A stretch of 64,000 nt of DNA from Skermanella pratensis (GTDB lineage Bacteria; Pseudomonadota; Alphaproteobacteria; Azospirillales; Azospirillaceae), in the NCBI RefSeq assembly GCF_008843145.1, contig NZ_CP030265.1:3331001-3395000 (forward strand), read 5' to 3'. How positions within the stretch are numbered: position 1 is the first letter of the stretch; every line of letters starts with the position of its first letter. Below are positions 1-64,000 of this stretch, piece after piece. A program made the translations under genes and the position numbers. The notes beneath the pieces are model-generated. The model saw only the letters and a list, made by a program, of their open reading frames with translations, had not been told where the DNA came from and did no database searches.

Positions 1-578
1 CCGATGAAGCTGACCATGAACCGGATGTCGGGCTTCACCTCCCTGGCGCCGTCCATGAAGGCGTTCATCAGCCGGTTCACCTCGGGGATGGGGTAGCCGC
101 CGACCATGCCGATGATGCCCGACTTGGACATGGCGCCCGCGATCATCCCGGTCAGGTAGGCCGGCTCCTGGATATAGTTGTCGAACACCGAGAAGTTGTT
201 GGCGACCGGCCCGAAGCTCGACCCCATCAGGAAGGCGGTCTTGGGATAGTCCTTGGCGACCGCGCGCGCCGGCCGCTCGACCGCGAAGGCCTCGCCGACG
301 ATCAGCTGCTGGCCGCCCTCGGCATACTGCCTCAGCACCCGCTCGTAGTCGGTCGCGGCGACGGACTCGGCCCAGACATACTCGATCTCGCCGCGGCCCT
401 CGGCCTCCTTCAGGGCCTTGTGGATGCGGCCGACCCATTGCTGCTCGATCGGAACGGTGTAAACGCCCGCAACCTTGACCTTCGCCTGCGCCAGGGCGGC
501 GCCGCTTCCCAGGGCCGCCGCGCCCGCCAGGGCTCCCGCCACCGCAAGCACGGTCCGCCGCCCGATCATCCGTCCCAT
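1..578 (-). CDS. BMP-family ABC transporter substrate-binding protein, N-terminal part
   Basis: About 192 residues are visible and the gene runs off the left window edge, so its C-terminus is missing. The product begins with an arginine pair and a hydrophobic stretch ending in AALAQA, a signal peptide (Sec or possibly Tat), followed by KVKVAGVYTVPIEQQWVGRI. The segments YPKTAFLMGSSF, YIQEPAYLTGMIAGAMSK and GIIGMVGGYPIPEVNRLMNA are typical of the basic membrane protein (PnrA/Med) family, periplasmic binders that often serve nucleoside uptake. I chose ATG at 578 because GGGGAAG precedes it closely; ATG at 590 and 569 are in frame. Permease and ATPase genes would be expected outside the window. 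The ligand cannot be read from the sequence. Confidence 0.85.
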   Translation of the reverse strand, partial: MGRMIGRRTVLAVAGALAGAAALGSGAALAQAKVKVAGVYTVPIEQQWVGRIHKALKEAEGRGEIEYVWAESVAATDYERVLRQYAEGGQQLIVGEAFAVERPARAVAKDYPKTAFLMGSSFGPVANNFSVFDNYIQEPAYLTGMIAGAMSKSGIIGMVGGYPIPEVNRLMNAFMDGAREVKPDIRFMVSFI

Positions 579-822
579 CGTCTTCCCCATTCCGTCAGCC
601 CCTCGTAACCGGCATCATCGCGCCGGCACCCCAAGCAACCCCCATGCCATCCCGGCCATCAGCGGCGGTACGGGTGTTTCGGGCTGGTACTCGGGTACTC
701 CGGCATGACGATTTCCCGGGCACCGCCTGCTTTCCAGGCGCTGGCGGGCGTAACCTAGCCTGGAAGATGCCGGCACGCTCCCGGCCAAAAGCGGTATGAC
801 CAATAAACCGTCCAGCTCAGCC

Positions 823-838
823 GTCCAGCATGCTGGAC
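823..838. promoter_or_regulatory. Perfect 16-bp palindrome, candidate operator
   Basis: GTCCAGCATGCTGGAC is a perfect 16-bp palindrome, and a further half-site GTCCAGC lies just to its left. It sits in the 292-bp gap between the 3' end of the acyltransferase gene and the start of the BMP-type binding protein gene, both on the minus strand, so it could be an operator upstream of the transporter. No bound protein is known. The rest of this gap (579-870) holds nothing I recognise. Confidence 0.4.
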
Positions 839-870
839 AGGTTAGAAAGCTATGTATACGGCCGGGCCGT

Positions 871-2040
871 TCACGGAACGGCCGACCTGAGTTCCTTGGC
901 GGCAGGAATCCGGAAGGTCGGAAGATCGTTGAAGAACCTCTGCCCCGGCTTCTCGACCAGACGGTAGGTCAGTTCCGCGACGAGGACGACGGCGATCACG
1001 TATGCCAGCGTGAAGATGTCCATCATCCATGCTTCGCCGAACACCAGGACTTCCGCCTCGCCGCCGTCGCGCGCCAGGGACGACTTCAGCCGCCAGCCGG
1101 TCATCTTCTCGATGATGTTGGCCCCCTTCATCATCAATTCGATGCCGAAGCCGTGGATCATGTAAATGGAGAACGAGAGCTCTCCCAGCCTGCGCATGGG
1201 GCGGGTATTCAGCAGCCTCGTGAAGATCCCGCAGCCGGAGGCGAAGACATGGATCACGGCGCCGAACAGCAGCGGCGCGGCCATGCTCGCCGGACCGACG
1301 CCGACCAGGGAAACGAACAGGACCACGGCGACAAGGGATGCCGCCTCGGCCAGGGAACCGAACCGGGAGCCGGTACCGGCCGCTTCGTCTCCGGACCGGC
1401 GAAGCCGACAGACCAGGTGCCCGACGGTGAAGCCGAACAGGCAGCGGAGCACGCCGAACTCCTGCTGGGTGTCCATGTAGGTGGGCGAGAAGGTAAACAC
1501 GGCGAACGCGCCGGCGGTCGCCAGCACGCCCAGCACCACGGCGATCCGCGACCTGAAAGCCAGGAGCCCCACGGCGAAGATGGCATAGACGACGAACTCC
1601 GCGCTGATCGACCAGCTCGGCCCGTTCCACGACATGCCGATGTCGTGGATTCCGGTGGCATGGATGAGCAGGATGTTCGTGACCAGCGACGGAAGCGATG
1701 TTTCACCCGTGAACGGGGCATGGGAGGCATCGCCATACCAGCCGCTCAGCATCAGCTTCATCGTTTCGAGCGCGACGAAGAGAAACAGCACGAAAAGATG
1801 CAGCGGCCAGATCCGGCCGATCCGCCGAACCATGAATTCCGCTGCCGAGCCCCAGTCCAAGATCCTGCCGCCATAGGAGTGGGTTATGACAAAGCCGCTC
1901 AGCACGAAGAAAAAGTCGACGAACAGGTAACTGTTGCGAAGGAACGGAAGATCATAAAGATGCCCGAGCACCGGAAGGTGCATCAGGGCGACCAGGATGG
2001 CGCAGATTCCGCGCCAGCTGTCGAGAGAATGGAAACGCAC
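871..2040 (-). CDS. Acyltransferase 3 family membrane protein (OafA/YrhL-like)
   Basis: A 389-residue integral membrane protein. The N-terminus MRFHSLDSWRGICAILVALMHL carries the LDxxRGxxAxxVxxxH signature of acyltransferase family 3, whose members move acetyl, succinyl or longer acyl groups onto cell-envelope or exopolysaccharide sugars. SYLFVDFFFVLSGFVITHSY is the second conserved block. About ten hydrophobic segments follow, with short charged loops. The start is GTG at 2040, supported by GGAGG six bases upstream. No polysaccharide genes lie next to it, so the acceptor is unknown. Confidence 0.88.
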   Translation of the reverse strand: MRFHSLDSWRGICAILVALMHLPVLGHLYDLPFLRNSYLFVDFFFVLSGFVITHSYGGRILDWGSAAEFMVRRIGRIWPLHLFVLFLFVALETMKLMLSGWYGDASHAPFTGETSLPSLVTNILLIHATGIHDIGMSWNGPSWSISAEFVVYAIFAVGLLAFRSRIAVVLGVLATAGAFAVFTFSPTYMDTQQEFGVLRCLFGFTVGHLVCRLRRSGDEAAGTGSRFGSLAEAASLVAVVLFVSLVGVGPASMAAPLLFGAVIHVFASGCGIFTRLLNTRPMRRLGELSFSIYMIHGFGIELMMKGANIIEKMTGWRLKSSLARDGGEAEVLVFGEAWMMDIFTLAYVIAVVLVAELTYRLVEKPGQRFFNDLPTFRIPAAKELRSAVP

Positions 2041-2216
2041 TGGTGCCTCCGAAGGTTATCGGAAACCGATCCCTGACCGGAACGGCGGTGCACCATGCTT
2101 TTTAAGAAAATGCGCGTAAACTGCTTTTCCGGGAACGGCCCAGGCCGTACCTCCCCTGCGACAAGCGCCGCAAGGAAGTACGTCGCTCAGGATCGCGAAA
2201 GGGTTGTCCGCCCCCT

Positions 2217-3416
2217 TCACGCCGAAAGCGCCGCCTGCCGCTCCCGTCTCGTACCGGCGGCGTACCACAGCGTCACCGCCAGCGCGGCCGCCAGGAACGG
2301 CAGGGCGCCGTAGTTGACCGCCTGCCAGCCCAGCGCATTGAGCAGGCCGGCGGACCCGAAGGAGGCGACGGCGGCGCAGGCCGCGATCGAGGTCTCGGCG
2401 AAGCCCTGCACCCTGCCGCGCTCCTCCGGGCGGTAGGACCGGGTCAGCAGGGTGGTTCCGGCGATATACATGAAGTTCCACCCCACGCCGAGCAGCACCA
2501 GGCCGGCCTGGAAGTTCAGCAACTGCTGGTCCCAGGCGGAGACGGCGGCGCTCAGGCCCAGGATCACGGTCCCCAGAGCCGCGATAGCCGGCGCTCCCAA
2601 GCGGTCGATCAGGCGCCCGGTGAAGAAGGACGGAACGAACATGCCCAGCACATGGGCTCGGATGGTACCGGCCGCGTCGCCGACGGTCAGGTTGCAAGCG
2701 ACCATGGCCAGCGGCGTGGCGTGCATCACCAGCACCATCACGGCATGGCCGACCGCCGCGCTCGCCAGGGCCGCCAGGAACACCGGCTGCCGGGCGATCT
2801 CGGCCATCGACCGCCCCTGCCCCGCCACCTCGGCCGCCTGCGCCTCCCGGGGCGCCATCAGGGCGAGCGGGATGAGCGTCAGGACGCTCAGCGCGGACAG
2901 TGCCAGGAACGAGCCGGCGAACAGCACCGGGGCGAACAGGTCCTTGGTCCACAAGGCCAGCGGCGGCGCGATCAGGGCCGCGACGATGCCGCCGGCAAGC
3001 ACCAGCGAGACGGCCCGGCCGCGCCGTTCGGGCTCCACCCTGTCCACTGCCGCCAGCCGGTAGTACTGGGCCGCGGCCTGGTGCGCTCCCAGGACGACGT
3101 TTCCCAGGCAGAAGATCAGGAAGTCGGCACGGAAGATCCCGACCGCGCAGATCACGCCCCCGGCCGCCCCGGCCAGCGCACCGGCATGGAAGCCCGCCCG
3201 GCGGCCGTGCCGCTGCATCAGCAGCGAGATGGGCCGGGCCAGCACGATGTTCGACACCATAAGCAGGCCCACGGGAAAGGTCGCGAGCGCCGCGACCGGC
3301 GCGATGGTTTGGCCGATCAGCCCGGTCAGCGTGATGCTGATCATCAGGCCGGCCCAGAACAGCGCTTGGCAGACGCAGAGAATCAGGGCGTCGCGGCCCT
3401 CGCGCAGGATCCACAT
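2217..3416 (-). CDS. MFS transporter
   Basis: A 399-residue polytopic protein with about twelve hydrophobic segments and no soluble domain, as expected for a major facilitator superfamily permease. The short basic loop RPISLLMQRHGRRAG lies between early helices, where the superfamily carries its conserved arginine-rich loop, and the central loop APREAQAAEVAGQGRSMAEI separates the two halves. ATG at 3416 is preferred over an upstream TTG because GGGGAGAG stands directly before it. The gene lies 24 bp downstream of the GlxA-like regulator on the same strand, so the two are probably co-transcribed and the regulator may control this transporter. Substrate unknown; export of a small molecule is a guess. 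Confidence 0.85.
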   Translation of the reverse strand: MWILREGRDALILCVCQALFWAGLMISITLTGLIGQTIAPVAALATFPVGLLMVSNIVLARPISLLMQRHGRRAGFHAGALAGAAGGVICAVGIFRADFLIFCLGNVVLGAHQAAAQYYRLAAVDRVEPERRGRAVSLVLAGGIVAALIAPPLALWTKDLFAPVLFAGSFLALSALSVLTLIPLALMAPREAQAAEVAGQGRSMAEIARQPVFLAALASAAVGHAVMVLVMHATPLAMVACNLTVGDAAGTIRAHVLGMFVPSFFTGRLIDRLGAPAIAALGTVILGLSAAVSAWDQQLLNFQAGLVLLGVGWNFMYIAGTTLLTRSYRPEERGRVQGFAETSIAACAAVASFGSAGLLNALGWQAVNYGALPFLAAALAVTLWYAAGTRRERQAALSA

Positions 3417-3440
3417 GATACTCTCCCCGGGCAATGCGTT

Positions 3441-4409
3441 TCAGGCCGCCGGCACCGCCGCTTCGGCCCGGAAATGGCTGCGATAATCCTGCGGCGTCAC
3501 GCCGAGCCGGCGCAGGAAGGTCCGGCGCATGGTCTCGGCCGTTCCGAATCCCGCCGCCTCAGCGATCCGCTCCACCGGGTCTCGGGTGCGTTCCAGGCGG
3601 GCGCGGGCGGCGTCCAGGCGGGCGCCCTCGACGAACTTCTGGGGCGTCGTGCCGGTCTCCCGCAGGAAGACACGGGCGAAGTTGCGCGGGCTCATGCCGG
3701 CGCGGGCCGCCAGTTCCTCGACCCGGAGGTCCGCCGACGGGTTCGCGACGATCCGGTCCTGCACGGCGCGGACCGGCGACCCGGCGCCGGCCTCCGCCAT
3801 CACGTGGCTGCTGAACTGCGACTGCCCGCCCGGCCGCTTCAGGAACAGCACTAGCTGCCGCGCGATCTCCAGCGCCGCCCGGTGTCCCCGGTCCTCCTCG
3901 ACCATGGCCAGCGCCAGGTCCATGCCGGCCGTCACCCCGGCCGAGGTGTAGATGTCGCCGTCGCGGATATGCAGGGCGTCCGGCTCCAGCCGCACCCGCG
4001 GAAACGCCGCTCGGAACTCGTCGCACCGCGCCCAGTGCGTTACCGCCCGGCGTCCGTCGAGCAATCCCGCCGCGGCCAGCACGAAGGCGCCGGAACAGAC
4101 CGACCCGAGCCGCCGAACGCGCGGGCGCATTCCGTGAAGCCAATCATGGACGCGGGGATCCGCGGCAGGCGCTCCGACGCCGACGCCGCCCGCCACCAGA
4201 AGCGTATCGATCCCGCCGGAGACCTCCGCGAAGCCGCGCTCCGCGACGAGCTGCATGCCCGACGAGGTGCGCATCGGGCCGGCCTCCAGCCCGATGATCT
4301 CGACCGGATACCCGGCATGGCAGAACACCTGGAGCGGTCCGGCCACGTCGAGGATCTGGACATCGGGATAGGCCAGCACGGCCATGCGGGGGCGCGGGAT
4401 CGTCGTCAT
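3441..4409 (-). CDS. GlxA-family transcriptional regulator (DJ-1/PfpI plus AraC domains)
   Basis: A 322-residue two-domain regulator. Residues 1-165 form a DJ-1/PfpI (class I amidotransferase-like) domain; Cys105 in GSVCSGAFVLAAAGLLDGR sits at the nucleophile elbow seen in GlxA-type proteins. Residues about 215-310 form an AraC-type double helix-turn-helix, with AARAGMSPRNFARVFLRETG and AEAAGFGTAETMRRTFLRRLG as the two recognition units. The start at 4409 (MTTIPRPRMAVLAYPDVQ) matches the family; a longer frame upstream adds residues without similarity. It is the first gene of a likely two-gene operon with the MFS transporter. The ligand is unknown. Confidence 0.9.
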   Translation of the reverse strand: MTTIPRPRMAVLAYPDVQILDVAGPLQVFCHAGYPVEIIGLEAGPMRTSSGMQLVAERGFAEVSGGIDTLLVAGGVGVGAPAADPRVHDWLHGMRPRVRRLGSVCSGAFVLAAAGLLDGRRAVTHWARCDEFRAAFPRVRLEPDALHIRDGDIYTSAGVTAGMDLALAMVEEDRGHRAALEIARQLVLFLKRPGGQSQFSSHVMAEAGAGSPVRAVQDRIVANPSADLRVEELAARAGMSPRNFARVFLRETGTTPQKFVEGARLDAARARLERTRDPVERIAEAAGFGTAETMRRTFLRRLGVTPQDYRSHFRAEAAVPAA

Positions 4410-4623
4410 GGCGGCAGTATCCCACCACCGCGAGGCTGGCAGCAATGACAAAGAGCCCACGCTTCCTGCCAACCCCAAGGCGCCACCCCGACTTTTCTCG
4501 GACGTCAATCCAATGGCGTAGGGCGGAGTACCGCACCGGCACCCCCACCGGGCGGAGTAGCGGTTCCGGGATTTTTACTACAATGCGCGGAGATGCACTC
4601 GACCAATCATCAATGGGATTGAA

Positions 4624-5061
4624 ATGAAGATCACCGGGCTCCTGCTGTCCACCGCCGGTTTCCTCGGCCTCACCGCCGGCGCCGTCCTCGAGTTCAGCAC
4701 CGGGAGCGGTCTCGACCGGCTGATCAATTACGGACTCGTGTCCGCCCTGCTCGACCATCGCATGCTGATCGTCCTGATCTCCGGCTTCGCCCTGGTCGCG
4801 GGCGCCGTGCTCTACGGCTTCGCGCTGACCCAGGAGGCGCTGGGCCGGATGACCGGAATGATCGGCGCCGCGATCGACGCCCCCGATACCTGCCCGGCGA
4901 TGCCGCTCCTGCTGACCACCCCCGTGGCGCCGCCGGCCGACATCACCGCCCCGCGCCCCGCTCCCGGCGGCACGATCCTGAAGATGATGCCCGAAAGCGT
5001 CGTGCCGGACATCACTTCGCGCGACGGCATCGTGCGCGAGGGCGGCACCCGGGGCGCCTGA
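4624..5061 (+). CDS. Hypothetical small membrane protein
   Basis: A 145-residue protein I do not recognise. It has an N-terminal hydrophobic segment (residues 4-23, signal anchor or signal peptide) and a second one at about 47-68 (LIVLISGFALVAGAVLYGFAL), then a hydrophilic proline-rich tail. Topology would place both ends on the same side. It stands alone, divergent from the GlxA-type regulator, 105 bp ahead of the histidine kinase on the same strand. Codon use and GC content look like the neighbours. Confidence 0.6.
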   Translation: MKITGLLLSTAGFLGLTAGAVLEFSTGSGLDRLINYGLVSALLDHRMLIVLISGFALVAGAVLYGFALTQEALGRMTGMIGAAIDAPDTCPAMPLLLTTPVAPPADITAPRPAPGGTILKMMPESVVPDITSRDGIVREGGTRGA

Positions 5062-5166
5062 TCCCCGGAAGCCCTGCCGTCCCGCGACTTCATCTCGAAT
5101 GTACAGCACCTTTATAGAAGACGCTTCGTGTTGAAAAGGAGTCCCTTAACCATTGTTATCACATGA

Positions 5167-8084
<2,918 letters not shown>

Positions 8085-8214
8085 GAGGCTGACCGCGACA
8101 TAGCCGACCCGTTGCCCGGATACCCGATTTGAACCATCGCCCGTCCTTAATTTCAGCGTTTCGCCATTGCCGTTTCCATGATGATGCCCGGGCCGAGCCA
8201 AAGGGGGTCCGACG

Positions 8215-8859
8215 ATGGGGATTGCTGGGAGAATTTCGCTGTTGCTGCTGGCCGGCTGCATGATCGCCGGGCCAGCAACGGCGGCGGACTTGAAGCAGGC
8301 GGATCGGGCGCCGGTCGGGCGGGTGGTCCGGCAGGAGGGCAGCACCGCGATCCTGCGCGACGACATCCGGTCTCCGCTGCTGATAGGCACTTCGGTCTTC
8401 ACCGCCGACGTGATCGAGACCGGCTTCGCCTCACGGGTCACGGTGCTGTTCAGCGACGGCAGCAGCCTGAGCGCCGGCCCTGAAAGCCGCGTCCAGGTCT
8501 CGGACTACACGATCGACGCGCAGGGAAGGCGGACGTCGGCGCTCTTTTCCATGTTGTCGGGAATCGTCCGCGCCGTGGTCCGCCAGACCGGGTTCGGCAG
8601 CTTCGCGGTCCAGACCGACACGGCGGTCGCGTCGGCCCGCTCGACCGAATGGACGGCCGAGATCACGCCGGCCGCCACCGCGGTGCTCGGGCTGGAGGGC
8701 GTGGTTGAAGTGCGCAGCCGTTCCACGGGGACGGCCGTCACCCTGGCACCATCCCAGGGAACCGACGTGGCGGCAGGACGGGATCCGACGCCGCCCGTCA
8801 CCTGGGGAGCCCCCAGGGTCGACCGCACGCTCCGCCTCCTCGGCCCGGCCTACCGTTGA
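8215..8859 (+). CDS. FecR-domain secreted protein
   Basis: A 214-residue exported protein. Residues 1-24 are a signal peptide (LLLLAGCMIAGPATAA). The body is a FecR-type beta domain: RVVRQEGSTAILRD, TGFASRVTVLFSDGSSLSAG and the segment FAVQTDTAVASARSTEWTAE are typical. Proteins of this kind are found in the periplasm next to CHASE2-cyclase genes. It ends three bases before the cyclase start, so the two are almost certainly translated together, and the FecR protein is likely a partner of the periplasmic CHASE2 sensor. That partnership is inferred from context, not shown. Confidence 0.85.
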   Translation: MGIAGRISLLLLAGCMIAGPATAADLKQADRAPVGRVVRQEGSTAILRDDIRSPLLIGTSVFTADVIETGFASRVTVLFSDGSSLSAGPESRVQVSDYTIDAQGRRTSALFSMLSGIVRAVVRQTGFGSFAVQTDTAVASARSTEWTAEITPAATAVLGLEGVVEVRSRSTGTAVTLAPSQGTDVAAGRDPTPPVTWGAPRVDRTLRLLGPAYR

Positions 8860-8862
8860 GCG

Positions 8863-10935
8863 ATGGGCAAGCATCGGCTGCTCGCAGCCCTCGCAGCCCT
8901 CGCAGTCCCGCTGGTCCTCGCCTGCCTGCGGCTGGCCGATGCCGAACCGGTGTGGCTGAGGGGGCTTGAAGGCCAGAGCCTGACGCTGCGCTATCGGCTA
9001 CGCGGGCCGCTGGAGCCCTCGGGCATCGTGACGCTGCTGATGATCGACGACAGGACCCTTGCGGAGCATGGCCGCTGGCCGCTGTCCCGGCGGCTGATCG
9101 CCGACGCCGTGCGCCGGCTGGCGGCGGACGGCGCGCGGGTCGTCGCGATCGACCTGCTGTTCCCCGAGCCCGAAGCCCCGCTGCCGGCCGACGTCGCCGA
9201 GATCCTGGACGATGCACGCGGCGCGATGACGCAATCCGCGGACGGGCTCGCCGCCCGTATCGGCCATCTGCTGGAAGCGGCCGATCCAGACGGCGACTTG
9301 GCATCCGCATTGCGATCCGCCGGCGTCGGCGTGCTGGGGTTCGCCTTCGCCTTCGGCTCCGATGGCACGGGACCGACAGGCGGCGCATCGCCCGAAGTGC
9401 TCCGCGAAGCGGCGTTCCGCGTGGTGCGGGAGCCGGCCGTCCCGGACCCCCGGGACGGCGACCACCCGGCATCCATCATCGCTCCCGTGCCCATCCTCGC
9501 CGGATCGGCGGCGCTCGGACATGTCACGGTCCGGATCGACGCCGACGGTGTGTTGCGCCATGACCAGTCCGCGATCCGCTTCGGCGACGCCTGGTATCCG
9601 AGCCTGCCGGTCGAAGCGGTACGGAGATACAAGGACCTGGAGGCGGATCGGATGACCCTCCATGTCGGGGCCGGCATCCGGTTCGGCCAGGACTTCGTCG
9701 CCACCGACCGCCGGATGCGGCTGCCGGTCAACCATTACGGCCCGCCCGGCACGATCGAGACCCGGCCGCTGGCCGACCTGCTGGCCGACCGCATCCCGAA
9801 GGGTAGCTTCAGCGACCGGATCGTGCTGATCGGCGCGTCGGCCCAGGGCGTCGGCGACAGCTTCCACACGCCGTTCGGCCGGGCGCTGCCGGGCGCCGAA
9901 CATCTCGCCACCGTGGTCGACAACCTGCTGACGGGGCGGACGCCCGCGGACCGGGCTTCCCTTCTGCCGGCCGACATCTCCGCCATACTTGCCGCCGGCC
10001 TGCTGGGTGCTGCGCTAGGAGCGGCGCTGACGCCGATCGCCGCGGCCCTCGGCACGGCGGCCCTGATCGCCGCCTGGCTCGCCGCGACGGCCGTGCTGTT
10101 CACCACGGCGGGGCTCTGGCTGGCGGTGACCTCGCCGGTGCTGGCGGCATCGCTGGGCTTCGCCCTGTTCTCCGCGAGGCGTTCACAGATCGGCGAGTCG
10201 GCGCGGCGGCTGGCCGAACGGCAGCGGCGCAACCTCATGCGGTATTTCTCGCCCGCGGTCGCCGAACGGCTGATGAACAGCAACAAGCCCGGGCTGGAGG
10301 ACCGGACCCAGCCCGTGACCATCCTGTTCGTGGACCTGGTCGGGTTCACCGGCATCAACGAAAGGCTTTCGCCTGCCGAAGCGATGGACGTCCTGCGCGG
10401 CTTCTACCGGCAGGTGGAAACGGCGGTGCTCGACCGGGACGGCGTGGTCGACAAGTTCCTCGGCGACGGGGCCATGGCCATCTTCGGCATCCCGGAGCCG
10501 TCGCCGCGCGACGCCGCCCAGGCCTTGGCGGCGGCGCGCCAGATCGCCCGAGGCATGGACGGCTGGAACCGGGAGCTTGCGGCCGCCGGCCTGCCGCCGC
10601 TGACGGTGGCCATGGGACTCCATCTCGGACCGGTCCTGATCGGCGACACCGGCGGCACGCGCCAATTCACCTTCACCATAATCGGCGACGCGGTGAACGT
10701 CGCGAGCCGGCTGGAATCCATTACCCGCGAACTGGGCGTCACCATCGCCGCCTCGGACGCGGTGATCGAGGCGGCGCACTCGGCCGCCGGCAGCGCCGCG
10801 GTAGAGGGATTTGTCGAACTGCCGCTCCGGACGTTGCGCGGGCGGGAACGTCCGGTCGGCATCTGGAGCTGGCCGGCTCCGGTTGGAACGGCAGCGCGGC
10901 ACGGCCTGTTATCGCCACCGGACCAGACCCGGTGA
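8863..10935 (+). CDS. CHASE2-domain class III adenylate cyclase
   Basis: A 690-residue membrane cyclase. An N-terminal transmembrane segment is followed by a CHASE2 extracellular sensor (about residues 25-340; VTLLMIDDRTLAEHGRWPLSR and VAIDLLFPEPE are characteristic), then three hydrophobic helices (about 370-435), and a class III nucleotide cyclase domain (about 480-660). Metal-binding Asp residues lie in ILFVDLVGFTG and KFLGDGAMAIFG, and the K of KFLGDG plus the D of IIGDAVNVASRLE are the adenine-specifying pair, so the product should be cAMP. It is coupled to the FecR gene (3-bp gap) and followed after 12 bp by pncC. Confidence 0.92.
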   Translation: MGKHRLLAALAALAVPLVLACLRLADAEPVWLRGLEGQSLTLRYRLRGPLEPSGIVTLLMIDDRTLAEHGRWPLSRRLIADAVRRLAADGARVVAIDLLFPEPEAPLPADVAEILDDARGAMTQSADGLAARIGHLLEAADPDGDLASALRSAGVGVLGFAFAFGSDGTGPTGGASPEVLREAAFRVVREPAVPDPRDGDHPASIIAPVPILAGSAALGHVTVRIDADGVLRHDQSAIRFGDAWYPSLPVEAVRRYKDLEADRMTLHVGAGIRFGQDFVATDRRMRLPVNHYGPPGTIETRPLADLLADRIPKGSFSDRIVLIGASAQGVGDSFHTPFGRALPGAEHLATVVDNLLTGRTPADRASLLPADISAILAAGLLGAALGAALTPIAAALGTAALIAAWLAATAVLFTTAGLWLAVTSPVLAASLGFALFSARRSQIGESARRLAERQRRNLMRYFSPAVAERLMNSNKPGLEDRTQPVTILFVDLVGFTGINERLSPAEAMDVLRGFYRQVETAVLDRDGVVDKFLGDGAMAIFGIPEPSPRDAAQALAAARQIARGMDGWNRELAAAGLPPLTVAMGLHLGPVLIGDTGGTRQFTFTIIGDAVNVASRLESITRELGVTIAASDAVIEAAHSAAGSAAVEGFVELPLRTLRGRERPVGIWSWPAPVGTAARHGLLSPPDQTR

Positions 10936-10947
10936 AGGAAGATAAAG

Positions 10948-11493
10948 ATGACGGAAACCCTGCCCGGCGACATGCCGGACGATGTCGACCAGTGCGTCCA
11001 GCAGGTGCTGGAGACCGCCTGCCGCCAGGAGATCATGATCGCCACCGCGGAAAGCTGCACCGGCGGCCTGCTCGCCTCGCTGCTGACCGATATCACCGGT
11101 TGCTCCCACGCCTTCGAGCGCGGTTTCGTGACCTACACCAACGATGCCAAGAGCGAGATGCTGGGCGTTCCGCCGGCCCTTCTGGAAGACCCCGGCCCGG
11201 TCTCCGAAGAGGTCGCCCGCGCCATGGCCGAGGGAGCCATCGCCAACTCCCGCGCCCATCTCAGCATTTCGATCACCGGCTTCGCCGGTCCCGCGGGTCC
11301 GGACGACGAGCCCGGCCTCGTCCACTTCGCCATGGCGCGCAGGGGATTTCCGACCCGGCACCGGATGGAGCGATTCGGCGACATAGGCCGCGGCGGCGTC
11401 CGCCTGGAATGCGTCCGCACCGCCTTGTCGATGCTGCGCGCGGAACTGGCGGGTATCAGGGGAACTCCTCCCGTCATGGCCGAACCCCGCTGA
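10948..11493 (+). CDS. pncC: CinA C-terminal family nicotinamide-nucleotide amidohydrolase
   Basis: A 181-residue stand-alone CinA C-terminal domain protein. The motifs TAESCTGGLLASLLTDITG and SITGFAGPAGP are hallmarks of the family, whose characterised members deamidate nicotinamide mononucleotide to nicotinic acid mononucleotide in pyridine-nucleotide recycling. Length is usual for PncC without the N-terminal CinA half. It follows the cyclase at 12 bp with its own GAAGGAAGAT ribosome site; the link to signalling is probably only positional. Confidence 0.85.
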   Translation: MTETLPGDMPDDVDQCVQQVLETACRQEIMIATAESCTGGLLASLLTDITGCSHAFERGFVTYTNDAKSEMLGVPPALLEDPGPVSEEVARAMAEGAIANSRAHLSISITGFAGPAGPDDEPGLVHFAMARRGFPTRHRMERFGDIGRGGVRLECVRTALSMLRAELAGIRGTPPVMAEPR

Positions 11494-11571
11494 TCCACCC
11501 CGAAGGGTTAACCTCTTCGCCCCGGTTGACCCTCTTCCAGGCAGGTCTCAGAGTGATTCCGCCGGACGCGC

Positions 11572-11584
11572 ATTGTCGGACAAT
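11572..11584. promoter_or_regulatory. FadR-type (GntR) operator palindrome
   Basis: ATTGTCGGACAAT is a perfect 13-bp inverted repeat of the GT-N3-AC type bound by FadR-subfamily GntR regulators. It lies 24 bp before ATG 11609 of a gene that encodes just such a regulator, so autoregulation is likely. The site overlaps an in-frame TTG that would otherwise be read as the start, which argues for the downstream ATG. The gap before the transporter operon shows only a half-site, GACAAT, near 12433. Confidence 0.6.
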
Positions 11585-11608
11585 TGGACGATCGGGATCA
11601 ACGCCGGG

Positions 11609-12376
11609 ATGGCGATGGACGAAACAAAGCCGCCACCATTCGGAAAGCTGAATCTGCTTCCCGCCTATAAGATCGTCTCGAACGAAATCGAGCGGCGCAT
11701 CCTCGCCGGGCAGTTCAAACCCGGCGACCAGCTCCCCAGCGAGACGGCGCTCGCCCAACAGTTCGGCGTCAACCGCTCGACCGTGCGCGAGGGTATCCGG
11801 CAGCTCGAACAGGAAGGCTTGGTGACGCGCGGCGGCAAGCGGCTCATCGTCTCCCTGCCCCGCTACAGCGACCTGGCACCGCGCGCCACCCGCGCCCTGA
11901 TCATGCAGGAGGTCACGTTCCGTGAACTGTGGGACGTCGCCCGCACGCTGGAACCCCTGGCTGCAAGGCTCGCCGCCGGCCCGATCACGGACGACGAGAT
12001 CGACCGGATCGGGGCCAATGTCGACGCCACCGAGGATGCCCTGCGAGCCGGAGCGTCCCTGGTCGAGTTCGATATCCAGTTCCACACCCTGATCGCCGAG
12101 GCGGCACGCAACCGTGCATTGCTGCTCGCACGCGAGCCGATCAGCCTGCTGTTCTATCCCGCGGTCGAGGTGATGATGCCCCGGCTGCCGCAGTCCGGCC
12201 CGCGGCTGATGTCCGCGCATCGCACCATCCTGGAGGCGCTGAGACGCCGGGACGGCGGGACGGCCGAGCTGTGGATGGGCAAGCATATCGACGATTTCAA
12301 GCGCGGCTACGAAGTGGCGCGCCTGGACATGGGGCGCTCGGTCAGCGCGCCGCTGAAGGAGGAGGTGGAGGCTTAG
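11609..12376 (+). CDS. FadR/GntR-family transcriptional regulator
   Basis: A 255-residue regulator. Residues about 15-85 form the GntR winged helix (LPSETALAQQFGVNRSTVREGIRQLEQEGLV), and residues 95-235 the all-helical FCD ligand domain, with RTLEPLAARLAA and EFDIQFHTLIAEAARN carrying the usual Asp/His metal or carboxylate ligands (FDIQFHTLI). FCD regulators respond to organic acids. It precedes the ABC transporter and acyl-CoA ligase genes on the same strand (87-bp gap) and is their likely controller. ATG 11615 is also possible as start. Confidence 0.9.
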   Translation: MAMDETKPPPFGKLNLLPAYKIVSNEIERRILAGQFKPGDQLPSETALAQQFGVNRSTVREGIRQLEQEGLVTRGGKRLIVSLPRYSDLAPRATRALIMQEVTFRELWDVARTLEPLAARLAAGPITDDEIDRIGANVDATEDALRAGASLVEFDIQFHTLIAEAARNRALLLAREPISLLFYPAVEVMMPRLPQSGPRLMSAHRTILEALRRRDGGTAELWMGKHIDDFKRGYEVARLDMGRSVSAPLKEEVEA

Positions 12377-12463
12377 ACCGCTGACATCGACAGGTTCACC
12401 AAACCCGTGACCACGAAGCAAAAACGGCATGGGACAATGATTTTCCTTAAGGGAGGAAACGGC

Positions 12464-13759
12464 ATGGCATTCATTCGCATGGCATCGTGCGCGGCGGCAT
12501 TGGCGCTCGCTTTCGGCATGGCCCAGCCGGCACAGGCCCAGGAGACGTTCAAGGTCGGTATCGTCACCTTCCTGTCCGGGCAGGCGGCGGAGAGCTTCGG
12601 CGTTCCGGCCTGGAACGGCGGCAAGGTCCTGATCGACGCGCTCAACAAGGGCGAGGCGCCGGCCCCCTACGACACGGTCGGTTTCGGCGGGATGCCGATC
12701 CAGACGGTCGTGGTCGACGAGGCCGGCGGCGCCACCAAGCAGGTGCAGGAGCTTCGCAACCTGTACCAGCGCGAGAACGTGGACGTGGTGATCGGTTATG
12801 TAAGTTCCGGCGACTGCCTGGCGGTGGCACCGGCGGCGGAGGAACTCAAGCGCCTGCTGATCCTGTACGACTGCGGCACGCCCCGGATCTTCGAGGACGG
12901 CAAGTACGAATACGTGTTCCGCACCGCCTCCCACGCGACCATGGATAACGTGGCGCTGGCCCGGTACATGAAGACCCAGGGCGTCAAGGCGGCGACCGTC
13001 AGCGCGATCAACCAGGACTATGCCTGGGGCCACGACTCCCGCACCGACTTCCTGGCCGCCATGGAGCAGCTCTATCCCGGATTCAAGGCCGAGGCCGACC
13101 TGCTGCCGAAGTTCGGCGCCGGCCAGTACGGCACCGAGATCTCGGCGCTGGTGCGCCAGGGATCCGATGTCGTCCATTCCAGCCTGTGGGGCGGCGACCT
13201 CCAGGCCTTCATCCTCCAGGCGGGACCGCGCGGACTGTTCAAGCGCAGCCAGGTGGTGCTGAGCGCGGCCGACCACGTGCTCCCCTCCCTGGGCGACAAG
13301 ATGCCCGACGGGGCCATCATCGGAGCCCGCGGCGCCTATGGCCTGCTGGCACCCAAGAGCGACCTGAACGACTGGTTCTGGAAGGTCTACCAGGATGCCT
13401 ACAACGTCTATCCGGTCCAGGCGCCCTACCGCATGGTCCAGGCGGTGCTGGGCCTGAAGGTCGCGGTCGAGAAGGCCATGGCCGCGAACGGCGGCAGGAA
13501 GCCGACCAACGAGGAGATCGCGGCGGCCCTGAAAGGGTCGGAGTGGCACTCCCCGGCCGGCACGATCCGCATGGCCCTGGGCGACGGGCATCAGGCGATC
13601 CAGCAGACCGCGATCGGCCGCACCCGCTTCGACGAAGGCCGCAAGATGGTCGTGCTGGACGATATCCAGAACTTCAAGGCCGAATGCGTCAATCCTCCCG
13701 CCGGCCAGAAGAGCATCGAGTGGATCAAGGCAGGCTTCCCCGGCGCGCAGTGCGATTGA
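12464..13759 (+). CDS. Branched-chain amino acid-type ABC transporter substrate-binding protein
   Basis: A 431-residue periplasmic binding protein of the LivJ/Leu-Ile-Val type (type I fold). Residues 1-25 are a signal peptide ending AQPAQAQ. FKVGIVTFLSGQAAESFGVP is the typical first strand and ligand loop; YVSSGDCLAVAPAAEELKR and ISALVRQGSDVVHSSLWGGD follow the family pattern. The start at 12464 has a strong AAGGGAGG site; the frame is open upstream but without signal-peptide sense. It is the first gene of a six-gene operon. With an acyl-CoA ligase at the operon's end, the ligand is more likely an organic or aromatic acid than an amino acid. Confidence 0.9.
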   Translation: MAFIRMASCAAALALAFGMAQPAQAQETFKVGIVTFLSGQAAESFGVPAWNGGKVLIDALNKGEAPAPYDTVGFGGMPIQTVVVDEAGGATKQVQELRNLYQRENVDVVIGYVSSGDCLAVAPAAEELKRLLILYDCGTPRIFEDGKYEYVFRTASHATMDNVALARYMKTQGVKAATVSAINQDYAWGHDSRTDFLAAMEQLYPGFKAEADLLPKFGAGQYGTEISALVRQGSDVVHSSLWGGDLQAFILQAGPRGLFKRSQVVLSAADHVLPSLGDKMPDGAIIGARGAYGLLAPKSDLNDWFWKVYQDAYNVYPVQAPYRMVQAVLGLKVAVEKAMAANGGRKPTNEEIAAALKGSEWHSPAGTIRMALGDGHQAIQQTAIGRTRFDEGRKMVVLDDIQNFKAECVNPPAGQKSIEWIKAGFPGAQCD

Positions 13760-13785
13760 CGCCGCACAGCTGAAGGCGCCTTCCC

Positions 13786-14682
13786 ATGGATCTCGCACTG
13801 ACCATTCTCCTGGACGGGCTGATCTACGCCTCGTGGCTCTTCATCGTGGCGCTCGGCCTGACGCTGGTGTTCGGCGTCCTCAAGATCCTCAACATCGCCC
13901 ATGGCAGCCTCTATGCCATCGGCGCCTACGCGGCGGCCAGCTTCGTGGCGCTCTTCGCGTCGCTCGGGCTGGCGCCGGAATGGTCGCTGGTCGCCATGCT
14001 GCTGGCGGCCGTGGCGGTCGCCGTGGTCGTCGGCCCGCTGCTTGAACGGGGCCTGCTGCGGCTGTTCTACGGCCGGGACGAGGTACTGCTGGTGCTGGTG
14101 ACCTATGCCCTGTTCCTGATCCTGGAGGACGTCACCAAGCTGATCTGGGGGGTCAACCCGTACTACGTCTCCGAGCCGTACACCCTGTTCGGCAACTTGG
14201 AGTTCGGGTCGCTGTTCTATGTCGGGTACGACCTGATGATGATCGTGCTGGCCGTGGTCTGCGGCCTGGGCGTCTGGTTCGGCCTCAACCGCACGGTGAC
14301 CGGCAAGATCGTCCTGGCCGTGATCCACAACGAGGAGGTCAGCGCCAGCATGGGGGTGAACGTCAACCGCGTCTATGTCGCGGCGTTCACCGTCGGCGTG
14401 TTCCTGGCGGCGCTGGGCGGCGCCTTCACGGCGCCGATGATCTCGGTCCAGCCGGGGCTCAGCGTGGGCGTGATCATCCTGAGCTTCGCGGTCGTGATCA
14501 TCGGCGGGCTGGGCAGCATCGAGGGGGCGGCGATCGGCGCCGTGGTGGTCGGTCTCGCCCGCGCCGCCGCGGTCCACCTGATGCCCGACGCGGAGCTGTT
14601 CAGCATCTACATCGTCATGGCGGCTGTCCTGATCTTCCGACCGGAGGGCCTGTTCCAGCGCGTCTCCGCCCGCAAGATCTGA
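13786..14682 (+). CDS. LivH-type ABC transporter permease
   Basis: A 298-residue inner-membrane permease with about eight hydrophobic segments. LTLVFGVLKILNIAHGSLYAIGAY is the LivH signature, and SVGVIILSFAVVIIGGLGSIEGAAIGA the conserved C-terminal block that contacts the ATPase. It starts 26 bp after the binding-protein gene and is followed after 15 bp by the second permease. Confidence 0.93.
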   Translation: MDLALTILLDGLIYASWLFIVALGLTLVFGVLKILNIAHGSLYAIGAYAAASFVALFASLGLAPEWSLVAMLLAAVAVAVVVGPLLERGLLRLFYGRDEVLLVLVTYALFLILEDVTKLIWGVNPYYVSEPYTLFGNLEFGSLFYVGYDLMMIVLAVVCGLGVWFGLNRTVTGKIVLAVIHNEEVSASMGVNVNRVYVAAFTVGVFLAALGGAFTAPMISVQPGLSVGVIILSFAVVIIGGLGSIEGAAIGAVVVGLARAAAVHLMPDAELFSIYIVMAAVLIFRPEGLFQRVSARKI

Positions 14683-14697
14683 CCGCGGGAGCCTCGA

Positions 14698-15711
14698 TTG
14701 GGAATGAACCACATGACCGGCCGACCCTTTCTTCCCGCCGCCCTGGCCAGCGCGGCGACCGTCGCGGTGCTGCTGGCGGCGGGTCTTCTCATGCCGCGCT
14801 GGCTCCTGTTCCTGGGAACCATCGCGGCCTCCTACGGCATCGTGACGCTCGGCATCGTGCTGCTGATGCGGAGTGGCGTCGTGTCCTTCGGCCAAGGGCT
14901 GGTCTATGCCGCCGGAGGCTATGTCGCCGGCCTCGCCTACAACCGGCTCGGCGTCACCGACGCCGTCGTGCTGATCCTGGTCGGCGGGGCGGCGGCGGCG
15001 CTGGCCGGTGCCGTGGTCGGGCCGCTGCTCGCCCGCTACCGCGGCATCTTCTTCTCCATGCTGACGCTGGCGCTCTCCATGGTGCTCTACGGCGCCCTGG
15101 TGAAGTCGCCCGCGATCGGAGGGTCGGACGGCTTCAACGTCGGCCGGCCGACGATGCTGGGCTGGGCACCGCCCGACGCTTACGCGGACTATTCCATCTA
15201 CGCCCTGGCGATGGTGGTGACCGGCATCGTGGCCTTCCTCGCCACGGTCTATTTCCGCTCGGCCCGGGGGCTGGTGTCGCTGGCGATCCGGGACAACGAC
15301 CTGCGGGTGGAGTATCTGGGCGCCTCGGTCCAGGCGGCCATCGCGGTCAACTTCACCCTGGCCGCGGCGCTCGGCGGCATCGGCGGCGCGCTGACCGTCA
15401 TGGCGCTCGGACACATCGATCCGAATTTCGCCTATTGGACCACTTCGGGAGAGTTCGTCTTCGTGGCGATCCTCAGCGGTCATCACGGGGTGGTCGCGGT
15501 GTTCATAGCATCCGTCCTGCTGGAACTGGTCCGGTCCTTCGCCAGCATGTACTTCCCGCACATGTGGCAGTTCTCGCTGGGTGTTTTCCTGCTGCTGGTG
15601 ATCCTGTTCCTGCCGCGCGGCATCGGTTCGCTGTGGTCGAAGCGGGCCGTGGCGGCACGAGGGAACCGCGCGCCGGCGGTCCGGTCCGCGCGCGGGGAGG
15701 CCGTGCCATGA
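14698..15711 (+). CDS. LivM-type ABC transporter permease
   Basis: A 337-residue permease pairing with the LivH-type subunit. The block GIVTLGIVLLMRSGVVSFGQGLVYAAGGY is typical of LivM, with a helix-rich body and a basic C-terminal tail. TTG at 14698 follows a GGGAG site by six bases; ATG at 14704 or 14713 are alternatives. Its stop overlaps the start of the next gene by four bases (ATGA), so translation is coupled. Confidence 0.92.
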   Translation: MGMNHMTGRPFLPAALASAATVAVLLAAGLLMPRWLLFLGTIAASYGIVTLGIVLLMRSGVVSFGQGLVYAAGGYVAGLAYNRLGVTDAVVLILVGGAAAALAGAVVGPLLARYRGIFFSMLTLALSMVLYGALVKSPAIGGSDGFNVGRPTMLGWAPPDAYADYSIYALAMVVTGIVAFLATVYFRSARGLVSLAIRDNDLRVEYLGASVQAAIAVNFTLAAALGGIGGALTVMALGHIDPNFAYWTTSGEFVFVAILSGHHGVVAVFIASVLLELVRSFASMYFPHMWQFSLGVFLLLVILFLPRGIGSLWSKRAVAARGNRAPAVRSARGEAVP

Positions 15712-16457
15712 CCTCGGTCCTGTCCGCCCGCGACCTGGGCAAGAGCTTCGGAGCCGTCGTGGCCGCGTCGGGACTGTCGATGGAGGTCCCTGCCGGCCAG
15801 CGGGTCAGCCTGATCGGCAGCAACGGTGCGGGAAAGACAACATTCGTCAACATGGTGACCGGGTACCTGAAGCCGGACACCGGCCGCATCCTCCTGGAAG
15901 GCAACGACATCACGGCATTGGCTCCCCGGCGGATCAGCCGCATGGGCGTCAGCCGCTCGTTCCAGATCCCGCAGCTCTGCATCGAGCTGACGGCGCTGGA
16001 GAACATGCTGGTGGCGCTGGCCGCCTCCGATCCGGGCGGGCTGTCGTTCTGGAAACCGGCCCATGCCGAAGACCAGCGCCTGCGGGCGGAGGAACTGCTC
16101 GACCGCTTCGGCCTGGCCGAGTACGCCGACCGTCCGGTTACCGAACTGGCCGGCGGCGTGCGGAAGCTGCTGGACATCGCCATGGCCCTGACCGGCCGCC
16201 CGCGCCTGCTGCTGCTCGACGAGCCGACCAGCGGCGTCAGCGCGGAGGAGAAATTCCCGATGATGGAGACTGTCATGGGCGCGCTGGCCCGCGAGTCCGT
16301 CACCGTCCTGTTCGTGGAGCACGACATGGATATCGTGACCCGGTACGCCGACCGCGTGGTCGCCTTCTTCAACGGCCGGATCATCGCCGACGATCCGCCC
16401 GACCGGGTGCTCGACGATCCGGAGGTGCAGCGATACGTCACGGGGACCGCGCGATGA
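15708..16457 (+). CDS. LivG-type ABC transporter ATP-binding protein
   Basis: A 249-residue ATPase. Walker A is GSNGAGKTTF, the signature region is LAGGVRKLLDIAMAL (a weakened LSGGQ-type motif, as is common in this branch), and Walker B is LLLLDEPTSGVS with the switch His in LFVEHDMD. Residues about 85-120 form the extra helix that marks LivG. It overlaps the LivM-type gene and the LivF-type gene by four bases each. Confidence 0.93.
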   Translation: MTSVLSARDLGKSFGAVVAASGLSMEVPAGQRVSLIGSNGAGKTTFVNMVTGYLKPDTGRILLEGNDITALAPRRISRMGVSRSFQIPQLCIELTALENMLVALAASDPGGLSFWKPAHAEDQRLRAEELLDRFGLAEYADRPVTELAGGVRKLLDIAMALTGRPRLLLLDEPTSGVSAEEKFPMMETVMGALARESVTVLFVEHDMDIVTRYADRVVAFFNGRIIADDPPDRVLDDPEVQRYVTGTAR

Positions 16458-17125
16458 GCGCCGAGATGCTGGCCATCGACGGCATCCACGTCACCATCCA
16501 GTCGGTCACCGCGCTGCGCGGCTTCGGCATGACCGCGGCGCCGGGCGAGATGATCGGGCTGGTCGGCCGCAACGGCGCCGGCAAGACCACCATGATGCGG
16601 ACCATCATGGGGCACCTGACGCCGCTCCAGGGGCAGATCCGGATCGACGGAACCGACCTGCGCACGGTGGCCCGCCACCGCCGCGCCGACTTGGGCATCG
16701 GCTACATGCCGGAGGACCGCGGACTGATCCCCGCCCTGACGGTGGAGGAGAACATCCTGCTGCCGACCTGGGTGACCAAGCGGCTCGACGGGCGGCAGCG
16801 GCTCGACTTCGTCTACGGCATCATGCCGGAGCTGAAGGCCATGCGGGAGCGCAAGGCGCTGCTGCTGAGCGGAGGCCAGCAGAAGATGGTGGCGCTGGGC
16901 CGCGCGCTGGCGGTCGGCACCCGCCTGCTGCTGCTGGACGAGCCGTTCGAGGGCGTCGCCCCCGCCCTGTCCCAGCGCTTGTCGGAGGTGATCTCCGCCT
17001 TGAGGGGCAAGGACCTCGCGGTGGTGATCTCCCAATCGGATCTGAACCATTCCCAATCCCTCTTCGACCGCGAATACATCATCGAGCGTGGCGCCAACGG
17101 AACCATGCGGGAGAAGACGCACTGA
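16454..17125 (+). CDS. LivF-type ABC transporter ATP-binding protein
   Basis: A 223-residue second ATPase. Walker A is GRNGAGKTTM, the signature is LLSGGQQKMVALGRAL and Walker B is LLLLDEPFEGVAP. The usual switch histidine is replaced: the segment reads VVISQSDLNHS where most ABC ATPases have a His. LivF proteins often read VEQN at this place, so this is a mild variant. Its stop overlaps the start of the ligase gene by one base (TGATG). Confidence 0.92.
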   Translation: MSAEMLAIDGIHVTIQSVTALRGFGMTAAPGEMIGLVGRNGAGKTTMMRTIMGHLTPLQGQIRIDGTDLRTVARHRRADLGIGYMPEDRGLIPALTVEENILLPTWVTKRLDGRQRLDFVYGIMPELKAMRERKALLLSGGQQKMVALGRALAVGTRLLLLDEPFEGVAPALSQRLSEVISALRGKDLAVVISQSDLNHSQSLFDREYIIERGANGTMREKTH

Positions 17126-18705
17126 TGGCCTGGCCCGACGACACCCTTCCGGCGACCCGGATGGAGGCGCATTTCGGCGACCGCGTCGTCCGCTGCTTCA
17201 CCGAGCGTCCCGGCAGCCTGATCGCCATGCTGACGGACGCCGTGAAGCGCAACCCGGACGGCGACGCGGTCGTCTGCGGCGACCGGCGCCTGACCTACCG
17301 CGACCTCGGCGACGAGGTGGACGGCTTGGCCGCCGGCCTTGCGGAGCGCGGCATCCGGCCCGGCGACCGGGTGGCGCTGCTGCTGGGCAACCGGGTGGAG
17401 TTCGTCACCTCGCTCTATGCCATCGCCAGGATCGGGGCCATCGCGGTGCCGCTGAGCGTGCGGGAGCAGAAGCCCGGCCTGGAATATGTGCTGCGCGACT
17501 GCGGCGCCTCCTTGGTGATCCACGAGGCGGACCTGACGGACCGGCTGCCGGACATCACGGGGCTGATGCGGGTCGCTGTCCCGTTCGAGGGCATGCGCGG
17601 GTCCGCTCCACCGCCGCCCGTACCATCCGTGTGGGAGGAGGATACCGCAGTCATCCTTTATACCTCGGGCACGACCGGCAAGCCCAAGGGGGCGATGCTG
17701 ACCCATCTCGGCATGTGTCATTCCGCTCTCCATTATGAAACCTGCATGGACCTGACGGCCCGGGACCGCTCGCTGCTGGCGGTTCCCGGCAGTCACGTGA
17801 CCGGGCTGATCGGCATGGTGGTGGCGATCCTGCGGGTCGCCGGCGCGCTGCTGATCCTGCCCGCCTTCAAGGCACGCGACTTCCTGACCCTGGCGGCGGC
17901 GGAGCGCATGACCCACACCATCCTGGTGCCGGCCATGTACAACCTGTGCCTGCTTCAGCCCGACTTTGCCGAGTTCGACCTGTCCGCGTGGCGGATCGGC
18001 GCCTTCGGCGGCGCCCCGATGCCGGACGCGACCATCGCGGCGCTCGCCCGCACGGTGCCGAGCCTGACCTTGATCAACGCCTACGGCGCTACCGAGACCA
18101 CCTCGCCCACCACGATCATGCCGGTTGGCCACACCCCCGGCCGGCTGGACAGCGTCGGACGGGCCGTGCCCTGCGCCGAGATCCGCGTGATGGACCCGGA
18201 GGGCCGCGAGGTCCCGGCCGGCGAGGCGGGCGAGCTGTGGATCCGCGGGCCGATGGTGGTGAAGGGCTACTGGAACAAGCCGGAGGCCACGGCCCAGGGC
18301 TTCACCGCCGGGTTCTGGCATTCCGGCGACATCGGGTCGGTCGATGCCGAGGGGTATGTCCGGGTATTCGACCGCATGAAGGACATGATCAACCGAGGCG
18401 GCTACAAGATCTTCAGCGCCGAGGTCGAGAACGTGCTGAGCCACTTCCCCGGTGTGCGGGAGGTGGCAGTCGTCGGCTATCCCTGCCCTGTCCTGGGCGA
18501 ACGCGTCCACGCCTTCATCGCGGCGGAAACCGACATCGACACGGCGGCCCTACGGGCGTTCTGCGCGGAGCGCCTGTCGGACTACAAGGTGCCGGAAGGC
18601 TTCACGATCGAGTCCGGCACGCTTCCGCGCAATCCGAACGGGAAGGTCATCAAGCGGACATTGCGGGAGAGGCTAGCAAATGGTGTGGATTGTCGATCGG
18701 CGTAG
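17125..18705 (+). CDS. AMP-dependent acyl-CoA synthetase/ligase
   Basis: A 526-residue ANL-superfamily adenylating enzyme. The P-loop is LYTSGTTGKPKGAMLTH, the A5 region INAYGATETTSPTT, the hinge region FHSGDIGS-like WHSGDIGSVDAEGYVRVFDR and the catalytic lysine block NPNGKVIKRTLRERL. It should activate a carboxylic acid to its CoA thioester in the cytosol. It is the last gene of the operon and is translationally linked to the transporter, so the acid is probably the imported substrate. The stop codon lies inside a palindromic repeat that begins at 18702, so the last residues may have been altered by the repeat. Confidence 0.9.
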   Translation: MAWPDDTLPATRMEAHFGDRVVRCFTERPGSLIAMLTDAVKRNPDGDAVVCGDRRLTYRDLGDEVDGLAAGLAERGIRPGDRVALLLGNRVEFVTSLYAIARIGAIAVPLSVREQKPGLEYVLRDCGASLVIHEADLTDRLPDITGLMRVAVPFEGMRGSAPPPPVPSVWEEDTAVILYTSGTTGKPKGAMLTHLGMCHSALHYETCMDLTARDRSLLAVPGSHVTGLIGMVVAILRVAGALLILPAFKARDFLTLAAAERMTHTILVPAMYNLCLLQPDFAEFDLSAWRIGAFGGAPMPDATIAALARTVPSLTLINAYGATETTSPTTIMPVGHTPGRLDSVGRAVPCAEIRVMDPEGREVPAGEAGELWIRGPMVVKGYWNKPEATAQGFTAGFWHSGDIGSVDAEGYVRVFDRMKDMINRGGYKIFSAEVENVLSHFPGVREVAVVGYPCPVLGERVHAFIAAETDIDTAALRAFCAERLSDYKVPEGFTIESGTLPRNPNGKVIKRTLRERLANGVDCRSA

Positions 18706-18797
18706 GTCGGCCTTGGCCCAAAGGGCCAACGCCGACGGCATGCCGGAACGTTGGAGTCTGGTGTCGGCGTTCGCCCTTTGGGCGAAGGCCGACCTAC
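18702..18797. repeat. 96-bp cruciform-type palindromic repeat
   Basis: Two 35-nt arms (18702-18736 and 18763-18797) are inverted copies with only two differences, around a 26-nt centre. Each arm holds its own small hairpin: TTGGCCC-AAA-GGGCCAA on the left, TTCGCCC-TTT-GGGCGAA on the right. The two differences are compensatory inside those hairpins. The outer ends GTAGGTCGGCC and GGCCGACCTAC are shared with other repeats in the window. The left end contributes the TAG stop of the acyl-CoA ligase gene. No coding capacity. Confidence 0.85.
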
Positions 18798-18896
18798 GAG
18801 TCGTGCCGATTTATAAGACTATAATCCTATAAATGGTGGGTCGGCGTCAAGAAGGTTCTTCTTGTCCCTCTCGCACCATCGCGAACAGCCGGGGCC

Positions 18897-18931
18897 GTAG
18901 GTCGGCTGCCGCTTCGCTCTAGCCGACCTAC
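18897..18931. repeat. Hairpin repeat, copy 1 (13-nt conserved loop)
   Basis: A perfect 11-bp inverted repeat, GTAGGTCGGCT and AGCCGACCTAC, encloses the loop GCCGCTTCGCTCT. The same loop recurs at 49324-49335 (opposite strand) and nearly unchanged at 49367-49379. It stands in the 276-bp gap between the convergent acyl-CoA ligase and mtnN genes, where it could also stop transcription. Confidence 0.8.
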
Positions 18932-18932
18932 A

Positions 18933-18962
18933 TTTTGAGCGTCAGGCGTTTTGAGCGTCAGG
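18933..18962. repeat. Short tandem repeat
   Basis: TTTTGAGCGTCAGG occurs twice with a 16-base period, directly after the hairpin repeat and just before the 3' end of mtnN. Function unknown. Confidence 0.7.
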
Positions 18963-18981
18963 GAAATTCGTAACGCACCCT

Positions 18982-19749
18982 TCATACCACCGCGACCAGC
19001 CGGCGGATCAGCACCGCCGCACCTTCCGCCGCGGCACCGCAGAAGGCGGCGAAGTCCATGTGGCTTTCGGCGCCGGCGAGGTCGCTGAGGGAGCGGACGA
19101 CGAGGCAGGGGATGCCGTAGCGCTCGGCGACCTGGGCGACTGCGGCGCCCTCCATCTCGATCGCCAGCGCCTGGCCGAAGCCGCGGTGCAGGCGCTCGCG
19201 GGTGGCTTCGCAGTTGAGGAAGGTATCGCCGGTCAGGATCGTGCCGAAATGGATGGTCGGCACGCGCGGCTCGGCGCCGGTCGCCTTGGCGTCGAAGGCT
19301 GGCAGCGCGATGTTGTTCAGGGCGGTCCGGACCTTGGCTTCCAGATCGGGAGCCAGGGCGTAGCCGTGGGTCTCGTCGAAGCCGGGAAGCGGCGGGACGC
19401 CGGGCTGGTAGGGGCGGATGCCGGCTTCGACCAGGGCGCCGTAGTCGTGCTGGACGAGGCGCGTGGCGACCACCACGTCGCCGATTCCGAGCTTCGGGTC
19501 GAGTCCGCCGGCGACGCCGGAGAACAGCAGGGCATGGCAGCCGAAAACTTCGGCCAGCAGGGTCGAGACCACCGCGGCGTTGACCTTGCCGATACCGCTT
19601 TCGACCATCACCGTCGGCCTGCCCTCCAGTGTGCCTTCGCGGAAGGTCAGCCCGGCCAGCGTGCGGGTCGCCGTCCCGGCGAAGCTGGAGCCGAAATGGG
19701 CGATCTCGTCGGGGATGGCGCAGATCAGGCCGAGGGGCTTTGCGGTCAT
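18982..19749 (-). CDS. mtnN: 5'-methylthioadenosine/S-adenosylhomocysteine nucleosidase
   Basis: A 255-residue PNP/UDP phosphorylase-family protein. It cleaves adenine from methylthioadenosine or S-adenosylhomocysteine in methionine salvage. ESGIGKVNAA and FSGVAGGLDP are the phosphate/ribose-site strands, and AIEMEGAAVAQVA with VRSLSDLAG supply the catalytic Glu and Asp. It is slightly longer than the roughly 232-residue enterobacterial enzyme because of an insertion between residues 110 and 160, so a related nucleosidase specificity cannot be excluded. It is divergent from the helicase gene, with 64 bp between the starts. Confidence 0.85.
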   Translation of the reverse strand: MTAKPLGLICAIPDEIAHFGSSFAGTATRTLAGLTFREGTLEGRPTVMVESGIGKVNAAVVSTLLAEVFGCHALLFSGVAGGLDPKLGIGDVVVATRLVQHDYGALVEAGIRPYQPGVPPLPGFDETHGYALAPDLEAKVRTALNNIALPAFDAKATGAEPRVPTIHFGTILTGDTFLNCEATRERLHRGFGQALAIEMEGAAVAQVAERYGIPCLVVRSLSDLAGAESHMDFAAFCGAAAEGAAVLIRRLVAVV

Positions 19750-19813
19750 GTCGGTGTTCCTGGAGGCGAAGGCAGCTGGTTATCAGTCATACCGGCTTTT
19801 ATATTCCGCTGTC

Positions 19814-22294
19814 ATGGATGACATGGTTCAGAACGAGATGCTGCTGCCGCCGAACTTCCTCGGCTGGTTCTCCAGCCGCGGCTGGTCGCCGCATGCCCAC
19901 CAGATCGAGATGCTGAAGGCCGCCCGCGACGGCGCCGACGCGCTGCTCATAGCCCCGACCGGCGGCGGCAAGACGCTGTCGGGGTTCCTGCCCAGCCTGA
20001 TCGACCTGTCGGAACGGCCGCGCGACGGATTGCACACGCTGTACATCTCGCCGCTGAAGGCTCTGGCGGTCGATATCCAGCGCAACCTGGAAAGCCCGGT
20101 GGCCGAGCTGCGCCTGCCGATCCGGACGGAGACGCGGACGGGCGACACCTCCGCCGCCAAGCGCCAGCGCCAGCGGTCCAAGCCGCCGCAGGTGCTGATG
20201 ACGACGCCCGAGAGCCTGGCGCTGATGCTGTCCTATACGGATGCTGAGAAGATCTTCAAAGGGTTGCGCTGCGTCGTGATCGACGAGTTGCACGCCCTGG
20301 CCGGAACGAAGCGCGGCGACCTGCTGGCGCTTGGCCTGGCGCGGCTGGCGAAGCTGGCGCCCGCTGGGCGGCGCGTCGGGCTGTCGGCGACGGTGGCTCA
20401 CCCGGACCATCTGATCGCGTACCTGTCGAAATCCGGCCGGGCCGGGGGCGGCGACGTGCGGACCGTCACCGGCCGGTCGGGAGCCCGCGCCCAGGTCGAT
20501 ATCCTGACGACCCGCGAGCGGCTGCCCTGGTCCGGCCGTATGGCGGTCCACGCGCTGGGCGAGGTCTATGAGCAGATCCGCCGGGCCGGCACCACGCTGG
20601 TGTTCGTCAATACCCGCGCGCAGGCCGAACTGGCCTTCCAGGAGCTGTGGAAGATCAACGAGGACGGGCTGGCCATCGCGCTCCACCATGGCAGCCTGGC
20701 GGCGGAGCAGCGCCGCAAGGTCGAGGCCGCCATGGCGCGCGGGGCCTTGCGGGCGGTCGTCGCGACCTCCTCCCTGGACCTGGGAATCGACTGGGCCGCC
20801 GTCGATCTGGTCGTGCAGGTCGGGGCGCCCAAGGGAGTCAGCCGGCTGCTCCAGCGGATCGGCCGGGCCAACCACCGGCTGGACGAGGCGAGCCGCGCCG
20901 TGCTGGTGCCGGCCAACCGGTTCGAGGTGCTGGAGTGCCGCGCCGCCGTCCAGTCGATCGCGACATATACGCTGGACGGCGACCCGCCGCGCCCCGGCGG
21001 GCTGGACGTGCTGGCCCAGCATATCCTCGGCATGGGCTGCGCCGCGCCGTTCGACGCCGACGGGCTGTATGCGGAGGTGACCTCGGCGGCGCCCTACTCC
21101 GCCCTGACCCGGGCGGACTTCGACGACGTGCTGAACTTCGTCGCGACCGGCGGCTATGCGCTCGGCGGCTACGACCGGTTCAAGCGGCTGGTGCGGGACG
21201 AGGAGGACGGACTGTACCGGGTCGCCGGGCCGGTGGTCGCCCGCCAGTACCGGATGAATGTCGGGACGATCGTCGCGGCGGTGACGCTGAAGGTCCGGCT
21301 GGGACGGTCGCAGGTGCTGGGGGAAGTCGAGGAGTCCTTCGTCCAGTCGCTGATACCGGGCGACACCTTCCTGTTCGCCGGGCAATTGCTGAAGTTTCTG
21401 GGAATCCAGGAGACCTACGTCAACTGCGCGCGGGGCGGCCAGGGCGACCCCAAGGTGCCGGCCTATGCCGGCGGAAGGATGCCGCTGTCCACCCATCTGG
21501 CCGACGAGGTCCGCGCCATGCTGGCGGACCCTGGCGTTTGGGGCGAGTTGCCGCAGGCGGTGCAGGAGTGGCTGCGCCTCCAGCGGCTGCGGTCGGTGAT
21601 GCCGCCGCGCGACGGCCTGCTGGTGGAGAGCTTTCCGCGCGGGAAGCAGCATTTCCTGGTGGCCTACTGCTTCGAGGGGCGCAACGCCCACCAGACGCTG
21701 GGCATGCTGCTGACCCGGAGGATGGAACGGGCCGGGCTGAAGCCGCTGGGCTTCGTCGCGACCGACTATGTGCTGTCGGTCTGGAGCCTGCGGCCGGTCC
21801 GGGACGTGGACGCGCTGTTCGACCAGGACATGCTGGGCGACGACCTGGAGGCCTGGATGGACGAATCGAGCATGCTGCGCCGCACCTTCCGGAACGTGGC
21901 CGTGATCTCCTGCCTGATCGAGCGGCGGCACCCTGGGCAGGAGAAGACGGGGCGCCAGGTGACCTTCAGTTCGGACCTGATCTACGACGTGCTGCGCAAG
22001 CACGAGCCGAACCATGTGCTGCTGCGGGCGACCCGGGCCGATGCGGCGGGCGGTCTGACCGACGTGCGGCGGCTGGCCGACATGCTGGCCCGGGTCAAGG
22101 GCCGCATCATCCATCGGGCGCTGGCCCGGGTGTCGCCGCTGGCCGTGCCCGTGCTGCTGGAGGTCGGGCGCGAGCAGGTCTCCGGCTCGGCGCTGGACGA
22201 CCTGCTGGGCGAGGCGGAACAGGAGCTGATCGACGAGGCGATGCCGGAACTGAGGGGCGGCGGGAGGCTGGACCAGGGGATGCTGCCCATTTAG
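19814..22294 (+). CDS. Ligase-associated DNA damage response DEXH-box helicase (Lhr-like)
   Basis: An 826-residue superfamily 2 helicase. Motif I is LLIAPTGGGKTLSGFLP, motif II VVIDELHALAG, motif III GLSATVAHPD and motif VI RLLQRIGRANHRLD; an Lhr-type winged helix and core extension follow (residues 430-820). Lhr-like enzymes of this subfamily translocate 3' to 5' on single-stranded DNA and often sit beside a DNA ligase, an exonuclease and PdeM. Here only PdeM follows (77-bp gap). ATG 19814 is chosen, but 19823 and 19838 are also possible; there is no clear ribosome site, which may mean a leaderless or short-leader mRNA. Confidence 0.9.
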   Translation: MDDMVQNEMLLPPNFLGWFSSRGWSPHAHQIEMLKAARDGADALLIAPTGGGKTLSGFLPSLIDLSERPRDGLHTLYISPLKALAVDIQRNLESPVAELRLPIRTETRTGDTSAAKRQRQRSKPPQVLMTTPESLALMLSYTDAEKIFKGLRCVVIDELHALAGTKRGDLLALGLARLAKLAPAGRRVGLSATVAHPDHLIAYLSKSGRAGGGDVRTVTGRSGARAQVDILTTRERLPWSGRMAVHALGEVYEQIRRAGTTLVFVNTRAQAELAFQELWKINEDGLAIALHHGSLAAEQRRKVEAAMARGALRAVVATSSLDLGIDWAAVDLVVQVGAPKGVSRLLQRIGRANHRLDEASRAVLVPANRFEVLECRAAVQSIATYTLDGDPPRPGGLDVLAQHILGMGCAAPFDADGLYAEVTSAAPYSALTRADFDDVLNFVATGGYALGGYDRFKRLVRDEEDGLYRVAGPVVARQYRMNVGTIVAAVTLKVRLGRSQVLGEVEESFVQSLIPGDTFLFAGQLLKFLGIQETYVNCARGGQGDPKVPAYAGGRMPLSTHLADEVRAMLADPGVWGELPQAVQEWLRLQRLRSVMPPRDGLLVESFPRGKQHFLVAYCFEGRNAHQTLGMLLTRRMERAGLKPLGFVATDYVLSVWSLRPVRDVDALFDQDMLGDDLEAWMDESSMLRRTFRNVAVISCLIERRHPGQEKTGRQVTFSSDLIYDVLRKHEPNHVLLRATRADAAGGLTDVRRLADMLARVKGRIIHRALARVSPLAVPVLLEVGREQVSGSALDDLLGEAEQELIDEAMPELRGGGRLDQGMLPI

Positions 22295-22371
22295 CCGGGT
22301 TTGCAATTGACGCGCCCTCCCCGATCGGCGACACCTACGCCGGAACTTAAAGTGAACGTATCGGATCTTCC

Positions 22372-23067
22372 GTGAATTCGTCAGAGAATTTAATCCTAAA
22401 CGGTGCGCCGCTGGTGGCCGACTTGTCCGGGGCGCTGCTGTGGCCGGAAAGGCGGCTGATGGTGGTGGCCGACCTGCACCTGGAGAAGGGTTCGGCCTTC
22501 GCCCAGCGCGGCCAGCTGCTGCCGCCCTACGACACCGGGGCGACCCTTGCGCGGCTCGAGGCCGTGGTCGAGAGCCGGCGGCCGGAAATGGTCATCTGCC
22601 TGGGCGACAGCTTCCACGACCGGCGCGCGGCCGAGCGGCTGTCGCGTCCGGACGCCGAGCGGATCGCCCGGCTGACGGCGGGCCGCGACTGGATCTGGGT
22701 GACCGGCAACCACGACCCGGAGCCGCCGGCGCATCTGGGCGGGCGGATCGAGGATGCCGTGACGCTGGGGCCGCTGTGCTTCCGTCACGAGGCGGCCGCC
22801 GGGGCGGGAGGCGAGGTTTCCGGCCACTATCACCCGGTCGCCGCCGTGCGGGTGCGGGGCCGGCGGGTGCGCGCGCGGTGTTTCGCCAGCGACGGGCGGC
22901 GGCTGATCATGCCGTCGTTCGGTGCCTATACGGGCGGGCTGAACGTGCTGGACCGCGCGCTGGCGCCGCTGCTGGGCCGGCGGTTCCAAGTCCATATGAT
23001 GGGCAGGGAGCGGCTGTTCGAGTTTCCCAGCGCCCGGCTGGAGCCTGACCTGGAGCGGGTGTTCTGA
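22372..23067 (+). CDS. pdeM: Ligase-associated DNA damage response endonuclease PdeM
   Basis: A 231-residue calcineurin-like metallophosphoesterase. The metal-binding motifs are all present: VVADLHLEKGS, CLGDSFHD, VTGNHD and SGHYHP. PdeM proteins are proposed to act with the Lhr-like helicase and a DNA ligase in end processing. The GTG start at 22372 is the only one giving the full N-terminus. It is followed after 113 bp by the photolyase, giving a small repair cluster. Confidence 0.88.
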   Translation: MNSSENLILNGAPLVADLSGALLWPERRLMVVADLHLEKGSAFAQRGQLLPPYDTGATLARLEAVVESRRPEMVICLGDSFHDRRAAERLSRPDAERIARLTAGRDWIWVTGNHDPEPPAHLGGRIEDAVTLGPLCFRHEAAAGAGGEVSGHYHPVAAVRVRGRRVRARCFASDGRRLIMPSFGAYTGGLNVLDRALAPLLGRRFQVHMMGRERLFEFPSARLEPDLERVF

Positions 23068-23180
23068 GCAGCGGGAGCCGACTGGCGGACGGCATGGATT
23101 GATTCGGCACCGAAGGGGTATAGATCGCAGAGGCGGGCACCCTGCCCCGCCGCCGTTCCTCCTCCGCCTGCAAAGTCTCC

Positions 23181-24649
23181 ATGACATCGCGATCCCCCGT
23201 CATCGTCTGGTTCCGCCACGACCTGCGCCTTGCCGACAACCCCGCCCTTGACCGCGCGGCGGAGAGCGGGGCGCCGGTGATCCCCTTGTATCTGCTGGAC
23301 GATGGCGGCGCCGACGGCGTGAGGCCGCCGGGGAGCGCCGGGCGCTGGTGGCTTCATCACAGCCTGGAAAGGCTGGGTGCGGCGCTTGCCCGGCTGGGCT
23401 CACCCTTGGTGCTGAGGCGGGGACCGGCCGGGGAGATTCTCGGCGACCTGGCCGCCGAGACCGGGGCCGGCGCCGTGGTGTGGAACCGGGAGTACGAGCC
23501 GGCTGCGGTCCGGCGGGATGCGGCCGTCCGGGAGAGGCTGTCGAGGCGCGGCGTCGCGGTCGAGAGTTTCAACGGCGGCCTGCTGGTCGAGCCCGAGCAG
23601 GTCCGGTCAAAGGCCGGAACGCCTTTCAAGGTCTTCACGCCGTTCTGGAAGACGCTTTCCTCCGCCCATGACCCCGCGCGCCCGCTGCCCGCCCCCGCGG
23701 CGCTGACACCGCCGGGTGCGGTGGCTTCGGATGCCCTGGCCGCCTGGGGACTGCTGCCGACCTTGCCCGACTGGGCCGGCGGGATGCGGGAGGACTGGAC
23801 CCCCGGCGAGGAAGCCGCGGCGGGGCGGCTCGCGGATTTCCTGGACGCGATCCTGCGGGATTACCGGACCGGCCGCGACCGTCCCGGCCGGGACGGCACC
23901 TCACGGCTGTCGCCGCACCTGCATTGGGGCGAGATCTCCCCCCGCCAGGTCTGGCACGCGGCGCGGCATCGGGCCGAAGCGGCGGCCGGGCTTGAGCCGG
24001 CGGCCGAGGCCTTCCTGCGCGAAATCGGCTGGCGGGAGTTCACCCACGGGCTCCTGGTGACCAACCCCGACATGAGGACGGAGCCGATGGACCGGCGGTT
24101 CAAGGCCCTGCCCTGGCGGAGCGACGATGCCGGCCTGAAGGCTTGGCAGCGCGGGCGGACGGGGTATCCGATCGTCGATGCCGGGATGCGCCAGCTTTGG
24201 CGGACGGGCTGGATGCACAACAGGGTGCGGATGATCGTCGGCTCCTTCCTGGTCAAGGACCTGCTGCTGCCCTGGCAGTCGGGGAAGAGTGGTTCTGGGA
24301 CACGCTGGTGGACGCGGACGCCGCCAACAACAGCGCCAACTGGCAGTGGATCGCCGGCTGCGGCGCCGATCCCGCGCCGTTCTTCCGGGTGTTCAACCCC
24401 GTGCTTCAGGGCCGGAAGTTCGACCCCGACGGCAGCTATGTGCGGCGCTACGTGCCGGAACTGGAACGGCTGCCCGACCGCTACATACACGAACCCTGGA
24501 GCGCCTCGGCCGAGGTGCTGGCGACAGCCGGCGTGACGCTGGGCCGGACCTATCCGAAGCCGATCGTGGACCATGGCGCCGCGCGCGACCGGGCGCTGGA
24601 AGCCTTCCGGGCGGTGAAGGCGGCGGGGAAGGTCCCTCCCCCGGGCTGA
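23181..24649 (+). pseudogene. phrB: Class I deoxyribodipyrimidine photolyase, interrupted by a frameshift
   Basis: Reads as a 489-residue CPD photolyase, which repairs UV-induced pyrimidine dimers with light, FAD and an antenna cofactor. The antenna domain begins VIVWFRHDLRLADNPAL. FAD-site blocks are SRLSPHLHWGEISPRQVW, IGWREFTHGLL and GYPIVDAGMRQLWRTGWMHN. After LLLPWQS the frame is lost; the true continuation GEEWFWDTLVDADAANNSAN, IAGCGADPAPFFRVFNPV and YPKPIVDH is in another frame ending at 24649, while the first frame drifts to a stop at 24536. One extra G in the run 24281-24284 restores everything. All expected residues exist across the two frames, so either it is a very recent mutation or a sequence error. 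Confidence 0.88.
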
Positions 24650-24745
24650 GGCCGCTTATGTCATCATTCGTGGTAACGGCCGGGAACCGGGCAAGGGACA
24701 TGCGCCGGATACAGTTCGCGTCATCGGGAACTCCTGCCGTCGGGG

Positions 24746-24832
24746 TCAACGCTCCGGCCACGCTGTCGGCGTCGGCCTTCGGCCGAGGCCGACCTACGAT
24801 AAATCAATCAAAACCACTGTGCCGAGCCACTA
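24746..24832. repeat. Dispersed intergenic repeat, copy A
   Basis: About 87 bp roughly 80 % identical to 40680-40766, beginning TCAACGCTCCGGCCACGCTG. It contains the hairpin GTCGGCC-TTCGGCCGA-GGCCGAC followed by CTACG, the same end as the other palindromic repeats here. It lies in the 243-bp gap between the convergent photolyase and S-formylglutathione hydrolase genes. The remaining part of the gap shows nothing I recognise. Confidence 0.8.
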
Positions 24833-24892
24833 GGTCGGGTACGGCTCTAGGGAGGGAGCGCAGCCCGGGAAGGCGGCGCCCCCTGCCCGGCT

Positions 24893-25735
24893 TCAGGCCT
24901 TCAGCAGCTTGGCGTGGTGGGCGATATGGTCGCCCATGAAGGTGGCGATGAAATAGTAGCTGTGGTCGTAGCCGGGCTGGCGGCGGACCGTCAGCGGCGT
25001 GCCGGACCTGGCGCAGGCTTCTTCCAGCAGTTCGGGCTTAAGCTCCTTTTCCAGGAACTGGTCGGACGTGCCCTGGTCGACCAGGATCGGGGACTTCCAG
25101 CCGCCCTTCTCGGCCAGCAGGGAGGCGTCGTACTGCTTCCAGGCCTCGCGGTCCTGGCCGAGATAGCCGCCCAGCGCCTTTTCGCCCCAGGGAACTCGGG
25201 ACGCGGAGACGATCGGCGAGAAGGCGGAGACCGAACGGTAGCGGTCGGGATTGCGGAACGCCATCACGAGGGCTCCGTGCCCGCCCATGGAATGGCCGAA
25301 GATGCCCTGGCGGGCGGGGTCGATCTTGAATTCGGACGCGATCAGATCCGGCAGCTCGTCGCGGATATAGCTGTACATGCGGTAGTTGGTCTTCCACGGG
25401 TCCTGCGTGGCGTCCACGTAGAAGCCTGCCCCCGACCCGAAATCGTAGCTGGCGTGCTCACCCGGCAGGTCCAGGCCGCGCGGGCTGGTGTCGGGGGCGA
25501 CGATGATGACGCCGTGCTCGGCCGCGTAGCGCTGGGCGCCGGCCTTGACGGTGAAGTTCTCCCACGTGCAGGTCAGGCCGGACAGGTAGGTCAGTACCGG
25601 CAAGGGCCCGTCGGCCGCCTGGGGCGGGACGAAGACCGCGACTTCCATGTCGGTGCCCGTGCTCGCCGAGCGATGCCGGTAGATGCCCTGCGTACCGCCG
25701 AAGCAGGCATGGCTGGAGATGCGATCCAAACTCAT
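24893..25735 (-). CDS. fghA: S-formylglutathione hydrolase
   Basis: A 280-residue esterase-D family alpha/beta hydrolase that splits S-formylglutathione to formate and glutathione in formaldehyde detoxification. The nucleophile elbow is GHSMGGHGAL, the oxyanion region LTYLSGLTCTWENF, the catalytic Asp near DQGTSDQFLE and the His in PGYDHSYYF. The length is normal. The usual partner, glutathione-dependent formaldehyde dehydrogenase, is not adjacent. Confidence 0.95.
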   Translation of the reverse strand: MSLDRISSHACFGGTQGIYRHRSASTGTDMEVAVFVPPQAADGPLPVLTYLSGLTCTWENFTVKAGAQRYAAEHGVIIVAPDTSPRGLDLPGEHASYDFGSGAGFYVDATQDPWKTNYRMYSYIRDELPDLIASEFKIDPARQGIFGHSMGGHGALVMAFRNPDRYRSVSAFSPIVSASRVPWGEKALGGYLGQDREAWKQYDASLLAEKGGWKSPILVDQGTSDQFLEKELKPELLEEACARSGTPLTVRRQPGYDHSYYFIATFMGDHIAHHAKLLKA

Positions 25736-25941
25736 CGGGCGTTTTCCTCGTATTCCGTTTGTCTCAGAAGCCTGGTCGTTACCGGCATGCCATGGTGGGA
25801 CGCCGGACCGTGAGGGTCAAGGGCGTACCGATACAGGGGAGCGGTACAAGAGGGGTGACAGGCGTTTGGAGCGGGCGTAGGCTTTACTTGGAAGGGCGAA
25901 CAAATCGCCCCCTATCTGCTGCACCTGCGAAATAATCCGGC

Positions 25942-25959
25942 TTGATTTAAAAGTATCAA
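25942..25959. promoter_or_regulatory. Inverted repeat upstream of the sugar ABC operon
   Basis: TTGAT and ATCAA face each other across an AT-rich 8-base spacer, 27 bp before the ATG of the binding-protein gene. It could be a binding site for a regulator of the transporter. The half-sites resemble those of FNR, but the 8-base spacing rules out a normal FNR box. Confidence 0.25.
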
Positions 25960-25986
25960 AAGAAACGGATCAGGGAGGATGCGGAA

Positions 25987-27330
25987 ATGAACAAGTTCAC
26001 CAGACGGGATACATTGAAGATCGGCGTCGGCGCGGGAGCGCTGGCGGGTGCCGGACTGCTGGGCTATCGCCCCGCCTTCGGCGAAGTCGTGGCGGCCGAC
26101 GTACCGGCCCCGGAATTCGCCGTCGAGAAGGGCGCCGAGTTGCGCGTGCTTCGCCCGGCCAAGTTCGTCCAGGGGGACGAGACCCAGTTCCTGGCGAATA
26201 CCGAGAAGTTCACCAAAGAGACCGGCGTGAAGGTCCGGGTGGACAACGAGAGCTGGGAGGACCTGCGGCCCAAGACGGCGGTCGCCGCCAATATCGGCAG
26301 CGGTCCGGACGTGGTGCTGGCCTGGAACGACGACCCGCACCAGTATCCCGACAAGCTGATCGACCTGACCGAGGTCGCGGAATATCTCGGCAAGAAGTAT
26401 GGCGGCTGGTATCCGATCGCCGAACGCTACGGCAAGGGTTCCGACGGCAAATGGATCGCCATGCCGATCGGCGCTTCCGGCGGCGCCATCGTTTACCGCA
26501 AATCCTGGGTCAACGAGGCCGGATACGAGGAGATCCCGACCGATATCGACAATTTCCTGACGCTGGCCAAGAACCTCAAGAAGAACAACCATCCCATGGG
26601 CTTCGCGCTGGGCAACGCCCAGGGAGACGGCAATACCTGGACCCACTGGCTTGTGTGGTCCCATGGCGGCGCCCTGGTGGACGAAAACAACCAAGTCATC
26701 ATCGACAGCCCGGAGACGGTCGCGGCGCTGGAATACGGCAAGCAGCTGGTCGACCAGTTCATTCCCGGCACGCTGTCCTGGCTGGACCCGTCCAACAACA
26801 AGGCGTTCCTGGCCGGAGAGATCAGCCTGACCTCCAACGGGATCTCGGTCTATTATTCCGCCAAGAACAGCTCCGATCCGGCGATCAAGACGATGGCGGA
26901 GGACATCCACCACGCCCGCTTCCCGATCGGGCCGGTGGGGCAGCCGACCGAAGCCGGGCTGCTGGTCAACACCATGGTGTTCAATCACACCAAGTATCCC
27001 AACGCCGCCAAGGAGTATGTGCGCTTCATCTTCGAGAAGGAGCAGTACGAGCCCTGGCAGCAGGCCAGCATCGGGTACTGGAGCCATCCGCTCGCGGCCT
27101 ACGCCGGCAACCCGATCTGGACCGAGGACCCGAAGCACGCCGCCTATAGCGAGGTGATGAAGAACATGCTGTGGTACGGCTATCGCGGCAGCCTCGGCTA
27201 TGCATCGGCCGCGACGTTGGCCGACTTCATCATCAACAACATGGTGGCGCAGGTCTGTTCCGGGCGTGCCACGCCGAAGGAGGCCGCAGCCGAGGCCCAG
27301 AGGCGCGCGGAGCGATACTACAGGACCTGA
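25987..27330 (+). CDS. Sugar-type ABC transporter substrate-binding protein (Tat-exported)
   Basis: A 447-residue extracellular solute-binding protein of family 1 (MalE-like). The N-terminus MNKFTRRDTLKIGVGAGALA is a clear twin-arginine signal. NIGSGPDVVLAWNDDPHQY, GKWIAMPIGASGGAIVYRK and FLAGEISLTSNGISVYYSA follow the family. AGGGAGG precedes the ATG. It is the first gene of a three-gene transporter operon. The ligand is probably a sugar, polyol or glycerol-phosphate-like compound, but this is not visible. Confidence 0.9.
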   Translation: MNKFTRRDTLKIGVGAGALAGAGLLGYRPAFGEVVAADVPAPEFAVEKGAELRVLRPAKFVQGDETQFLANTEKFTKETGVKVRVDNESWEDLRPKTAVAANIGSGPDVVLAWNDDPHQYPDKLIDLTEVAEYLGKKYGGWYPIAERYGKGSDGKWIAMPIGASGGAIVYRKSWVNEAGYEEIPTDIDNFLTLAKNLKKNNHPMGFALGNAQGDGNTWTHWLVWSHGGALVDENNQVIIDSPETVAALEYGKQLVDQFIPGTLSWLDPSNNKAFLAGEISLTSNGISVYYSAKNSSDPAIKTMAEDIHHARFPIGPVGQPTEAGLLVNTMVFNHTKYPNAAKEYVRFIFEKEQYEPWQQASIGYWSHPLAAYAGNPIWTEDPKHAAYSEVMKNMLWYGYRGSLGYASAATLADFIINNMVAQVCSGRATPKEAAAEAQRRAERYYRT

Positions 27331-27333
27331 TTC

Positions 27334-28314
27334 ATGGCGCATCAGAACGTGGCTGATCCCCGGGCGGCGGGTGCCGTCCGGGGCAAGCGTGTGGCACGCC
27401 CACGGGATTCCTGGATCGTGCGCACCTTCGACAATCCCGCCGTCCTGTCGTTCCTGTTCATGCTGCCGGCGGCGACGCTGCTGCTGGTGTTCCTCACATA
27501 TCCGCTGGGGCTCGGCATCTGGCTTGGTTTCACCGATACCAGGATCGGGCGGGCGGGCGTCTTCATCGGACTGGAGAATTACCAGTCGCTGTTCCGCGAC
27601 AGCATGTTCTGGCTCGCGGTCAGCAACACCGTGCTCTACACGGTGATCGCGACGATCGGTAAGTTCGCCCTGGGGCTCTGGCTGGCGCTGCTGCTGAACA
27701 ACCATCTGCCGGCCAAGGCGCTGATCCGGTCGATCATCCTGGTGCCCTGGATCGTGCCGACGGTGCTGTCGGCGCTGGCCTTCTGGTGGATCTACGACCC
27801 GCAATTCTCGATCATCAGCTGGGCTTTGGTCGAGATGGGGCTGATCGACCAGTACATCGACTTCCTGGGCACGCCCAACAACGCGCGGGCCTCGCTGATC
27901 GCGGCGAACATCTGGCGCGGCATCCCGTTCGTGGCGATCTGCCTGCTGGCGGGGCTCCAGACCATCTCGCCCAGCCTGTACGAGGCGGCGGCGCTGGACG
28001 GGGCGACGGCCTGGCAACGGTTCCGGCACGTCACGCTGCCGATGCTGATGCCGATCCTGGCGGTCGTGATGACCTTCTCGATCCTGTTCACCTTCACCGA
28101 CTTCCAGCTGATCTACGCGATCACGCGGGGCGGGCCGGCGGGGACCACGCACCTGATGGCGACGCTGGCGTTCCAGCGGGCAATTCCGGGCGGACAGCTG
28201 GGCGAAGGGGCGGCCATCGCGGTGGCGATGATCCCGTTCCTGATCTTCGCGACGCTGTTCAGCTATTTCGCGCTGGCCCGGCGGAAATGGCAGCACGGAG
28301 GCAGCGATGACTGA
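27334..28314 (+). CDS. MalF-type ABC transporter permease
   Basis: A 326-residue inner-membrane permease with about six core hydrophobic segments. The EAA loop reads YEAAALDGATAWQRFRHVTLP, the contact site for the ATPase. A hydrophilic N-terminal extension of roughly 35 residues precedes the first helix. It starts four bases after the binding-protein stop and is followed after eight bases by the second permease. Confidence 0.92.
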   Translation: MAHQNVADPRAAGAVRGKRVARPRDSWIVRTFDNPAVLSFLFMLPAATLLLVFLTYPLGLGIWLGFTDTRIGRAGVFIGLENYQSLFRDSMFWLAVSNTVLYTVIATIGKFALGLWLALLLNNHLPAKALIRSIILVPWIVPTVLSALAFWWIYDPQFSIISWALVEMGLIDQYIDFLGTPNNARASLIAANIWRGIPFVAICLLAGLQTISPSLYEAAALDGATAWQRFRHVTLPMLMPILAVVMTFSILFTFTDFQLIYAITRGGPAGTTHLMATLAFQRAIPGGQLGEGAAIAVAMIPFLIFATLFSYFALARRKWQHGGSDD

Positions 28315-28322
28315 GGCGCATC

Positions 28323-29189
28323 ATGGCTGAAGAACGCGCGGGGATGGACTATCTGAACACGTGGCCGCGGAAGCTGGTCACGGTCTATGCGCCGCTGTCG
28401 GCGTTCCTGATCATCCTGCTGTTCCCGTTCTACTGGATGACGGTGACGACCTTCAAATCGAACGAGGAGCTTTACAACTTCAAGGACTATAACCCGCTGT
28501 GGATCCATTCGCCGACGCTGGACAACGTCAAGCGGCTGCTGTTCGAGACGGATTATCCGCAGTGGCTGATGATCACCATGACGGTCGCGGTGGTGGCGAC
28601 CTTCATCAGCCTGTTCGCCAGCGTGCTGGCCGCCTACGCGATCCAGCGGCTGCGCTTCCGGGGCGGGCAGACGGTTGGGCTGATGATCTACCTGGCGTAC
28701 CTGGTGCCGCCGTCGATCCTGTTCATCCCGCTGGCGACTATGGTGTTCCAGTTCGGGCTGTACGACAGCCCGCTGGCGCTGATCCTGACCTACCCGACCT
28801 TCCTGATCCCGTTCTGCACCTGGCTGCTGATGGGGTACTTCAAGTCGATCCCGTACGAACTGGAGGAATGCGCGCTGGTGGACGGGGCGTCGCGCATCCA
28901 GATCCTGTGGAAGATCACGCTGCCGCTGGCCGTGCCGGGGCTGATCTCCGCGGGGATCTTCGCCTTCACCCTGTCGTGGAACGAGTTCATCTACGCGCTG
29001 GCTTTCATCTCGTCGGTGGAGAAGAAGACCGTGCCGGTCGCGGTGCTGACCCAGCTGGTCGAAGGCGACGTCTACCACTGGGGCTCGCTGATGGCGGGGG
29101 CGCTGCTGGGATCGCTGCCGGTGGCGGTGATCTATTCGTTCTTCGTGGAGCACTATGTGTCGAGCCTGACCGGGGCGGTGAAGGAGTGA
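28323..29189 (+). CDS. MalG-type ABC transporter permease
   Basis: A 288-residue permease with six hydrophobic segments and an EAA loop ELEECALVDGASRIQILWKI, in which the first Ala of EAA is Cys. It completes the membrane part of the sugar transporter. No MalK/UgpC-type ATPase gene follows, so the complex must borrow an ATPase encoded elsewhere. Confidence 0.92.
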   Translation: MAEERAGMDYLNTWPRKLVTVYAPLSAFLIILLFPFYWMTVTTFKSNEELYNFKDYNPLWIHSPTLDNVKRLLFETDYPQWLMITMTVAVVATFISLFASVLAAYAIQRLRFRGGQTVGLMIYLAYLVPPSILFIPLATMVFQFGLYDSPLALILTYPTFLIPFCTWLLMGYFKSIPYELEECALVDGASRIQILWKITLPLAVPGLISAGIFAFTLSWNEFIYALAFISSVEKKTVPVAVLTQLVEGDVYHWGSLMAGALLGSLPVAVIYSFFVEHYVSSLTGAVKE

Positions 29190-29289
29190 CGTGACGCCGC
29201 GACGATCCCGTCCGGGCACTGTTGAGTTTGCAGGCGTCCGGGCCGTTCGGGCCTTGGACGACGCAAAAACAGCGCGGGATGACACCACC

Positions 29290-29787
29290 ATGTCGGAACA
29301 AGCACTCAAGGCTCTTCTCATCGAGGAGCTTCAGGACACCTACAGTGCCGAGACGCAGATCACCGAGGCGCTGCCCAAGATGGCCGACGCGGCCTCGTCC
29401 CAGGAGCTGAAGCAGGCTTTCCAGACGCACCTGCAGGAAACCCAGGGTCAGGTGAAGCGGCTTGAGCAGATCTTCCAGATTCTCCAGGCCGACCCCGGCG
29501 GCAATACCTGCGAGGCGACCCAGGGCCTGATCGAGGAAGCCGAGGAGGTCATCGCCCAGGGGCATCCGCCGGAAGTGCTGGACGTGGCGCTGGTGATGGC
29601 CGCCCAGAAGGTGGAGCATTACGAGATCGCCAGCTACGGGGCGCTCCGCACCCTGGCGGAAACCTGCGGGATGACCGACGTCGCCAATCTGCTGGAGCAG
29701 ACGCTCAACGAGGAGAAGGCGACCGACCAGAAGCTGAACCAGCTCGCCGAAGGCGGGATCAACCAGCGGGCGTTCAAGGCGGCCTGA
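29290..29787 (+). CDS. DUF892 (YciE/YciF-like) ferritin-like protein
   Basis: A 165-residue, mostly helical protein. The N-terminus LIEELQDTYSAETQITEALP and the later blocks VEHYEIASYGALRTLAE and LLEQTLNEEKATDQKL show the Glu and ExxH-type residues of the YciE/YciF di-iron fold. Family members are stress-induced; a biochemical role is not established. ATG 29290 is the conserved start. It is monocistronic, ending in a strong intrinsic terminator. Confidence 0.9.
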   Translation: MSEQALKALLIEELQDTYSAETQITEALPKMADAASSQELKQAFQTHLQETQGQVKRLEQIFQILQADPGGNTCEATQGLIEEAEEVIAQGHPPEVLDVALVMAAQKVEHYEIASYGALRTLAETCGMTDVANLLEQTLNEEKATDQKLNQLAEGGINQRAFKAA

Positions 29788-29810
29788 CGCCGCGCGGGCT
29801 GTCGAATTCG

Positions 29811-29846
29811 CTCCCTCCCCTGCTTCGGGGAGGGAGTTTTCTTTTT
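29811..29846 (+). terminator. Intrinsic terminator after the DUF892 gene
   Basis: A perfect 10-bp stem, CTCCCTCCCC paired with GGGGAGGGAG around TGCTTC, followed by TTTTCTTTTT. It separates the DUF892 gene from the SDR gene downstream. Confidence 0.92.
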
Positions 29847-29877
29847 GCGGACCAGGTATTCGATCGGAGAGTGCGTC

Positions 29878-30642
29878 GTGGAACGTTTCAAGGGAAAGAC
29901 CGTCATCGTCACGGGAGCGGGTTCGGGGATCGGCGCCGCGACCGCGCGCCGCTTCTCGGATGAGGGTGCCGCCGTCGTGCTGTCCGGGCGGAGCGGCGAC
30001 AAGCTGGAGGCGGTCGCCAAGGACCTGCCGGGCGACCGCACCCTCGTCCATGTCGCCGACGTCGCGGACCAGCGTGCGGTCGAGGGGCTGGTGGCGGCCG
30101 CCGTCGAGCGGTTCGGCCGGCTGGACGTGATGGTCAACAATGCCGGCATCGCACCGACCGGCCCGATCACCGAGGCGCCGGTCGAGGACTGGCATGCCGT
30201 GATCGCGACCGACGTGAACGGCGTCTTCTACGGCTGCCGCGCGGCAGTGCCCCATCTGGTCAAGACCGGAGGATCGATCGTCAACGTGTCGTCGGTGTCC
30301 GGGCTGGGCGGCGACTGGAACATGAGCTTCTACAATGCCGCCAAGGGGGCGGTGACCAACTTCACCCGGTCGCTGGCGCTGGAACTGGGCGCCAAGGGCG
30401 TGCGGGTCAACGCGGTCAACCCGTCGCTGACCTTCACCGACCTGACAGCCGACATGAAGGACGACGCGGAGCTGATGGCCAAGTTCAAGGAGCGGATCGC
30501 GCTGGGACGCGCCGCCGATCCGGAGGACATCGCTCCGGTGATCGCGTTCCTGGCGAGCGACGACGCCCGTTTCGTCACCGGCGTCAACCTGCCGGTGGAC
30601 GGTGGGCTGAGCGCGTCGAACGGCCAGCCGCCCCAGGCCTGA
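29878..30642 (+). CDS. SDR-family NAD(P)-dependent oxidoreductase
   Basis: A 254-residue classical short-chain dehydrogenase. The cofactor motif is VTGAGSGIGAATA, the structural motif NNAG, the catalytic Ser in VNVSSVSG and the YNAAK pair of Tyr and Lys. SGRS after strand 2 suggests NADP(H) preference, but this is weak evidence. The start is GTG at 29878, seven bases after GGAGAG. Substrate unknown. It stands between a terminator and a convergent GST gene. Confidence 0.9.
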   Translation: MERFKGKTVIVTGAGSGIGAATARRFSDEGAAVVLSGRSGDKLEAVAKDLPGDRTLVHVADVADQRAVEGLVAAAVERFGRLDVMVNNAGIAPTGPITEAPVEDWHAVIATDVNGVFYGCRAAVPHLVKTGGSIVNVSSVSGLGGDWNMSFYNAAKGAVTNFTRSLALELGAKGVRVNAVNPSLTFTDLTADMKDDAELMAKFKERIALGRAADPEDIAPVIAFLASDDARFVTGVNLPVDGGLSASNGQPPQA

Positions 30643-30673
30643 AACGCAGGCATGACGCCCGGGGGCGGCGGGG

Positions 30674-31294
30674 CTATTCGGGAACGGCCATGCCGCGCTG
30701 CACGGCGGGCCGCGACCCGACCAGGTCGTGCCAGCGCTTCAGATGGGGATACCTCTCGAACAGCGCCGGCGAAGTCTGGCCGGCGACGGCGACGAACGGA
30801 TAGACCGAGATGTCGGCGATCGTGTAGTCGCCGTCGACCAGGTATTCGGTCCGGCCCAGCTGGGTCTCCAGCGCCTGGTAGCAGCGGTGCAGCTCGGACT
30901 TGAACAGCTCGATCGCGTAGGGAAGCTTTTCCGGGGCGCGGACCGAGAAGCGGAACATGTCAACCGAGGTCGGGCCGACGTCGCTGACGCCGAAGGCAAG
31001 CCAGTTCCATACCTCCGTGCGGGCGCAGCCCTCGCAGGGAAGGAGGCGGCCGCTCTTCTCCGCCAGATACTCCAGGATGGCGCCGGACCCGAAAACCCGG
31101 CGGGGGGCGCCGTCCGTATCGGGATCGATCATGGCGGGGATCTTGCCGAGCGGGCTGATCTCCAGGAACTCGGGCTTCAAATTGTCGCCCTGCATGAGTT
31201 CCACCCGGATGACCTCGTAAGGCAACCCGATCTCCTCGAGCATGATCGAGGCCTTGTGCCCATTCGGGGTCGGGTAGCTGTAGAGCGTGATCAT
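30674..31294 (-). CDS. Glutathione S-transferase family protein (YfcG/Ure2p-like)
   Basis: A 206-residue GST. The N-terminal thioredoxin fold begins LYSYPTPNGHKASIMLEE, where TPNGxK is the glutathione site of the YfcG/YghU/Ure2p group, enzymes with disulfide-bond reductase activity. SPLGKIPAMI holds the cis-proline. The C-terminal helical domain is complete. An alternative is a generic detoxifying GST. Confidence 0.88.
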   Translation of the reverse strand: MITLYSYPTPNGHKASIMLEEIGLPYEVIRVELMQGDNLKPEFLEISPLGKIPAMIDPDTDGAPRRVFGSGAILEYLAEKSGRLLPCEGCARTEVWNWLAFGVSDVGPTSVDMFRFSVRAPEKLPYAIELFKSELHRCYQALETQLGRTEYLVDGDYTIADISVYPFVAVAGQTSPALFERYPHLKRWHDLVGSRPAVQRGMAVPE

Positions 31295-31406
31295 CGCGCG
31301 ATCTTCTTTCCAAGCAGACTTGAACGGGCGTCTCCCGGCGCCCGCCGGCCCCTATGTTTGGCCCAATTCGCCTCGGAAGGCCAGAGGCCAGGAGAGTCCG
31401 GGGCGT

Positions 31407-32759
31407 TCAGATCGCTTTGGAGTGCCGCATCGCCGCGGTGTCGAGATAGGGGTCGAAGGCCGCGGCGACCGCCCGGACCAGGGGCCTGACCTCGTCCGGA
31501 ATGGTGATCCGGTGACCGTCGATGCGGGCCAGCCCGTCGGCGGCGAGCGGGGCCAGCTTTTCCAGGTCCGGCTCGAACAGGTCGGAGGCGACGCCGTGGC
31601 GGGCCGCGACGGCGTCCAGGTCGACCGACAGGTCGCACATCAGGCGCTCGATCAGGTCGCGGCGCAACCGGTCGTCGGCGCTCAGCCGCTTGCCCTTGAC
31701 GATCGGCGGACGGCCGGCGCGGACCGCCTCGGCGTACTGCTCCATCGCCGGATCGTTCTGCACATAGCCGTCGGGCAGCGCGCCGATCGAGGAGGCGCCG
31801 AAACCGATCAGCACGTCGGCGCCATCGGTCGTGTAGCCCTGGAAGTTCCGCCGCAGCGTGCCGTCGCGCTGGGCGATCGTGATCGGGTCGGACTCCAGCG
31901 CGAAATGGTCCAGGCCGATCTGATGGTAGCCGTTGTCGGCCAGCACGGCCGCGATGGCGTCGAACTGCTTCCACCGGCCGGAGGCGTCGGCCAGGACGGA
32001 TTCGTCGATCAGCCGCTGGTGCTTCTTCATCCAGGGGACATGGGCATAGCCGAATACCGCCAGGCGCTCCGGCGTCAGCTCCATCACCCGCTCGGCGCTC
32101 TCCTCGCAGCTTTCCGGAGTCTGGTGCGGCAGGCCGTACATCAGGTCGAGGTTGATGTTGTCGATGCCGTTGCGGCGCAGCGCGCGGACCGCTGCTTCCG
32201 TCACCTCGAAGGGCTGCACGCGGTTGATGGCGTTCTGGACAGTGGCGTCCAGGTCCTGCACGCCCAGGCTGGCGCGGTTGACGCCGGCGCGGGCCAGCGC
32301 TTCGGGAGCGGCGCGGGTCAGGGTGCGCGGGTCGATCTCGACCGCGACCTCGCAGCCGGGAACGAGGTCGAAGCGGGTCCGCACATGGGCCATCAGCCGC
32401 TCGAAATCGGCCGCCCCGATCATGGTCGGGGTGCCGCCGCCGAAATGGACGTGGCGCACCGGCATGGTCCCGGGCAGCGCGTCGGCGACCAGGTCGACTT
32501 CCCGCATCAGCAGGTCCAGGTACTCGGCGATCGGATCGTAGCGGGCGACGATCTTCGTGTGGCAGCCGCAGTACCAGCACATGGACTTGCAGAACGGGAC
32601 GTGGAAATACAGCGACAGCTCCTGCCCCGCGGGAAGCCCGCCCAGCCATGCCAGGTAGTCGCCCGCCTGGACCTGCGGGCCGAAATGCGGCGCGGTCGGG
32701 AAGCTGGTGTAGCGCGGGACCCGGAGGCCGTCGTATTTGGCGATGAGATCTGAGTTCAT
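31407..32759 (-). CDS. hemN: Oxygen-independent coproporphyrinogen III oxidase
   Basis: A 450-residue radical SAM enzyme that decarboxylates coproporphyrinogen III to protoporphyrinogen IX without oxygen in haem synthesis. The iron-sulfur cluster motif is C57xxxC61xxC64 with Cys66 beside it (PFCKSMCWYCGC). HFGGGTPTMI, NLDLMYGLPHQT and the C-terminal HemN domain are present, and the N-terminal PRYTSFPTAPHF separates true HemN from HemW. There is no good ribosome site before the ATG, and an FNR-type box ends only 36 bases upstream of it. Confidence 0.95.
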   Translation of the reverse strand: MNSDLIAKYDGLRVPRYTSFPTAPHFGPQVQAGDYLAWLGGLPAGQELSLYFHVPFCKSMCWYCGCHTKIVARYDPIAEYLDLLMREVDLVADALPGTMPVRHVHFGGGTPTMIGAADFERLMAHVRTRFDLVPGCEVAVEIDPRTLTRAAPEALARAGVNRASLGVQDLDATVQNAINRVQPFEVTEAAVRALRRNGIDNINLDLMYGLPHQTPESCEESAERVMELTPERLAVFGYAHVPWMKKHQRLIDESVLADASGRWKQFDAIAAVLADNGYHQIGLDHFALESDPITIAQRDGTLRRNFQGYTTDGADVLIGFGASSIGALPDGYVQNDPAMEQYAEAVRAGRPPIVKGKRLSADDRLRRDLIERLMCDLSVDLDAVAARHGVASDLFEPDLEKLAPLAADGLARIDGHRITIPDEVRPLVRAVAAAFDPYLDTAAMRHSKAI

Positions 32760-32794
32760 ACCGGCGAGACTGCGCCCGGATGGGCGGCCCCGCC

Positions 32795-32808
32795 TTGATT
32801 TGGGTCAA
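32795..32808 (-). promoter_or_regulatory. FNR/FixK-type box upstream of hemN
   Basis: On the minus strand the site reads TTGACCCAAATCAA, matching the consensus TTGAY-N4-RTCAA on both half-sites. hemN genes are classic targets of FNR/FixK regulators under low oxygen. At the usual -41.5 position transcription would begin at about the ATG, implying a leaderless message. I do not see a convincing -10 element in the GC-rich stretch between. Confidence 0.65.
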
Positions 32809-32978
32809 AAGGATCGAAACAGCCGAGGCTCGGGCGGCGTGTTCCGGAAGTCCAGTGGCGCCGTTGGGCGACGATGGCGTCGAGATCGGCGGCCATGTCC
32901 GGGCGGCGCCGGCGCACGGAGGTGAACTCGGCCGACAGGAAGCTGGCGACCCGGGGCACGGCTTCACTCCATGGGCTG

Positions 32979-33377
32979 TCAGACCCTTCGGAGCGTGGGA
33001 CGCTCAGCGGGCCCGCGATCCCGCTCCAGGTGCTCGCGCAGCAGCCTCATGTTGCGGCGGTTGGCCTTGAAGCCGATGTCGAACAGGGTGCCGACCACCG
33101 GGATCGAGCCGACGGCCCAGTCGACCCCGACATTGCCCAGCATGCGCAGCAGCGTGCTCCGGGGAACCCCGAGGCGGGCCGCCTGGAAGACCAGGTACGC
33201 GGCGACCACGCCGGTGGCGCTGTCGCCGACCACCGGGATGATGCTGGCGATGCCGTCCAGCCCGATCGGGATGCGGGTGCCCGGAATACGCCAGCGGCTG
33301 TCGAGCAGGTCGGCCAGACGCTCCAGATGGGCGATCTGGGCGTCGCGGTCACCGGCACCGTAAGCGGTGGAAGCCAT
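32979..33377 (-). CDS. DUF4112 domain protein
   Basis: A 132-residue small protein with two or three hydrophobic segments. LADLLDSRWRIPGTRIPIGLDG and SIIPVVGDSATG followed by GSIPVVGTLFDIGFKANRRN are the repeated IPxxGD-like blocks of DUF4112. Function unknown. It probably sits in the membrane. It lies six bases downstream of the Pmp3-like gene and is likely co-transcribed with it. Confidence 0.85.
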   Translation of the reverse strand: MASTAYGAGDRDAQIAHLERLADLLDSRWRIPGTRIPIGLDGIASIIPVVGDSATGVVAAYLVFQAARLGVPRSTLLRMLGNVGVDWAVGSIPVVGTLFDIGFKANRRNMRLLREHLERDRGPAERPTLRRV

Positions 33378-33383
33378 TTGGGG

Positions 33384-33545
33384 TTACTTGTACTTTATGA
33401 TGACGTAGATGGCGTGAATGATGCCGGGGATGTAACCCAGGAGCGTGAGGAGGATATTGATCCAGAAATGCAGACCCAGACCGACCTGAAGGAATACGCC
33501 GACCGGCGGTAACAGGATGGCAAGCAGAATTCTAAGAACGTCCAT
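33384..33545 (-). CDS. Pmp3/YqaE-family small membrane protein
   Basis: A 53-residue protein beginning MDVLRILLAILLPPVGVFLQ and ending HAIYVIIKYK. The first helix with PPVGVFLQ, the linker GLHFWINILLTLLGYIPG and the second helix are the complete UPF0057/Pmp3 signature. Relatives are small hydrophobic membrane proteins linked to salt and cold stress and to membrane potential. The ATG at 33545 is preceded by GAGAGGCTGATCA. Six bases separate it from the DUF4112 gene downstream. Confidence 0.93.
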   Translation of the reverse strand: MDVLRILLAILLPPVGVFLQVGLGLHFWINILLTLLGYIPGIIHAIYVIIKYK

Positions 33546-33721
33546 TGATCAGCCTCTCGGGTCTCTATTTCATCATTACAGCGTCAGAACGCTATTTGGT
33601 GCGCTTCGTTCCTTCCGTCAGGGTCTTGAAATTGACCGCAGGTATCCCCGGGCACCCGAAGCTTGCATGAATTCGCGTTGCTTGGTTCAATGAGACGGTC
33701 ATTCTCCAGCAGGAGGTCCTG

Positions 33722-34465
33722 ATGCGCGTCCGCTCCGTTCCGACCGCCGGCCTTCTGGCCTCCACCCTCCTGGTCGGTCTCCTGGTGGGCTGGCCTTCGG
33801 GCGCCGCCCTGGCCCAGCAGCTGGTCGACCTGGAGCTGGTCCTGGCGGTGGACATCTCCGGCAGCGTCGACGAGGAGGAGGCGGCCCTCCAGCGCGACGG
33901 CTATGTGACGGCGCTGACCGACGACCGGGTTGTTTCCGCCATGGGCGGCGGACCGTTCGGCGCCGTCGCGGTCATCTATGTGGAATGGGCGGGCGAGGAC
34001 TATCAGCGCATCGTGGTGCCCTGGACCCTGATCGGCAACCGGGAGGAAGCCCGGAAGTTCTCCGACGCGATCGGTGCCGCCCCCTTGTCGACGGCGCGCT
34101 GGACCTCGCTGAGCGGCGCCATCGACCATGCCGCGACGCTGTTCGACGGCAACGGCTTCGAGGGAGTGCGGCGGGTGATCGACATCTCGGGCGACGGCGT
34201 GAACAACCGCGGCCGGCCCCCTTCCCTGGCCCGGGACGAAGCGGTCGCGGCCGGCATCACGATCAACGGCCTGCCGATCCTGAACGACCGGCCCAATCCC
34301 TGGGGCGGTCCGGCCCCGATCGACCTGGACCGCTATTACGAGGAGAACGTCATCGGCGGTCCCGGCGCCTTCTACATCGCGGCGCGCGACTTCGACGATT
34401 TCGCCGCCGCCATCCTGAGCAAGCTGATCCGCGAGATCGCAGGGCTGAGTTCCGGCGCCGGCTGA
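33722..34465 (+). CDS. DUF1194 von Willebrand factor A-like exported protein
   Basis: A 247-residue protein with a signal peptide (residues 1-31, ending AALAQ) and a vWA-like domain. The MIDAS motif is AVDISGSVDEEE, with the later Thr/Asp positions in WTSLSGAIDHAA and IDISGDGVNN. Such domains bind divalent metal and protein partners; DUF1194 proteins are periplasmic and uncharacterised. It is not close enough to a neighbour to form an operon. Confidence 0.85.
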   Translation: MRVRSVPTAGLLASTLLVGLLVGWPSGAALAQQLVDLELVLAVDISGSVDEEEAALQRDGYVTALTDDRVVSAMGGGPFGAVAVIYVEWAGEDYQRIVVPWTLIGNREEARKFSDAIGAAPLSTARWTSLSGAIDHAATLFDGNGFEGVRRVIDISGDGVNNRGRPPSLARDEAVAAGITINGLPILNDRPNPWGGPAPIDLDRYYEENVIGGPGAFYIAARDFDDFAAAILSKLIREIAGLSSGAG

Positions 34466-34566
34466 GAATGGTTGATCGTACTAATCAATTCTTAGCCTCT
34501 GCCCCCTTAGGGTCGCGCGAGAGGCTGGCGTGGGCTCATCCACGAGCCGGGCTGCCGGGGTGCGCC

Positions 34567-34974
34567 ATGAAGGAACTGCGTTGCATCGTCTTCACCGAGC
34601 GCGAAGTCGTCGGTGCCGTCATCGACCGCCGCCGCAAGCGCGGCGAGGCCCTGCCGGCGGGAACGGTCGAATCGGTCACGTTCAAGACCGGCGAGGGCGT
34701 CGAGACGGCCATGGAAATCAAGGACGACTACGGCAAGGTCACGACCGTCAACCTGCCGGAGGCGGAAGTCGCCGCGGCGCTGATCGGGTTCTGCATGGGC
34801 CGCAAGATCCCGCTGCCGGTCGATGCGGAGAAGACGCTCTATGTGATCAAGGACGCCGCCACCCTGATCATAACCATGAATTTCAACAAGGCGCCGCGGC
34901 TGGTCAGCACGGCGGCCGGCAAGAAGCGCCGCCCCGGCGGACCGGGCGGGGATCTCGCCCGGTCGCTTCTGTAG
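34567..34974 (+). CDS. Hypothetical protein
   Basis: A 135-residue soluble protein I do not recognise. The first half is charged (FTEREVVGAVIDRRRKRG), the middle resembles a small alpha/beta fold (ETAMEIKDDYGKVTTVNLPE; EAEVAAALIGFCMGRKIPLP), and the C-terminus is basic and glycine-rich (AGKKRRPGGPGG). No signal peptide or membrane segment. It stands alone. Codon use is like its neighbours, so I take it as real. Confidence 0.65.
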   Translation: MKELRCIVFTEREVVGAVIDRRRKRGEALPAGTVESVTFKTGEGVETAMEIKDDYGKVTTVNLPEAEVAAALIGFCMGRKIPLPVDAEKTLYVIKDAATLIITMNFNKAPRLVSTAAGKKRRPGGPGGDLARSLL

Positions 34975-35069
34975 CGCCGTCGCCCTGACATCGGCACCTT
35001 GACACCGAAGCCGGCCAGGGATTAGAACAAAAGAGGAACATTTCGGAACCAGCCAGCGGATTCAAGCAC

Positions 35070-35891
35070 ATGCCCGATTCATCCAAGGCTGCCAAGGCGG
35101 CGGCTCTGGCCGATCTGCGCGGGCGCATCCGGCGGATGGAGGGGATCGGCGGGGCCGACGGCGAGCGCCTGCTGCCGTTCGGCGTTCCGGAAATCGACCG
35201 CGTGCTGCCGGATGGCGGGCTGCCGCTGGGCTGCCTGCACGAGATCGTCGGGGGTGACGGTCCGCCCGGCGCGGCGGCCAGCGGATTCGGCGCCGCCCTG
35301 CTGGCCCGGATCGCCGGGCACCAGGGTCGCGGGGGGAGTTCCGGGGGGTGCGGCGGCCAGGTGGTCTGGATCACTCGGAGCGACGATCTCTACGCGCCGG
35401 GGCTGACGCCCTACGGCCTGATGCCCGACCGGCTGATCACCGTCCGCGCCCGGCGCGACGGCGACATCGTATGGGCGATCGAGGAATCGCTGCGCTGCCA
35501 TTCCCTGCGAGCGGTGCTGGGAGAGGTCGGCGACATCGACATGGTCGCCAGCCGCCGCCTTCAGCTGGCGGCCGAGAGCGGCGGCGTGACCGCGTTCCTG
35601 CTGCGCAGCGCCGCCCCCCGGCTGGCGGCGACCGCGTCGGTGACGCGCTGGAGCCTGAGGCCGGAGCCCAGCGTTCCGCATGCCGGCGAGCCCGGCCTGG
35701 GAGCACCCCGCTGGCGGGTCGGCCTGATCCGCTGCCGGGGCGGCCGGCCGGGAGAGTGGCTGGTGGAATGGAACGGCGCCGGCCTCACGGCGGTACCGGA
35801 CGCCGCCTCCATCCCGGGGCCTTCCTCAAGGCCGGCGGCCGGACTTGAGGAAGGCCTGGCGCTTCAGCGCAGTTCATCCAGCGTCTGGTAG
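35070..35891 (+). CDS. imuA: ImuA-like RecA-fold SOS mutagenesis protein (orphan)
   Basis: A 273-residue RecA/SulA-like protein. LPFGVPEIDRVLPDGGLPLGCLHEI is the conserved start of ImuA, followed by the degenerate P-loop region and VVWITRSDDLYAPGL and RAVLGEVGDIDMVASRRLQLAAE. ImuA works with ImuB and DnaE2 in damage-induced mutagenesis, normally in one operon. Here neither imuB nor dnaE2 follows; instead the 3' end overlaps the convergent CBS gene by 28 bp. The last 30 residues have no similarity I can see. Confidence 0.8.
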   Translation: MPDSSKAAKAAALADLRGRIRRMEGIGGADGERLLPFGVPEIDRVLPDGGLPLGCLHEIVGGDGPPGAAASGFGAALLARIAGHQGRGGSSGGCGGQVVWITRSDDLYAPGLTPYGLMPDRLITVRARRDGDIVWAIEESLRCHSLRAVLGEVGDIDMVASRRLQLAAESGGVTAFLLRSAAPRLAATASVTRWSLRPEPSVPHAGEPGLGAPRWRVGLIRCRGGRPGEWLVEWNGAGLTAVPDAASIPGPSSRPAAGLEEGLALQRSSSSVW

Positions 35892-36340
35892 AGGCGCGCG
35901 CGGTCCTGGAGCGCGCCCTTCTCCAGGTCCATTTCCGCGATGGCCAGCTTGACCACGTCATCGACGCTGACGATGCCGCAGAGCACGCCGCGGTCGACCA
36001 CCGGCACATGCAGGATATGCCAGCGCGTCATGTTCTCCAGCACTTGGCGCACGGAGTCGTCCGGCCCGCAGGTCTTGACCGCCTTGGTCATGATCGAGCT
36101 GACCGGCGTGTCGAGCAGGTCGGCTCCGCTGAGATGCCGGATCCTGCTCTCGCGTTCGGCCATGGCATAGACGATGTCGCGCACCGCGACGATGCCGTCG
36201 ACATGCTTGCCGTCCTCGCTGATCACCACGCAGCCGACCCGGTGCAGTTTGAGCAGGTGGGTGACCTTGGAGATGCTATCGTTCGGGCGCACCGTCACGA
36301 CGGTCCGGCCTTTCAGGTCCAGAAAGGTGCTGATTTTCAT
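35864..36340 (-). CDS. CBS-domain protein
   Basis: A 158-residue protein made of a CBS pair. The first CBS spans about residues 5-60 (VRPNDSISKVTHLLKLHRVGCVVISED and IVAVRDIVYAMAE), the second about 75-135 (VKTCGPDDSVRQVLENMTRW and GVLCGIVSVDDVVKLAIAEM). CBS pairs bind adenosine nucleotides and sense energy state. ATG 36340 is chosen because GGGAAGGAGA precedes it. An FNR-type box with fitting -10 spacing lies upstream, so low-oxygen induction is likely; such CBS proteins are known in FixK regulons. Confidence 0.88.
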   Translation of the reverse strand: MKISTFLDLKGRTVVTVRPNDSISKVTHLLKLHRVGCVVISEDGKHVDGIVAVRDIVYAMAERESRIRHLSGADLLDTPVSSIMTKAVKTCGPDDSVRQVLENMTRWHILHVPVVDRGVLCGIVSVDDVVKLAIAEMDLEKGALQDRARLYQTLDELR

Positions 36341-36689
36341 GGCTGGTCTCCTTCCCATGACGGTGCGGCTGCCGCCTTGTAAAACCAGAGATCACCGGCG
36401 AATTGTCCGGCGGTCCGCAACGCTCCATTACTGTGGACTCATTGTTTCACCTCTGAGTGGACGAGGGCTTGACCTGGATCAATCTTTCGAAGACTACCCC
36501 CAAAGATATGAAGAGCGAAACCGGGACGCAAGAATCCGGGAAGAAGGTGTCCGGCCGGCGGGCCGGGAAAGCATCGATGGGAGGTGTATGGAAATTTTAT
36601 TACAATAAATCCAGCGGCCTGTTCAGATTCAGCCAAGCCCGGCCTTGCATAGTTTCCCTGAACTAATGCATTTTATTTTTATTTGTTAA
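36341..36689. other. 349-bp divergent intergenic region
   Basis: The gap between the CBS gene (minus) and the chemoreceptor gene (plus) is AT-richer than the surroundings, especially from 36583 to 36690. It holds the FNR-type box at 36469-36482. A 69-codon open frame at 36457-36666 has no ribosome site or recognisable product, and I do not call it a gene. Confidence 0.6.
36441..36482 (-). promoter_or_regulatory. FNR-type promoter of the CBS-protein gene
   Basis: The box 36469-36482 reads TTGACCTGGATCAA on the plus strand, a full TTGAY-N4-RTCAA match. On the minus strand a -10-like AACAAT lies at 36441-36446. Transcription starting near 36434 would put the box centre at -41.5, the class II activation position, giving a leader of about 94 bases to the CBS-protein ATG. 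The plus-strand direction towards the chemoreceptor shows a poorer -10. Confidence 0.6.
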
Positions 36690-38669
36690 ATGATGATCGA
36701 GGTCGGGGATATGGTCAGACATCTGCGCAGGCTGCCGCTCTCCGCCAAGGTGACCGGCATCGCGCTCCTTTGCATGATAGCGCTGACCGTCGTCATCGAA
36801 GTGGTCCTGCTCTCGGCGCTCCATGCCAGCCTTGGCAGCGACGCGGCGCGGCGGCAGCGGATCACGCTGGAGGTCGCTTTCGCCGAGGTTCGCGCCATCG
36901 GCACCGAGTACCAGTTGAAGGACGGGACGCTGACGGCCGGCGGCGTCACGCTGAACGGCAATCTCGACCTGGTGGACCGCGTGCAGCGGCTGGCCGGCGG
37001 CGTCGCCACCATCTTCGCCGGCGACACCCGCGTGGCGACCAACGTGCTGAAGGCGGACGGCACCCGGGCGACCGGCACGAAGCTGGCCCAGGGGCCGGTG
37101 TACGACAGCATCTTCCGCGACAAGAAGGATTACTTCGGCGAGGCCGACATTCTGGGGCGGGCCTATTTCACCGGGTACCGCCCGCTGCTGGACCGGAACG
37201 GCGCGGTCGCCGGAATCGTCTTCGTGGGCATCGCCAAGGACGACGTCTTCCACGCCTTCGACGAGACCATCACGACCGCCGCGCTCTATGTGCCGGTCGG
37301 CATGACGCTGTTCGGACTGGTGCTGTGGTTCTTCCTGAAGCGGACGATCCACCCGATCGTCAGGCTGGAGCGGGCCGCCATCGCCCTGGCCTCGGGCGAC
37401 GACCAGGTGGAGATCGCCGCGACCGAACGGACCGACGAGATCGGCCGGCTGGCGCGCGCCCTGCTCAACCTCCGCGGCACCGTCGGGGACGCCTTCGCCC
37501 GCCGGCAGGTGATCGAACAGCTCGACCTGCCGGTGATGACCGCGTCGGGCACGGACTTCCTGATCGAGTACATGAACCCGGCCGCGGTCGAGGCGCTCCA
37601 CAAGGTCGCGCACAACCTGACCATCCCGGTCGACGGATTGCAGGGACGCAGCATCGACGTGTTCCACCAGCGCGACCCGCAGAGAATCCGCGCGATCGTC
37701 TCCGACCCCGCCCGGCTGCCGCACCATGCCCGCATCCGGCTTGGCGACGACTGGATGGACTTGAACATCAGCGCGATGCGCAACGTCCGGGGCGAGTACA
37801 AGGGACCGCTGCTGACCTGGCGCCTGATCACCGACCAGGTCACCGCGGCCGCCGATTTCGAGAAGTCGGTCGGCGCCATCGCGACCGCCGTCCGGGACGC
37901 CACGGTGCATGTCGAGCAGTCGGCGCGCACCACGTCGGAGCAGGCCTACACGGCATCCTCGACCGCCGAGGCCGTGGCCGACGCGGCTGGTGCGGCGACG
38001 GCGTCGGTGACCTCCGTCTCGACGGCCATCGAGGAGCTGACCTCCAGCATCGACACCGTCCGCGGCGAGGCCAGCGCCACCACCGCCGCGATGGAGGCGG
38101 CCTCGCAGGAGGCGCGCCGGACCAACGACATCGTGGTCAGCCTGTCCCAAGCGGCGTCGGCGATCGGCACCGTCGTGGACCTGATCGCCAACATCGCGGC
38201 CCAGACCAACCTGCTGGCCCTGAACGCGACCATCGAGGCGGCGCGGGCGGGAGACGCGGGCAAGGGCTTCGCCGTGGTCGCCCACGAGGTCAAGTCGCTG
38301 GCGACCCAGACCGCCAAGGCGACCGACGACATCCGGCAGGAGATCGACCGGATCCAGGGCACGACCCGCGAGGCGGTGCACGCCATCGGCGCCATCGTCC
38401 AGACCATCCACGAGATGGGCACCCGCGCCAGTGCCACCGCCGCGGCCCTGGAGCAGCAGTCCGCCGTGGCCCTGTCGATCAGCCGGGACACCCAGCAGGC
38501 CGCCACCCAGACCATCGCGGTGAACACGGACATCCGCAGGATCTCCGAAGTCGCGACCCAGTCCGGGCAGGAACTGGCCGGCATGCTGACGGTGGTCCAG
38601 AGCCTGACGCAGAAATCCGACGAGCTTGCCGGCGCCATCGTCACCTTCGTCGAACGGCTCAAGCGCTGA
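36690..38669 (+). CDS. Methyl-accepting chemotaxis protein (Cache, HAMP, PAS)
   Basis: A 659-residue chemoreceptor. Transmembrane helix 1 spans about residues 20-43, a single Cache sensor about 45-195 ([16 protein letters not shown] and [24 protein letters not shown]), helix 2 about 200-224, HAMP 225-275, a PAS-like domain about 275-385, and the MCP signalling domain to the end. The hairpin tip reads [26 protein letters not shown] after HAMP gives a second, cytosolic input. No CheB/CheR-binding pentapeptide is seen at the C-terminus. No che genes are adjacent. Confidence 0.93.
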
Positions 38670-38707
38670 GTGGCCGGAGCGCCGGAGCGGTCAGTCCCGG
38701 AGCCCGG

Positions 38708-39685
38708 TCAGTACCATAGTCCGGTCAGGCGGTGGCGCGGCTGGGCCGGGACGATGCGGAAGCGCCCGGCGACGGGCGCGTCGCCCTGCGCCAGGGCGTC
38801 GATCCCCGGAAGCGACGGCCGCCCGGAGAGCTGCTCGCGCAGGTCCACAAGCCGGCGGATCCGCTCCTCCGTCGGCGGATGGGAGCGCAGCAGCGACGGG
38901 CTCGGGTTGCGCCGGTTCGGCATCATCAGCGATTCCCACAGACCCCTGCCGTAGTGCTCCAGCTTCCTCAAGGCGCCCGCCAACGCCAGGGGATCGCCGG
39001 TCAGCAGGGCGCCGCCCAGGTCGGCGTCGTATTCCCGCGTGCGGGACAGCGCCAGTTGGAGCAAGGCTCCGATCGTCGGCGCCAGCACCAGCAGCAGGAT
39101 CAGGCCCCACGGGATCGTGACGGCGCCGGCGATCAGCAGCGGCAGGTTGAAAAGCAGCAGGATCTGTCCGAACAGCGACATCATGCGGGTCAGCCGGCTG
39201 ACCGTGTCGGCCAGCCCCATCAGCCACAGGTCGCCGTTGGCGATGTGGGTGATCTCGTGCCCCAGCACGCCGGCCAGCTCGCGGGCACTCAGCGAGCGCA
39301 CGAGCCCGTCCGTCACCGCGACCACGGCATCGCCGCGGGTGCCCATCGCGAAGGCGTTCAGCGTCGGGCTCGGGATCCAGTAGAGCTGCGGCGGGCGCGG
39401 CAACTCCGCCCGTTCGGCCAGCTCGTTCAGGATCGCGGTGACCTTCGGCATGTCCCAGGCACGGACCGGGACGGCGCCGTACATGCCCAGGACCATCTGG
39501 GGCGACATGCGCGGCGCGAAGGCAAGGCTGACGCCGCCGAGCACCAGCGCCCACAAGCCGCCCTCCGGTCCCGCGACGATCCAGCCGCAGGCGACCAGCA
39601 GCCCGATCATGCCGGCGAGCAGCAGGACAGTGTGCAGGCGGTTGGCCGAGCGATGGCGGCGGGAATTCGGCAAGGGAGGCGGCAT
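38708..39685 (-). CDS. htpX: M48-family zinc metalloprotease, HtpX-like
   Basis: A 325-residue membrane protease. Two N-terminal hydrophobic segments precede the catalytic block GVLGHEITHIANGDLWLMG (HExxH zinc site), two further membrane helices follow (LLLFNLPLLIAGAVTIPWG), and SRTREYDADLGGALLTGDPLAL supplies the third zinc ligand Glu. HtpX takes part in membrane-protein quality control. ATG 39685 (MPPPLPNSRRH) is taken as start; the frame is open 33 bases further up. Confidence 0.9.
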   Translation of the reverse strand: MPPPLPNSRRHRSANRLHTVLLLAGMIGLLVACGWIVAGPEGGLWALVLGGVSLAFAPRMSPQMVLGMYGAVPVRAWDMPKVTAILNELAERAELPRPPQLYWIPSPTLNAFAMGTRGDAVVAVTDGLVRSLSARELAGVLGHEITHIANGDLWLMGLADTVSRLTRMMSLFGQILLLFNLPLLIAGAVTIPWGLILLLVLAPTIGALLQLALSRTREYDADLGGALLTGDPLALAGALRKLEHYGRGLWESLMMPNRRNPSPSLLRSHPPTEERIRRLVDLREQLSGRPSLPGIDALAQGDAPVAGRFRIVPAQPRHRLTGLWY

Positions 39686-39790
39686 GCGGCGGATTTCCGT
39701 TCCGGAGCGGGACGCCAAGTCCTTGCGGACCCTGGCTCCCTCCAGACTTTGGATGACCGCCGGACCGGGTCAATAACCCGAACGACCCCC

Positions 39791-40563
39791 TCAACCCCGC
39801 CGGGGGTTATACAGGCTCATGGCCTCGGGCATCTTCGCTTCCAACGCCGCGATCCGCGAATCAGGCGCCGGGTGGGTGGACAGGAACTCGGGCGCGCGCT
39901 GGCCGGCCGCCTGCATGTTCTGCCACAGCTGGACGGATGCCCGCGGATCGTACCCGGCGCGCGCCATGTTGAGCAGGCCGATGCTGTCGGCCTCCAGCTC
40001 CTGGTTGCGCGAATAGGGCAGGATCAGGCCGTACTGGATGCCGGCACCCAGCAGCCCGGCAAGCTCGTTGGCGTAGCCGACGTTGCCGATCTGGAGCGCA
40101 GCGCCCAGAAGCTGCTGGCCCATGCTGGTGGCCTGCGCGGAACTCAGACGCTCGCGGGCGTGCTGGGCCTGGTTGTGGCCGATCTCGTGCCCGACCACGG
40201 CGGCGAGCTGATCGACGTTCTTCGCGATGGCGAACATGCCCTCGTAGACGCCGATCTTGTTGCCCGGCAGGGCGAAGGCGTTGGCCTCCTGGCCCTGGAA
40301 GACGACCATCTCCCACTGGCCCGGATTCTCCCCGACGGCGCCCAGGATGTTGGTGCCGACCTGCTGGAGCGCGCGCTGGTAAGTGGCGTTCCGTGAGACC
40401 GGCGTCTCCGACCGGATCTGCTGCCAGCTCTTCAGCCCGAGCTGCTGCACCTCCTCCGCCGAGACCAGGCCGAGGCCAAGGCCCGTCTGGCCGGCGCCGA
40501 CGCAGCCGACCAGCGCCGTCCCGCTCACCCCACCAGCGCCACCATGAAGCCCCGCCGGCCCAT
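39791..40563 (-). CDS. M48-family metallopeptidase lipoprotein, frameshift in signal peptide
   Basis: An exported zinc peptidase of the BepA/LoiP kind. The zinc site is AAVVGHEIGHNQAQHARER with the Glu ligand in NQELEADSIGLLNMARAGYDP. The open frame starts at GTG 40528 (MSGTALVGCVG), leaving only eight residues before the lipobox cysteine, too short for a signal. In another frame ATG 40563 reads MGRRGFMVALVG and then stops; one extra base in the C run at 40528-40531 would join them into MGRRGFMVALVGVSGTALVGC, a normal lipoprotein signal. The 3' part is intact. It lies 105 bp upstream of htpX on the same strand. Confidence 0.85.
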
Positions 40564-40679
40564 GGAGCTGGATGATTCATGGTGATTTCCGGAGCCATGG
40601 CACACACACATGGACGCTTACCCCCTGCAATTCCTTGAACTTACCGGATAGGCTGATGGTCCGGCATCGTAATCCTGCA

Positions 40680-40766
40680 TCAATGCTCCGGCCACGCTGT
40701 CTGCGTCGGCATGCGGCCGAGGCCGACCTACGGCGAACCGATCGAAACCTCTGTACCGGCCCACCA
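40680..40766. repeat. Dispersed intergenic repeat, copy B
   Basis: About 87 bp matching 24746-24832 at roughly 80 % identity, with the same start TCAATGCTCCGGCCACGCTG and the same GGCCGACCTACG end of the hairpin. It occupies the 289-bp gap between the M48 lipoprotein gene and the ThDP enzyme gene. Nothing else is recognisable in the gap. Confidence 0.8.
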
Positions 40767-40852
40767 GTCCCGCTGAATTGCACAACGGCACGCCGAACGC
40801 CAGTGTTCCGGCGTTCCACGCCGGGACCCGGCGCCAGCGGGTCGCGCCGGCC

Positions 40853-42532
40853 CTACTTCTTCCCAAGCGCCTGCTGCCGAAGGGCGGACAGGGTCGTGCG
40901 GGTGCTGATCACCTCCGGGTCCATGCGCAGTTCGATCACCGCCGCCTTGCCCGATGCCACCGCCGCCTCGAACGCCGGGGCGAAATCCTCGGTCCGCTCG
41001 ACCGCGGCGCCGAAGGCTCCGTAGCTTTGGGCGAGCGCCGCGAAGTCGGGGTTGGTCAGGGCGGTGGCGCTGACGCGGCCGGGATAGTTCTTCTCCTGGT
41101 GCATGCGGATGGTACCGAACATGCCGTTGTTGAATACCAGGATGATCGGGGCGGAGCCGGTGTGCATGGCGGTCGCCAGTTCCTGTCCCGTCATCATGAA
41201 GCCGCCGTCGCCGACATAGCTGACGACCATGCGCTCGGGATGGACCAGCTTGGCCGCGACCGCCGCCGGGACCGAATAGCCCATGGCGCCGCTGGTCGGG
41301 CCGAGCTGCCGGCCGGGACGGCGGTAGGTCAGGAAACGCTGCGCCCAGCCGGAAAAGTTGCCGGCGTCGATCGTGACGATGGAATCGGCGGGCAGCCGGT
41401 CGCGCAGCCAGACCGACACCGCGCCCAGGTCCAGCGCGCCGTCGTAGGGCGCCGGCTCCAGCCACTCCAGGAAGTCGCGCCGGCCGGCTTCGGTCCACGC
41501 CCGCCACCGGTCGGACCTGGCCGGTTCCAGGCGGGCCAGCGCCGCGGCGAACGCCGCCGAGCCCGACTGGATCGGCAGGTCGGGACGGAACACCCGGCCC
41601 AGCTCCTCGGCGGAGGCATGGACATGGACCAGGGTCTGGCGGGTCTCCGGCAGGTCGATCAGCTCGTAGCCCTGGGTCGTCATCTCGCCCAGCCGGGCGC
41701 CGATCACCAGCAGCAGGTCGGACTCCCTGACGCGGGCCAGCAGCTTCGGGTTCGGGCCTGTGCCTAAGTCGCCGATCCAGGACGGGCTGGTGTTGTCCAG
41801 CACGTCCTGGCGGCGGAACGAGGAACAGACCGGCAGGCAGGAGGCTTCGGCGAAGCGCTTCAGGTCGGCGCAGGCCCGGTCGGTCCAGCCGCTGCCCCCC
41901 ACCAGGACCAGCGGCCGCTCGGCAGCCGCCAGCAGGTCGGCCACCCGCTCCAGGTCGGCAGGTCCCGGATGGGCCTGGACCTCCGTGTAGCGGCCGGTCG
42001 GCGGAACGGCGACGCGGTCGCGCAGCATGTCTTCCGGCAGGGCCAGGACGACGGGGCCGGGCCGTCCGGAGGTCGCGACATGGAAGGCGCGGCTGACGAA
42101 TTCCGGGATGCGGGCGGCATCGTCGATCTGCGCCGCCCACTTGGCGACCGGCGAGAACATGCGGCGGTAGTCGATCTCCTGGAACGCCTCGCGCTCCGCC
42201 TGATCGCGCGCCACCTGGCCGACGAACAGGATCATCGGCGTGGAATCCTGCATGGCGGTATGGACGCCGATCGAGGCGTTGCAGGCGCCGGGGCCGCGGG
42301 TCACGAAGCAGATGCCCGGCCTGCCGGTCAGCTTGCCGGCCGCCTCGGCCATGTTGGCCGCCCCGCCCTCCTGCCGGCAGGTGACCAGATCGATGTCGGG
42401 AGCGTCGTGGAAGGCGTCGAGTACGTCCAGGTAGCTTTCGCCCGCGACGCAGAACGCCCGGTCGGTGCCGTGGACGCGTAGCGAATCGACAAGGATCTGC
42501 CCACCTGAACGGGGCTTCGGAGTGCTCGACAT
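40853..42532 (-). CDS. Thiamine diphosphate-dependent enzyme, acetolactate synthase-like
   Basis: A 559-residue member of the acetolactate synthase/benzoylformate decarboxylase family. The N-terminal Pyr domain contains FCVAGESYLDVLDAF and CRQEGGAANMAEAAGKLTG with the catalytic Glu, the middle domain is present, and the PP domain has GDGGFMMTGQELATAMHTGS and FNNGMFGTIRMHQEK (GDG...NN motif for Mg-ThDP). No small regulatory subunit is adjacent, and the gene is monocistronic, so a catabolic role is likelier than branched-chain synthesis. Exact reaction unknown. Confidence 0.85.
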   Translation of the reverse strand: MSSTPKPRSGGQILVDSLRVHGTDRAFCVAGESYLDVLDAFHDAPDIDLVTCRQEGGAANMAEAAGKLTGRPGICFVTRGPGACNASIGVHTAMQDSTPMILFVGQVARDQAEREAFQEIDYRRMFSPVAKWAAQIDDAARIPEFVSRAFHVATSGRPGPVVLALPEDMLRDRVAVPPTGRYTEVQAHPGPADLERVADLLAAAERPLVLVGGSGWTDRACADLKRFAEASCLPVCSSFRRQDVLDNTSPSWIGDLGTGPNPKLLARVRESDLLLVIGARLGEMTTQGYELIDLPETRQTLVHVHASAEELGRVFRPDLPIQSGSAAFAAALARLEPARSDRWRAWTEAGRRDFLEWLEPAPYDGALDLGAVSVWLRDRLPADSIVTIDAGNFSGWAQRFLTYRRPGRQLGPTSGAMGYSVPAAVAAKLVHPERMVVSYVGDGGFMMTGQELATAMHTGSAPIILVFNNGMFGTIRMHQEKNYPGRVSATALTNPDFAALAQSYGAFGAAVERTEDFAPAFEAAVASGKAAVIELRMDPEVISTRTTLSALRQQALGKK

Positions 42533-42736
42533 GACCTATCCTGGAAGTGACGGAACCGTTTGCGAAAGGCTGGGAGTTTCGAACCCTCCGCCCGGCTTGT
42601 CAACGCTGCCCGGGCGGGCCGCCCGGACGGAAAGCCATCGCTCCCATCAACCCTATTGCATTCCCGCGTATCCGGCGCTTATCTGCCCGCTGACTCGGCA
42701 ACAGCCACACCTGCAGCCACCGGGGAGGGTTCCCGA

Positions 42737-42967
42737 ATGGTCAAACTGACACGCGATCAGGTCATCCAGATCTGCGGCCGCCTGGACGACATGCGCATCG
42801 CCGGCATCATCGGCACCGGGGCGACGGCGGCCGAACTCACCGAGGCCCGGACGTGGCTCGCATCGGACGACTATCTCGGCGGCGATCTCGGCAAATCGGC
42901 GAATGGCCGCGTTGCGCGGCTGGTCGAACTGCTGCGCACCGACGAGGCCGAGTGGGACGACCGCTGA
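42737..42967 (+). CDS. Hypothetical small protein
   Basis: A 76-residue soluble acidic protein, MVKLTRDQVIQICGRLDDMR at the N-terminus and a conserved-looking helix ELTEARTWLASDDYLGG. GGGGAGGG lies just before the ATG at 42737. I recognise no family with certainty. It is convergent with the IalB gene, 24 bp apart. Confidence 0.65.
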   Translation: MVKLTRDQVIQICGRLDDMRIAGIIGTGATAAELTEARTWLASDDYLGGDLGKSANGRVARLVELLRTDEAEWDDR

Positions 42968-42991
42968 CGGTCGGGCGCCATCGGTCGGAAG

Positions 42992-43510
42992 CTAGCCGGC
43001 CTTTCGCTGCTCCAGGGCCTTGAAGGCGTTGGTGAAGCCCCTGAACGAGATCTGCGCCGCGATCCGCTGGTCGGGCGGGATCCTGAAGGCCACGACGCCG
43101 CGCGTGCCGTTGCGGAACATGGTCAGTACCTGGTCCCGCAGGGTGGCCCGGACGACGCAGAAATTGGGATTGCACTCCTGGATCGGCATTTCCAGGGCCG
43201 GGCGGGCGTCGATCTGGAGCACCATGCCCGCTTCCTTGACCGCCTGGGGCGCCAGGTTGAATCCCAGCGACGGCGTATCGGCGCCGGGCCGGAAATAGAC
43301 CGCCACGCTCAGCAATCCCAGGTTGGTATCGCTCGACACCACGTTCTGGGTGATGATGCATTTCGGCAAGCCTTCCGGCGCACGGTCGGCGCATTGCAGC
43401 TTCCAGTCATCGAACCGCTTCTCCTCGGCGGCATCGGCCGGGACGGCGGCGGCGAAGGCCGCCAGGGCGAGCAGGGCGGCGCCGAAACGGGACCGGATCT
43501 TCGGAACCAT
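42992..43510 (-). CDS. Invasion-associated locus B (IalB) family protein
   Basis: A 172-residue exported protein: signal peptide (residues 1-27, ending ADAAE), then FDDWKLQCADRAPEGLPKCIITQ with the paired cysteines of the IalB fold, LSVAVYFRPG and IQECNPNFCVVRATL with a second cysteine pair. The family is common in alphaproteobacteria; the name comes from Bartonella, but free-living members have no known role. It is probably periplasmic. Confidence 0.9.
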   Translation of the reverse strand: MVPKIRSRFGAALLALAAFAAAVPADAAEEKRFDDWKLQCADRAPEGLPKCIITQNVVSSDTNLGLLSVAVYFRPGADTPSLGFNLAPQAVKEAGMVLQIDARPALEMPIQECNPNFCVVRATLRDQVLTMFRNGTRGVVAFRIPPDQRIAAQISFRGFTNAFKALEQRKAG

Positions 43511-43645
43511 GCAAATCCTCCTTGAAACGCCTACGGATCAGCGGCACCGGCGATGCCTGCCGGCACGATCGGCGCTGGACCCGCGGCTGGACAGAACCCA
43601 TAGTTCGAGTGACGTGGTGCACGCAACGTTTAAGGTGAGCGGCCG

Positions 43646-45337
43646 GTGGCGATTAATCGGACTTTGTTGGGATGCGCGGGCGCCGCGCTCGCCCTCTCCC
43701 TGGGTCTCGGGTGTTTCGGTTCGGGATCGGCGGCGCTCGCCGCGAAGGACGAGCTGGTGATCGGCGCCGTGCAGTTCCCCGGCACGTTCCATCCCAGCAT
43801 CGACGCCATGGCGACCAAAAGCTACATCCTGGGCGCCGCACGCCGGCCCTTCACCACCTTCGACCAGGACTGGAAGCTGATCTGCCTGCTCTGCACCGAG
43901 CTGCCCAGCCTGGAAAAGGGAACGGCGGTCGAGGTGACCCGGCCGGACGGCACGCGGGCGATCGATGCCACCTTCACCATCCAGCCGGGCGCCACCTGGG
44001 GCGACGGCAAGCCGCTGACCACCCGCGACGTGCTGTTTACCTGGGAGGTCGGGCGCCATCCCCTGAGCGGCGTCACCAACGCGCAGCTCTTCTCGAAGGA
44101 CATCGTCGGCATCACCGCCGTGGACGAGAAGACCTTCACCGTCCACTGGGACAAGTACCGGTGCAGCTACGACTCGATCAACGACCTGCTGGTGCTGCCT
44201 GAACACCTGGAACGCCCGGTGTTCGAGGCCGATCCCGCCCAGTACCGCAACCGCACCCTGTACGACACGGACCGCACCAATCCCGGCCTCTATTTCGGCC
44301 CCTACCGGATCAGCCGGGTCGAATCGGGCGCCTACGTGGTGCTGGAGCCGAACCCGACCTGGTGGGGCGACAAGCCGGGCTTCAGGCGGATCGTGGTCCG
44401 CACCATCGAGAACACCTCGGCGATGGAGGCCAACCTGCTGTCCGGCGAAGTCGACTACGTTGCCGGCGAAGTCGGGCTGTCGATCGAGCAGGCGCTCGCC
44501 TTCGAGAAGCGCCACGGCCAGCGGTTCAGGGTCGTCTACCAGCCGGGCCTGTTCTACGAGCATATCGACCTGAAGCTCGACAACGAGATCCTGTCAGACG
44601 TGAGGGTCCGCCGCGCGCTGCTGACCGCGATCGACCGCGACGCGATCTCCCGCCAATTGTTCGGCGGCAAGCAGCCGGTTGCCCATACCGGGGTCAATCC
44701 GCTCGACCGCTACTACAGCGAGGACTTCACCCGCTACCCGTTCGACCCGGCCGCGGCCGTGAAGCTGCTTGAGGAAGCCGGCTGGAAGGAACTGCGCGGC
44801 GGCATCCGGCACGACTCCGCCGGCCGGCGGCTCAGCCTGGAGTTCCAGTCCACCGCCGGCAACCGGACGCGCGAACTGGTCCAGCAGGTGCTCCAGGAGC
44901 AGTGGCGCAAGGTCGGCGTCGAGGTCAGGATCAACAACCAGCCGGCCCGCGTGCTGTTCGGCGAGACCCTGCGCGAGCGCCGGTTCCCGGCCATGGCGTT
45001 GTTCGCCTGGCTGAGCGCGCCGGAGAACATCCCGCGCACGATCCTGCACTCGACCATGATCCCGACGCCGGAGAACGGCTTTTCCGGCCAGAACTATGTC
45101 GGGTTCCGCGACGCCGAGACCGACCGGATCATCGACGACCTGGAGGTGACCTGCGGCGAGAACGAGGCGCGGCCCCTGTGGACCCGGCTCCAGCAGATCT
45201 ACGCGGAGCAACTGCCGGCCCTGCCGCTCTATTTCCGGTCGGACAGCTATATCATGCCACCCTGGCTGGACGGCGTGCGCCCGACCGGCCACCAGTACCC
45301 ATCGACCCTGTGGATCGAGCAGTGGCGCTCGAACTGA
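43646..45337 (+). CDS. Peptide/nickel-type ABC transporter substrate-binding protein
   Basis: A 563-residue family 5 solute-binding protein with a signal peptide (residues 1-33). ATFTIQPGATWGDGKPLTTRDVLFTWE and YFGPYRISRVESGAYVVLEPNP are family hallmarks, followed by DVRVRRALLTAIDRDAISRQL. GTG at 43646 is the start giving a proper signal. It is the first gene of a three-gene transporter operon. The ligand may be a peptide, opine or other compound. Confidence 0.9.
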   Translation: MAINRTLLGCAGAALALSLGLGCFGSGSAALAAKDELVIGAVQFPGTFHPSIDAMATKSYILGAARRPFTTFDQDWKLICLLCTELPSLEKGTAVEVTRPDGTRAIDATFTIQPGATWGDGKPLTTRDVLFTWEVGRHPLSGVTNAQLFSKDIVGITAVDEKTFTVHWDKYRCSYDSINDLLVLPEHLERPVFEADPAQYRNRTLYDTDRTNPGLYFGPYRISRVESGAYVVLEPNPTWWGDKPGFRRIVVRTIENTSAMEANLLSGEVDYVAGEVGLSIEQALAFEKRHGQRFRVVYQPGLFYEHIDLKLDNEILSDVRVRRALLTAIDRDAISRQLFGGKQPVAHTGVNPLDRYYSEDFTRYPFDPAAAVKLLEEAGWKELRGGIRHDSAGRRLSLEFQSTAGNRTRELVQQVLQEQWRKVGVEVRINNQPARVLFGETLRERRFPAMALFAWLSAPENIPRTILHSTMIPTPENGFSGQNYVGFRDAETDRIIDDLEVTCGENEARPLWTRLQQIYAEQLPALPLYFRSDSYIMPPWLDGVRPTGHQYPSTLWIEQWRSN

Positions 45338-45362
45338 CGCCGCCGGGGATGGGCCGCCGCTG

Positions 45363-46331
45363 ATGTTGCGCTTCGTGGCTTTCCGGCTGCTGGAGGCGCT
45401 CGTCGTCCTGCTGATCATGTCGTTCCTGATCTATGGTTTGATCGGGCTGATGCCGGGCGACCCGGTCGACCTGATGATCAACGCCGACCCGAACCTGACG
45501 GCGGCGGATGCCGCGCGCCTGCGGGAGCTGTACGGCCTGGACCAGCCGATCTGGCAGCGTTACCTGAACTGGCTGGCCGCGGCGCTCCAGGGGGACCTGG
45601 GATATTCGCGGCTGTTCTCCCGGCCGGTGCCCGAAGTGCTGGCGCCGCGCCTGATGAACACGCTGCTGCTGCTGGGCATCTCGTTCGTGCTGTCCCTGGC
45701 GGTCGCCATCCCGCTGGGGGTATTCGCCGCCCGGCGGCCCCACGGCGCCGCGGACACGGCGATCAACCTGGCCTGCTTCGCGGGGATCTCGGTGCCGCCG
45801 TTCTGGCTGGCGCTGCTGTTCATCATCCTGTTCGCGGTCGTGCTGGGGGTGCTGCCGGCCGGCGGCATGGCCCCGGTCGGCGGAACCGGTGGGCTATGGG
45901 AGCGCCTGCCCTATCTGGTGATGCCGGTCGCCACCCTGACGCTGGTCAGCGTCGGCGGCTACACCCGCTTCGTCCGCGCCGCCGTGATCGAGCAGCTTCG
46001 GCAGGACTATATCCGCACCGCCCGCGCCAAGGGCGTGCCGGAGCGGTCCGTGGTCTGGCGCCATGCCCTGCGGAACGCCATGATCCCGGTCGTCACCATC
46101 GTGGCGCTGGGGTTCGGGACCCTGTTTTCCGGCGCGCTGGTGACGGAGACGATGTTCGCGTATCTGGGCATGGGCAAGCTGATCTACGATTCCATCCTGG
46201 GGAACGACTACAACATCGCCCTGGTCGGCCTGCTGCTCGCCACGCTGATGACATTGGCCGGCAATCTCCTGGCCGATCTGGGTTATGCCGCGCTCGACCC
46301 CCGCATCACCTTCACCGAGACGCGCACGTGA
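45363..46331 (+). CDS. DppB-type ABC transporter permease
   Basis: A 322-residue permease with six hydrophobic segments. LIYGLIGLMPGDPVDLMINAD near the N-terminus and the EAA-type loop ARAKGVPERSVVWRHALRNA are typical of DppB/OppB. It starts 25 bp after the binding protein and overlaps the next gene by four bases (GTGA). Confidence 0.93.
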   Translation: MLRFVAFRLLEALVVLLIMSFLIYGLIGLMPGDPVDLMINADPNLTAADAARLRELYGLDQPIWQRYLNWLAAALQGDLGYSRLFSRPVPEVLAPRLMNTLLLLGISFVLSLAVAIPLGVFAARRPHGAADTAINLACFAGISVPPFWLALLFIILFAVVLGVLPAGGMAPVGGTGGLWERLPYLVMPVATLTLVSVGGYTRFVRAAVIEQLRQDYIRTARAKGVPERSVVWRHALRNAMIPVVTIVALGFGTLFSGALVTETMFAYLGMGKLIYDSILGNDYNIALVGLLLATLMTLAGNLLADLGYAALDPRITFTETRT

Positions 46332-47215
46332 CGGCGTGGCGGCGCTTCCTGCGGTTTCCGGCGGCGGTGTCGAGCCTGGTGCTCCTGGTGCTCCTGGCGG
46401 GCGCCTCCCTGGCGGCGCCGCTGGTCGAGGCGGCGCTCGGCGTCGATGCCAACGCGGTCAGCCTGTTCGACCGCTTCGCCCCGCCCTCCCCGCGGAACTG
46501 GCTGGGCACGGACGAGCTGGGGCGCGACGTGCTGGTCAGGCTGCTGTATGGTGGCCGGGTGTCGCTGTTCGTCGGACTTGCCGCCGCGGTGGCGTCCGCC
46601 GTGGTCGGGACGGTGGTCGGGCTGCTCGCCGGCTTCTTCGGGGGAAGGATCGACGGTTTCCTGATGCGGGTGACCGACGGGGTGATCGCCTTGCCGCTGC
46701 TGCCCCTGCTGATCGTGCTGGCCGCCGTGGACCTGGGCAAGCTGGGCGTCCCGGCAGGGCTGGCGCAATCCGATCAGGTCAGCCTCTACCGGATCATCGT
46801 GATCGTGTCCCTGGCCGGCTGGACGACGGTCGCGCGGCTCGTCCGCGGCGCGGCGCTGAGCGTCCGGCAGCGCGAGTACGTCCGGGCCGCCATCGCGCTG
46901 GGGGCCGGAAACCTGCGGCTGATGCTGGTCCATGTCCTGCCCAACGTCGCTTCGCCCATCGTGGTCGCCACGACGCTGTCGGTCGGCAACATCATCCTGC
47001 TGGAATCGGTGCTGAGCTTTCTCGGCCTGGGCATCCAGCCGCCGCTGCCGAGCTGGGGCAACATGCTGACCAACGCGCAGGAGCTGATCTGGTCCGCGCC
47101 GATGCTGGCGATTTATCCGGGGCTGCTGATCTTCGTGACCGTGATCGCCTTCAATTTCGTCGGCGACGGGCTGCAGGACGCGCTGGACCCGCGGGCGGAC
47201 GCCTCCCGGCGTTAA
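46328..47215 (+). CDS. DppC-type ABC transporter permease
   Basis: A 295-residue permease starting with GTG inside the preceding stop. PPSPRNWLGTDELGRDVLVRLL is the DppC signature and VRAAIALGAGNLRLMLVHVLP the ATPase-contact loop. No DppD/DppF ATPase genes follow, so the complex depends on ATPases encoded elsewhere. Confidence 0.93.
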   Translation: MTAWRRFLRFPAAVSSLVLLVLLAGASLAAPLVEAALGVDANAVSLFDRFAPPSPRNWLGTDELGRDVLVRLLYGGRVSLFVGLAAAVASAVVGTVVGLLAGFFGGRIDGFLMRVTDGVIALPLLPLLIVLAAVDLGKLGVPAGLAQSDQVSLYRIIVIVSLAGWTTVARLVRGAALSVRQREYVRAAIALGAGNLRLMLVHVLPNVASPIVVATTLSVGNIILLESVLSFLGLGIQPPLPSWGNMLTNAQELIWSAPMLAIYPGLLIFVTVIAFNFVGDGLQDALDPRADASRR

Positions 47216-47327
47216 GATATTCTCGCCCCCGAACGCCTTTAGATTGACACTTTTCCGGCTTGGCAAACGTTGAGAAGCCTGAAGCTTCGGCGACAGTCGA
47301 GCCAGAGGGAAAAGGAGCGCGTCTGAT

Positions 47328-49304
47328 ATGGGGCAGAAGACGATCAATCCCCCTGTCTTCTGGGGAGCGAGCCTCATTATTGTGGCCCTGCTCGCAGTCG
47401 GCATCATCTATCCGAACGAATCTGAGGAAATGTTCGCTTCCGTCCAATCCTCGATCATCGAAGGATTCGGTTGGCTTTATATATTATCCGTCGCGGCCTT
47501 CGTCTTCATCTGCGTATTCCTGGCCTTGGGCCGGTCAGGCAACCTGAAGCTCGGACCCGACGACTCCGAGCCGGATTTCAGCTATCCGTCCTGGATCGCC
47601 ATGCTGTTCGCGGCGGGCATGGGCATCGGGCTGATGTTCTTCGCCGTGGCGGAGCCGATCCAGCACTATGCCACGCCGCCCGAAGCCGAACCGCTGACGA
47701 TAGAGGCGGCGCGCGAGGCGATGGTGATCACCTTCGTCCACTGGGGCGTCCATGCCTGGGCGATCTACGCCATCGTCGGGCTGTCGCTGGCCTATTTCAG
47801 CTTCCGCTACAATCTGCCGCTGACGATCCGCTCCGGCCTCTACCCACTGTTCAAGAACCGGATCAACGGGCCGATCGGCGACGCGGTGGACATCTTCGCG
47901 ATCTGCGGGACTCTGTTCGGCATCGCGACGTCGCTGGGTTTCGGCGTGCTCCAGATAAATGCCGGTCTGAACTATCTGCTGGACTGGCCGGTCGGGCTGT
48001 CGGTCCAGATCCCGCTGATCGCCGTGATCACCGCCCTGGCGACGGTGTCGGTCGTGACGGGGCTGGACGTCGGCATCCGCCGGCTGTCGGAGCTGAACCT
48101 GATCTGCGCCATCCTGCTGATGGTGTTCGTGCTGGCGGTCGGTCCGACGACCTTCCTGCTGAAGGCCTTCGTCCAGAACATCGGCACGTATCTGGACCAT
48201 TTCTTCATCAGGACCTTCACCCTTTACGCCTACGAGCCGAAGGGCTGGCTGAGTTCCTGGACGCTGTTCTACTGGGCCTGGTGGATCGCCTGGTCGCCCT
48301 TCGTAGGCATGTTCATCGCCCGGATCTCGCGCGGGCGGACGGTGCGCCAGTTCATCGGCGGCGTGCTGTTCATCCCGACGGGCTTCTCGTTCCTGTGGAT
48401 GACGGTGTTCGGCAATACCGCCATCTCGCTCGACATGGGCGTGGCGGCCGGGGCGATCACCCAGGCCGTCTCGGCGGACGTGTCGGTGGCGCTGTTCCAG
48501 TTCTTCACCTACCTGCCGCTGCCGTCCGTTACCTCCACCCTGGCGGTGCTGCTGGTGGCGATCTTCTTCGTCACCTCGTCGGACAGCGGATCCATGGTGA
48601 TCGACACCATCGCGGCCGGCGGCGCCGAGAACACGCCGTTGTGGCAGCGGGTCTATTGGTGCGCCCTGGAGGGCATCGCGGCGGCATTGCTGCTGCTCGC
48701 CGGCGGACTGACGGCGCTCCAGACCATGACGCTGATCAGCGCCCTGCCCTTCACCTTCATCATGATCATGCTCGCCGCCGGCCTCATCCGGGGAATGCAG
48801 GCGGACCTCGCCCGCGGCAATACGGCCCCCGCCGCCGTGCCGGCGGCCGAGCTGTCGTGGCGCCAGCGGCTGGAACTGAGCCTGCATACGCCCCATCGCG
48901 ACGACGTCGCCCGGTTCCTGACCGGGACCGTATCGCCGGCGCTGGAGATGGTCGCCCAGGAGATGCGGGGACGCGGCCTGTCCGTGATGGTCGGCGCCTA
49001 CGGCGAGGACGGCATCGCGCTGACCGTCCCGGCGATAGAGGTCAGGAGCTTCGTCTATGGCGTACGGCCCATACGCCAGCTCCTGCCGGCCTATACGGCG
49101 GCGCAGGCGGCCTCGACCGAGGAGCGGCGTCCGCACAGCTGGGCGGCGCGGACCTTCTTCTCGGACGGAAGCCGGGGGTACGACGTGATGGGCTTCACCC
49201 GCGACCAGATCATCAGCGATGTGGTTGGGCAGTACGAACGCTACCAGGCGCTGACCCAATCGAAGGCGACCGCGCTCTACATCACGTCGCCCGATCCGGC
49301 ATAG
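47328..49304 (+). CDS. BCCT-family transporter (BetT-like)
   Basis: A 658-residue betaine/choline/carnitine transporter with twelve membrane helices. [20 protein letters not shown] holds the GMGxG motif of sodium-or-proton-coupled BCCT carriers, and [28 protein letters not shown] the tryptophan-rich substrate site of helix 8 and loop 8. A long hydrophilic C-terminal tail of about 150 residues resembles the osmosensing tail of BetT. The substrate is most likely choline or glycine betaine. No choline-oxidation genes are adjacent. Confidence 0.92.
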
Positions 49305-49316
49305 GGAGGCCGAAGA

Positions 49317-49341
49317 TCGGGTAGAGCGAAGCGGCACCCGA
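49317..49341 (-). repeat. Hairpin repeat, copy 2 (inverted)
   Basis: TCGGGT and ACCCGA enclose the 13-nt loop, which on the minus strand reads GCCGCTTCGCTCT, identical to the copy at 18908-18920. The stem bases differ from copy 1 but pairing is kept. Confidence 0.75.
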
Positions 49342-49359
49342 CACCCGCTCTCCCTCTTT

Positions 49360-49390
49360 GTCGGCTGCCGCTTCGCTTTGGCCGACCTAC
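49360..49390 (+). repeat. Hairpin repeat, copy 3
   Basis: GTCGGCT pairs with GGCCGAC (one G-T pair) around GCCGCTTCGCTTT, then CTAC completes the shared end GGCCGACCTAC. Copies 2 and 3 lie in opposite orientation 18 bp apart, between the convergent BCCT and queC genes. Confidence 0.75.
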
Positions 49391-49462
49391 GGACCTACGG
49401 AAATTGACTCTGGTTTCACGGTAGGGCGGGGACCGCCACGGCGAAGAAGGCGGCGTCCGCGA

Positions 49463-50170
49463 TCATCCCCGGAGGGAGGCTTGGTAGCGGCTCCATCCCG
49501 CGGAGCGCAGCTCGCAGGCCGGGCAGGTGCCGCAGCCATAACCCCAATCGTGCCGGGTGGCACGGTCGCCCAGGTAGCAGGTGTGGGTGTCCTCGACGGT
49601 CAGGTCCACCAGCGCCCGGCCGCCGAGACGGTCGGCCATCTCCCATGTGGCCGCCTTGTCGATCCACATCAGGGGCGTGTGGACGACGAACCGTTGGTCC
49701 ATGCCGAGGTTCAGTGTGACCTGGAGCGACTTGAGCGTGTCGTCGCGGCAGTCCGGGTAGCCGGAGTAATCCGTCTCGCACATGCCGCCGACGAGGTGCC
49801 TGATGCCGCGGCGGTAGGCCACCGCAGACGCGAAGGTGAAGAACAGCAGGTTGCGGCCGGGGACGAAGGTGCTGGGCAGGCAGTTCTCCTGGTAGCGGAT
49901 TTCCGCCTCGCCGGTCAGCGCGGTGTCGCTGACGGCGCCCAGGACGGACAGGTCCAGCATGTGGTCGTCGCCCAGGCGGGCGCTCCAGTCCGGCATCCGG
50001 GCGGCGAGCTTGTCGCGGAAGCGGATCCTGCACTCGAGCTCGACCCGGTGGCGCTGGCCGTAGTCGAACCCGATGGTTTCCACATGGGCGAAGCGGTCCA
50101 GGGCCCAGGCGAGACAGGTCGCGGAATCCTGCCCGCCGGAGAACAGTACCAGCGCCTTTTCTTCCGTCAT
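49463..50170 (-). CDS. queC: 7-cyano-7-deazaguanine synthase
   Basis: A 235-residue PP-loop enzyme making preQ0 from 7-carboxy-7-deazaguanine, ATP and ammonia, on the path to queuosine. The P-loop is [34 protein letters not shown] is conserved; the zinc cysteines are in HTCYLGD and [17 protein letters not shown] 50170 has GGGGGAAGC before it and fits the family; a GTG at 50212 overlaps the queE stop by four bases and would add 14 residues. Confidence 0.95.
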
Positions 50171-50208
50171 GCTTCCCCCGGATATGTCTGAGATGGTGGG
50201 CGTGGCGC

Positions 50209-50841
50209 TCACGGGATGCCGATCAGCTTATGGGTCTGGAGGCTGAGGCGCCAGCGCGGATGGTCCCGGCAATAGGCGACCGCAAGGGCGGTGTTGGCGA
50301 CGCGGTCGGCGCCGTCCATCGGCTGGAGCCAGAAGTGGCGGAACGGCAGGTCTTCCAATTCGGCGGGATCGAACCGGGGCTGGGGGAAGACCAGCTTCAG
50401 TTCGTGGCCCCATCGGAGCACCCAGTCGGCGCCGGCCTTGGGGCTGACGCAGATCCAGTCGACGCCGGGCGGCGGTTCCAGGGTGCCGTTGGTCTCGATC
50501 GCGATCTCGAACCCCTCGGCATGGACGGCCTCGATCAGCGCGCCGTCGAGCTGGAGCAGCGGTTCGCCGCCGGTGAAGACGACGTAGCGGTGCGGCGCCC
50601 CGGGTCCCCAGGTGCGCGCGATGGCACCGGCCAACTCGGCGGCGCTGCCGAAGCGCCCGCCACCCTCGCCGTCGGTGCCGACGAAGTCCGTGTCGCAGAA
50701 CCGGCAGGTCGCGGTCTCCCGGTCTCGCTCGCGCCCGGACCACAGATTGCAGCCGGCGAAGCGGCAGAACACGGCGGCCCGGCCGGCATGGGCTCCCTCG
50801 CCCTGCAACGTCTTGAACAGTTCCTTGACGGCGTAAGCCAT
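50209..50841 (-). CDS. queE: 7-carboxy-7-deazaguanine synthase
   Basis: A 210-residue radical SAM enzyme converting CPH4 to 7-carboxy-7-deazaguanine. The cluster cysteines are Cys31, Cys46 and Cys49, giving the CX14CX2C spacing of the Burkholderia multivorans type rather than the usual CX3CX2[14 protein letters not shown] is the SAM-binding GGE motif, and [11 protein letters not shown] is conserved. It lies directly upstream of queC; queD and folE are not in the window. Confidence 0.95.
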
Positions 50842-51103
50842 CTCACCTTTCCCATCTATCCCGAGACAGGGTTCTGCCCTGCGGAAAGCGGCAAGTCCAG
50901 GACGGCGGAGCCCGGACCGGGCACAGCCTTGCCATGTGCCTGAAGCGGGGCGAGGATATGGGCATTGTTCCGGTGCGTGATGATCGGCGGGCCCACCTTT
51001 CTCGGAGTGGACGCCGGTATCCGGGACAGCGTAAAGGGCATGGACATCGCCGCCGCCGACCCGCGCCGCCGCGGAAGAAAGAATAGTTGGACAGGGAGAA
51101 GAC

Positions 51104-52099
51104 ATGGTCAGTTTCGCAGTGCTCGGCTGCGGCCGCATCGGTCGGATGCATGCCCGCAACATCCACTCCCATCCGCGCGCCGAACTGGTCGGCGTCTACG
51201 ACGTGGCGGCAGAGGCCGCCGAAGGAGTTTCCGCGGAACTGGGCGCCCGGGTGCTGGGGTCCGTGGACCAGGCGCTGAACGATCCCGCGATCGACGCAGT
51301 CTTCATCGCGTCCACGACCGACACCCACGTGGACCTGATCACCCGATCCGCGAAGGCCGGCAAGGCGGTGCTGTGCGAGAAGCCAATCGACCTGGACATC
51401 TCTCGGGTCGAAGCCTGCTGGCAGGAGATCGGCAAGCTGGACCCGCTGGTCATGATCGGCTTCAACCGCCGGTTCGACCCCTCCTTCAAGGCGCTGCGCG
51501 ACCGCATCCAGGCGGGCGAACTGGGCAAGGTGGAACAGGTCGTCATCACCAGCCGCGACCCCGCCCCGCCGCCGGTCCAGTATATCAGGGGATCGGGCGG
51601 GCTGTTCCGGGACATGACGATCCACGATTTCGACATGGCCCGCTACCTGGTCGGCGACATCGTCGAACTCCAGGCGATGGGCGCCGCCCTGGTCGATCCC
51701 ATGATCGCCGAAGAGGGCGACATCGACAGCGCGATGATCGTCCTGCGGGCCGCGTCCGGCGCGCTGGTCCACATCAACAACAGCCGGCGTTGCGCCTATG
51801 GCTATGACCAGCGGATCGAGGCCTTCGGCGGGAAGGGCATGCTTCAGGCCCACAACCGCCGGCCGACCACGGTGGAAGCCTGGGGAGCCGGGGGGACGCA
51901 GGCCCGCGACCCCGTGCTGAACTTCTTCATCGAGCGTTATTTCGAAGCCTACATGGCGGAGATCGACCATTTCATCGATTGCGTCGAGACGGGAACGAAA
52001 CCGCTGGCCGGGTTCGCCGAAGGCCGGGAGGCGCTTCGCCTCGCCGACGCCGGGCTGGAGTCGCTGCGCACGGGCGGGGTCGTCCGCCTGGACAGGTAA
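51104..52099 (+). CDS. iolG: Inositol 2-dehydrogenase
   Basis: A 331-residue Gfo/Idh/MocA enzyme oxidising myo-inositol to scyllo-inosose with NAD. The Rossmann motif is VLGCGRIGRMHARN, VLCEKPIDLD holds the catalytic Lys, and GGLFRDMTIHDFDMARYL the conserved DxxxH-type residues of IolG. GGGAGAAGAC precedes the ATG. It is the first gene of a five-gene cluster. No regulator gene is adjacent, and the 262-bp gap upstream (50842-51103) shows no clear operator. Confidence 0.92.
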   Translation: MVSFAVLGCGRIGRMHARNIHSHPRAELVGVYDVAAEAAEGVSAELGARVLGSVDQALNDPAIDAVFIASTTDTHVDLITRSAKAGKAVLCEKPIDLDISRVEACWQEIGKLDPLVMIGFNRRFDPSFKALRDRIQAGELGKVEQVVITSRDPAPPPVQYIRGSGGLFRDMTIHDFDMARYLVGDIVELQAMGAALVDPMIAEEGDIDSAMIVLRAASGALVHINNSRRCAYGYDQRIEAFGGKGMLQAHNRRPTTVEAWGAGGTQARDPVLNFFIERYFEAYMAEIDHFIDCVETGTKPLAGFAEGREALRLADAGLESLRTGGVVRLDR

Positions 52100-52130
52100 G
52101 ACGAAAACAAGAAACGCTGGAGGAAGAACC

Positions 52131-53978
52131 ATGGAAGAAACGATCAGGCTGACCGCCGCCCAGGCGGTGGTGCGATACCTGGCGGCCCAGCGGTCTAGGG
52201 TGGACGGGGCGGAAGTGCCGCTGTTCGCCGGCTGCTGGGGGATCTTCGGGCACGGCAACGTGGCCGGGCTGGGCGAGGCGCTGTACCATGCCCGCGAGAC
52301 GCTGCCGACGTTCCGCGCCCACAACGAGCAGGGCATGGCCCTGGCGGCGGTCGCCTTCGCCAAGGCAAGCAACCGGCGCCGCATGATGGCCTGCACCACC
52401 TCGATCGGGCCGGGAGCGTCCAACATGGTGACCGCCGCCGGCGTGGCGCACGTCAACCGGCTGCCGGTGCTGTTCCTGCCCGGCGACGTCTTCGCCAGTC
52501 GCCGCCCCGACCCGGTCCTTCAGCAGATCGAGGACTTCAACGACGCCACGGTCAGCGTCAACGACTGTTTCCGCCCTGTTTCTCGCTGGTGGGACCGGAT
52601 CACCCGTCCGGAACAGCTCCTGACCTCCCTGCCCCGCGCCATCCAGGTGCTGACCGATCCGGTCGACTGCGGGCCGGCCACGATCTGCATGGCGCAGGAT
52701 GTCCAGGCCGAGGCGTACGACTTCCCCGAAAGCTTCTTCCGGCCGCAGATCCACCGGATAAGGCGTCCGGCCCCGGACGCGGAGGAGTTCGCCCGGGCGC
52801 TCGACCTGCTCGCCAGGGCGGAGCGGCCGCTGGTCGTCGCGGGCGGCGGCGTGCTCTATTCGGAGGCGAGCCGGGTCCTTCAGGACTTCGCGGCCACGCA
52901 CGGCATTCCGGTCGCCGAGACCCAGGCGGGCAAGAGCGCCATGCCGTGGGACCACCCCCAGGCGGTCGGCTCGATCGGCGTCACCGGCAGTTCGGCGTCC
53001 AACGCGCTGGCGCGGGAGGCCGACGTGATCCTGGCGGTCGGCACCCGGCTACAGGACTTCACGACCGGGTCGCGGGCGCTGGTGCCCGGCGATGCCACCC
53101 TGATCCAGCTCAACATCCAGGCGTTCGACGCGGGCAAGCACCGGGCGGTGCCGCTGGTCGGCGACGCCAGGCGGACGCTGGAGGACCTGACGGCGGCGCT
53201 GGGTTCCTACAAGGTCTCCGAGGCCTGGCGGGAACGGACCGCGGCGCTGGTCAAGGAATGGAACGGCGCCGTGGATCAGGCGGTGTCGCCGACCAACGCC
53301 CCGCTGCCGACCGACGCCCAGGTGATCGGCGCCGTCAACCGGGCGGCCGAGGCCCGCGACGTCGTGGTCTGCGCCGCCGGCGGCCTTCCGGGCGAGCTTC
53401 ACAAGCTTTGGCGGGCGGGTTCGCCCAACGGCTACCACATGGAATACGGCTTCTCCTGCATGGGCTACGAGATCGCCGGCGGTCTGGGCGTCAAGATGGC
53501 CCGGCCGGACCGCGAGGTCTTCGTCATGGTCGGCGACGGCAGCTACATGATGATGAACTCCGAGCTTCAGACCTCGGTCATGCTGGGCCGCAAGCTGATC
53601 GTCACCGTGCTGGACAACCGGGGCTTCGGCTGCATCGACCGGCTTCAGCGGGCCTGCGGCGGCGAAAGCTTCAACAACCTGGTCGAGACCGTCGACCATC
53701 GGGCGGACGAAAGCTGGATCGACTTCGCCGGCCACGCCCGCAGCCTTGGCGCCACCTCCGAGAAGGTCGCAAGCATCGCCGAGCTTGAACAGGCCCTTCG
53801 GCGGGCCCGCCAGTCCGACCGGACCTATGTGGTGGTGATCGACACCGACCCGATGCCGACCACCGAGGCCGGCGGCGCCTGGTGGGACGTGGCGGTGCCG
53901 GAAGTATCGGAGCGCGCGCAGGTCGAGGAGGCCTTCGCCGCCTATGTCGATGCCCGCCGGGAACAGGCCCAGGGCTGA
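52131..53978 (+). CDS. iolD: 3D-(3,5/4)-trihydroxycyclohexane-1,2-dione acylhydrolase
   Basis: A 615-residue thiamine diphosphate enzyme opening the ring of trihydroxycyclohexanedione to 5-deoxy-glucuronate. LFAGCWGIFGHGNVAGLGEAL and TFRAHNEQGMALAAVAFAKA are IolD-specific in the Pyr domain, and MVGDGSYMMMNSELQTSVML with LDNRGFGCIDRLQ is the Mg-ThDP motif. GGAGGAAG precedes the ATG. It starts 31 bp after iolG. Confidence 0.95.
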   Translation: MEETIRLTAAQAVVRYLAAQRSRVDGAEVPLFAGCWGIFGHGNVAGLGEALYHARETLPTFRAHNEQGMALAAVAFAKASNRRRMMACTTSIGPGASNMVTAAGVAHVNRLPVLFLPGDVFASRRPDPVLQQIEDFNDATVSVNDCFRPVSRWWDRITRPEQLLTSLPRAIQVLTDPVDCGPATICMAQDVQAEAYDFPESFFRPQIHRIRRPAPDAEEFARALDLLARAERPLVVAGGGVLYSEASRVLQDFAATHGIPVAETQAGKSAMPWDHPQAVGSIGVTGSSASNALAREADVILAVGTRLQDFTTGSRALVPGDATLIQLNIQAFDAGKHRAVPLVGDARRTLEDLTAALGSYKVSEAWRERTAALVKEWNGAVDQAVSPTNAPLPTDAQVIGAVNRAAEARDVVVCAAGGLPGELHKLWRAGSPNGYHMEYGFSCMGYEIAGGLGVKMARPDREVFVMVGDGSYMMMNSELQTSVMLGRKLIVTVLDNRGFGCIDRLQRACGGESFNNLVETVDHRADESWIDFAGHARSLGATSEKVASIAELEQALRRARQSDRTYVVVIDTDPMPTTEAGGAWWDVAVPEVSERAQVEEAFAAYVDARREQAQG

Positions 53979-54005
53979 ACGATCACACGGAACGATGAGG
54001 CTGCG

Positions 54006-54902
54006 ATGACGGTCAAGCTGGGAACCAACCCGATCGCCTGGAGCAACGACGACCTGCCCGAACTGGGCGGCGACACTCCCCTGGAAACCTGCCTGCGGGA
54101 AACCCGCGAGGCCGGCTTCACCGGGACCGAGATGGGCAACAAGTTTCCCAGGCAGCCCGAGGCGCTGAAGTCCAAGCTGGCGGAGTACGGGCTCGAGTTC
54201 GTCTCCGGCTGGTACGGGGCCGAACTGCGCAAGCGAACCGTGGAGGATGAGATCGCGGCCATGCAGCCCCATCTCGACCTGCTGGCGGCCTGCGGCTGCA
54301 AGGTCATGGTCTTCGCCGAGACATCGGACACGGTCCAGGGCCGGCGCGACGTACCGGTTTCCGAGCGGCCGGTGATGACCGAGGCGGAATGGCCGGTATT
54401 CCTCGACCGGATAACCAAGCTGTCCGAGTACATGGCCGGCAAGGGCGTCCAGCTCGCCTTCCACCACCATATGGGCACTGTGATCGAGAAGGCCCGCGAA
54501 GTGGACCGGCTGCTTTCCGGCACGCCCGACACCGTGGGGCTGCTGTTCGACACCGGCCATTTCACCTTCGCCGGCGACGATCCGGCCGAGGTCGCGCGGA
54601 AATGGGCGAAGCGCATCAACCATGTCCACGCCAAGGATGTCCGGCCGGACGTGCTGAAGCAGGCCAGGGACGGACGCTGGAGCTTCCTCGACTCAGTGAT
54701 CAACGGCGTCTATACGGTTCCCGGCGATGGCATGGTCGATTTCGAGGCGGCACTCCGCCCCGTCGCCGAGGCGGGCTACGGCGGCTGGATCATCTGCGAA
54801 GCGGAGCAGGACCCCGCTAAGGCCCATCCCCTGACCTATGCCCGCAAAGGCCATGCCCATCTGCGGGCGATCGCGGAGAAGCTCGGTCTCGCCGTTCAAT
54901 GA
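54006..54902 (+). CDS. iolE: Inosose dehydratase
   Basis: A 298-residue TIM-barrel protein of the xylose isomerase-like family, dehydrating scyllo-inosose to trihydroxycyclohexanedione. KLGTNPIAWSNDDLPELGGD is the IolE start; FHHHMGTVIEKAREVD, LFDTGHFTFAGDDPAEV and HVHAKDVRPDV supply metal ligands. It follows iolD after 27 bp. Confidence 0.95.
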   Translation: MTVKLGTNPIAWSNDDLPELGGDTPLETCLRETREAGFTGTEMGNKFPRQPEALKSKLAEYGLEFVSGWYGAELRKRTVEDEIAAMQPHLDLLAACGCKVMVFAETSDTVQGRRDVPVSERPVMTEAEWPVFLDRITKLSEYMAGKGVQLAFHHHMGTVIEKAREVDRLLSGTPDTVGLLFDTGHFTFAGDDPAEVARKWAKRINHVHAKDVRPDVLKQARDGRWSFLDSVINGVYTVPGDGMVDFEAALRPVAEAGYGGWIICEAEQDPAKAHPLTYARKGHAHLRAIAEKLGLAVQ

Positions 54903-54935
54903 CAATACGCCACAGTCCAAGAAAAGGAGAACAGG

Positions 54936-55808
54936 GTGGAAGTCGAATGCGTTCTGGATGCCAAGGCCTTGCTTGGAGAATGCCCCGTCTGGTCGGTGGA
55001 GGAGCAGGCCCTGTACTGGGTCGACATTCTCGCCCCCGCCCTGCACCGGCTCGATCCCGCGACGGGCGCCACGCGGACATGGGCGATGCCGCACTCGATC
55101 GGCTCCTTCGGGCTGCGGGAAAGCGGCGGCGCCATCGTGGCGCTGCGCAACGGCTTCCACCTGTTCAATTTCGGGACGGGCGACCTGACGCCGGTCGCCA
55201 ACCCAGAACCGGACATGGCCGGAAACCGGCTGAACGACGGCAAGGCGGCACCGGACGGCAGCTTCTGGGCCGGCACCATGGACGAGGAAACCATGAGCCG
55301 GCGGACCGGTTCGCTCTACCGGGTGGCGCCGGACGGCACGGTCCGCCGCATGCTGGACGGGCTGATCGTCTCCAACGGCCTGGCCTGGAGCGCCGACGGC
55401 CGGACCCTGTTCCATTCCGACAGCAAGGGGAAGCTGATCTGCGCCTACGACCATGAGCCCGGCACGGGCGACCTCACCAACCGCCGCGTGATCGCCGAGC
55501 CGTCGGAGGAGGTCGGTCGCCCGGACGGAGCCGCCACGGACATGGAGGGGTTCTACTGGAGCGCCGGCATTTCCGCCGGGGTGCTGAACCGCTGGTCGCC
55601 CGACGGCGGGCTGGACCGGCAGATCCCGATGCCGTGCGCGGCCCCGACCATGCCGTGCTTCGGCGGGCCGGACATGCGGACGATCTATGTGACGTCGCTG
55701 CGCCACAACGTGTCCGACGAGCGGCTGGCGGCGTTCCCCCTGTCGGGCGGGATCTTCGCGCTTGAAGTCGATGTTCCCGGCGTGCCGGTGGCGAAGTTCA
55801 AAGGATAA
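54936..55808 (+). CDS. SMP-30/gluconolactonase/LRE-family protein
   Basis: A 290-residue six-bladed beta-propeller lactonase. LGECPVWSVEEQALYWVDI holds the metal-ligand Glu, AGNRLNDGKAAPDGSFWAGTMD the Asn/Asp ligands, and SNGLAWSADGRTLFHSDS the further Asn and Asp. Such enzymes hydrolyse sugar lactones. GTG at 54936 follows AAGGAG. Within an inositol cluster it may act on a lactone from a parallel sugar-acid path; this is inference. Confidence 0.9.
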   Translation: MEVECVLDAKALLGECPVWSVEEQALYWVDILAPALHRLDPATGATRTWAMPHSIGSFGLRESGGAIVALRNGFHLFNFGTGDLTPVANPEPDMAGNRLNDGKAAPDGSFWAGTMDEETMSRRTGSLYRVAPDGTVRRMLDGLIVSNGLAWSADGRTLFHSDSKGKLICAYDHEPGTGDLTNRRVIAEPSEEVGRPDGAATDMEGFYWSAGISAGVLNRWSPDGGLDRQIPMPCAAPTMPCFGGPDMRTIYVTSLRHNVSDERLAAFPLSGGIFALEVDVPGVPVAKFKG

Positions 55809-55818
55809 GGAAACATCC

Positions 55819-56805
55819 ATGACGTTGAATGTCTGCATGGTCGGCTATGGCATGATGGGCGTCTGGCACACCGAGGCCCTGAAACGGACAGACGCCGTGC
55901 TGCACACAATCGTCGGCCGGAATCCGGAGGGGGCCAGGGAGTTCGCCGAACGCCACGGCTACCGCGGATGGTCGGTCTCGCTCGACGAGGCGCTGGCGGA
56001 TCCGGAGATCGACGCCGTGATCCTGGGCACGCCGAGCGACCTGCACGAGGAGCAGGCGATCAAATGCCTGGAGGCCGGCAAGCACACGCTGATCGAGATC
56101 CCCATCGCCATGAGCTTGGCCGGTTCGAAGCGGTTGGTCGAGGCGGGTGAGAGGAGCGGCAAGGTATACGGGCTGTCGCACCCCATGCGCTTCCGCCGCG
56201 AGCGGGAAGACCTGCTGGCCCGCACCCGTGCCGGGGAGGAGAAGATCCGCCACATCGCCGGGCGCTTCTTCATCAAGCGGCTGGTCAATATCGGCGCCAC
56301 GGGATACCAGCGGAGCTGGACCGACAACATCCTGTGGCACCATTTCTGCCATTTCGTCGATCTCGGCATGTACCTGTTCGACGGCGCGCCGATCCGGCGG
56401 GTCCAAAGCTATCTGGGCGAGTTGCACCCGACGACGGGCATCCCCATGGAATGCATCGTGATGGTGGAGACAGAGGCCGACCAGTCGCTGCTGGTCCACG
56501 GGTCGTACCATGCGGCCTATCGTTTCTACGACAAGTTGATCGTTACGGACCGGGACACCTATTTCTACGACATACTGGCCGGGACGCTCAAGACGTCGGA
56601 AGGCACGGCGGAGATCGAGAGCGAGCAGGACAACTGCACCCGCGTCACCCTGGATTTCCTGGAGGCCATCCGCGGAAACCGCCCGCCCCGGGCGTCCGGC
56701 CCGTCGGTGCTGCCGGCGATGCAGGTGCTCCAGACGGTCCAGGACGAATGGGACTCCCGCCACGGCGCCCGGGCCATTCCGGGCCGGCCGCTGCCGCGGG
56801 GTTGA
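55819..56805 (+). CDS. Gfo/Idh/MocA-family oxidoreductase
   Basis: A 328-residue NAD(P)-dependent dehydrogenase. The Rossmann start is VCMVGYGMMGVWHTEAL; LIEIPIAMSLAG stands where most relatives have EKP, so the catalytic Lys is replaced by Ile (IEIP). The later block DNILWHHFCHFVDLGMYLF supplies the histidine region. The missing Lys is unusual and may mean a changed reaction. AAGGA precedes the ATG. It ends the cluster, before a strong hairpin. Confidence 0.85.
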   Translation: MTLNVCMVGYGMMGVWHTEALKRTDAVLHTIVGRNPEGAREFAERHGYRGWSVSLDEALADPEIDAVILGTPSDLHEEQAIKCLEAGKHTLIEIPIAMSLAGSKRLVEAGERSGKVYGLSHPMRFRREREDLLARTRAGEEKIRHIAGRFFIKRLVNIGATGYQRSWTDNILWHHFCHFVDLGMYLFDGAPIRRVQSYLGELHPTTGIPMECIVMVETEADQSLLVHGSYHAAYRFYDKLIVTDRDTYFYDILAGTLKTSEGTAEIESEQDNCTRVTLDFLEAIRGNRPPRASGPSVLPAMQVLQTVQDEWDSRHGARAIPGRPLPRG

Positions 56806-56810
56806 CTGAT

Positions 56811-56846
56811 CGTGGATCGGCCCCTGGACGCAGGGCCCGATCCACG
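56811..56846. terminator. Strong hairpin between convergent operons
   Basis: A 16-bp stem with one mismatch: CGTGGATCGGCCCCTG pairs with CAGGGCCCGATCCACG around GACG. It lies between the end of the inositol cluster and the end of the copper-oxidase operon, so it could terminate both. No U tract follows. Confidence 0.6.
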
Positions 56847-56866
56847 GGAGTCGCCGAGCCGGGGCG

Positions 56867-57838
56867 TTACCGGCGTTCGACCGCGGCCGTGGCCGTGTAG
56901 GTCTTGCCGCCGACGGTGAACCGCGCCAGCACGCCGGCCGGGCACTGCTGGGCCGCCTTCCGGATGTCGGCCCGGTACCGGTACTGGCCCTTGCCCGGGT
57001 CGGACACGTCGGGAGTGACGGCGGCGACGCCGTACTGGACCGTGCCCGCCGCGTTGAGGATGGCGACCGACCCGCTCGGCGGAACCGTGCTGCCGCGGAC
57101 GTCCCACTCGATCTCGTCGGCGGCGCGCTGGCGGCACTCCGCCCGCAGGATGCTCACGCGCGGCGTCTGGCTCGCGTCGTCACCCACCGATGCCGTGGCG
57201 CTGTAGGCGTAGACGGTACCCTTGCCATCCGGCGTCGGCACGTAATAGCCCGCCACCACGATGTCCGTGCCGGGCGCGACGGAGCCGGGAGCGATCTCGA
57301 AGCCGGCCGAGTTCTTCAGCGGGGTTCCCGGCAGCCGAGGGTCGTAGGCGACGGGCGGCATTCCGGATGCGGGCGTCACGTCGGGATAAGGCCGGGCATT
57401 GGACGAGGCCGGCAGCAGGACGACCGGCATCCCTTCCACCTCGAAGCCGGTTCCGTCGTTCAGCGTCACGGTGCCGATCAGGTGGTGCTCGGCGGGCTCG
57501 ACATAGACCTGCCGGGCATAGATGCCGGAAAGGTCGCGCGTGCCGGTGACGATGGCGTGGCCGCCGATGAAGCCCCGCTCCGTCCGGCCGGGTAGCGCGG
57601 GCCCGGACGCCAGGTCGCCATGGGCGAGCGGCGCCGTGGGCGAGGTCAGTTTGGTGGCGGGAGTGACGACGACGGTAAGGCCCATGACCTTGATGACGCT
57701 GTTGCCGCTCTCGACGCCCGCGGCCTCGAGCGGGCCTTCGATCTCGATCACGCCCTGGCCGGAGCCTTGGGCCATGGCGGGTACCGTGCAGAAGAGCACG
57801 GCGGCCGCGAGGGCAGGGACGCAGTGGATGATGCGCAT
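56867..57838 (-). CDS. Exported protein of unknown function in the copper-oxidase operon
   Basis: A 323-residue protein with a signal peptide (residues 1-24, ending PAMAQ). The mature part is beta-rich: GVIEIEGPLEAAGV, IKVMGLTVVVTPATKL and HLIGTVTLNDGTGFEVEGMP recall OB-like repeats as in DUF5666 proteins, and a C-terminal domain (about 225-323) with cysteines in RAECRQRA and AQQCPAGV could form a disulfide. I do not recognise a defined function. It is the last gene of the minus-strand set headed by the multicopper oxidases, 53 bp after the preceding gene. Confidence 0.7.
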   Translation of the reverse strand: MRIIHCVPALAAAVLFCTVPAMAQGSGQGVIEIEGPLEAAGVESGNSVIKVMGLTVVVTPATKLTSPTAPLAHGDLASGPALPGRTERGFIGGHAIVTGTRDLSGIYARQVYVEPAEHHLIGTVTLNDGTGFEVEGMPVVLLPASSNARPYPDVTPASGMPPVAYDPRLPGTPLKNSAGFEIAPGSVAPGTDIVVAGYYVPTPDGKGTVYAYSATASVGDDASQTPRVSILRAECRQRAADEIEWDVRGSTVPPSGSVAILNAAGTVQYGVAAVTPDVSDPGKGQYRYRADIRKAAQQCPAGVLARFTVGGKTYTATAAVERR

Positions 57839-57891
57839 TATGGGACCTTGATGACGTTCGGAGTGTGAAGGACGATGCGTCGGTGCGCCCA

Positions 57892-58356
57892 TCAGGACGC
57901 GCATCCCCGGGCGCCGAGGCGGTGCCTGAGACGGAAATGCTCCGCCTTCGTGCTGAAGGCAGAGGCGCTGTCGTCGGTGAGGTCGTGGAACTGCCCGATA
58001 TCGTCCGCATAGACGGTTTCGGCGAGCGACAGGAGCGCCGCCTCGCTTTCCAGGCGCGCCTTGTCGGCCGCAGACCGGTAGCTCAAGTAGGGCCTCGCCA
58101 TCTGCCCGGACGCCGTGTAGACGTAGCAATCCCGGAACCCGTCATCCAGGCCGAGCCTGTTTCCGCGGTCGTCGTCAGGCTCGGCAGGCCGGTTGGCGGC
58201 ATCGTCCTGCCTTTCCTTTTCGGTATCTGCCCTTTTCGCATTCTTGGTCGGCTGCAGGGCGAGCTTTCGCGCGTCGCTCTCCCTGGCGCTTACCGTAACA
58301 GGCATGACCAAGCCGGCGATCAGCAAGGCCGCAACGAGCGTTACCGATCTGAGCAT
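57892..58356 (-). CDS. Hypothetical exported protein in the copper-oxidase operon
   Basis: A 154-residue protein with a signal peptide (residues 1-24, LVAALLIAGLVMPVTVSA), a highly charged linker (DTEKERQDDAANRPAEPDDD) and a helical C-terminal half with two cysteines (FRDCYVYTASG and ARGCAS). ATG 58356 follows GGGAGGAAAG; the frame is open upstream. No family recognised. It lies 135 bp after the second oxidase gene. Confidence 0.65.
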   Translation of the reverse strand: MLRSVTLVAALLIAGLVMPVTVSARESDARKLALQPTKNAKRADTEKERQDDAANRPAEPDDDRGNRLGLDDGFRDCYVYTASGQMARPYLSYRSAADKARLESEAALLSLAETVYADDIGQFHDLTDDSASAFSTKAEHFRLRHRLGARGCAS

Positions 58357-58491
58357 TCTCTGCTTTCCTCCCATTGACCAAGGTGTTTCCCCAACACCCA
58401 AGTAGATGACGAATTTGGAAACCCCAATATTTCCGAAGCGGCAAATAAATTATGGGGACCGCCGCCATGAGGGGTGTTTCCAGCGCGCTTG

Positions 58492-59538
58492 TCAGGTCAC
58501 TTCGATCCAGGTTCTGGCGAGTCCCCCGGCCGCGTGGGGCCGGTTGGTGATCCAGTCCTTGTAGGTGGCCGTCACCTCGTACCGGCCGGGCTGGACGTTG
58601 TGGATCATGAACGTCGTCCGCTGTGCCGGGGTGAGGTTCGTCACCGCTTTCGCCGGCACGGGAATCGGCTTCGAAAAGGTGCCGAGCTGGGGGTTCGTCC
58701 GCAGGGGCCTTCCGTCCATCTCGACGATCGTGCTGTTCAGGCCGATGCGGATGTCCAGGTTGCTGTAGGTCGCATTGATCGACCTCAACAGGATGTTCTG
58801 CCCTTTCCTGGCCCGGACGATGACGCGGGGATCCCGTTCCGTCCTGGGGTGGGGGACGCCGCTGATCAGGAAGTATTTCGGCTCGAAGCGGTTCAGCCCG
58901 GCGTCCTCGCCGCACAGGCCGGCGGAATGATTCAGTTCGTGCCAACGCGGGTCGACATCGTCGAAGGACCAGATCGCCTCCACCTGGTAGCGGAGGTCGG
59001 TCGCCTGGTCCTCGTCGGCGGGATGGCGTTCGAACAGCAGTCCCGGTCCGCTGGGAGGATCGATGACCAGCGGACCGTACATGCCCATCTCGAAATGGAG
59101 CACCGTGTTCTTGTGGCAGTGATAGAAGTAGGTGCCCGGCGTCTTGGCCTGCCACTGGTATGTGTACTGGTTGCTGACCTCGAAGGAGGTGTGTCCCACG
59201 CCGTCGTTGACGGTACTCGGCTCGATGCCGTGCCAGTGTATGGTATGGGTGTTCTTGGCCGCATCCAGGGTGGCATGGACGATCTGGCCCTGGCGCACCC
59301 GGATCAGCGGCGAGGGCCAGGTTCGGTCGCCGCCGGAGGTATTGGGATCGACGAAGCCCCAGAAGCGGACGTCGCGGCCGTCCGGCATGGTGACGTCGAA
59401 GGACCCGTGGACCTTGCGGGTCAGGCGGATGTTGGGGCTTACCTTGTCCGGGGTCTCGATCACGTCCGAATTGGGATCGCAGCCGAACGCGTCGTACTCC
59501 GCGGGATCGGTCGGCGGACGGGGAATGGTCGTGCTCAT
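58492..59538 (-). CDS. Multicopper oxidase-like protein, copper sites in domain 1 only, no signal peptide
   Basis: A 348-residue two-cupredoxin-domain protein. Domain 1 has a full ligand set: His98, His101, His103 (THTIHWHGIEP), His140-Cys141-His142, His148 and Met151 or Met153 (FYHCHKNTVLHFEMGMYG), so a type 1 copper site and half of a trinuclear site. In domain 2 the matching loop reads LLRSINATYSNLDIRI, without histidines, and no HCH motif follows. There is no signal peptide. The upstream gene, 30 bp away, encodes the complementary half with a Tat signal. Confidence 0.85.
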   Translation of the reverse strand: MSTTIPRPPTDPAEYDAFGCDPNSDVIETPDKVSPNIRLTRKVHGSFDVTMPDGRDVRFWGFVDPNTSGGDRTWPSPLIRVRQGQIVHATLDAAKNTHTIHWHGIEPSTVNDGVGHTSFEVSNQYTYQWQAKTPGTYFYHCHKNTVLHFEMGMYGPLVIDPPSGPGLLFERHPADEDQATDLRYQVEAIWSFDDVDPRWHELNHSAGLCGEDAGLNRFEPKYFLISGVPHPRTERDPRVIVRARKGQNILLRSINATYSNLDIRIGLNSTIVEMDGRPLRTNPQLGTFSKPIPVPAKAVTNLTPAQRTTFMIHNVQPGRYEVTATYKDWITNRPHAAGGLARTWIEVT

Positions 59539-59568
59539 GGGAAACTTCCTTTCATCGAGCGGCGGAAA

Positions 59569-60678
59569 CTAAAGCGGACCCTCGATGATCCAGTCCGTCA
59601 CGAGCCCCAGCGGATAGGAACCTCCGGCGGAGGTCTGGGAAATCTCGTTGTGGCAGTGCATGGGGTAGATCAGCGGGAACTTCTCCTGGCGCGGCGGCCA
59701 CGCGGCGTCGGGGATCTCGGGCGGCTTGGCGAAGGGCAGCAGCAGGTCCCGGCGCATCAGGGGAGGCATCGACCAAGTGTCCTCCTCGATGATGTTGTCG
59801 AGCACCCGGACCGCATGGGAGCTCTCGACGATCTCCGCGGTGGTGAAGACGTGGTTTCCGTGGATATGGGGAGAATGGGTCGCCAGCCCGGCATTGAGCG
59901 CCCGCAGCAGCAGGGGTTGGCCGACCCGCCCGCGCGGGACCGTGGCCTCGTCATGGGCCGCATCGACTCCGCTCAGGCCGTTGATGGTGAAATAACGGGG
60001 CAGGAACGATGCGGTCAGGTCGAGCGCTCCCGCGAGATCGCCCGCCTCGGCCAGCTTGTTGATTCGCGGGTCGATCTGGTTGAACACCCAGATCCGGTCC
60101 CGGCCCGGCTGCCATGGGCTTCCGGGGAAGCGGGCGTGATTGCCCAGCGCCGAGAACAGCGCGCGGACTCCGGGCGTCGCCTGGCCCGCGGCATAGGGGG
60201 TGGCCGGACTGCCGGGCGGTTGGGCGGCGGGTTCGACGACGATCGCACCGTGAAGCCCGAGGAGCCTGTTCAGCGGTGCGCGGTCCGGATCGAGATAGAA
60301 GTAGGTGCCCGGCAGACCGACCGTGAACGTCACGCTGCCGATACCGTTGGGAGCGATCGGCCCGAGGCTGACACCCGGCATGCCGGGTATTTGCAGGGAA
60401 TGCGGAGTGCTCGCGAGGTTCTGCACGGTCAGGGTGACCGTCTGTCCCTGCTTCAGGCGGATGACCGGCCCCGGAACGCTCGGCTTGCCGGTGCCGAGGG
60501 AAAATGCCCACATGAAGACGGCCGACCCGTCGACCATTTCCACGTCGGCCTCTTGTATCCGAAGAGAAACTTCGATCGGCGGCGGGGCCGCCTGGGCCAG
60601 CAGCGGACCCGACAGGAATGACAGCCCGGCGACGCCTGCCAGGCCGCCTCCGTACTGGAGAAACTGCCGTCGTCGCAT
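59569..60678 (-). CDS. Multicopper oxidase-like protein, copper sites in domain 2 only, Tat signal
   Basis: A 369-residue protein with a twin-arginine signal (MRRRQFLQYGGGLAG) and two cupredoxin domains. Domain 2 keeps His268, His271, His273 (THSPHIHGNH) and His341-Cys342-His343 (YPMHCHNEISQTSAGGSYP). In domain 1 the equivalent loops read STPHSLQIPGMPG and GTYFYLDPDRAPLNRL, so the HxH and HCH ligands are lost. The His normally following HCH is also absent, so the type 1 site here is doubtful. It is the first gene of the set; no clear promoter is seen in the 433-bp gap upstream. Confidence 0.85.
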   Translation of the reverse strand: MRRRQFLQYGGGLAGVAGLSFLSGPLLAQAAPPPIEVSLRIQEADVEMVDGSAVFMWAFSLGTGKPSVPGPVIRLKQGQTVTLTVQNLASTPHSLQIPGMPGVSLGPIAPNGIGSVTFTVGLPGTYFYLDPDRAPLNRLLGLHGAIVVEPAAQPPGSPATPYAAGQATPGVRALFSALGNHARFPGSPWQPGRDRIWVFNQIDPRINKLAEAGDLAGALDLTASFLPRYFTINGLSGVDAAHDEATVPRGRVGQPLLLRALNAGLATHSPHIHGNHVFTTAEIVESSHAVRVLDNIIEEDTWSMPPLMRRDLLLPFAKPPEIPDAAWPPRQEKFPLIYPMHCHNEISQTSAGGSYPLGLVTDWIIEGPL

Positions 60679-61111
60679 CTTAGACCTCCATGATGTCCAT
60701 GGCGGTATGACGAGCGGCGATCTGCCGTTATTCCGAGATTACCCTATCCTGTACCTCAAGCAGAAGGACATGAGGGCACTTGTTGGACAGCTTTCTTAAG
60801 CTAAATCACTTGCCGATTAGATCATAGGTAGTGAAATAGATATAGGTGCCTTTGGGGAGGCGGACAGTGTTCGTGCTGCGGGCATGACGCTTTCCTTGTG
60901 CTCCGGGCTTCCTCCGCCGACGCCCCTATTCGGCCCGCTGTCAAGCGCACCAAACGACATGTCCGGCAAGCTGACGGTGATCAGGACATCATCCCTTTGG
61001 TGCTGCCACTTCAGGCAAGTGTATGTTCCTGAAATTGCTCCCTATTCTGAGAGCCACTGCTCCAGGATGCGGAGCTGAAGAAAATAAATCCCAGTCGGGG
61101 GATATAATTCC
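60679..61111. other. 433-bp divergent intergenic region
   Basis: This gap separates the start of the copper-oxidase operon (minus) from the oligomer hydrolase gene (plus). A stretch at 60780-60860 is AT-rich compared with the surroundings and probably carries promoters, but I find no clear -35/-10 pair, operator or small gene. Confidence 0.5.
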
Positions 61112-63199
61112 ATGGGAAGAGTCGCAGCCACAGTCGCGTCAACGCTCTGCCTGCTCATCGGCATGGCACCGTCGGCGTTCGCCAGGGACGACGACGGAGA
61201 CGACGATCGGAAGCACGGGCGGGACGGGATCGAGAGGCAGGTGATCGGCAAGATCCTGCAGGCCGATTACGACGGATACAGCGACGACCTGCTGACGGCG
61301 GGCCTGGGAGCGGCGGGACTGGCGGGACAGGCACCCCAGCCGGTGAACGCCGCCTCGCCGACCGCCGAGGAATTGCGCCGGATCGCGATCTACAACAATT
61401 ACCGGGCGCTGGTGGACGTGTCGACCGGAGGCGGCTATGGCACGCTCTACGGCCCGGTCGTGGGAGTGGACGACAAGGCGAAGGATCGGGACGGAAAGAT
61501 ACCCGGGACGGAGTACTTGGCGCTGCTGGACGGCGACGGTCGCGGAAACTCGCGGGTGACGGTGGCCGTGCAGGTCCCCGACAGTTTCCGTCCCGACAAG
61601 CCCTGCATGGTAACGGCGACCTCGTCCGGCTCGCGCGGCGTCTACGGGGCGATCGGCACCGCGGGCGAGTGGGGGCTGAAGAAAGGCTGCGCGGTCGTCT
61701 ACAACGACAAGGGGACCGGCACCGGCTTCTTCGACCTGGAGAACGGCAAGGGCTACACGATCCGGGGAGAGCATGTCGAGGCGTCCCGGTCGGGCAAGCC
61801 GCTGAACTTCGAGCCACGGATTCCGCGGCGCGAGCTGGACCGGTACCTGGAGGACAACCCGGACCGCTGGGCGATCAAGCACGCCCACTCGCGGGAGAAC
61901 CCCGAGGCGGATTGGGGGACCGATACCCTGCGCTCCGTCCAGCTCGGCTTCCATCTGCTGAACCGGCATTTCGCCGGCGAGAAGGACTTCCGGAGGATAA
62001 CGCCGGAGAACACCATCGTCATCGCGTCGAGCGTGTCCAACGGCGGGGCCGCGGCACTGCGGGCGGCCGAGGAGGACAGGCGGGGCTGGATCGACGGCAT
62101 CGCCGTTTCGGAGCCGAACGTCAATCCGAAGCGCGACCGCTCCTTCCGGATCCAGCAGGGCAGCGGCCCGGCTTTGGTGGAACACGGACGGCCGCTTTAC
62201 GACTACATGTCGTTCTACACCCTCTATGAGGGCTGTGCGGCGGCGTTGCCGGGCAATACCCGGGCCCTGCAGGTCTGCACCGACCTGAAGGCGCGCGGGC
62301 TGCTGAACGAGGGAACGCCGGCCGAGGCCCAGAAATTGATCCAGGATTATGGCATCGTGCCGGAGCAGAATGCGCTCGCGGCGTTCTACTGGTCGGCCAA
62401 TGTCTACCAGTCCGTGACAGTCGCCTATGCGAACGCCTATTCCAGGGCCAGCGTGACCGACAATCTGTGCGGCTTCTCCTACGCCCATGCCGATGCGACG
62501 GACCGGCCGGCTCCCCTGCCCCGCGCCAATGCCGAGCTTGCCTTCGCCCAATCGAACGGCATTCCCCCGAATATCGGCATCCAATTGATTCGGAACGGCG
62601 TTTCGACCACGACAGTCGGCGGGGCGCCGGCTCCCATGGCGGACGTGGACGGCGCCGCCTGCCTGCGCGCCCTGTGGACCGCCGGTGACCGCGACCACTC
62701 GCGCAGGGGCGGTGGCGACAAGGGCCGCGGCGGCAGGGATCCGGCGCGGCGTTTGGCGGAAGGCGTGGAGGAGGTGCTTGCCACGGCGAACCTGCGCGGC
62801 AAGCCTGCCGTGATCATCCATGGCCGGGCCGACGCGCTGATCGCGGTCAACCACAGCTCCCGCTCATACTATGGTTCGGCCCTGAGGCAACGCCAGGAGA
62901 TCCGGTACTATGAGGTGACCAACGCCCATCACCTGGACGCCTTCAACGTGATCCCGGCCTTCGCCGCCGCATACGTGCCCCTGCATGTCTATTTCAACGA
63001 GGGGCTGGATTACCTGTACGACCATCTGACCAAGGGCGACGCGCTGCCGCCTTCCCAGGTGGTCCACACCGTTCCGCGGGGGGTGGAAGCTTCCGTGGTG
63101 CCTGCGATCACCCGGGACAACGTGCCGCCCATCGCGAAGAAACCCCGGAAGGAGGACCGCATTACGTTCCGGGGATCGGTGCTCCGGATACCCGACTGA
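61112..63199 (+). CDS. 3-hydroxybutyrate oligomer hydrolase
   Basis: A 695-residue exported esterase that splits 3-hydroxybutyrate oligomers released from polyhydroxybutyrate. Residues 1-24 are a signal peptide, followed by an acidic-basic stretch (RDDDGDDDRKHGRDG). The family nucleophile motif is IASSVSNGGAAALRAAEE; TSSGSRGVYGAIGTAGEWGL and VYNDKGTGTGFFDL are conserved, and VIIHGRADALIAVNHSSR with NAHHLDAF give the Asp and His of the triad. A charged insertion (about 525-545, SRRGGGDKGRGGRDPARR) is unusual. Confidence 0.9.
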   Translation: MGRVAATVASTLCLLIGMAPSAFARDDDGDDDRKHGRDGIERQVIGKILQADYDGYSDDLLTAGLGAAGLAGQAPQPVNAASPTAEELRRIAIYNNYRALVDVSTGGGYGTLYGPVVGVDDKAKDRDGKIPGTEYLALLDGDGRGNSRVTVAVQVPDSFRPDKPCMVTATSSGSRGVYGAIGTAGEWGLKKGCAVVYNDKGTGTGFFDLENGKGYTIRGEHVEASRSGKPLNFEPRIPRRELDRYLEDNPDRWAIKHAHSRENPEADWGTDTLRSVQLGFHLLNRHFAGEKDFRRITPENTIVIASSVSNGGAAALRAAEEDRRGWIDGIAVSEPNVNPKRDRSFRIQQGSGPALVEHGRPLYDYMSFYTLYEGCAAALPGNTRALQVCTDLKARGLLNEGTPAEAQKLIQDYGIVPEQNALAAFYWSANVYQSVTVAYANAYSRASVTDNLCGFSYAHADATDRPAPLPRANAELAFAQSNGIPPNIGIQLIRNGVSTTTVGGAPAPMADVDGAACLRALWTAGDRDHSRRGGGDKGRGGRDPARRLAEGVEEVLATANLRGKPAVIIHGRADALIAVNHSSRSYYGSALRQRQEIRYYEVTNAHHLDAFNVIPAFAAAYVPLHVYFNEGLDYLYDHLTKGDALPPSQVVHTVPRGVEASVVPAITRDNVPPIAKKPRKEDRITFRGSVLRIPD

Positions 63200-63211
63200 G
63201 GATCGGTAAAG

Positions 63212-63235
63212 CGCCGCGGGATTTCTCCCGCGGCG
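63212..63235. terminator. Bidirectional hairpin terminator
   Basis: A perfect 10-bp stem, CGCCGCGGGA and TCCCGCGGCG, with loop TTTC, between the convergent oligomer hydrolase and PaiB-like genes. No long U tract on either side. Confidence 0.7.
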
Positions 63236-63270
63236 TCCGCTCGGGCCGGCGTGAACGGTGTGATCCGGCC

Positions 63271-63894
63271 TTAATCGGGGATGAGGGTGGCTGCTTGGCG
63301 TTCCCGAGCGTCCATGCTCCGGGAAAGCCCCTCTTTCACGTTCGCCCGATCCTCGGCGGTTCGGTTCTGGCTCATTTTCCGCTTGGCTTCGATCCGCGTG
63401 ATGGGCAGCCGCAGACCGACGATGCCACGCAGCTGCGCTTGGATGAAGTCGGGGGGAGCATCATCGACAGCCCAGGGCCGAAGGCGCGAAGCCTCGTGGA
63501 GATCCGTCAGGCGCGTAACGACATCGAGCAGGCGGCTGGCGTCCTCGAAGAACTCGACCGGGCCGTAGGCATGGACCGCCACGTAGTTCCACGTGGGAAC
63601 GACCTTTCCGTCCAGGCTCTTGCGTTCGTACCAGGAGGGGGTAACGTAGGCATCCGGCCCCATGAAGATCGCCAGGGCATCGCCCATCGGCGCCTCTTTC
63701 CACTGGGGATTCGCCTTCGCGACGTGCCCGTAGAGCGTGCCCATTTCCCCTTGGCTGTCGTCCAGGAACAAGGGCAGCGGCGTGCATGTCAGTCCGCCGG
63801 CCGTAACCGTGACCAAGTTGGCAAGCTTCGCGGCTCGCATGGTATCCTGGATGAACGGCAGGTCGGTCTCGCGGAACGCTGGCGGATTGTACAT
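63271..63894 (-). CDS. PaiB-like FMN-binding protein
   Basis: A 207-residue flavin-split-barrel protein. The start MYNPPAFRETDLPFIQDTMR is typical of PaiB; GTLYGHVAKANPQWK, IFMGPDAYVTPSWYERK and VVPTWNYVAVHAYG are the conserved FMN-site blocks. PaiB was described as a negative regulator of sporulation and protease genes in Bacillus; in proteobacteria the role is unknown and it may be a flavin enzyme. ATG 63894 follows AAGGAGG. The last 106 bases of the window upstream of it hold nothing recognisable. Confidence 0.9.
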   Translation of the reverse strand: MYNPPAFRETDLPFIQDTMRAAKLANLVTVTAGGLTCTPLPLFLDDSQGEMGTLYGHVAKANPQWKEAPMGDALAIFMGPDAYVTPSWYERKSLDGKVVPTWNYVAVHAYGPVEFFEDASRLLDVVTRLTDLHEASRLRPWAVDDAPPDFIQAQLRGIVGLRLPITRIEAKRKMSQNRTAEDRANVKEGLSRSMDARERQAATLIPD

Positions 63895-64000
63895 TCGGGC
63901 CTCCTTGACGGGATATAGTTTCCCAAAAACCGCTCCGCGTTGAACAGCCACTTTCTGCTTTTTCCTGCCAACGCGGAAAAGCCGCCGAAACCGGTCAGGT

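Follow-up and report, generated by a model that had tools for sequence, protein, structure and literature searches.

Two adjacent genes of Skermanella pratensis encode the multicopper-oxidase-like proteins A and B, which very probably form one obligate heteromeric multicopper oxidase with a single trinuclear copper site where domain 2 of A is predicted to meet domain 1 of B, each chain supplying four histidines. The two chains carry complementary and conserved ligand sets, the order of their genes is fixed, natural fusions of the two proteins occur, and an export motif is found on one side of the pair. Both genes lie on the minus strand of the window, which is the whole 64,000-nucleotide stretch of DNA analysed, and the stop codon of A is separated from the ATG of B by 30 nt (Table 1). 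The earlier note on this DNA had located the same two adjacent reading frames and had proposed one heteromeric enzyme with a shared trinuclear site, a proposal that is supported by the agreement of adjacency, co-occurrence, fusions, the one-sided export motif and a ceruloplasmin-like model.

Table 1. Features of the A-B pair, with positions in the window
Feature	Residues	Position	Strand	Remark
Subunit A, multicopper-oxidase-like, two-domain	369 aa	59569..60678	-	Four trinuclear-site histidines in domain 2; no ligand set in domain 1
A, predicted twin-arginine signal, MRRRQFLQYGGG...	1-28	60595..60678	-	Pfam TAT_signal E 0.03, below cut-off
A domain 1, HSLQIPG	93-99	60382..60402	-	Lost ligand loop
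A domain 1, FYLDPDRAP	127-135	60274..60300	-	Lost ligand loop
A domain 2, HSPHIHG	268-274	59857..59877	-	Trinuclear ligands H271, H273; H268 is the vestigial type 1 His
A domain 2, MHCHNE	340-345	59644..59661	-	Trinuclear ligands H341, H343; type 1 Cys342
Subunit B, multicopper-oxidase-like, two-domain	348 aa	58492..59538	-	No recognisable export signal; complete type 1 site plus four trinuclear histidines in domain 1; no ligand set in domain 2
B domain 1, HTIHWHG	98-104	59227..59247	-	Type 1 H98; trinuclear H101, H103
B domain 1, HCHKNTVLHFEMGM	140-153	59080..59121	-	Trinuclear H140, H142; type 1 C141, H148, M153
B domain 2, YSNLDIRI	258-265	58744..58767	-	Ligand-free loop

Complementary copper ligands in two paralogous chains

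The two proteins are paralogues of each other (hhalign 99.8%, 23% identity over 323 columns), and the Pfam Cu-oxidase_3 match covers domain 1 of A. Among solved structures, sequence comparison places the two-domain oxidases 2zwn and 3g5w nearest to B, aligned over domain 1; the top matches of A, headed by copper nitrite reductases, extend over its domain 1 only. Among the matches listed, the closest relative of B comes from Skermanella aerolata (91%). The S. pratensis genome contains a second adjacent A-B pair (G000:C1:2584451-2586790), whose members are 53% and 51% identical to those of the window pair. When five proteins were scanned against NCBIfam, no model reached its cut-off, so the curated models do not separate this family.

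Conservation of the ligands was assessed in 119 A sequences (the best 120 of 644 matches, with the fusion P0087 removed), in 121 B sequences (the window protein, P0002, and the best 120 of 2554 matches) and in 80 loci that an A profile retrieved from GTDB genomes. Each of the four trinuclear histidines of A, H271, H273, H341 and H343, is present in 119/119 of these best-listed sequences; in the corresponding B set, H98, H101, H103, H140, C141, H142 and H148 are each found in 121/121 and M153 in 120/121. All four A histidines occur in 79 of the 80 genome loci, the exception being L078, where A is split over two frames (H271 alone is seen in 80/80 and H273 in 79/80). The H,H,H,H,C,H,H set of B is intact in all 77 loci with a complete B; contig ends remove it from L020 and L087, and L029 has a cut copy.

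The complementary positions are empty. Those of A domain 1 (Q96, P98, L129 and P131) are His in 0, 1, 7 and 3 of the 119 sequences and in 1, 0, 18 and 12 of the 80 loci, respectively, which means that a minority of A proteins retain one stray histidine there; histidines at 129 and 131 together are found in none of the 119 sequences or 80 loci. In domain 2 of B, L261 and I263 are replaced by His in 1 and 0 of 121 sequences. The mirror-image loss that the earlier note had read from the two sequences by eye, with domain 1 of A and domain 2 of B devoid of ligands, holds across the 119 A, the 121 B and the 80 loci, and its count of four plus four trinuclear histidines with a complete type 1 site in B is upheld by the invariance of these histidines (119/119 and 121/121). 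Elsewhere in domain 2 of B, the residue Asp328 (window position about 58557) is His in 44/121 sequences and in 41/77 locus copies.

The type 1 site in domain 2 of A has decayed. Its second histidine is Q348 in 118/119 sequences and Q in 74 of the 80 loci; H268 is retained in 67 and C342 in 60 of the 80 loci, with C342 replaced in 19/79. In domain 1, His93 of A, which aligns with the type 1 H98 of B, is kept in 110/119. Because the type 1 residues of A drift while its four trinuclear histidines stay, selection seems to act on A to provide precisely one half of a trinuclear site.

Gene linkage, natural fusions and genomic neighbourhood

B lies immediately downstream of A, on the same strand, in 78/80 loci, and the contig ends after A in the other two (L020 and L087), so the adjacency for which the earlier note had suggested searching genomes is conserved. 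Judging by record titles, the A-B loci are spread over eight or more groups of phylum or class rank. In a sample of the order, A was detected in 5/82 genomes and B in the same five. At most 4 to 7 candidates were scored per genome in the phylum and class samples, where misses are possible: in the former, A was found in 1/398 genomes and B likewise in 1/398, and in the latter (289 genomes), strong full-length matches to A or B were confined to the genome of the window, those in other genomes being partial and far lower in score. Given these low tallies, the pair is rare and patchy in the sampled genomes. Homologues occurring widely alone, which would have spoken against a joint enzyme, were not encountered; one intact orphan A (G290:C1:177205-178383) has no B within the 7 kb examined, its genome carrying a complete pair elsewhere, and a further exception is an A fragment in G289. 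Skermanella aerolata KACC 11604 carries seven A-B loci (L013-L019), and the open frame beside B in L016 holds only the C-terminal half of A.

The distance matrices of A and B are correlated (r 0.84, 75 pairs; L020, L087, L029, L078 and L016 were left out of this and of the covariation work), a similarity that reflects joint inheritance and is therefore not taken as proof of contact. Read-through of the A stop codon was considered and is not claimed, since A and B are in one frame at 25/78 loci, a proportion of one third, as chance alone would give.

Partners that occur fused are classically taken to associate physically. In 63 of the 117 listed proteins examined with A plus B as a single-chain query, an A region precedes a B region, and the reverse order occurs in none. 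The fusions are 494-1109 aa long, some of them cut, comprise one A and one B region each, and originate, by name, from Calditrichaeota, Krumholzibacteria, Deltaproteobacteria, Arthrobacter, Acidimicrobiales and others. The eight trinuclear histidines are retained in 45/45 of the fusions that were aligned, 18 of the 63 having been left out; in nine of the 45, Pro replaces the Cys of A, and in ten, Arg replaces its first His. A simple motif pattern missed 12/63 fusions, 11 of which are in the alignment with all histidines present. In the A-B order common to the fusions and the gene pair, the trinuclear ligands fall in the second and third domains.

Several genes recur near the pair. An SCO1/SenC-like gene follows B in 24 of the 72 loci with at least 600 nt there (confirmed by Pfam on three members), and its product is plausibly a copper loader. 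In 10/80 loci, an animal-haem-peroxidase-like gene is located 0.9-2.3 kb after B; Pfam was run on the member from L036, a locus of Erythrobacter sp. SD-21. A MopA forward primer has been published (PMC6247904), and its gene-specific part matches exactly L036:10352-10373, the start of the peroxidase open reading frame, which identifies this gene as mopA. The gene order in Erythrobacter sp. SD-21 (L036:6001-13149) is A, B, SCO1/SenC-like, response-regulator-like (assigned by eye) and mopA, the first four lying directly upstream of the last. This strain serves as a model for Mn(II) oxidation, and the oxidase-like pair stands close to its mopA gene.

Beside the window pair, SCO1/SenC-like, haem peroxidase and CCP_MauG genes were not seen. 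A DUF5666-like gene lies downstream of it (56867-57838), and the DUF5666-like proteins near the two pairs of this genome (the other at L101:788-1891) are 36% identical over 319 columns. A divergent 3HB-oligomer hydrolase gene adjoins the window pair on the other side (61112-63199; PF10605, E 9.8e-226). Near the second pair, a 721-aa di-haem CCP_MauG protein is encoded (L101:2378-4543), and a cluster with a CCP_MauG Pfam match is represented in 8/80 loci. Type II secretion-like genes flank A-B in L024, L028, L033, L035, L037, L038, L041, L043 and others, with a secretin-like cluster in 13 loci (Pfam run on the L024 member).

Predicted assembly, export and alternative explanations

The fold of the pair was modelled as a single chain composed of A, an 11-residue tether (the stop codon as Q plus 10 intergenic codons) and B, using an alignment that included the natural fusions. 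The prediction is an open four-domain arc in a ceruloplasmin-like arrangement, in which domain 2 of A is placed in contact with domain 1 of B and the four consecutive domains superpose on ceruloplasmin 1-697. In a Foldseek search with this model, Mnx 9bxa ranks third; in VIA with an Arthrobacter fusion, ceruloplasmin is not among the best 50 matches listed. Covariation across 119 pairs (Neff 69) amounts to 0.72-0.78 of expectation between A domain 2 and B domain 1, is higher between A domain 2 and B domain 2 (0.96-1.02), and is lower between the two first domains (0.19-0.56); it thus gives no preference to the predicted contact and lends the joint enzyme no support.

The alternating 3+3 ring envisaged in the earlier note is not supported: two kinds of chain cannot take turns around a ring of three, and the predicted fold is an arc of four domains. 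An open arc of this kind would need a further module to become a closed ring as in ceruloplasmin, and the active unit might accordingly include another subunit or a second A or B, in the form of A-B-A, A-B-B or a larger assembly. We regard this extension as possible, although on balance doubtful: the model matches about four of the six domains of ceruloplasmin, leaving a gap of one two-domain module, and two-domain oxidases are described as trimers in the available part of PMC13151041, but, leaving aside A genes split over two frames, the 80 loci yielded no third A- or B-like open reading frame of at least 70 bits, and the fusions contain one A and one B region.

The same description of trimers (PMC13151041), together with covariation that does not single out A domain 2 and B domain 1, would suit separate homotrimers, with B serving as an electron-transfer cupredoxin that uses a type 1 site only and A as a copper-binding or structural protein. 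This reading is very unlikely, as it leaves unexplained the invariant four trinuclear histidines on each side, accompanied by the drift of the type 1 site of A, as well as the fusions and the missing export signal of B. The least probable explanation, a copper store, sensor or resistance protein devoid of oxidase activity, draws on the name copper resistance protein given to some fusions by a source and on a weak similarity to copper_res_A, far below cut-off, and is countered by the complete type 1 site and eight strictly conserved trinuclear histidines, which suggest turnover, and by the recurrent neighbours examined, which are SCO1/SenC-like, peroxidase and secretion genes.

The export motif is one-sided. 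The pattern RRx[FLYIVM] occurs within the first 30 residues of 110/119 A and 1/121 B sequences, and the median of the highest N-terminal 13-residue hydropathy is 1.48 in A and 0.49 in B, with values of at least 1.6 in only 33/119 A vs 1/121 B. Among the fusions, some of which are cut at the N-terminus, the Tat motif is present in only 30/63, and three Arthrobacter-type fusions start without it. With the motif on one partner, A and B may be exported jointly.

For the proposed A-B heteromer, the following pathway can be envisaged. The two chains would fold and pair in the cytoplasm, and the predicted twin-arginine signal of A would direct both chains to the Tat system, B crossing as a passenger. 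Copper would be loaded outside, and roughly one locus in three encodes an SCO1/SenC-like protein beside B that may assist in this. Electrons from the substrate would enter at the type 1 copper of B domain 1 and travel via Cys141 and the histidines on either side of it to the interfacial trinuclear site, reducing oxygen to water there; domain 1 of A and domain 2 of B would act as scaffold. The mopA neighbourhood in relatives makes metal ions, Mn(II) among them, the foremost guess for the substrate.

More tentatively, and with rather less than even confidence, we suggest that these paralogues with opposite half-site losses, neither able to work alone, constitute an oxygen-reducing enzyme family of four domains on two chains, at times fused into one, intermediate between the two-domain and six-domain oxidases. 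Such an enzyme would be exported pre-built and would oxidise metal alongside MopA in bacteria that oxidise Mn(II). Two complementary half-active chains, along with their fusions, would add a fourth arrangement to the groups of two, three and six domains and would clearly exemplify how gene duplicates come to depend on each other through opposite losses. The family offers a direct route to testing how shared active sites evolve.

Comparison with known systems

The structures 3g5w (Nitrosomonas europaea) and 2zwn (metagenome) are type C two-domain multicopper oxidases. Known type C oxidases have both ligand sets in every chain and form trimers of like chains, whereas A and B have one set each. 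Both proteins consist of two cupredoxin domains; a type 1 site in the N-terminal domain is present in B (H98, C141, H148 and M153, in 120-121/121 sequences) and absent from A, and neither chain has trinuclear ligands in both of its domains. Since each lacks one of the two ligand sets, neither is a type C two-domain oxidase.

Copper nitrite reductases are characterized by a catalytic Asp, a single type 2 copper and no HxH plus HCH pair in domain 1. This assignment was rejected: nitrite reductase is the nearest PDB sequence match of A, but over domain 1 only and with the wrong ligand pattern, and B has HTIHWHG and HCH in 121/121 sequences, with NCBIfam TIGR02376 far below cut-off. The similarity to the copper resistance proteins CopA/CueO is mainly limited to one domain and lies far below cut-offs, and a defence system was discarded as PADLOC gave no match.

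In the literature covered, which comprises titles and the starts of abstracts with subscription papers mostly outside, no heteromeric, split or four-domain multicopper oxidase is described, and the heterodimeric laccases found there are fungal with a small second subunit. One of these, the Pleurotus laccase POXA3, is a heterodimer with another small protein (PMC3129051, available part); it shares heteromeric composition with the A-B pair as predicted, which would be made of two paralogous oxidase chains with half a site each. In the available part of PMC4273604, the layout of Tat hitchhiker complexes, with the signal on one partner, is described for HybOC and PaoABC. The A-B pair resembles these complexes in bearing a predicted twin-arginine signal on one subunit and none on the other; a multicopper oxidase pair is not named among the hitchhikers in that part of the source. 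In Erythrobacter sp. SD-21, the locus of the Mn(II)-oxidising peroxidase MopA shares the neighbourhood of A, B and the SCO1/SenC-like gene, MopA itself being a haem peroxidase.

According to the available part of PMC3600357, multicopper blue proteins are grouped as two-, three- and six-domain proteins; ceruloplasmin has three type 1 sites and a trinuclear site between domains 1 and 6, and six-domain oxidases have one trinuclear site between domains 2 and 3, with the mononuclear site of the bacterial proteins in domain 2. Ceruloplasmin and factors V and VIII comprise six domains, and A-B four. In the six-domain oxidases (MnxG and algal ferroxidases), the site lies between the second and third domains; in A-B order, the trinuclear ligands of the pair fall in its second and third domains, and a site between these is predicted. 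MnxG-type enzymes differ in being a single chain of six cupredoxin domains, whereas A-B consists of two plus two domains in two chains and appears from its ligands to hold the type 1 copper in the third, domain 1 of B.
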